This document shows positions 1 through 23,854 of a stretch of DNA of 23,854 nt, piece by piece. This DNA is from a virus. The translations under genes and the position numbers were made by a program. How positions within the stretch are numbered: position 1 is the first letter of the stretch; each line of letters opens with the position of its first letter. Location: positions 1-23,854 of IMG/VR virus record IMGVR_UViG_3300008217_003143, one strand, 5' to 3'. The notes beneath the pieces were generated by a model. The model saw nothing but the letters and a program-made list of their open reading frames with translations, ran no database searches and was not told the DNA's origin.

Positions 1-136
1 CGCAGGAGATTCCTCTGACACTCACCTGATGGTCCTCCCTTTCTGCACTTTGAACTTCTCAGTCGCTGAGGGTGACCCGAACTCCGTCACCATCAACGGC
101 ACGAGCTGGGCAACCAAGCCGTCTGTGCTGCTCTGA
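1..136 (+). CDS. 3' end of an unidentified gene, probably a tail structural protein (partial)
   Basis: The frame beginning at base 2 is open from the window edge to a TGA at 134-136 and encodes about 44 C-terminal residues ending TKPSVLL. The stop overlaps the next start by one base (TGATG), as at many junctions here. The fragment has no recognisable motif. Its place just before the tail assembly chaperone and tape measure is where siphoviruses usually carry a major tail tube or tail terminator gene, so a tail protein is inferred from position only. Confidence 0.6.
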   Translation, partial: AGDSSDTHLMVLPFCTLNFSVAEGDPNSVTINGTSWATKPSVLL

Positions 137-300
137 TGGCTAGCAAGATCGAGAAGCTGGAGGCGGCTGTTATGGACGCCAGGCGCAAGCGGTCCCGGGA
201 GATCGGAGCCCTACAGGCCGAGCTAAATGCCGAGCGCAAGCGTGCGGCAAAGAAGGGAAAGAAGAGTGAAGCAAGCAAACCCAGCGCGGACGATTCCTGA
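136..300 (+). CDS. 54-aa basic/charged coiled-coil protein, function unknown
   Basis: A 54-residue ORF starts MASKIEKLEAAVMDARRK, with its ATG overlapping the preceding TGA. It is dominated by Lys, Arg, Glu and Ala with heptad-like spacing (KIEKLEAAV, IGALQAELNAERK), so one short amphipathic or coiled-coil helix is likely, followed by a lysine-rich tail. It overlaps the start of the downstream tail assembly chaperone, whose probable GTG is at 266. The stop/start overlap supports it as a real gene in the tail operon. I do not recognise a family. Confidence 0.6.
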   Translation: MASKIEKLEAAVMDARRKRSREIGALQAELNAERKRAAKKGKKSEASKPSADDS

Positions 301-754
301 TCGGCCTATCTACTTCTCGGTAGAGGTCCCTGACCGAGGCGTCCACCACTTCAGGGTTCCGCGCCCGTCGGTGGTGGGCCGGTTGCTTCGGCCCATGATC
401 GAGTCTGGGATCTGGACTGACTCAGACGAGATCGACCCACTGGCCGCAGAGCTGACCGAGGAGGCCGTAGGAGCCGCCCTGGGCACGTGCTGGGCCCATG
501 CGTCCCTGGACCTGGAAACGCGCCGCAGGGACTATCCTCGCGGGCCTGACGGGCTCTTAGATTATGGGGCCGAGGTGCTGTCAGAGTTGCACGAGGCTGG
601 TTATACGACTGAGCAGCTGGAGCCCATGATCTCCGAGGTCGGCTCAAAGCTGATCGTCGCCAACCTGCCGCGTCCCCAGGAGGTGGACGAGCAGGTAAAT
701 TTTACTGCGACGAAGACGGCTTCGGAGACTTCCTCGCCATTGACCTCGGGCTGA
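266..754 (+). CDS. Tail assembly chaperone, short (non-shifted) product, gpG-like
   Basis: The frame is open from 227. The GTG at 266 is preferred because a purine-rich AAGGGA ribosome-binding site lies just upstream, giving 162 aa. It ends at TGA 752-754. Many tail operons encode, directly before the tape measure, a pair of chaperones made from one start: a short protein and a longer one produced by a -1 frameshift (lambda G/GT). Position, size, an acidic helical composition and a perfect slippery heptamer near the 3' end all match that arrangement. In the known family these proteins coat the tape measure during tail assembly and are absent from the virion. The alternative start at 227 would overlap the previous gene by 74 bases. 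Confidence 0.72.
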   Translation: MKQANPARTIPDRPIYFSVEVPDRGVHHFRVPRPSVVGRLLRPMIESGIWTDSDEIDPLAAELTEEAVGAALGTCWAHASLDLETRRRDYPRGPDGLLDYGAEVLSELHEAGYTTEQLEPMISEVGSKLIVANLPRPQEVDEQVNFTATKTASETSSPLTSG

Positions 755-1053
755 GCCTGTTTGGAGATCCCGATGCCTTGCTTCGCTTCGACCATCAGAC
801 GCGAGTGGAGTTGCTGGCTTATTGGCACATCGCTCGTGCTACTGGCCGTCGTGCTGGTAGAGGCGGACGCATTAGCCCAGAGGATCTCAGGATGATCCAA
901 GGCGTACCCGCAACCGCCGGAGATCTTGCCCATGTTTGGATGCTGACGCATCCGGCCAGGAGCGAGTCAAGCAAGCCGGGGGATCTTCGCGGGACGATGA
1001 AGCGGGACGGGGCGAAGGAGTCCGCACTCAGCTTCTGGTTTGGTGGTAGCTGA
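266..1053 (+). CDS. Tail assembly chaperone, -1 frameshift fusion product, gpGT-like
   Basis: Reading 266-703 in the first frame, slipping back one base at the AAATTTT heptamer (697-703) and continuing 703-1053 gives about 262 aa. The second frame continues YCDEDGFGDFLAIDLGLSL and runs open to TGA 1051-1053. That frame has no well-placed start of its own: the first near-cognate codon is a TTG at 778 with no ribosome-binding site. The extension ends ALSFWFGGS and its stop overlaps the tape-measure ATG by one base. In lambda the equivalent T domain recruits the tail tube protein. The ratio of short to fused product cannot be read from sequence. Confidence 0.72.
697..724 (+). promoter_or_regulatory. 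Programmed -1 frameshift site: slippery heptamer plus stem-loop
   Basis: Zero-frame codons are GTA AAT TTT ACT, so 697-703 is A AAT TTT, which matches the canonical X XXY YYZ slip site. After a 7-base spacer (704-710) there is a perfect 5-bp stem with a 4-base loop: CGAAG 711-715, ACGG, CTTCG 720-724. This is the expected geometry of heptamer, spacer and stimulatory stem, and it sits where both frames are open. Confidence 0.75.
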
Positions 1054-3176
1054 TGGGCAAAAAAATCGAGTTTCGGTTCTCTGGAGATGTCAGCGAACTG
1101 CGCGCCGCACTCGCGGACGCCGAGCGGGCAGGCAAGGACACCGGCAGGGCCCTGTCCGATGACGTCGGCAAGAAGGGATCTGCTGGGCTCAGAGCTGCCG
1201 AGACCGCAGCCAGGGCCGGGTCGGTTGCAATCAAGGGCGTTGCAATCGCTGCCACGGCTTCAGCTGTCGCGATTGCCGGGATCACGAAGGCAGCCATCGG
1301 GGCCGCTGCCAGGTTCGACGCTATCGCGAAGAAGGCCAAGGCCATCGGCACCAGCGCAGAGGAATTGCAGCTCATATCTGGCGCTCTCGAGCTGGGAGGC
1401 GTCAGCGCGGAAACAACCGCCAACGCGATCCAGAAGCTGTCCGTCAATCTCGGGCTGGCGTCTAAGGGCAGCAAGCTACAAAAGGAGGCGCTAGAGGATC
1501 TTCGTCTGACATCTGAGCAACTGGAGTCGGTCCCTCTTGAGGAGCGGATGGCGCTGATTGCTGACGGCCTGGGCCGGATGACCAGCCAGAGCCAGCGCGC
1601 CCAGGTGGCTCAGGCGCTGCTTGGCCGGGGTGCCCTGGACATGCTGGCAGCGTTCTCTGACGGCGGCGAGGCCATCCGGGCAAACACCGAGCTTGTGCGC
1701 GAGGCGGGAATTATCAGCAACGAGGCTGCCGCCCAGGGGGAGATGCTGACTGATGCCGTCTCGCTGATGGGTCGATCTTTTGGCGCGCTTCGAGACGACT
1801 TCCTGGCTCCCCTGATGCCTGTATTGACGGGGATGGCGAATGGGATCCGCGAGGCGGTCTCTACGTTCAGAGAGACCGGAGACATTGAGGACTTCGGCCA
1901 GACGGTGGTAGCTGTCTTTCAGGATTGGATCGCTCCGTCTATTGCGTCTGCGGTTTCTATTTTCCTGAAGGCACGCGCGCGCATCGAGCCGACCTTGCTT
2001 GCTATCGAGGTCGGGGCGCTTCGAGCAGAGCAGGCATTTAAGGCGCTGAGTTTTCAGTGGGACGAGGCAGTAGGAGTCACATCGAGGCTTCAGGGGAAGC
2101 AGGCAGAGCTGGAGCAGTCCGTGGCCGGCATGGAGGGCGCGCTGGTGGACGCCGACGCGGCAGCGACTGGCCTGCTGGAGGGGATGCTTAGGGCGGAGAC
2201 CGTCCTACCTGAAGTCGCAAAGGGTGCTGGGCGTGTGGCGGCAGAAACGAACCTGGCGACCCAGGCGACAAAGGAGCTTACTGCGGCCAGCAACGAGGCA
2301 GGGCAGGCGGCGCTTGACGCGCTGATGGCTCTGGGCGATGCGGCGGTGGAGGAGAAGCGGATCGCGCAAGAGGTAGCCGACGCGAAGATCGCAGACATCA
2401 AGCGAGTTCAAGACGAAGACGAGCGGGCCGCAAGGAAGCGGAAGGAGGACGGGTTTAAGGCGCTGGCAGCCGCGCAAGACCTCAGCGATCAGATCTTCGG
2501 AATTATCAGCGATGCCGCAGCCGCCGAGATGAATGTTCGGGTTTCAGCAATCCAAGAAACCGCAGATCAGATCGAAGCCATCGAAGAGCGACTAACGGAA
2601 ACCCTGAGCAGCCAAGAGCGGGAGCGGCTAGAGAACCGGCAGGCAGCCCTTGAGCGGCAGAGCCAGCAGGAGAAGGCCGAGGCGGAGGAGAGCTGGAAGC
2701 GGACCCAGGCCCTTGCAATCGTACAAGCCACGGTCAACACAGCGCTTGCTGCAATTAACGCCCTGGCGACGGCTCCAAATATCGTGGTTGGCCTGATCAT
2801 GGCGGGGCTCGCTACGGCGGCAGGCGTGGCAGCTATTGCGACCATTGCCAGCCAGCCCCCGCCCCAGTTCCATAGCGGCGGCATGGTATCCGCAGGCGGT
2901 GCTCACGACGAGGTCACAATCAGGGCGCGAGCTCGCGAGGCAGTGCTATCTCCTCAGGGAGTTGCGGCAGCCGGTGGTCCTGAGGGGATCGGCAGTCTCA
3001 ATCAGGGGCGGCGCGGCGCTGACGGCCCGAACGTGACAGTGATGCAGGTTGGTAACCGCGTCGTCGATGCGATGGTTCACGAGTCCTTGCGGACTGGATC
3101 GGGCAGACTCAACAGGGAATTCCGCTCGGTTCGACCTCGCCGCATTGGCCGACACAATCCATTCAGGAGCATCTGA
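1053..3176 (+). CDS. Tape measure protein
   Basis: A 707-aa protein begins MGKKIEFRFSGDVSELRAAL. It has an Ala-rich helical N-terminus, a hydrophobic stretch near residues 48-80 (VAIKGVAIAATASAVAIAG), a long coiled-coil middle rich in Glu, Gln and Arg, and a second hydrophobic pair near 560-605 (ALAIVQATVNTALAAINALA). The C-terminal FHSGGMVSAGGAHDEVTIRA and nearby EAVLSPQGVAAAGG resemble the end of many phage tape measures. The protein spans the tail lumen and sets tail length. At about 1.5 angstrom per residue it predicts a tail of roughly 100 nm. It directly follows the frameshifted chaperone and overlaps its stop by one base. Confidence 0.88.
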   Translation: MGKKIEFRFSGDVSELRAALADAERAGKDTGRALSDDVGKKGSAGLRAAETAARAGSVAIKGVAIAATASAVAIAGITKAAIGAAARFDAIAKKAKAIGTSAEELQLISGALELGGVSAETTANAIQKLSVNLGLASKGSKLQKEALEDLRLTSEQLESVPLEERMALIADGLGRMTSQSQRAQVAQALLGRGALDMLAAFSDGGEAIRANTELVREAGIISNEAAAQGEMLTDAVSLMGRSFGALRDDFLAPLMPVLTGMANGIREAVSTFRETGDIEDFGQTVVAVFQDWIAPSIASAVSIFLKARARIEPTLLAIEVGALRAEQAFKALSFQWDEAVGVTSRLQGKQAELEQSVAGMEGALVDADAAATGLLEGMLRAETVLPEVAKGAGRVAAETNLATQATKELTAASNEAGQAALDALMALGDAAVEEKRIAQEVADAKIADIKRVQDEDERAARKRKEDGFKALAAAQDLSDQIFGIISDAAAAEMNVRVSAIQETADQIEAIEERLTETLSSQERERLENRQAALERQSQQEKAEAEESWKRTQALAIVQATVNTALAAINALATAPNIVVGLIMAGLATAAGVAAIATIASQPPPQFHSGGMVSAGGAHDEVTIRARAREAVLSPQGVAAAGGPEGIGSLNQGRRGADGPNVTVMQVGNRVVDAMVHESLRTGSGRLNREFRSVRPRRIGRHNPFRSI

Positions 3177-3178
3177 TC

Positions 3179-6100
3179 ATGGGCAGCGATGTCAGCGCGG
3201 ACAGATACCAGGGGCTTCTGATCCCAGATGGTCGGTTCAAGGTGTCCAATATTCTGGAGGAAACCGGAGCGGAGCCAGAGAGCGTATTTACTCAGGCGGG
3301 ACCACGCACTGGCGTTCCTGAGCCGTCGGAAGAATCCGACATGGTGCTCAAGGCGTCAGGCGATCAGGGCGAGGGTGGACATCTCGAGATCCTGACTCAG
3401 CTGGCCGGTCATCCGGGAGTTGAGCAAGCCCAGTATGTTTGGCGCGATGCCACTGTGGACAGCTCGAAGGGATACAAGGGCTGGGATCCCTACTCAGTGA
3501 TCACCGGGTGGGAGACGCTTCAATATACGTCGACCGTGGCAACGGTCCTCACCTTTGACATGATCCGACTCGACTCCGACAAGCTGCTGGCAGTTGGCAG
3601 CGAATTCACGAGCGGATCGGCAATCAAGAACCGGGTCTACAGTTACGATCCAACCTCCGCGCTTTGGACGACTGTCGAGCTGACGCTAGATCCCGCAGTC
3701 TCCCAGTCCGGGCCGGCGCTCCTCCAGATTCCGGGTGGGGCGGTGCTTATGTTCCTGCGAACCGGCCCGAACAAAAAGCAGGTGCAGGTCCTGAGGTCGG
3801 ATGACGATGGCGCGTCTTGGTCTGTCTACTCGGACATGGCGCTTAGAACCAGAAACGACCGAGAGATCGTCGCGATTGCCGTGGCTTATAGCGCTGGCGA
3901 GGTCGGGATGTGGCTCCGGTTCGAGAACGCATCCGCAGAAGACACGATGGCCCAGTATGCCTCCGACGATCTGGGCATGAGCTTCACTCAGGTAATTGCC
4001 GACTGGAAGACGGAGGTCGGCGCTGATATCTCGGCGGTTCGTGTGGTGCCTGGAGAGGCTAGCGGGTTTGTGCTGGGCTCGATTGACTCGACGACGAATT
4101 ATGTGCTCACGGTGCGCCAGATCCCGTCTGCCTTCCTAGCAAGCACCAGCTCCTCAGCAACGACGACTGTCTTTGGTGGAGCCGATCAGATTGACGACCA
4201 CCCGCTCGCAATGTGGCGAGACGAGGACGGGCCGATCTACCTGATGAGCACCTCAGACGACGGAGTGGCCGCGCCGTCCACGGCGTTTAGACCTTGCACG
4301 ATCTTCTGGTCTCAAGACGACGGCGAAACCTGGGAGCCAATCAACGACCACGAGGGGATCGCACACGACTCAACACTTGGATCGGTTCTTACTGAATATG
4401 CGGTTGAAAGCATCGGCGGTCGGGCCGTGATGCTGTCTCGATTTGAAACTGAGGACAATGCCTTTGATGACGGCGGCGAGGTCGTCCTGCATCTGGGGGG
4501 ATTTGGCGCTCATACTTTGCCGTTCTCTGACATCAACGGCACCTGGCGAATGAACGACACAGTAGCCTACTCGGCTGGCGACAGCGGCGGGGAGGGCAAG
4601 GTCTGGTTCCCCACAGACGAGCCGAACAGCGTCGGCTGGACCGCGTCTGGCGCCGGCTCAGTGTCTCTGGCGACAAGGACCCGCGCCGGCTCGCTTGTGC
4701 CGACGACGGCGGCAGGGCTCAAGCTGGATTCGACGGCAGCCGGCATCCTCTACAGCAAGGAGTTTGCTGGGTCGGTTGATCAGATCGTGGCAACCTTCGC
4801 AGTTGAGATCGACGACAACGAGGGCTCCAAGGTTGCCGATGACATCACGTTCACGGTGATTGTCGCCGACGGATCTTCTACCCGGTATATCGGGAGATAT
4901 CGTCTGGCTCATGACGGCTGGCAGCTCTACGACGTTATTGGCGCGACCAGCATCACGCCAGCCGTCAGCGAGGATCTAACGCTAACCTCGTCGCTGATGT
5001 ACCACCGGATCAGCGTAGACATCCGAGGCAACATCAGGACATGGTACGCCAGAGCTGCCCACATCCTCGAATGGACAGAGGGGCCAGAAGCCAGCCTGGC
5101 GAGCGATGCCACGGCAGACAACTCTGAGGTGGAGTGGGGACACATGAGCGCCAACGCCGATAACTCGGCCTGGCATCTTGTCGGCGTGTGCGGCTGGGGG
5201 CGCTACTGGTCGCCAGCGACATCCGACCAGGCCAGCCTGGGAGACAGCTGGGACAATCCGGCAAACCTCAAGGGGCGAGGATTTCCGACGGTCGACCGGC
5301 AGGCGCTAATCAAAGACGGCGTTAAGATTGAAGCGGCAGACGGTCCATCCGCCAAGGCTGAGGCGTGGAACATTGAGACTGACTACACCTACAGAATTGA
5401 CAACGCAATCACGGATCCGTCGCCCCGCGTCCCCTGGCGCAGCACCGACGAAACAGAGCACACAATAGCCTTTGACCTCGACGGGCTGACGTCCTCGAAG
5501 ATGCACAACACGAGCGTCGGGCTAGTGCTGCTGGGGATCAATTTCCAGACCTGCGACCTTGACCGCTGGGACGGGGCAGCCTGGCAAACCATCGGCACGC
5601 TAGACGCTGCTGAGGGATTCTCGCCGGCAACCAGCCTTCAGGGCACGAGGGACGGCAAGGAGATCCGCCCGTCGTCCTCTGGCGGATTCAAGGCTGGGCG
5701 ATATATCCATTATGGCGATCTAGTCGGCGGCACAGTTAACTGGACGGCTGGAGGTGGCACCTTCCACAAGATCGAATCAAACACAGAGGGCGCGTGGACT
5801 GACAGCACGGCGAAGCATCCAACGATCAGAGTTGAAGATGTGGACGACGGGGCGGATCCGTCCTCGGGAAACATTGAGATTTGGCTTCCCGACGTTGCGC
5901 TGATTGTCCACGAGTTCGATCATGATCCGCGCTACCTCCGACTTCGGATCCCAGCTCAGACGACGGCAGACGGATACTTCGAGATCGGGCAGATCCTGAT
6001 CGGATCGTTGCTGGTCTTCGGGCACCAGTACAGTCGAGGAATTACAACGATTGGCCGGCAGAACGTCGAGATCGCGTCCTGGGTCGATGGCACCACCAGA

Positions 6101-6472
6101 GCGACGAAGAAAGGCCCGTCGGCCAGAGAGGTCACCTTCTCCTGGGACGAGGGCGTGGACGCTTCCAGAGTCCAAGACGCGGACGCTCTGCCGGATTATG
6201 TGGCGGGCTCGACTAGCGGACTTGCGATTGCTAGCCGCTCGGATGTGATCCGAACGCTAGAGGGCGCGATGTCCACGGCAGCCGGCCAGGAGAAGCCTGT
6301 GGTTTTCTTCTCCCGCATCCCGACGGGAACGGGCGGCCTGGTCACCAATAATCCTCGGCAGTTTGTCTATGGGCGGGTCTCGTCTGACTCCCGGCGCGAG
6401 CATGTCCTGGGCGATGAGCAGGCGACCGAGGTGGATCGCATGGCAACCGTTACAGTCACAGAGATCGTCTGA
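3179..6472 (+). CDS. Large tail protein with sialidase-type Asp-box repeats
   Basis: This is a 1097-aa protein with an AGGAG ribosome-binding site at 3165-3169. Three Asp-box (BNR) motifs are visible: SDDDGASW near residue 207, SDDLGMSF near 262 and SQDDGETW near 378. Such motifs mark beta-hairpins of sialidase-like propeller folds. The middle and C-terminal parts are rich in beta-strand-like segments and aromatic or Asp/Gly-rich loops, as in distal tail or adhesin proteins. It lies between the tape measure and the probable tail-tip protein. Receptor or glycan contact is an inference. Full sialidase catalysis is not shown, because I did not identify the Arg triad or the nucleophile pair. The stop overlaps the next ATG. 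Confidence 0.7.
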   Translation: MGSDVSADRYQGLLIPDGRFKVSNILEETGAEPESVFTQAGPRTGVPEPSEESDMVLKASGDQGEGGHLEILTQLAGHPGVEQAQYVWRDATVDSSKGYKGWDPYSVITGWETLQYTSTVATVLTFDMIRLDSDKLLAVGSEFTSGSAIKNRVYSYDPTSALWTTVELTLDPAVSQSGPALLQIPGGAVLMFLRTGPNKKQVQVLRSDDDGASWSVYSDMALRTRNDREIVAIAVAYSAGEVGMWLRFENASAEDTMAQYASDDLGMSFTQVIADWKTEVGADISAVRVVPGEASGFVLGSIDSTTNYVLTVRQIPSAFLASTSSSATTTVFGGADQIDDHPLAMWRDEDGPIYLMSTSDDGVAAPSTAFRPCTIFWSQDDGETWEPINDHEGIAHDSTLGSVLTEYAVESIGGRAVMLSRFETEDNAFDDGGEVVLHLGGFGAHTLPFSDINGTWRMNDTVAYSAGDSGGEGKVWFPTDEPNSVGWTASGAGSVSLATRTRAGSLVPTTAAGLKLDSTAAGILYSKEFAGSVDQIVATFAVEIDDNEGSKVADDITFTVIVADGSSTRYIGRYRLAHDGWQLYDVIGATSITPAVSEDLTLTSSLMYHRISVDIRGNIRTWYARAAHILEWTEGPEASLASDATADNSEVEWGHMSANADNSAWHLVGVCGWGRYWSPATSDQASLGDSWDNPANLKGRGFPTVDRQALIKDGVKIEAADGPSAKAEAWNIETDYTYRIDNAITDPSPRVPWRSTDETEHTIAFDLDGLTSSKMHNTSVGLVLLGINFQTCDLDRWDGAAWQTIGTLDAAEGFSPATSLQGTRDGKEIRPSSSGGFKAGRYIHYGDLVGGTVNWTAGGGTFHKIESNTEGAWTDSTAKHPTIRVEDVDDGADPSSGNIEIWLPDVALIVHEFDHDPRYLRLRIPAQTTADGYFEIGQILIGSLLVFGHQYSRGITTIGRQNVEIASWVDGTTRATKKGPSAREVTFSWDEGVDASRVQDADALPDYVAGSTSGLAIASRSDVIRTLEGAMSTAAGQEKPVVFFSRIPTGTGGLVTNNPRQFVYGRVSSDSRREHVLGDEQATEVDRMATVTVTEIV

Positions 6473-8076
6473 TGCCTCTGCTGCCTGCCCAGCTCCGAAC
6501 GGGGCAGCTCACTTGGCTCTTTCAGCTTGACTGGGCGGGCCAGACCTACTATCTCGCCGAGGAGCCCGTGCTGTTCCCTGATGCTGGCGGGGATATTTTC
6601 TATCGTGCTGGCTTCGAGTTTGCCGGCAGCTACGAGGACGCGCTGGAGCTGTTCGCCGACAAGGCAGATCCGCCGTCCATCGGAATCACTCTACACCTGG
6701 GCGAGATCGTCGACGTTCCGCTCATGATCTCCCGGGGCTTTGACCTGACGACCGCCCTGGGGACGCTCCAGCTCTGGCTGAGGGACGACGACACGGCATC
6801 GACTGCGATCCTCGATGTGCTTTCCGGGCACATCCGGCAGCCGGAATACGGCGAAGCATCCGAGCCAGTCACCGCGAGCCTGGAGTATCAGCCGGCGCTA
6901 CACCGGCAGGAACTGCCGTCGCCGACGGAGAAGGTAAGCGATGACACGTGGTCCTCGGCAAGCGACGACCTCAAGGGCGAATACTATCAGCGGATCCTGG
7001 GCGTTCCTGGGGATGGGGAAGTGTACGCGACTCCCGGCTTCTGGGTGGACACTGAGAAGATCCTGATCGCCGGTCACGCTGTCGCGGCAACAAGGGTCGC
7101 AGTCACAGAGGTCAAGGGGGATCCAGCAACGACAGCAACAGCGCTTTCTGTGACTCGCGAGCAAGACTCACTAGGGCAACCAGTGTCGACGGTTTCGATC
7201 TCAGGGACGGGCGTCACAGACGACGCCGAGGGCGAATACTGGATCCGGTGGACCAGCACGACGGGTGGAGGGACGCTGGCCAGGGGGGGCGGAACCATGC
7301 GAGGTGCCGGCGATGTGCTCCGGTGGTTAATGGAGCAATCAGATGTCGAATGGGACCGGGGCCGACTGGCTGCCATCGTTGACAACCTGAACGCCTTTCA
7401 AATCGATACGGCGGTTCTGTCTAGCCCAGACAAGAGGACGGATCCCTGGGAGTTTGCCCAGGAGCATTTGCTGCCGATCCTGCCAATCTCGCCGCGCTTC
7501 AAGGGAGCGAATGGGCTCCACTTCATTCTGTGGCGATATGGTGCAACAGCATCTGAGACGGTTGCCAGCATCTCAGCGGACCGGGGCGAGGCTTACCGGG
7601 ATGGCCCCGTGAGTTATTCCGACTATGACGACATCATCAACGAGATCCGACTCAGCTACGCCTGGAACAACCAGAAGAACAAGCCCTCAAGCATTTACGT
7701 TCTGACCGGGGACGAGAACACAGTCGTCACAGAAAGCGCTGCCAGCAACTTGCACCTTCGGCGCAGTTGGTCTCGGTATGGGCCCCGGGTGATGGAGGCC
7801 AGCTCGGAGGTTATTTACTCCGAGGCCACGGCTGCAAAGGTAGCGGGCTGGTGGGCCAGAGCATTTGCGCTCCCCTCCCGGCTCTTCGTTTATCGGGTTT
7901 CTGCTGCCTTTGGCTTTCTGGAGCTGGGCGATGCTGTGCTATTGACAGACAGCGGGATCGATCTAACCGAGCGGCTATGCTTGGTCGAGTCGATCACATG
8001 GGAGCCCGGTGGGCTCGGGCTGCTGATGGCGATGCGGTCCATTGAGGACCCGGCCAGGGACAATTATAGCGCGTGA
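6472..8076 (+). CDS. Probable tail-tip/baseplate hub protein
   Basis: This 534-aa protein (starts MPLLPAQLRTGQLTWLFQLD) begins on the TGATG overlap with the Asp-box protein and ends just before the lysis block. It has no signal peptide or membrane segment. Its composition is beta-rich, and the C-terminal part contains repeated short strand-like blocks (SAAFGFLELGDAVLLTD, ESITWEPGGLGLLMAM), as in tail hub proteins that carry OB- or hub-like domains. The order tape measure, large distal tail protein, hub-like protein, lysis genes is common in siphoviruses. No catalytic motif was recognised, so the assignment rests on position and general character. Confidence 0.5.
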   Translation: MPLLPAQLRTGQLTWLFQLDWAGQTYYLAEEPVLFPDAGGDIFYRAGFEFAGSYEDALELFADKADPPSIGITLHLGEIVDVPLMISRGFDLTTALGTLQLWLRDDDTASTAILDVLSGHIRQPEYGEASEPVTASLEYQPALHRQELPSPTEKVSDDTWSSASDDLKGEYYQRILGVPGDGEVYATPGFWVDTEKILIAGHAVAATRVAVTEVKGDPATTATALSVTREQDSLGQPVSTVSISGTGVTDDAEGEYWIRWTSTTGGGTLARGGGTMRGAGDVLRWLMEQSDVEWDRGRLAAIVDNLNAFQIDTAVLSSPDKRTDPWEFAQEHLLPILPISPRFKGANGLHFILWRYGATASETVASISADRGEAYRDGPVSYSDYDDIINEIRLSYAWNNQKNKPSSIYVLTGDENTVVTESAASNLHLRRSWSRYGPRVMEASSEVIYSEATAAKVAGWWARAFALPSRLFVYRVSAAFGFLELGDAVLLTDSGIDLTERLCLVESITWEPGGLGLLMAMRSIEDPARDNYSA

Positions 8077-8083
8077 GGATCGG

Positions 8084-8434
8084 ATGGAAGACCTCGGGGC
8101 AGGCATTGGCGGGGTATCGGCGGCAGGGATCTTGCTGGTGCTGATCGTTCGGGAATTCCTGCAATACATCGCCAAGCGCGACACGGCTGCATCGTCGGAC
8201 GATATGGATTGCGACGAGGCCATCGGCAAGCTCAACAAGATCGACGACAAGGTGGACGACCTCCAGAGCGGAGTCGCAGACCTTCGGGGATCCACGGTCC
8301 AGATGGCTGCAATCCTAGCCAAGACCGATCCTGACGGGCTGCCCCTGTGCTATACGCCGAGGTCGTTAACTGCCAGCCTCGATTCTCTGGGCAAGAGCAT
8401 CGAGAGACTCTCTGACAAGGTGGACCGAAGCTGA
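8084..8434 (+). CDS. Small membrane protein with C-terminal coiled coil (lysis-region)
   Basis: The frame is open from 8042, but the ATG at 8084 follows a GAGG motif with short spacing and lies just after the previous stop, giving 116 aa. Residues 6-28 (AGIGGVSAAGILLVLIVREF) form one strong transmembrane helix. The rest is an acidic, heptad-like segment (KLNKIDDKVDDLQSGVADL) and a second helix ending SIERLSDKVDRS. A TM anchor plus a cytoplasmic coiled coil recalls XhlA-type or accessory holin proteins, but the sequence does not establish this. Its stop overlaps the endolysin ATG (TGATG). Confidence 0.65.
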   Translation: MEDLGAGIGGVSAAGILLVLIVREFLQYIAKRDTAASSDDMDCDEAIGKLNKIDDKVDDLQSGVADLRGSTVQMAAILAKTDPDGLPLCYTPRSLTASLDSLGKSIERLSDKVDRS

Positions 8435-8847
8435 TGCCTAAATTTAGTTCCAAGAGCTGGGCGAAGCTGGACGGATGCCACGGCGACTTAGTCACGCTCT
8501 TTTCAGAAGTGATCAAGTTCTACGATTGCACCATCCTTGAGGGTCAGCGAACGCCAGAGCGGCAAGCCGAGCTAGTCCGCAAGGGGATGAGTAAGACAAT
8601 GAACAGCAAGCATCTTGCGCTGCCGCTGTCTCGAGCCGTCGATGTGGTGCCCTATCCCATCGAGTGGAATCGCCGAGGTCAGGAACGCATGAGGCACTTT
8701 GCTGGCTTCGTCTTCGGTGTAGCCTCCCAGCTCGGTATCAGCGAGCGGATCCGTTGGGGCGGAGACTGGGACGGGGATGCGCTCACGACCAAGGACGGGC
8801 TGAGGGATTCCAATTTCTTAGATTTGCCCCACTGGGAGATCAAGTGA
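8434..8847 (+). CDS. M15-family peptidoglycan peptidase, endolysin
   Basis: This 137-aa single-domain protein has the layout of the M15C (VanY/L-alanyl-D-glutamate endopeptidase) family. SKHLALPLSRAVDV supplies the metal-binding His60 and Asp70, and DLPHWEI near the C-terminus supplies the third ligand His133 with Asp130 nearby. GQRTPERQAELVRKG near 38-52 matches the substrate-side region seen in T5-type endolysins. The role is cleavage of peptidoglycan cross-bridges at lysis. No signal peptide is present, so release through a holin is expected, and a holin-like gene follows at 9036. The gene overlaps both neighbours by one base. Confidence 0.85.
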   Translation: MPKFSSKSWAKLDGCHGDLVTLFSEVIKFYDCTILEGQRTPERQAELVRKGMSKTMNSKHLALPLSRAVDVVPYPIEWNRRGQERMRHFAGFVFGVASQLGISERIRWGGDWDGDALTTKDGLRDSNFLDLPHWEIK

Positions 8848-9032
8848 TGACTCACAGGGAAAGTAAGACGCTCACTGGGATCGGGATCGCTGGCGTGCTC
8901 GTCGCCATCCTGGGCTATCACATGATCTCAGACGTTCCACCGCCAGAGCCAGAGCCGGCAACGGCTGACGACGACTCTGGGGACGACGACGACTCGTCCT
9001 TTTCTTTTCTTCCACCGCTGCCGAAGGAGTGA
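8847..9032 (+). CDS. 61-aa single-TM protein with acidic, proline-rich tail
   Basis: The ATG at 8847 overlaps the endolysin stop (TGATG). The protein begins MTHRESKTLTGIGIAGVLVA. Residues 9-28 form a transmembrane helix, followed by a Pro/Glu stretch (PPPEPEP), a run of Asp (DDDSGDDDDSS) and FLPPLPKE at the end. Short membrane proteins between endolysin and holin often act as antiholins, spanin components or holin partners. The acidic extramembrane tail gives no family match, so the function is open. Confidence 0.6.
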   Translation: MTHRESKTLTGIGIAGVLVAILGYHMISDVPPPEPEPATADDDSGDDDDSSFSFLPPLPKE

Positions 9033-9035
9033 CCG

Positions 9036-9236
9036 ATGGCCCTTCCCGCCCTGCCCGACAAGCTGAAGTCCCGCAAACTGTGGATCGCCCTGATGGGATC
9101 TCTGCTCCCCATTGCCTCGTCCGTCCTGTCCGCAGAAGTTGCGCCTGAGAAGGCTCTGGAGCTGGCTGCCGGCGTGTTCGTGGCGTACCTGCTAGGCCAA
9201 GCCGGCGTCGATGCGATGGGCGCAAGGCGTGACTGA
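9036..9236 (+). CDS. Holin-like two-TM protein
   Basis: This is a 66-aa protein with an AAGGAG ribosome-binding site about 6 bases before the ATG. A basic N-terminus (DKLKSRKLW) precedes two hydrophobic helices, LWIALMGSLLPIASSVL (about 15-31) and LAAGVFVAYLLGQAGVDA (about 43-60), joined by a short acidic loop. It ends in a charged GARRD tail. Size and topology fit small class II-type holins that form membrane lesions to release endolysin, and the gene lies two positions after the M15 endolysin. It could alternatively be an antiholin, with the 8084 or 8847 protein acting as the pore. Confidence 0.65.
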   Translation: MALPALPDKLKSRKLWIALMGSLLPIASSVLSAEVAPEKALELAAGVFVAYLLGQAGVDAMGARRD

Positions 9237-9453
9237 CCCTCACCGCAACCTCATCGTCTGCGAAGACTGTGGGAACTATTGGTGTCTGGCGTGTGAGGAG
9301 CACTGGGTCGACTGCCCCTGTCCTGGCCCAGACGACCAGCAGCGCCAGGAGGTGGAGCCACGGGCCTGCGTTTCATGCCCGAACGTCTACACTGGCGCCC
9401 TTGTTTGCCCTGATTGCGGCGAGCCGGGGGAGCCCATCAGGAGCGCAACATGA
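9211..9453 (+). CDS. Cysteine-rich zinc-ribbon-like protein
   Basis: This protein of up to 80 aa has metal-binding Cys pairs: C17/C20 (CEDC), C25/C28 with H31 (CLACEEH), C35/C37, C53/C56 (CVSC) and C66/C69 (CPDC). Two or three zinc knuckles or ribbons are likely. The start is uncertain: ATG 9211 overlaps the holin gene by 26 bases, whereas a GTG at 9229 (residue 7) would overlap by 8. Neither has a strong ribosome-binding site. Its end overlaps the next ATG (ATGA). A nucleic-acid or protein-binding role is possible. A zinc-ribbon gene inside a lysis block is unexpected. Confidence 0.6.
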   Translation: MRWAQGVTDPHRNLIVCEDCGNYWCLACEEHWVDCPCPGPDDQQRQEVEPRACVSCPNVYTGALVCPDCGEPGEPIRSAT

Positions 9454-9866
9454 CCAAGCAACAGCGACGCCTCAGCAAGGAGCGGCAGGCGGCGGCGTTC
9501 GTCGAAGAGCATCACGGGCCAATCGCTGACCTCTGCGAAGAGGTGGCGGTGGAACTGGGTGCTGAGCTGGTCGGCCTATCGGTTGCCGCGAAGGACGCCC
9601 GCATCGCCGCCGAGGTGGCCTACCGCCTCGACCGTCTGATCGACCTGTCGTCGTTCGGCCCACTGGCTGAGGCGCTGGATTGGTTCGGATTCTTCCTGGC
9701 CGCGCTGGCGGTGCTGGGCGTGATGCGCGCCATCGAGCGACGAGCCAAGCGCCAAGGGCTCCGAGCGGATCGACTTCGAGACCTGCTGGAGAAGCGGGGC
9801 CCACAGATGACCCGTGTTCGCCGCAGAGCGGTCGAGCGCAAGATCGCGAGGCTGACTAAGGCTTGA
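9450..9866 (+). CDS. 138-aa protein with one central TM segment, function unknown
   Basis: The ATG at 9450 is chosen over the longer frame from 9414 because it overlaps the previous stop (ATGA) and has AGGAG 6-7 bases upstream. The N-terminal half is acidic and helical (VEEHHGPIADLCEEVAVELG). A hydrophobic segment (WFGFFLAALAVLGVM) spans about 79-93, followed by a strongly basic C-terminus (RRAKRQGLRADRLRDLL). A positively charged cytoplasmic tail after one TM helix is the most likely topology. It is the last gene of the plus-strand structural and lysis run and converges with the minus-strand RHH gene, overlapping it by 11 bases at the 3' ends. Confidence 0.6.
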   Translation: MTKQQRRLSKERQAAAFVEEHHGPIADLCEEVAVELGAELVGLSVAAKDARIAAEVAYRLDRLIDLSSFGPLAEALDWFGFFLAALAVLGVMRAIERRAKRQGLRADRLRDLLEKRGPQMTRVRRRAVERKIARLTKA

Positions 9867-10035
9867 GTCGTCCGACGGCTCTACGGGCGTCTGGGCGCGT
9901 CAGGATCCGCAGATACGCGCTGGCACTGACCCCTCGCTCCGTTGCTGCCGCTTGGATGTCGTCCCACTCCCGATCAGTCATTCTGATTGTTCTAGCTCGC
10001 CTGATTAACTCGTCTGGCAGTGCTGGGCGTCCCAT
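9856..10035 (-). CDS. Small ribbon-helix-helix-like DNA-binding protein
   Basis: This is a 59-aa ORF starting MGRPALPDELIRRARTIRMT. A short basic strand (RTIRMTD, about 15-21) is followed by a helix (REWDDIQAAATERG) and a second helix after a turn (VSASAYLRIL), the order of a ribbon-helix-helix (Arc/CopG) repressor. A GAGGAG ribosome-binding site lies about 7 bases upstream inside the end of the preceding gene, whose TAG stop directly abuts this ATG. It ends 11 bases inside the convergent plus-strand gene. As the last gene of an operon with its own promoter, it could be an autoregulator. No target site is shown. Confidence 0.65.
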   Translation of the reverse strand: MGRPALPDELIRRARTIRMTDREWDDIQAAATERGVSASAYLRILTRPDARRAVGRLKP

Positions 10036-10194
10036 CTAATTCTCCTCGGCGTCTTTGATTGCGGCCAGTAGATCCGGCAGAAGCACCGTGGGATCCGTGG
10101 GCCGGTCGCTGTTGTGGTCGTCGCAATAAGCCTCAAGGGCGGCGGCAAGTTCCCTCGCCACGGTCAGAAGGTCGGGGCGTGTGGTGAGGTCCGT
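10036..10194 (-). CDS. 52-aa acidic protein, unusual start (candidate ACG)
   Basis: The plausible reading runs from the 27-bp junction repeat to TAG at 10036. The body is helical and acidic (LLTVARELAAALEAYCDDHN, LLPDLLAAIKDAEEN). The frame is open back to an ATG at 10329, but that extension would lie wholly across the zinc-finger gene in another frame and is Arg-rich with shadow-like composition. The junction places GGAGG 9 bases before an ACG codon (10194-10192) followed by Asp-Leu-Thr, exactly as at the zinc-finger gene. A +1 frameshift from the zinc-finger gene is the alternative. An internal GTG near VARELAAALE would give a shorter product. Confidence 0.45.
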   Translation of the reverse strand, partial: TDLTTRPDLLTVARELAAALEAYCDDHNSDRPTDPTVLLPDLLAAIKDAEEN

Positions 10195-10208
10195 CTCAGG
10201 CCACCTCC
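10182..10208 (-). repeat. 27-bp junction repeat, copy 1 (zinc finger to 52-aa gene)
   Basis: This matches 10444-10470 at 26 of 27 positions. Read on the minus strand it contains GGAGG, the stop codon of one gene (CCTGAG) and an ACG-GAC-CTC-ACC that would begin the next. The only difference is one base between GGAGG and the stop. Confidence 0.85.
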
Positions 10209-10456
10209 ATCTCTGCCCGTAAGCGCGCAAGCCTGACCTGCACTGGCGACCTTCGGACCCTACGCGCAACCTCAAACTCACAGTTGCCACAACGCCAAAC
10301 CGCGTCCCCTGTCTCGGCTTCGCAGTCATGGTCGCCCTCCCACCTCGGATGGAAGGTTGCGCGGCCTTCGGTGTCTGGGCAGCAGCCGGGGCAGTTCGCC
10401 CTGATCTTGTATCCGCTTCGGATCTTTCTTTTCAGGTCTGCGCTGGTGAGGTCCGT
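10196..10456 (-). CDS. Zinc-finger protein without an ATG/GTG/TTG start (candidate ACG)
   Basis: This frame encodes about 86 aa with an ordered set of metal ligands: C22, C25 and C26 (NCPGCC), H36, H43, C45 (HDC), then C56/C59 (CGNC), followed by a basic helix (ARRVRRSPVQVRLARLR). It is open only back to a TGA near 10484, and no ATG, GTG or TTG occurs before residue 70. An ACG (10456-10454) lies 9 bases after a GGAGG that overlaps the upstream gene's end. The frame sits +1 relative to that gene, so a +1 frameshift at GCC-TGA is the other option. The regular Cys/His spacing argues that this frame is coding. Confidence 0.5.
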   Translation of the reverse strand, partial: TDLTSADLKRKIRSGYKIRANCPGCCPDTEGRATFHPRWEGDHDCEAETGDAVWRCGNCEFEVARRVRRSPVQVRLARLRAEMEVA

Positions 10457-10470
10457 CTCAGGCCCCCTCC
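10444..10470 (-). repeat. 27-bp junction repeat, copy 2 (55-aa gene to zinc finger)
   Basis: Partner of 10182-10208, in direct orientation 262 bp away. It places GGAGG and TGA in the same register to the downstream frame as copy 1. The two copies precisely bracket the zinc-finger gene. Confidence 0.85.
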
Positions 10471-10625
10471 GCGACGAAGTTGATCAGGGCGTCGGCGTGC
10501 CTCCAAGAGAACCTGAGTCCGTGCGCCCTGAGGACGATCATCATATTGCGGTGGTCGCGGTGCTGTCGGCTCCACATGTAAGCGCGGTCACCCTTGAGCT
10601 TGTCGTGTACCTGTTGTGCGGTCAT
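10458..10625 (-). CDS. 55-aa basic protein driven by the shared cassette promoter
   Basis: The ATG at 10625 follows GGAGGACGAGACG, the same leader as two genes at 20405 and 20833. The longer frame from 10733 would cross the promoter and is rejected. The protein (starts MTAQQVHDKLKGDRAYMWSR) is rich in His and Arg (RQHRDHRN) and ends WRHADALINFVAEGA. No known domain was recognised. It is the first gene of the short minus-strand operon, and its stop lies in the 27-bp repeat that leads into the zinc-finger gene. Confidence 0.6.
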   Translation of the reverse strand: MTAQQVHDKLKGDRAYMWSRQHRDHRNMMIVLRAHGLRFSWRHADALINFVAEGA

Positions 10626-10662
10626 CGTCTCGTCCTCCGGTTTGTTTGTTCGATCTGTATGT

Positions 10663-10691
10663 AGGTTAGTCGATGCCGCTTTACCTGTAAA
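10663..10691 (-). promoter_or_regulatory. Sigma70-like promoter of the minus-strand small operon (cassette copy C)
   Basis: On the minus strand there is TTTACA (10691-10686), a 17-base spacer and TAACCT (10668-10663). An A-rich leader containing CAGATCGAACAAACAAAC follows, then GGAGGAC and ATG at 10625. Order, spacer length and leader match the promoters at 20335 and 20764. Confidence 0.65.
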
Positions 10692-10728
10692 GGTATCTCG
10701 GAAAATAAACCAGAGGGGCCCAGAACGC

Positions 10729-10765
10729 AGCAACGCCCCAGGCGATCAGGTCCTGGGGCGTTGCT
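10729..10765 (-). terminator. Perfect 14-bp hairpin after the methyltransferase gene
   Basis: Arms 10729-10742 and 10752-10765 are perfectly complementary over 14 bp with a 9-base loop. It lies about 60 bases past the methyltransferase stop and just before the cassette C promoter. No U-tract follows immediately; TTTATTTTCC comes about 22 bases later. Termination is therefore likely but not certain. The flank GGGGCGTTGCTG...TTCTGG recurs at 20715 and 21063. Confidence 0.6.
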
Positions 10766-10824
10766 CGGGTGGCGGCATCAGATCGAGGGGAGGACGGATG
10801 CCGCGCTGGGTAGTGGTGGGGAGT

Positions 10825-12033
10825 CTAGCAGGCGGCTACATTCTTGTCTCTGCGATTAAAGAGCGGAGCGTCACCAGTGATCCGGGCCTCTGCGATCTGG
10901 ATGTACTCAGGATCAAGCTCGAAGCCCAGGAACCTGAAGCCCTCGCGCAAGGCTGCGATCCCGGTGGTGCCGCTGCCCGCGAAGGGGTCTAGGATCAAGC
11001 TGCCGGGCTGCCCGCCCACGAGGCGACACAGCCAAGCCATGAGCGCGGCAGGCTTCACGGTGGGATGCCCGTTGCGGATCTCGCCCGACGCCGTGATGCC
11101 CGCCCTCGCGTGCTTCGCTCCCGCGCTGTCAGGCTCTCTACCAGTTACGTCGTCACGCGACATCGGCTTGAGATGCCCGCACCCGGCCTCCCTTTCACCC
11201 CTGGATGCCTTGGGGCAGGCGTACACGTTGGCGGGCCATCGGCCTAGATCGTGCGCGTCCTTCGTCCCGCTTGCCCACGGCACCGCACCGCTTGACTGCG
11301 GCCCAGCGTCCCTATTGTCGCGCCATTCATCCCCAGGCCCAGGCCATGCCGGATCGCCGTACCCATAGCGGCACCCGTCGATATTTAGCGCGCCTGTGCC
11401 CCACTTGAGGACGTTCTCCGCGACTGTGCCATCTAGCGGCTTGCGGGCTAGGGTCCAAGGCTCAAGGCAAGGCTTGAGCGCGGTTCCGTAGCCTTCCCAC
11501 TTGCGCGCGTCTTCGGTGGCTGGTGCCGATGTTGGGATCGAGTAGGACCCCACGCCAGCCGCGAGGGCCTGCCTGCCCGGCTCGGTCCACTTGTCGGCGG
11601 CTACGGTCCTCTCGCCAACCACTTCACGCTCTGCGCCGTGGTGCGCGTCAATGGCCTTGCCGACCGCGAGCGATTTTGGGAAGCCCTGCCACTGCTGCCA
11701 CGCGCCCAGGTCGCGGATCTCCCACCCGGCATCCTCAAGGCCGCAGATCAAGCGGTGGATCGTGCGCTGCCCGCCAAAGGCCACGATGTGCGCGCCGGGC
11801 GAACAGACCCTAAGACACTCCCGCGCCCAGGTCACGCCCGGGACGGCAGCATCCCACTGCTTACCCATGAAGCCGCCGCCCTTGCGCCCGCTCTCGATGT
11901 CGTCCCAGGTGCGGCACCGTCCGTCAGGGCTCAAGCCGTAGGGTGGATCTGTGACGATGGCGTCGATGCAGTTGTCAGGCAGAGCCCGCAGCAGGTCGAG
12001 GCAGTCGCCTTGCTGAATGTCCCAGAGTCTCAC
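10825..12033 (-). CDS. DNA methyltransferase (N4-cytosine/N6-adenine type)
   Basis: The GTG at 12033 gives 402 aa beginning MRLWDIQQGDCLDLLRALPD. The catalytic motif DPPYG is at about 29-33, HPTVKP precedes the SAM-binding motif, and DPFAGSGTT is at about 349-357. The order catalytic motif then SAM motif is that of the beta class of amino-methyltransferases. The roughly 300-residue region between, rich in Trp, Gly and His, should carry target recognition. The protein adds a methyl group from SAM to adenine N6 or cytosine N4. No restriction endonuclease is visible nearby, so self-protection or regulation is more likely than a restriction pair. The open frame extends to 12285 but would overlap the PP-loop gene by 206 bases. 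Confidence 0.88.
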   Translation of the reverse strand: MRLWDIQQGDCLDLLRALPDNCIDAIVTDPPYGLSPDGRCRTWDDIESGRKGGGFMGKQWDAAVPGVTWARECLRVCSPGAHIVAFGGQRTIHRLICGLEDAGWEIRDLGAWQQWQGFPKSLAVGKAIDAHHGAEREVVGERTVAADKWTEPGRQALAAGVGSYSIPTSAPATEDARKWEGYGTALKPCLEPWTLARKPLDGTVAENVLKWGTGALNIDGCRYGYGDPAWPGPGDEWRDNRDAGPQSSGAVPWASGTKDAHDLGRWPANVYACPKASRGEREAGCGHLKPMSRDDVTGREPDSAGAKHARAGITASGEIRNGHPTVKPAALMAWLCRLVGGQPGSLILDPFAGSGTTGIAALREGFRFLGFELDPEYIQIAEARITGDAPLFNRRDKNVAAC

Positions 12034-12083
12034 GGGCTGCCCCGGTCTGCGCGACGGACTGCGGATCTGTTCGTTGCGCTCAT
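12030..12083 (-). CDS. Possible 17-codon coupling ORF between PP-loop and methyltransferase genes
   Basis: An ATG overlaps the PP-loop stop (ATGA, 12083-12080) and the ORF MSATNRSAVRRADRGSP ends in a TGA that overlaps the methyltransferase GTG (GTGA). Its first six codons duplicate the start of the PP-loop gene. It may only relay ribosomes to the methyltransferase, or be a leftover of a gene insertion. A stable product is doubtful. Confidence 0.3.
   Translation of the reverse strand: MSATNRSAVRRADRGSP
12064..12082 (-). repeat. 19-bp direct repeat, copy at the end of the PP-loop gene
   Basis: An exact 19-base match to 12882-12900, reading TGAGCGCAACGAACAGATC on the minus strand. This copy contains the PP-loop stop codon and the start of the 17-codon ORF. 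Confidence 0.9.
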
Positions 12084-12901
12084 TTACACCAGGCCCCACA
12101 CCCGCCGTCAACGAAGGCAAACAGCCCCTGCTCTGCTTCCGGCTTTGTGCGCCTCGGCAGGGTGTCAAGTGGCCCGCGCCGATCAAAGGTTCGCCCGATC
12201 TCCCGCTCAAGCGCTGCAACCTCTGCCGCATGTTCTGGTCTTGCCGTCGCCAGAAGCTCGCGCTCTGCGTTGCTCCAGTGGACACACGGCTGGCAGGAGC
12301 GCCGAAGGTGTCCGCGATAGTTGATCGCGATGCCGTGCCGCTTCAAGATCGCCCGCGCATCGTCCTTGTTCTTGCCTGCCTCAAGTAGCGGAAACACTGG
12401 CCGACCCAGTGCATCGGGCCAGTGGTGCCGATACTTTGCCGCCCGCGATTCCTCGCCTGCCAGGTAGCCTATGCAATAGAGTCCGAAGGCGTCCGGATGC
12501 TTGTCCACAACGAACTCGCGCGCTCTGCGCGTAGACAGTGCGCCCCTCCAGTGTGCTGCGCCGCCCAGTTGCTCGATAGCCCACAGCATCGCAGGTTCTG
12601 CTTTCTGCTCTAGCGCGGCAGGGCACGGCATGCCAGACATGGGCAGGAATTTCCGATCTCGCCAGAGCGCCGCGATCTCTGGTCGCTGGACGGTAAGCGG
12701 TGCTCCGATCCTTTCTGCCACCTTGCGGGCGTCGTCCTCTGCGTCTGGATCGTCCCACCCCAGGTTCTGGTGTAGCGCGGCGAACGGCAGATCGGGCCAG
12801 CGCTCCCTCGCAAGCAGCGCCGCTGCGGCAGAGTCAATGCCGCCGGATAGGCCGACCAACACGATCTCATCACTCAGCGGTGATCTGTTCGTTGCGCTCA
12901 C
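12080..12901 (-). CDS. PP-loop ATP pyrophosphatase (PAPS-reductase/QueC/DndC-like superfamily)
   Basis: A GTG at 12901, overlapping the previous TGA (GTGA), gives 273 aa. The PP-loop SGGIDS lies at residues 19-24 after the strand EIVLVGL, the hallmark of enzymes that adenylate a substrate with release of pyrophosphate. Later Cys motifs include PMSGMPCP, SCQPCVHW and a terminal GGCGAWCK. Relatives include PAPS reductases, QueC and DndC, so sulfur transfer, a nucleobase modification or another nucleotidyl chemistry is possible. Pairing with a DNA methyltransferase suggests a DNA-modification role but does not prove it. The full-length frame from 13072 would run through the upstream HTH gene and is rejected. 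Confidence 0.72.
   Translation of the reverse strand: MSATNRSPLSDEIVLVGLSGGIDSAAAALLARERWPDLPFAALHQNLGWDDPDAEDDARKVAERIGAPLTVQRPEIAALWRDRKFLPMSGMPCPAALEQKAEPAMLWAIEQLGGAAHWRGALSTRRAREFVVDKHPDAFGLYCIGYLAGEESRAAKYRHHWPDALGRPVFPLLEAGKNKDDARAILKRHGIAINYRGHLRRSCQPCVHWSNAERELLATARPEHAAEVAALEREIGRTFDRRGPLDTLPRRTKPEAEQGLFAFVDGGCGAWCK
12882..12900 (-). repeat. 19-bp direct repeat, copy at the start of the PP-loop gene
   Basis: An exact 19-base match to 12064-12082, 818 bp away in the same orientation. This copy contains the stop of the upstream HTH gene and codons 1-7 of the PP-loop gene. The two copies frame the gene from its start to its stop. Confidence 0.9.
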
Positions 12902-13098
12902 GCTCGGCCCCGCTGCCCGCTCGGCGGGATCCCTGCCTTGCTTCGCCAGTATTGAACACGGGCCACGCTGACATCGAGAAGCGCCGCCAGATCTCCGTCG
13001 GACATCGACGGATAAAGGATCAAGGCATCGCCAATCGCCCAGCCGAGCGTCGGGTATCGGTGCCCGTTCCACTGCACCGGATCCGCCTTACGCCCCAT
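12898..13098 (-). CDS. Small helix-turn-helix protein
   Basis: This 66-aa protein begins MGRKADPVQWNGHRYPTLGW. A helix-turn-helix is likely at about 32-57, where DGDLAALLDVSVARVQYWRS shows a short helix, turn and recognition helix, followed by KAGIPPSGQRGRA. This pattern is like Myb/Sigma-type or resolvase-type HTH proteins. The ATG overlaps the end of the preceding 41-aa gene by 11 bases and no strong ribosome-binding site is visible, so coupled translation is likely. It ends on the PP-loop start (GTGA). It could be an operon regulator or a recombination accessory. Confidence 0.65.
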   Translation of the reverse strand: MGRKADPVQWNGHRYPTLGWAIGDALILYPSMSDGDLAALLDVSVARVQYWRSKAGIPPSGQRGRA

Positions 13099-13213
13099 GG
13101 CACCAGCCCAGGTCGGCCAAGGCGTCCAGAATCAACTCCCGCCGCTTGTGGCAGGGGCAAGTCACAAGAGCCATCCGAAGAATCAGGATCGCGCTTTTGC
13201 GAGACACGTACAT
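13088..13213 (-). CDS. 41-aa protein with CPCH motif
   Basis: The ATG overlaps the RusA stop by one base (TGATG) and the TAA at 13088-13090 lies 11 bases inside the HTH gene. The protein (starts MYVSRKSAILILRMALVTCP) has a hydrophobic front, then Cys19-Pro-Cys21-His22 and a late Cys38-His39 (GWCHG), which could form a tiny zinc site. Without it, the gap between the RusA and HTH genes would be the only gap of this size within this part of the operon. Function unknown. Confidence 0.5.
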   Translation of the reverse strand: MYVSRKSAILILRMALVTCPCHKRRELILDALADLGWCHGA

Positions 13214-13653
13214 CACTCGCCCCACCAGAGCCGCAGCTCAACCATCGGCCCGGAGTCCTGAGCAGCATAGGACTTGACCAGCGTGACTTGCCAGACCAGG
13301 CAGTCATCGCGAAGGACTCCGCCGGCCTGGGCCGCATCGAGCACGGCCTTTGCTACGTTGTCGGCGTCGGGTCTGGTGATGTGCGGCACGGCTTCGGGCG
13401 AGCACGAGCAGGCCCGCTTGTGTTTACAGATCAGCCTCTGGGGCCGGGAGAAGCTGGCGACGATTGCCGCCTGGGCCGGCTCATCCAGCGGAGCCCGCGC
13501 GCCCCACTCCTGGGCCATCGTCGTCGCCGCTATCGCCTCCCATCGCCTTGTTGGACCTGGCGTATAGGCAACGACGCCTGAGCCTCGACGGGCGACCCTG
13601 GGACGTCCCTTGCCGATGGGCTGACCGGGGATCATGCAACGCCAGGTACTCAC
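13213..13653 (-). CDS. rusA: RusA-family Holliday junction resolvase
   Basis: This 146-aa protein starts at a GTG (13653) overlapping the upstream stop (GTGA). The RusA signature HITRPDADNVAKAVLDA lies at 91-107, with the likely metal-binding Asp96 and Asp98, Lys102 and Asp106, then GGVLRDDCLVWQV with Asp116/Asp117. The N-terminal IPGQPIGKGRPRVAR is also typical (GxPxxKxRPR). These enzymes are small dimeric nucleases that resolve Holliday junctions or trim branched DNA before packaging. A basic Cys-containing insertion (RLICKHKRACSCS) precedes the motif. The neighbours include ERF and Gp157-like genes, a recombination setting. Confidence 0.88.
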   Translation of the reverse strand: MSTWRCMIPGQPIGKGRPRVARRGSGVVAYTPGPTRRWEAIAATTMAQEWGARAPLDEPAQAAIVASFSRPQRLICKHKRACSCSPEAVPHITRPDADNVAKAVLDAAQAGGVLRDDCLVWQVTLVKSYAAQDSGPMVELRLWWGE

Positions 13654-13871
13654 GACCAGACCGCCAGGGAATCAAAGTCCCGATGGTTCCCGCCGTGGCC
13701 CGCAGACATCGAGCAAACGTGTAGATCCATCCTGTCCGCACATTGACCATCTTCCAGGGCTGCAAGCCTCTGGCGGGCTTCCCACAGTTCGTGAGCAATC
13801 GCGCGAGCTTCAATCTGATCCGGCTCGGATCTGCCATCTGCCCACAGCTCAAGATCTTCGTCAAGAATCAC
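13650..13871 (-). CDS. 73-aa protein with C-terminal Cys/His motif
   Basis: A GTG at 13871 is preferred to the ATG at 13919 because GGAGG lies about 6 bases upstream and the overlap with the preceding gene falls to 11 bases. The protein (starts MILDEDLELWADGRSEPDQ) has an acidic helical first half and a C-terminus HVCSMSAGHGGNHRDFDS. The pattern of Cys, Gly-His and a following His resembles many small phage proteins of unknown function and may bind zinc. Its stop overlaps the RusA start (GTGA). Confidence 0.6.
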   Translation of the reverse strand: MILDEDLELWADGRSEPDQIEARAIAHELWEARQRLAALEDGQCADRMDLHVCSMSAGHGGNHRDFDSLAVWS

Positions 13872-14343
13872 GGCAAGCCTCCCAGCGCTCCACATCCACC
13901 TCCAGCTCCGCCGGCTCATAGTCGAGCGGCATCACATAAGCAAAGACCCTCCTCCTGCGATTCAGGCATCGAACCGGGCCGCGCCAGTCGTCGCCCTGCT
14001 CGACCGCCAGGGCGGCGAAGACCGGGGACCAGTAACAGGCGTCGACGGCGACGGGCAGCCCGTCCTGCCGCCAGATAACACCAACATTGTTGTCTTCGTC
14101 TAGTTGGCATCTGGGGCCAATCTCGTTGCAGTTTCGCCACCGGGATCCGCCCATACGGTCGAATAGCTCACGGCGCGTTGCGGCGCTGATCCCCGTCGCC
14201 CAGCCAGCAGCGCAAACCGTCACCGAATCATTGATCAGCACGTGCCCATTAGTGGCCCACAGATCGCCGTTCCATCGGAACCAGGCAGCGTCTGGCGGCT
14301 CACAGGGAGCGCCGACGCCAAGGGCGGCGGTTAAAGCTTCCAC
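13861..14343 (-). CDS. 160-aa protein with possible sliding-clamp-like motifs
   Basis: A GTG at 14343 with GAAAGGAAG upstream gives 160 aa. The open frame continues to 14532, but that part overlaps two small genes and reads as shadow sequence. LWATNGHVLIND near 28-39 resembles the ATDGHR segment of bacterial beta clamps, and VFAYVMPLDYE near 137-147 resembles the clamp C-terminal strand. The similarity is short and seen only by eye. The protein has several Trp and Cys residues and no transmembrane helix. It could be a small clamp-fold protein or something unrelated. It overlaps both neighbours by 11-13 bases. Confidence 0.55.
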   Translation of the reverse strand: MEALTAALGVGAPCEPPDAAWFRWNGDLWATNGHVLINDSVTVCAAGWATGISAATRRELFDRMGGSRWRNCNEIGPRCQLDEDNNVGVIWRQDGLPVAVDACYWSPVFAALAVEQGDDWRGPVRCLNRRRRVFAYVMPLDYEPAELEVDVERWEACRDS

Positions 14344-14483
14344 GAGATCTTCCTTTCTGGCTTTGCCAGCCCCGACCGGAGGCGGCGCTTTAGCCGCTCC
14401 CGCATCCGCCGCTCTGGGTCGTCCCTTCGCGCGGCAACAAATACAACCAAAGCGACAACCAACATCAATCCCAGCATCTTCAT
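14331..14483 (-). CDS. 50-aa single-TM membrane protein with basic tail
   Basis: The ATG at 14483 follows GGGAGGGAGAG and overlaps the upstream stop (ATGA). The protein begins MKMLGLMLVVALVVFVAARR. A strong N-terminal helix at residues 3-18 is followed by a very basic Arg/Lys-rich segment (RMRERLKRRLRSG). It ends KISWKL, 13 bases inside the next gene. An N-terminal membrane anchor with a basic cytoplasmic tail is the likely topology. Function unknown. Confidence 0.6.
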   Translation of the reverse strand: MKMLGLMLVVALVVFVAARRDDPERRMRERLKRRLRSGLAKPERKISWKL

Positions 14484-14575
14484 CTCTCCCTCCCAGGAGC
14501 GCCCCACCCGGCTCGAACTTGCCGACTGCCACCGGGTGAGGCTTGTGGGGGTGGGCGGCAGCCGGAACCCGACAT
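14480..14575 (-). CDS. 31-aa Pro/Gly/Arg-rich small ORF
   Basis: GGAGGAG stands 8 bases before the ATG at 14575, and the ORF ends on the ATGA overlap with the 50-aa membrane protein. The product (starts MSGSGCRPPPQASPGGSRQ) is low-complexity and shows no motif. The signals are those of a real gene, but it may serve mainly to couple translation to the next gene. Confidence 0.4.
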   Translation of the reverse strand: MSGSGCRPPPQASPGGSRQVRAGWGAPGRER

Positions 14576-14576
14576 T

Positions 14577-15149
14577 TTATCTGCTCCTCCAGCCCTCGAT
14601 CTCAATCAGCGCAAATCCATCTCGGGAGCCGCCAGCCTCCAAGGCCTTCTTTGCGGCGCTTCTGGATCCTTCTCGCTTGACCTTGATCCACTCCTCCGGC
14701 CACCTGCCGACATCATCCGGACACTGGATCTGAGTCGTCGTTTGCAGCCAGTGGCTTCGGGTCGCCCCGTGGCGCTTGTTGACTCTTACCGAGCCATCGT
14801 CGCCCACGAACATCTCAGCGTCTCTGGCTCCATGCAAGATTGCGGCGGCGGCGCTCTTTAGCCAGACGATTGCCTGCTTCCGCGCGCGGCGCTTTGCTGC
14901 CAGCTCCAGCTCCCACTCCCTGAGTTGGTCCGCTTCTGCCCCGATCCGGTCGATCACGAATGAGATCGAATCCAGCTTTCTGGGCACCTCGTCGCCGAGC
15001 TCGTCACAGAGGGCGGAGATCTTGCGCTCAAGATCGTAGCCCTCCCTCCAGCCGTCGACCTGAGACGCGACTTCAGCCTGGTCGGCGAGCATCACGATCT
15101 GATCGGTGGTCTCAAGGATCTCCTTCGTCGTCATCGGCGCGGCGGTCAT
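14577..15149 (-). CDS. Siphovirus Gp157-like protein
   Basis: This 190-aa protein has its ATG overlapping the previous stop. The N-terminal half is a long charged helix (KLDSISFVIDRIGAEADQLR then ELAAKRRARKQ) followed by a compact part with FVGDDGSVRVNKR and CPDDVGRWPEEWIKVK. A long coiled coil followed by a small beta domain containing a P-E-E-W/Y motif is the pattern of the Gp157 family, found next to recombination genes in many siphoviruses. The exact role is not settled in the family. The ribosome-binding GGAGGAG for the next ORF lies inside its last codons. Confidence 0.6.
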   Translation of the reverse strand: MTAAPMTTKEILETTDQIVMLADQAEVASQVDGWREGYDLERKISALCDELGDEVPRKLDSISFVIDRIGAEADQLREWELELAAKRRARKQAIVWLKSAAAAILHGARDAEMFVGDDGSVRVNKRHGATRSHWLQTTTQIQCPDDVGRWPEEWIKVKREGSRSAAKKALEAGGSRDGFALIEIEGWRSR

Positions 15150-15589
15150 CAGTCGAAGTCCGACACGCTGACGGGGCTGGCAGCATCGGCCAAGCCGTCA
15201 ATATAAAGATCGTGATAGCCCGACCGCTCGCCCTTGTATAGCCGCACCCGCGCGCCAACTAGCGCCGACGCAATGGGGCCAGTGTGTCCATTTGATTGGA
15301 TTTCCTCGACGTCTGGCGAGCGTCCAAGGATCGTCCTCAAGTCCCGCTCCAGCACCCATCCCCGGTTGGCTCCGCTCTTCGTCACCAGCCCATAAAACCG
15401 CTGCACCTTGAAGCTGCTGCCATCGCAATCAACCTCGAATCCAAAGCTCGCATAATCAAGCCCGCTCTTGGCTTCCCAGCACCGAAACTCGAAGAGCCGG
15501 CCAACGTGATCCCCGTCTGGTAGATCGTCGTTCTGGGCTTCCCAGCGCTCGTGCTTTGTCTCGCCATATCCTCGATCACCTAGTGCCAT
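15149..15589 (-). CDS. 146-aa recombination-region protein, possible ssDNA-binding type
   Basis: The ATG at 15589 follows AGGAGGACGAGA. The protein starts MALGDRGYGETKHERWEAQN. It is acidic with beta-like segments (HVGRLFEFRCWE, YASFGFEVDCDG, ALVGARVRLYKGER). The layout, and its place between an ERF annealing protein and a Gp157-like protein, suggest an OB-fold or DUF669-like single-strand-binding role, but no signature residue proves it. It overlaps the Gp157-like start by one base. Confidence 0.5.
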   Translation of the reverse strand: MALGDRGYGETKHERWEAQNDDLPDGDHVGRLFEFRCWEAKSGLDYASFGFEVDCDGSSFKVQRFYGLVTKSGANRGWVLERDLRTILGRSPDVEEIQSNGHTGPIASALVGARVRLYKGERSGYHDLYIDGLADAASPVSVSDFD

Positions 15590-15601
15590 TTTCTCGTCCT
15601 C

Positions 15602-16321
15602 CTAGTATGGGATTTGGTCTTCGGCCCAGGGGATAATCACCTGAGCCCCGAACGCACCGGCAGATAGCCCCTTGGCTGAAGCCTTGCCGAGATCTTCTTC
15701 TAACCTGTTTGCCGCTTGCTCTTCGAGTCCGCGCTCAATCAGGGTTTCCATCGTTCCCAGCTGAGCGGCGGATGTGCCGGCGGCTGTCTTCTCGCGGGTC
15801 GCCCACATCGCCGCAGCGTCCTCGTTGCAGGCACACAGGGCCACAAGCCGGGCCAGGCGCTCGGCGTGACCGGCGGGAGGCTTGGGTGCCGGCGCTGGCT
15901 CGGCTCTGACGGCTGACGGCCTGGCGGAGTCGATCTCCTCGTCGTCAGCAGCCACCGCGAGCACGAGACCCCGAAGCCATCGAGCGAGCCCCGATGTGAT
16001 GGACGCTTGCGCGCTCTTGCTGGCGTCCCTTCCCCGGGTCGGGGCAATGGGCAAATCAAACGACGCCCGCAGCTCCTCGCCGCTTTCCGGATGGGCCAAA
16101 AGCACGTGAAGCCTTGACACCTGGGAGCCCGCGACCTCGACCACCTCGTGACCGGTCGAGAGCGCCAGCAGCCCGCAGCCAGCAAGGACCGGACGGATCG
16201 CCCGAACTGCTCCAGCTGCGGTGATGTATGAATAGCCCGATCCGAAGTCGGCGAAGCCGTCTTTTTCCAGCGCGGGCACCTGATCTTGAGCGGCGCGGAG
16301 CGCCTGATATATATGCTTCAA
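15602..16321 (-). CDS. erf: ERF-family single-strand annealing protein
   Basis: This 239-aa protein begins at a TTG with AGGAG 8 bases upstream. The N-terminal part has FADFGSGYSYITAAGAVRAI and the core block KSAQASITSGLARWLRGLVL, which matches the conserved ERF region, then an Ala/Pro linker and a helical C-terminal part. It ends PWAEDQIPY, an acidic-hydrophobic tail like that of SSB proteins. ERF proteins pair complementary strands during phage recombination and genome circularisation. It is the first gene of the long minus-strand operon, and a candidate TTGACA promoter lies about 70 bases upstream, next to the divergent regulator. Confidence 0.82.
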   Translation of the reverse strand: MKHIYQALRAAQDQVPALEKDGFADFGSGYSYITAAGAVRAIRPVLAGCGLLALSTGHEVVEVAGSQVSRLHVLLAHPESGEELRASFDLPIAPTRGRDASKSAQASITSGLARWLRGLVLAVAADDEEIDSARPSAVRAEPAPAPKPPAGHAERLARLVALCACNEDAAAMWATREKTAAGTSAAQLGTMETLIERGLEEQAANRLEEDLGKASAKGLSAGAFGAQVIIPWAEDQIPY

Positions 16322-16364
16322 GGTTCGATCTCCTGAGCGGCCCCCACGGCCACTTGCAAGAGCG

Positions 16365-16408
16365 AGCCTACCGGCCCCGCTTGCCAGATGTCAACCAGTG
16401 GTTATTAT
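16365..16408. promoter_or_regulatory. Divergent promoter/operator region between ERF operon and regulator
   Basis: Plus strand: TTGCCA (16381-16386), a 16-base spacer and TATTAT (16403-16408), then 6 bases and the ATG at 16415, so transcription would start at or next to the start codon. Minus strand: TTGACA (16394-16389) with a weaker TAGGCT (16370-16365) at 18 bases, pointing into the ERF gene. A perfect 11-base palindrome AACCAGTGGTT (16393-16403) sits where both promoters meet and is a candidate operator. Confidence 0.5.
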
Positions 16409-16414
16409 TTAGCC

Positions 16415-16636
16415 ATGAAACACGAACACAAAAGCAGCGCCAGCCGAAGCCTTCGGGCCTGGCAGGCATCGCAGGGCCTATCGTTTAGCGCGGTGGGTCT
16501 TCGCCTGGGAGTGTCTGGCGTGATGGCTGGCTACTTGATCAAGGGCGACCGCCGACCAAGCCTCGCCCTTGCCAACAGGATCGCCGAGGTCGCCGGCATC
16601 AATCAGTCGGACTGGGACATCCCGATCCGCCTGTAA
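16415..16636 (+). CDS. Cro/CI-like HTH regulator, probably from a leaderless mRNA
   Basis: The ATG at 16415 gives 73 aa (starts MKHEHKSSASRSLRAWQASQ). The helix-turn-helix spans about 23-52: LSFSAVGLRLGVSGVMAGYL then IKGDRRPSLALANRIAEVAG, the repressor-type layout with a G-x-R-x-P-S after the recognition helix. The longer frame from 16388 has no better signal and would begin before the -10 box. No ribosome-binding site precedes the ATG, and the promoter places the start point there, as for lambda cI. It is the only plus-strand gene in the replication region and its 3' end overlaps the convergent helicase gene by 34 bases. Confidence 0.72.
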   Translation: MKHEHKSSASRSLRAWQASQGLSFSAVGLRLGVSGVMAGYLIKGDRRPSLALANRIAEVAGINQSDWDIPIRL

Positions 16637-17955
16637 AGCCCATCGCGGCGGCGGGCCTGACCCAGGAGCGGCCCCCAGGCATCGCGGAGATCGATCACGC
16701 GGGGCTGGGCCTTGCCAGGCGCTGGCCGCATCACGCGCCCGATCCGCTGCTGGAGCTTGCCGAGTGCCCTGGTCGGCGTGGCCAGGATCACCGAATCGAG
16801 ACCCGGAAGATCGAGCCCCTCGTCGGCGAGCGATGTGGCCGCGATTAGTCGGATCTGGCCCGCGCTTGCCCGCTGCAAGATCGACTTCCGGCGCCTCGAG
16901 CTGAGCCGGCCAGTGATTGCCCAGCCCCTGAGCGCGTCCGCGATTGCCTCGCAATGGCCCACCCGGTCAGAAAGCACCAGCACCTGACGCCCCTCGGCCA
17001 GCTCAGAGCGAATTGCCCCAATCAGGATCTCGTTCCTTCGCCCGTCCTGGGTGAGTTCCGTTATCTGGGCCGACCATGATGCGTCAGGGTCGACTGGTTG
17101 CCAGTGGGTAGGGACCAATCTTAGCGCGGGCATCAGGACGGCTCCTGAGCGAACCAGGGCCCCCTGTTCGACCTCGTAGCACCTTGGCCCCATGTGCCAG
17201 TACATGAACCCGCCCAGGCCATCCTCCCTGTCTGGCGTTGCCGTCAGACCCAGCCGTCGCCGAGCTGGCAACGCGCCCAGCACGGCGGAGAATGTCTCGG
17301 CAGGCGCGTGGTGGGCTTCGTCCATGATGACCAGGCCAAAGCGCTTGCCCCAGGCATAGAGCGCGGCCCAGGGCCAGCGGATCAGGGATTGGATCGTGGC
17401 GATCACGATCTGCCCGTCGCTGTTCTGGCCATCCCAGATCCGGCCCACTCGCCCAGGGATTGACAGCTGCTCCGAGATCCGCTCCTCCCACTGCCGCGCG
17501 AGATCCTTGGTGTGAACCAAGATCAGCGCCCGCCGCCCAGAGGCGGCAATGGCTGCCAGGCCCATCGTTGTCTTGCCTGAGCCACAGGGGGCGATGATTG
17601 TACCGTCGTCGGATTCGCCCCAGGCGGCTAGCGCCTCAGATTGGTATGGGCGGAGCTTCGCCAGCAGCCGCGCGCGTGCCGGATCTCCGTCGCTGCTGCG
17701 GTCCACAGTAGCTCGAACATCGATTGGCGCGTTCCTTGGAACGATGAGCCCGCCCGCCCACCTGTGGCCGCCTGGGATCGTTCGTGTCGCATATGACCAC
17801 TCGGGCGGGGCTTCGGCATATTGCGGGATCGTGCCTCGCGCCTGGCCGGATACGTGCTTGGCGTGTGCGATATTTCGGATCCTAAGGATCCTGCGAATTC
17901 CTGGGATCCGTTCGTCGCCTGGCGGGAGATACAGCCCGCCGCCTCGGACGATCAC
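16603..17955 (-). CDS. SF2 DEAH-box helicase
   Basis: A GTG at 17955 overlapping the primase stop (GTGA), with GAGG upstream, gives 450 aa. Motifs in order are LRPYQSEAL near 101, Walker A APCGSGKTT near 122-130, DEAHH near 212 (motif II), GLTATP near 236 (motif III region), a second RecA domain with RQVLVLSDRVGHCEAIA and LIAATSLADEGLDLP, and motif VI QQRIGRVMR near the end. This is the pattern of UvsW/RadD/XPB-like helicases that remodel branched DNA or start recombination-dependent replication. It is translationally coupled to the primase-helicase. The frame upstream of the GTG would overlap the primase and is rejected. Confidence 0.86.
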   Translation of the reverse strand: MIVRGGGLYLPPGDERIPGIRRILRIRNIAHAKHVSGQARGTIPQYAEAPPEWSYATRTIPGGHRWAGGLIVPRNAPIDVRATVDRSSDGDPARARLLAKLRPYQSEALAAWGESDDGTIIAPCGSGKTTMGLAAIAASGRRALILVHTKDLARQWEERISEQLSIPGRVGRIWDGQNSDGQIVIATIQSLIRWPWAALYAWGKRFGLVIMDEAHHAPAETFSAVLGALPARRRLGLTATPDREDGLGGFMYWHMGPRCYEVEQGALVRSGAVLMPALRLVPTHWQPVDPDASWSAQITELTQDGRRNEILIGAIRSELAEGRQVLVLSDRVGHCEAIADALRGWAITGRLSSRRRKSILQRASAGQIRLIAATSLADEGLDLPGLDSVILATPTRALGKLQQRIGRVMRPAPGKAQPRVIDLRDAWGPLLGQARRRDGLYRRIGMSQSD

Positions 17956-19991
17956 CAGATCACCTCGTCGCCCTTGTCGAATGGGATCACGCTGCCTGTT
18001 GATTCTGGCTGGACCCAGCACCGCGCCCGCCGCTTAACGCCTCGGATGAATAGCGTGCGAGTGGATCTCGTGAAGCCGGCACCAGACAGGATCCGCCCGA
18101 TCCGCATCTGGTCGGACTTTGTGAGCCGGTCGCGGGGCATCCCCAGGCAATCAACGAGCGCCATTGCTGCGGTAATTGGATCGGGCTTGGCTATAGCCCA
18201 GGCCAAGACCTCGTCGTGCCATGGATCCTGCTCTTCGTGGTCTTCGCTGGCGGCAACGCGATCAGCGTCTTCATCGCCGTCCAAATACCAGCGCTCACCA
18301 GCGCGATAAGCCTGCGCCGCTTCGGCGATTAGTTGCAGCCGATTGGATGCGATCCACGCCCGATCAAGCGGCCCGGAAACCCTCACCGGCCAGAAGCGCC
18401 TCGACCCGGTCGAGTCCGACAGGAACTCGTCTTCGTTTGTTGTTGCTACGATCACTGTTCGCCGGTCGTGGACTGTCATCGAGCGGGCAAATGGGGCGCG
18501 GTAATTGTCCTGCCGGCTGCTGATAAATGCCTTGATGCTGTCTGACCTTGAGCGGCGAAAGCTTGCCAGCTCTGCGACCTCATAGATCCAGGCGGAGTTG
18601 ATTGCGACGAATCGATCCTTGGAGCCCATGTCAAAGACCGTATCGCTGAACCAGTCATCGCCAGCCAGCAGCCGCAGAAGCGTCGACTTTCCGCAGCCCT
18701 GAGGACCGACAAGAACAAGCACTGTGTCGGCCTGGCATCCCGGATCAAGCGCGCGGGCTGCTGCCTGAATTAGCCACCGGCGGGCGATCTTGCGCGCGTG
18801 TGGCCTTTTCTCAGCACAGATCGAGCGCTCCAGCCAGGTGTCGATCCTGGGCTCGCCGTCCCATGTGGCGCCCTCGACCATCTCCCGAAGCGGATCCTTG
18901 CGGTTCTCGTGAGCAACGCTTGATATTGCCTCGATCACTGTCGCGACCGGCAGCGTCCGCCAGTCATAGTTCTCCGCACACCAGTTGGCGATATCAACAG
19001 CAGAGACATCCGACGCGCGGTCATCTCCGACCATCACGATCTCCCGGGCAGCGTCCAGCCACAGCTGCCCGCGCCACCTTGGATCCATCGAAAGCACCGT
19101 CCGCAAGTTCAGCCGATCCTGGGTGTAGCCCTGGACGTTTCCACTCCGATCTACTCGCTGCTTTAGTTCTCGCCTCCAGTCGTCTGGATTGTCTGGCACA
19201 TCGCCGGCAGGCTTCTTTGAGATGCTGCGAGCGATAGATCGCACCTCCTCCCGGCCTAGCGGGGGCTCGCACCTCGCCTGATTTGCGACCTGTAGCGCGG
19301 CGTCGATCTCGTCGGCGCTAAACCCGGCTCGGCGAAGGTGCCCAGCTCGGCTTGCAAGCCAATCACTTCTCGCTCCTTCGCCAACGGGGCCACGATCCAG
19401 CAAGTCCTTTGGCTTCTTTCTGCTGGCCACACGGGAAAGCAGCCACCCGGGGACGGCTGCCGGTCCCTCGTCTGAGGGGCTGACGGACCAGACATAAGGA
19501 GCTCCGCTTGCGTGGTCGCTGGGAGGAGCAACCACCATCCCGCCCTCCGCGCGGATGTCGAGGCCCTTCCCCAGCAGCCCCGCAGAGCTTTGCAGGGGCT
19601 CTGACGGTGCGGCGAAGTAGTAATGCTCCCCACCGCCGCCAGTGCGGCAGACGGGCGTTGGCGGCAGTGGCCCATGTTCGGCGATCAGTGCGGCGAGCGA
19701 CTCGTTCCCGCCGTGTCTGGGATCGATGTCCAGCACGACAAGGCCGGAATCTTTGCCTGTTGCGATTCCGACGTTCGCGGCCTTTCTGGCTGTCCACCAC
19801 TTCTGGGCCTGCTCGCCAGACAGACTCGCCCGCTCTGGCCACTTAGCCAGGATCGGATGCTTGCCCGGATGCTTGCAGCCGGCCTTGCCACAGGAGCATC
19901 TGCCCTCCTCCACATGGGCAACCGGAAGAACCCGCCACCCCTGATCGATGTATGCCATCGCACTCTGCAACCGCCGCCAGCTTTCCCGCAT
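17952..19991 (-). CDS. Primase-polymerase fused to VirE-type helicase (replication protein)
   Basis: This is a 679-aa multidomain protein with a GGAGGG ribosome-binding site. The N-terminal prim-pol domain has a Cys/His cluster (CSCGKAGCKHPGKHP, 32-46), the metal-binding LVVLDID (D88, D90) and TGGGGEHYYF (117-126). A linker of about 190-290 follows, then an AAA-type helicase: Walker A GPQGCGKST at 429-437, WIYEVAEL near 468 (Walker B), VIVATTNEDEFL near 513 and TGSRRFWPVRV near 528, as in VirE/D5-like enzymes. It would synthesise primers and unwind DNA at the phage origin. The intergenic DNA just upstream is a possible origin or operator. Confidence 0.88.
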   Translation of the reverse strand: MRESWRRLQSAMAYIDQGWRVLPVAHVEEGRCSCGKAGCKHPGKHPILAKWPERASLSGEQAQKWWTARKAANVGIATGKDSGLVVLDIDPRHGGNESLAALIAEHGPLPPTPVCRTGGGGEHYYFAAPSEPLQSSAGLLGKGLDIRAEGGMVVAPPSDHASGAPYVWSVSPSDEGPAAVPGWLLSRVASRKKPKDLLDRGPVGEGARSDWLASRAGHLRRAGFSADEIDAALQVANQARCEPPLGREEVRSIARSISKKPAGDVPDNPDDWRRELKQRVDRSGNVQGYTQDRLNLRTVLSMDPRWRGQLWLDAAREIVMVGDDRASDVSAVDIANWCAENYDWRTLPVATVIEAISSVAHENRKDPLREMVEGATWDGEPRIDTWLERSICAEKRPHARKIARRWLIQAAARALDPGCQADTVLVLVGPQGCGKSTLLRLLAGDDWFSDTVFDMGSKDRFVAINSAWIYEVAELASFRRSRSDSIKAFISSRQDNYRAPFARSMTVHDRRTVIVATTNEDEFLSDSTGSRRFWPVRVSGPLDRAWIASNRLQLIAEAAQAYRAGERWYLDGDEDADRVAASEDHEEQDPWHDEVLAWAIAKPDPITAAMALVDCLGMPRDRLTKSDQMRIGRILSGAGFTRSTRTLFIRGVKRRARCWVQPESTGSVIPFDKGDEVIW

Positions 19992-20060
19992 CTAGCCCTC
20001 CGATGGCGAAACCGTACACCCGGGAGACGCTTAAAGCAATAACCTCTAGTTACTAAATCA

Positions 20061-20291
20061 GCCAAGATTCTGGCCGATTTACACCACCGTTCCACCACCC
20101 CTCCTTTATAGGAAGCCGCGCGCGCGCAGGCGTTCCCTTGTAGATCTTTTTTTATTTATACGCATATGCACATGCGTATATAGGGATCTAAGTTAGGTGG
20201 TGAAGTGGTGATAGTTTGTCTGCAAGTAAGTAAGCAAGCGGGATTGAGCGGTTACCACCCACCGAAAAACAAGGTGGATCGTCGGTGGTGA
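20061..20291. other. Non-coding region with GGTGGTG clusters, possible origin or operator
   Basis: The stretch 19992-20404 holds no supported gene. It contains several GGTGGTGA-like sites on both strands: CACCACC 20082-20088, CCACCACC 20092-20099, GGTGGTGA 20196-20203, GTGGTGA 20205-20211, TTACCACCCACC 20252-20263 and GGTGGTGA 20284-20291. There is also an inverted repeat GCCA-AGATTC-TGGC at 20061-20074, a GC alternation (CGCGCGCGC near 20118) and near-tandem AAGTAAGTAAGCAAGC at 20224-20239. Clustered sites beside the primase-helicase gene suggest binding by a replication initiator or repressor. None is proven. Confidence 0.4.
20141..20190. repeat. Nested inverted repeat in the 20-kb intergenic region
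   Basis: An inner perfect 9-bp inverted repeat TATACGCAT (20157-20165) / ATGCGTATA (20172-20180) with a 6-base centre is enclosed by TAGATC (20141-20146) and GATCTA (20185-20190). A run of seven T (20147-20153) lies between the left arms. It could be a cruciform origin element or an operator. The T-run also follows an imperfect GGAAGCC...GGCGTTCC hairpin and could belong to a terminator. Confidence 0.6.
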
Positions 20292-20317
20292 CTCGTGCCC
20301 TGGTTGTGACCGATAAA

Positions 20318-20390
20318 TTATTTTCCGCAATACGTTGACAGGTTAATAGGCGTCGGTTTATCCTACTAACAGATCGAGCGAACAAACAAC
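20318..20390 (+). repeat. Promoter-leader repeat, copy A
   Basis: Two blocks match copy B exactly: 25 bases (20318-20342 = 20747-20771) around TTTTCCGCAATACGTTGACA, and 28 bases (20363-20390 = 20791-20818) covering the leader. The 20 bases between, mostly promoter spacer and -10, differ. Copy C on the minus strand near 10630-10705 is a diverged relative. Confidence 0.9.
20335..20363 (+). promoter_or_regulatory. Sigma70-like promoter (cassette copy A)
   Basis: TTGACA (20335-20340), a 17-base spacer and TTATCC (20358-20363). The leader AACAGATCGAGCGAACAAAC leads to GGAGG (20392-20396), 8 bases before the ATG at 20405. Confidence 0.7.
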
Positions 20391-20404
20391 CGGAGGACAA
20401 GACA

Positions 20405-20686
20405 ATGCTTGCTAGCTTTTATTTTGAAGACGGATCTCCCGACTATCACGGCACAGCAGCGGCAGACGGCTATTGCTGTGTGTCTTCATGGGCGGGTGGC
20501 GATTGCGGATGCAACGGGACGGACGACTACTACGCCGGGATGGCCCAGGCGTGGACCCAGGAGATGGCTGACAACCTGGGGATCTCGTTCGGAGAGGCGG
20601 AAGCCAGGGTTGCCCGACGATCCCTGCTGCCAGTTGTCACCGCGCCACCACGATCTTGTCCTGATTGTGAGGCCCTCCCCTTCTAA
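20405..20686 (+). CDS. 93-aa cysteine-containing protein of cassette A, function unknown
   Basis: The ATG lies 8 bases after GGAGG in the shared leader. The protein starts MLASFYFEDGSPDYHGTAAA. It has Cys24/25 (YCCVSS), Cys34/36 (DCGCNG) and a late C85-P-D-C88 pair, so one zinc or disulfide site is possible. The middle is an acidic helix (MAQAWTQEMADNLGISFGEA). There is no signal peptide or clear TM helix. I recognise no family. The stop is directly followed by CCCACCAACCAACC and a hairpin, the same ending as the next small gene. Its own promoter, hairpin and unrelated coding sequence suggest an independently expressed accessory gene. Confidence 0.65.
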   Translation: MLASFYFEDGSPDYHGTAAADGYCCVSSWAGGDCGCNGTDDYYAGMAQAWTQEMADNLGISFGEAEARVARRSLLPVVTAPPRSCPDCEALPF

Positions 20687-20704
20687 CCCACCAACCAACC
20701 ACAG

Positions 20705-20744
20705 CGCCCCCGAGGGGGCGTTGCTGGTTCTGGGACTCTTTTTT
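20705..20744 (+). terminator. GC-rich hairpin with distal T-run after cassette A gene
   Basis: CGCCCCC/GGGGGCG at 20705-20720 forms a short strong stem. GGGGCGTTGCTGGTTCTGG follows at 20715-20733 and TTTTTT at 20739-20744. The T-run is about 18 bases past the stem, so this is an atypical terminator. The same stem flank recurs at 21063 and, inverted, at 10719-10739. Confidence 0.5.
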
Positions 20745-20746
20745 GT

Positions 20747-20818
20747 TTATTTTCCGCAATACGTTGACAGGGTAAACCGGGGCCTGTAATCTACTAACAG
20801 ATCGAGCGAACAAACAAC
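20747..20818 (+). repeat. Promoter-leader repeat, copy B
   Basis: Partner of 20318-20390, about 429 bp away in direct orientation. The two exact blocks flank a promoter spacer that differs in sequence but not in length. Confidence 0.9.
20764..20792 (+). promoter_or_regulatory. Sigma70-like promoter (cassette copy B)
   Basis: TTGACA (20764-20769), a 17-base spacer and TAATCT (20787-20792), then the shared leader and GGAGG (20820-20824) 8 bases before the ATG at 20833. Confidence 0.7.
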
Positions 20819-20832
20819 TGGAGGACAGTACG

Positions 20833-21033
20833 ATGACCAGCAGCGAACGACTTTTTGCCGATATGATGGAACGAGCGATTGTCACAATCGAATCATGGTT
20901 GGCCCCGTCGATGGGCGAAGACGCGATCACAGTTCAAGAGTCGATCCAACTCTGGCTCAGGAGCACCACCGCCGGCCCCCGGGTCCGCTGCGCTGTATAC
21001 AGGCACTACGAGGGCCTTGGTTACTCCCTCTAG
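20833..21033 (+). CDS. 66-aa protein of cassette B, function unknown
   Basis: The ATG follows the shared leader and GGAGG. The protein starts MTSSERLFADMMERAIVTIE and is mostly helical with an amphipathic first half (LFADMMERAIVTIESWL). It has a basic aromatic end (RVRCAVYRHYEGLGYSL) and a single Cys. It shows no similarity by eye to the cassette A or cassette C proteins, although the DNA around all three is alike. CCCACCAACCAACC starts directly after the TAG, then a hairpin. A small binding or anti-host protein is conceivable from this arrangement, but the sequence does not show it. Confidence 0.62.
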   Translation: MTSSERLFADMMERAIVTIESWLAPSMGEDAITVQESIQLWLRSTTAGPRVRCAVYRHYEGLGYSL

Positions 21034-21052
21034 CCCACCAACCAACCCGCTT

Positions 21053-21068
21053 CGCCCCTTCGGGGGCG
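21053..21068 (+). terminator. UUCG-loop hairpin after cassette B gene
   Basis: CGCCCC (21053-21058), loop TTCG, GGGGCG (21063-21068): a 6-bp GC stem closed by a very stable tetraloop. It is followed by GGGGCGTTGCTGGTTCTGG (21063-21081), identical to the flank after cassette A. No T-run follows, so it may slow or protect RNA rather than terminate. Confidence 0.45.
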
Positions 21069-21078
21069 TTGCTGGTTC

Positions 21079-21106
21079 TGGACATCGACGGCGGGCTGGT
21101 TAATCT
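21079..21106 (+). promoter_or_regulatory. Possible promoter giving a leaderless terminase small-subunit mRNA
   Basis: TGGACA (21079-21084), a 16-base spacer and TAATCT (21101-21106), then 6 bases to the ATG at 21113. The geometry equals that of the regulator gene at 16415. TAATCT is also the -10 of cassette B. GAGG directly before the ATG is too close to be a normal ribosome-binding site. Confidence 0.35.
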
Positions 21107-21112
21107 AGAGGC

Positions 21113-21574
21113 ATGGCTGACTGGGTACACGGAACAAAGCAACAAAAGGAGCTGGCGGTTGCCGAGCTGGCACGGGGCGCGACTTACCGAGCGGCAGCCA
21201 GGCGGGCCGGGATCAAGTCAGGATCGACCGTCTGGCGCTGGGTCAATAATGACGAGACCTACAGGCACGAGCTGCAACAGGCAAAGCGAGCAGCGCTAGC
21301 TTCAGCCGCCGAGCTGGTCCTTCTGGCTGGCAAAGAAATCAAGGACCGGCTGGAAGACGACGAGAGACGCGAAGCCATGAGCGTCGGCGACCTCAACAAG
21401 ATCCACGGGACGGCGACTGACAAGATCATCCATGCCGCAGCCATCGAGGCAGAGCAAGGGATGGACGAGTCGGCAACGATGGACACTGAAGGGATGCTGG
21501 ACGCCCTGGCCGAGCGGCTGACGCCTGAGCACCTGGCGGCGCTTCAAGCCCGCATGGCAGACCTTCGGCATTGA
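21113..21574 (+). CDS. terS: Terminase small subunit
   Basis: This 153-aa protein starts MADWVHGTKQQKELAVAELA. An N-terminal helix-turn-helix lies at about 22-45 (ATYRAAARRAGIKSGSTVWR), followed by long oligomerisation helices rich in Ala, Glu and Lys and an acidic C-terminal region (MLDALAERLTPEHLAALQAR). Position directly before the large terminase, size and HTH-plus-helix layout match small terminases, which recognise the packaging site as a ring and stimulate the large subunit. It ends on a TTGA overlap with the large-subunit start. Confidence 0.78.
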   Translation: MADWVHGTKQQKELAVAELARGATYRAAARRAGIKSGSTVWRWVNNDETYRHELQQAKRAALASAAELVLLAGKEIKDRLEDDERREAMSVGDLNKIHGTATDKIIHAAAIEAEQGMDESATMDTEGMLDALAERLTPEHLAALQARMADLRH

Positions 21575-22926
21575 GCCTCGCGGCTGCGCTGGCTGCGGTC
21601 AAAGCAAACCCACTCGCGGCCTACCAGCCAACACCGGGCCAGCTGCGGTTCCACAAGGCGCCCGGAAGGGTTCGGCTGCTCCGCGCACCTAATCAGGTCG
21701 GCAAATCCCACTGTGGAGCAGCTGAGGCCCTCTGGTGGCTGCTGGGCAAGCATCCCCACCAGGCAATCCCGCCCGCGCCGAACCGTGGCCGGCTGGTTCC
21801 ATACTCAGACGACAGCGCGAAGGAGGTCGAGGCCAGGCTGGCCGAGTTGCTGCCCCGTGGCTCGCTCCACCCTGATTGTCGATACGACGCGGACAGGGGC
21901 TTCCGGGTGGGTCGGCGGCGGATCCTGCGGCTTCGGAACGGATCGAGCCTGAGCATTATCAGTCAGGAGGCCGGCACGATGGCCGCAGCAGGGGCGACGT
22001 TGGACTTTGTCTGGTTCGACGAGCCCCCGCCCCCGTCGGTCTTCTCCGAGGGCGTGGCGAGGACGACAAGCACCGGGGGCCGGGTCTGGCTGACGCTGAC
22101 TCCTATCGGCAGGCCATGCGCCTGGCTTCGGGAGGAGGTGGAGCGCGGATCAGTCCAAGAGGTCCACTTCGGGCTGTCGGTCCAATCGTGCCCCTGGCTG
22201 ACCCAGGCGGACGTAGATCAGATCACGGCTCACACGCTAGAGGGCGAGCGGCCCCAGCGGATCCATGGTGACTGGGAGGGCGTGACGCCTGATCGCTACT
22301 ACGGCGCCTGGTCTGACTCCATGGTCACCGACGAGCTGCCCGACTGCGAGGTCAAGCTGGGCCTGGGCATCGACCACGGCGAAGACGCCGGCAGGGAGGC
22401 CGCGCTGCTGGTGGCGTTCAAGCCCGACCGACACGATCCCCGCTGCTGGTTCCTCGACGAATACGTGAGCCGAGGGCACACGGGGATCGAGGCGGACGCC
22501 CAGGGGATCCTTGACATGCTGGCGCGGTGGGACCTCGGCCCCGAAGCCATCGACGAGGCCAGGGGCGACACGAACAGCGCCGGCAAGTCCGAGGCCGGGT
22601 ACAAGGTGAACCAGCTGCTCACGGAGTCCGTCGCCCGGATGTCTGGCCTGCCTGAGCACTCGCCGCCGTTCCGCATCCAGCCGGCCCGCAAGGGCCCGGG
22701 CTCGGTGGCGTATACATCGCGCTTGCTTCACTCCTCGATGGTTCGGGGCTCGCTGACGGTCCACCCGAACTGCGTCAGCCTGATCGAGGCTTTCAGGCAC
22801 TGGCGCGGCCCTGGCGGGTCGGCTGCCAATCGCGATCTGTCTCACTCGCTAGACGCTGCCCGCTACATTGGCAGAGAGTTTCTTGACACCCGGGCACGTG
22901 CCGGGGCACCCTTGCGGATACGCTGA
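21571..22926 (+). CDS. terL: Terminase large subunit
   Basis: A TTG overlapping the small-subunit stop gives 451 aa. The ATPase motifs are APNQVGKS (39-46, Walker A), FVWFDEPPP (146-154, Walker B with catalytic Glu) and TLTPIG near 175 (coupling motif). The nuclease domain begins near LGLGIDHGEDAG (Asp268) and includes a late HSLDAARY with a further Asp. The protein drives DNA into the prohead and cuts the concatemer. The gene is complete and is followed by the portal gene, whose TTG start is 11 bases after this stop. Confidence 0.9.
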   Translation: MSLAAALAAVKANPLAAYQPTPGQLRFHKAPGRVRLLRAPNQVGKSHCGAAEALWWLLGKHPHQAIPPAPNRGRLVPYSDDSAKEVEARLAELLPRGSLHPDCRYDADRGFRVGRRRILRLRNGSSLSIISQEAGTMAAAGATLDFVWFDEPPPPSVFSEGVARTTSTGGRVWLTLTPIGRPCAWLREEVERGSVQEVHFGLSVQSCPWLTQADVDQITAHTLEGERPQRIHGDWEGVTPDRYYGAWSDSMVTDELPDCEVKLGLGIDHGEDAGREAALLVAFKPDRHDPRCWFLDEYVSRGHTGIEADAQGILDMLARWDLGPEAIDEARGDTNSAGKSEAGYKVNQLLTESVARMSGLPEHSPPFRIQPARKGPGSVAYTSRLLHSSMVRGSLTVHPNCVSLIEAFRHWRGPGGSAANRDLSHSLDAARYIGREFLDTRARAGAPLRIR

Positions 22927-22937
22927 CGGAGTCCCGC

Positions 22938-23854
22938 TTGCAGCATTTTCCAGATCCCAGAATCCAGCAGCAGCGCCCACCCCTGCCCGACGCTGGCGAC
23001 CAGCCCAGGCGGGATCACTCGCGCTTGCGGCGGCGACTGCTTGAGGGCTGGTGGCGGCAGGATCTAGATCGCCGGATCTCTGAGTTCTTCCACAGTTCAA
23101 CCGCCGAGCGGCTGGGCTATCGGGACATGTCCCGGAATCTATTCAGGCAGCTAACTCTCCAGCTTTCCCAGCTCTACACCGACCCGCCGCGCATCGAGCA
23201 CGAGGGCGTAGCCGAGGACCCGCTGGACGAGTTCCGCGCCCAGCTTCGAGATGCCTGGCTCTGGCAGGTATTGGCGAGGAACCAACGCTACTCAGTCGGG
23301 ATGCGCGAGTCCCTAGTTCGTGTCGGCTGGATCCCTGGCGAGCCAGGCGGGCTCCAGTTTCGGATGGTGCCGAGCGATCTAGTCTGGGCGTCGGCCCATC
23401 CTGACCGACCGGGCAAGCCCGATCAGGTGGTCGAAGCTCGGATCCGCACGCTGACAAGGAACGGCAAGCAGGAGACCGCTTGGACCTGGGACGTTCTCGA
23501 TGTGCGCGAAGAGCCCAGCTATAAGGTGATGCTGCCCGACGGACCTGACCCCAGCAAAGCGTCGGACATCACCGCCGACGTCCTGGGCGGCGACTTCTCA
23601 GGCTCTGACTATCCCTACATCGTTGACGGCGAGGCGGTCCTGCCTCATGTCCTCTATCACGCTTCAGGCGGCACGGGCGCGCTCTGGGACGCTTGGACCG
23701 GCAAGGAGCAGGTCGACGCGACGTTGATCGTTGCTGTGTTCTGGACCTTCTGGGGCTATTGCGTCAGAGACGCCAGCCACCCGATCAGAGGCATGGCGAA
23801 CGGGATCATGCGAGGAGCGGCGACCCGTGGCAGCTCCAAGGGCAGCCGCTCGGA
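22938..23854 (+). CDS. Portal protein, N-terminal part (runs off window)
   Basis: The frame is open from the large-terminase stop to the window end. The TTG at 22938 with GGAG 6 bases upstream is the likely start (a CTG at 22923 is the alternative), giving at least 305 aa. Features such as ERLGYRDMSRNLFRQLTLQL, VPSDLVWASAHPDRPGKPDQ, AVLPHVLYHASGGTGALWDA and LIVAVFWTFWGYCVRDASH fit the wing and stem regions of SPP1-type portals. Position directly after TerL supports this. The portal forms the dodecameric ring through which DNA enters the capsid. The 3' part is missing. Confidence 0.75.
   Translation, partial: MQHFPDPRIQQQRPPLPDAGDQPRRDHSRLRRRLLEGWWRQDLDRRISEFFHSSTAERLGYRDMSRNLFRQLTLQLSQLYTDPPRIEHEGVAEDPLDEFRAQLRDAWLWQVLARNQRYSVGMRESLVRVGWIPGEPGGLQFRMVPSDLVWASAHPDRPGKPDQVVEARIRTLTRNGKQETAWTWDVLDVREEPSYKVMLPDGPDPSKASDITADVLGGDFSGSDYPYIVDGEAVLPHVLYHASGGTGALWDAWTGKEQVDATLIVAVFWTFWGYCVRDASHPIRGMANGIMRGAATRGSSKGSRS

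Follow-up and report, generated by a model that had tools for sequence, protein, structure and literature searches.

At two fixed sites in an IMG/VR virus record of 23,854 bp (the window, meaning the whole stretch of DNA analysed) and in related uncultured phages, a conserved set of regulatory sequences encloses small open reading frames (ORFs) that differ from copy to copy, and the units that have been exchanged are bounded by the conserved blocks. The three copies in the window, A and B beside the gene for the terminase small subunit (terS) and C on the other strand, are quite probably exchangeable expression cassettes. The cassette feature itself is real and well supported, and the overall interpretation in the initial annotation, a single cassette reused for three unrelated genes, is supported as well; common control of these genes and action of their products on the host, which it also proposed, are possible. 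The kit would comprise a promoter, a short leader that has a strong ribosome-binding site (RBS) and runs up to the start codon, and, from the stop codon onward, a terminator or linker. Host RNA polymerase would read the promoters, and the standard leader would express each ORF whatever its neighbours.

Table 1. Cassette features and bordering genes in the window.
Feature	Position	Strand	Remarks
Ribbon-helix-helix (NikA/Arc-like) gene	9856..10035	-	Right border of C site; also in G001
C operon gene, family F1 coding region	10036..10207	-	Start codon uncertain
Cargo ORF C, 55 aa	10458..10625	-	ORFan
Leader C	10626..10662	-	SD GGAGGAC
Predicted promoter C	10663..10708	-	-35 TTTACA 10691-10686; -10 TAACCT 10668-10663; spacer 17
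Hairpin with GGCGTTGCTGCGTTCTGG	10719..10768	-	Between methylase gene and promoter C
ERF-like single-strand annealing protein	15602..16321	-	Candidate recombinase for swaps
Predicted promoter A with conserved upstream block	20318..20364	+	-35 TTGACA 20335-20340; -10 TATCCT 20359-20364; spacer 18
Leader A	20365..20404	+	A-rich, unstructured; SD GGAGGAC 20392-20398
Cargo ORF A, 93 aa	20405..20686	+	ORFan
Putative terminator A	20687..20744	+	Stop-abutting CCCACCAACCAACC, hairpin, GTTGCTGGTTCTGG, distant T6
Predicted promoter B	20747..20792	+	-35 TTGACA 20764-20769; -10 TAATCT 20787-20792; spacer 17
Leader B	20793..20832	+	SD GGAGGAC
Cargo ORF B, 66 aa	20833..21033	+	ORFan, predicted three-helix bundle
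Stop-abutting block and hairpin B	21034..21081	+	Common to relatives
Putative terS promoter, TGGACA-16-TAATCT	21079..21106	+	Overlaps end of terminator block B; read from sequence, conserved in relatives
Terminase small subunit (terS)	21113..21574	+	Right border of terS-side site

The three promoter-leader copies lie where the initial annotation had placed them, as the TTATTTTCCGNNATACNTTNACAGG pattern has matches at A, B and C and nowhere else (0 expected), and copy C is 75% identical to copy B (E 1.7e-15). The -35 box described as shared is common to A and B, with TTTACA at C, and the spacer described as exactly 17 bases has that length in B and C and 18 bases in A when the homologous -10 boxes are aligned. 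From sequence and folding, the promoters appear sigma70-like and the Shine-Dalgarno (SD) sequences strong. The reported exact A/B blocks of 28 nt (20363/20791) and 25 nt (20318/20747) are present and beyond chance: no exact direct repeat in the window is longer than the former, and in 100 simulated sequences the longest measured 13-18 nt. Further exact blocks of 20 nt (20714/21062) and 14 nt (20687/21034) were found, the leaders of A and B are 91% identical across 45 nt, and the post-stop block recurs as described, with CCCACCAACCAACC directly 3′ of both stop codons.

The hairpins in the window fold at about -25 to -30 kcal/mol (-27.6 kcal/mol for terminator A). A scan for intrinsic terminators gave those of A and B no score because A has its T run at a distance and B has none; termination at both hairpins is nevertheless likely. 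Block B overlaps the likely terS promoter and thus forms a composite terminator-promoter. In this promoter (21079-21113), just 6 nt separate the -10 box from the ATG of terS, whose mRNA may therefore be leaderless.

Cassette C has no downstream CCCACCAACCAACC terminator and heads a small operon whose last gene encodes the ribbon-helix-helix protein. The variant of the hairpin flank noticed upstream of promoter C was confirmed as GGCGTTGCTGCGTTCTGG at 10737-10720 (-). Within the operon, a 27-nt block, GGAGG(G/T)GGCCTGAGACGGACCTCACCA, stands at two successive ORF ends (10444-10470 and 10182-10208, - strand), and the ORFs after these blocks continue in the +1 frame, where ATG, GTG and TTG starts are lacking; they may begin at an ACG, or +1 frameshifting may occur at GCC-UGA past an SD-like sequence.

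Proteins A, B and C are mutually unrelated, as had been claimed, and have no match in Pfam, PHROGs or phage records. The AlphaFold model of A is poor (mean pLDDT 46), and that of B is a confident three-helix bundle (mean pLDDT 87) for which Foldseek gave no significant match. An old tandem duplication, in which the genes diverged beyond recognition and the flanks stayed unchanged, would account for the tandem order of A and B and for flanks that are 91-100% identical; it is highly improbable, however, as the 93-aa and 66-aa ORFs have no detectable DNA or protein similarity to each other and the relatives show whole ORFs replaced rather than diverged.

Besides the cassettes, the window encodes both terminase subunits, a long coiled-coil protein that by eye is tape-measure-like, a DNA methylase, RusA, a Gp157-like protein, a helicase and a Prim-Pol/VapE protein, with weak matches to tail-like genes and an M15-like peptidase. 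The best matches of the terminase large subunit (terL) to other phages are weak, at about 23-27% identity. The protein encoded at 12080-13072 (-) has weak NAD-synthase/asparagine-synthase-type matches and could be a phage modification enzyme that binds nucleotides.

Three relatives, L004-L006, were found by a terminase scan alone; their terL is 68-73% identical to that of the window, with only about 40% agreement at fourfold-degenerate sites. In all three, the DNA leading up to terS closes with GGGCGTTGCTGGTTCTGGACATCG, an exact match to window copy B, and the small ORFs upstream of this terminator flank are different, which bears out the claim that control DNA is conserved while the cargo changes. 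Seven such ORFs are present in L004, several of them separated by near-identical linkers, e.g. TAACCACCCACGGCCCGCCGGAGCCTATCCGGCAGGAGGATGAGACAATG. Scans with the terminator flank and the L004-type linker gave further relatives (terL 50-55% identical where present), which, having been found via the blocks, show what lies between blocks and not how frequent blocks are. These again carry different ORFs between the same few blocks and recurring leaders, including one direct swap and one recently moved ORF. Other terL relatives of similar distance (L110-L113, L115 and L117) are without the blocks, so the system belongs to part of the phage group.

Of the two blocks that the initial annotation expected in related phages, the post-stop flank is there, but the window promoter-leader was found in no other contig; the leaders of the relatives differ and follow the same plan, and swapping in the window is therefore inferred from A versus B. 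When the window promoters are compared with those of the relatives, homology is suggestive in the case of B and weaker in that of C; most comparisons with A show none. Searches with the blocks in phage and plasmid records gave nothing convincing, and an Rfam search gave nothing. Five viral matches to the window-leader pattern were judged to be chance, as homologous genes were lacking, and so were four matches of the hairpin-linker in bacterial and archaeal genomes by their context, so no host was assigned from them. A leader hairpin was also considered as a part of the kit, since the leader types of the relatives can be drawn with a hairpin before the SD; it was dropped because most single leaders of the relatives lack significance against shuffles (z -0.5 to -3.3) and those of the window are unstructured.

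The arrays are highly regular. Across 14 sites in 12 contigs, the window included, 53 ORFs in 44 families were called, and removal of two spurious calls in L005 left 51 ORFs in about 42 families. One of eight recurring leader types (three being the window copies) lies upstream of 44 of the 51, and a recurring block begins no more than 6 nt after the stop codon of 36. In the 12 arrays outside the window, 59% of alignment ends lie at most 10 nt from a start or stop codon, as against 11% of random positions; sharing extends to 4.9 of 11 other arrays for intergenic bases and to 0.63 for ORF bases. Blocks that fit start and stop codons exactly, together with many different cargos, would suit an integron- or transposon-like system in which a dedicated integrase moves cassettes site-specifically. 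Such a system can scarcely be credited, as single arrays use several unrelated leaders and, in a record that is possibly a fragment, there is no tyrosine-recombinase match, which sets these units apart from integron cassettes, and no integrase or transposase among the scanned window proteins.

Many small variable phage genes encode factors for host takeover or counter-defence. Pfam, PHROGs and PADLOC searches with 47 cargo proteins matched no defence model and returned hardly anything besides ribbon-helix-helix proteins. For cargo genes shared by several phages, dN is lower than dS in every computed pair, which marks them as real genes (A, B and C are without relatives and outside this comparison). 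The cargo would most likely consist of dispensable proteins that interact with the host or with defence systems.

Exchange of ORFs between the blocks is seen directly in L116 and L118, a pair with 96% identity across 6.4 kb. The promoter and the initial half of the leader agree in the two phages, as do the linker that comes next, the gene after it and the terminator, but the first ORF codes for 63 aa in one phage and for an unrelated protein of 80 aa in the other. In L004 and L098, the first cassette ORF is 98% identical at the DNA level (dS 0.06), whereas the terL proteins are 56%, the promoter region 69% and the replication gene 87% identical; an ORF nearly identical amid diverged neighbours indicates that the leader-ORF-linker unit was passed on recently.

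The layout of the window recurs in relatives. L095 has two tandem promoter-ORF-terminator units in the layout of A and B, with other genes. In G001 (33.9 kb; L092, L105, L131), one array ends in the terS-side terminator block and a second lies between a methyltransferase-like gene and a ribbon-helix-helix gene, so that its array sites correspond to the A/B and C sites of the window. The C operon of the window contains family F1, which is also cargo of the terS-side arrays of L004, L097, L099 and L103, and one cargo family thus occurs at both sites. Past the terminator block, L118 departs from L116 by roughly 1.6 kb inserted ahead of terS. Judging by their sequences, ParB-like and other larger genes directly follow the terminator block in L118 and L098, and L116 and L103 are without them; the block therefore also borders bigger insertions.

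Identical flanks of 25-45 nt would suffice for an ORF swap by short-homology recombination, and the agent may be the phage annealing protein ERF, encoded by both the window and G001, or host RecA. Rad52-like phage recombinases, among them Erf of phage D3, recombine sequences whose homology is short or diverged (PMC3945230). It is conceivable, with a chance somewhat short of even, that the linkers form a platform dedicated to exchange. They would be a set of interchangeable standard parts that recombination between phages keeps alike, and through them a phage lineage would continually load and discard ORFan genes at two fixed sites with guaranteed expression. Counting against exchange, breakpoints in conserved DNA would also be expected if the blocks served expression only. 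In a shared regulon, a regulator or the ribosome would keep the leaders and terminators, and the ORFs would change by illegitimate recombination in which the blocks are uninvolved. GTRGATAC-like repeats, seen by eye on both sides of the -35 box in promoters of relatives (L006:440-480, L101:310-360, L118:1350-1420), are operator-like and may be bound by such a shared regulator, and the SAS of cluster K mycobacteriophages, conserved before unrelated genes, has a proposed role in expression (PMC3203893). A regulon alone is rather unlikely, however, given that breakpoints lie inside or at the edge of blocks and that the unit moved between L004 and L098 starts in the leader and stops in the linker, with the upstream promoter only 69% identical.

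The cassettes may be compared with several known systems. Mobile regulatory cassettes termed PeSLs have reportedly been described in T4-type phages (Arbiol 2010, Comeau 2014). In one account, the PeSL is a conserved intergenic composite of stem-loop terminator and promoter with gene shuffling around it (PMC4503421). The A-terminator/B-promoter and B-terminator/terS-promoter junctions have this composite layout in their sequence, and shuffling between related phages is likewise seen among the relatives. Compared with PeSLs, the phages here are small, tape-measure-bearing and ERF-encoding, and the sequences are others; the kit adds an RBS leader reaching the start codon and blocks that begin at the stop codon; promoter-less linkers are also used, and the arrays occupy two fixed sites. 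The window phage is not T4-type, as its Prim-Pol/VapE, ERF and RusA genes and weak terL matches indicate.

The SAS/ESAS of cluster K mycobacteriophages is a conserved RBS-bearing sequence before the start codons of different gene families, in some cases with an upstream inverted repeat (Pope 2011; PMC3203893). Here, too, a conserved RBS-bearing sequence lies a few nucleotides before the start codons of unrelated genes, but whole promoters and terminators are re-used and exchange of ORFs between blocks is seen directly. The 13-bp SAS, GGGATAGGAGCCC, has one match in the window, with 2 mismatches, at position 199, which is chance level. The cassettes work like PeSLs with an SAS start-codon module added and are members of neither group, the phages and sequences being others.

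A lambdoid moron is a gene added between conserved phage genes, with a promoter and a terminator of its own. A and B may fit this general idea. Upstream of terS in L004-L006 both genes are missing between the same neighbours; in the window, promoter-like and hairpin sequences surround each gene, the hairpins being those that the terminator scan left unscored. Morons, however, generally each have their own control DNA, whereas one kit is re-used here for unrelated tandem genes. ORFanage regions, e.g. in S-PM2, are likewise variable islands of ORFan genes, but few PeSLs are reported in them and a role for these is argued against (PMC4503421); the standard flanking kit seen here was not found there.

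Fixed sockets would let these phages try new genes quickly. The system bears on the origin of phage ORFan genes and on how a gained gene is expressed immediately. Exchange sites recognisable by sequence would allow cargo to be collected from metagenomes by reading between blocks, and the role of short flanking homology and annealing proteins becomes directly testable. As candidates for factors of host takeover or counter-defence, the cargo proteins are a natural choice. In a more distant terminase relative (L007:8330-8670), small reverse-strand genes precede terS together with a repeat of its own, CTTCCGGGGTGTACCCTGGCGGC, which occurs twice, and this is possibly the same arrangement with other sequences.
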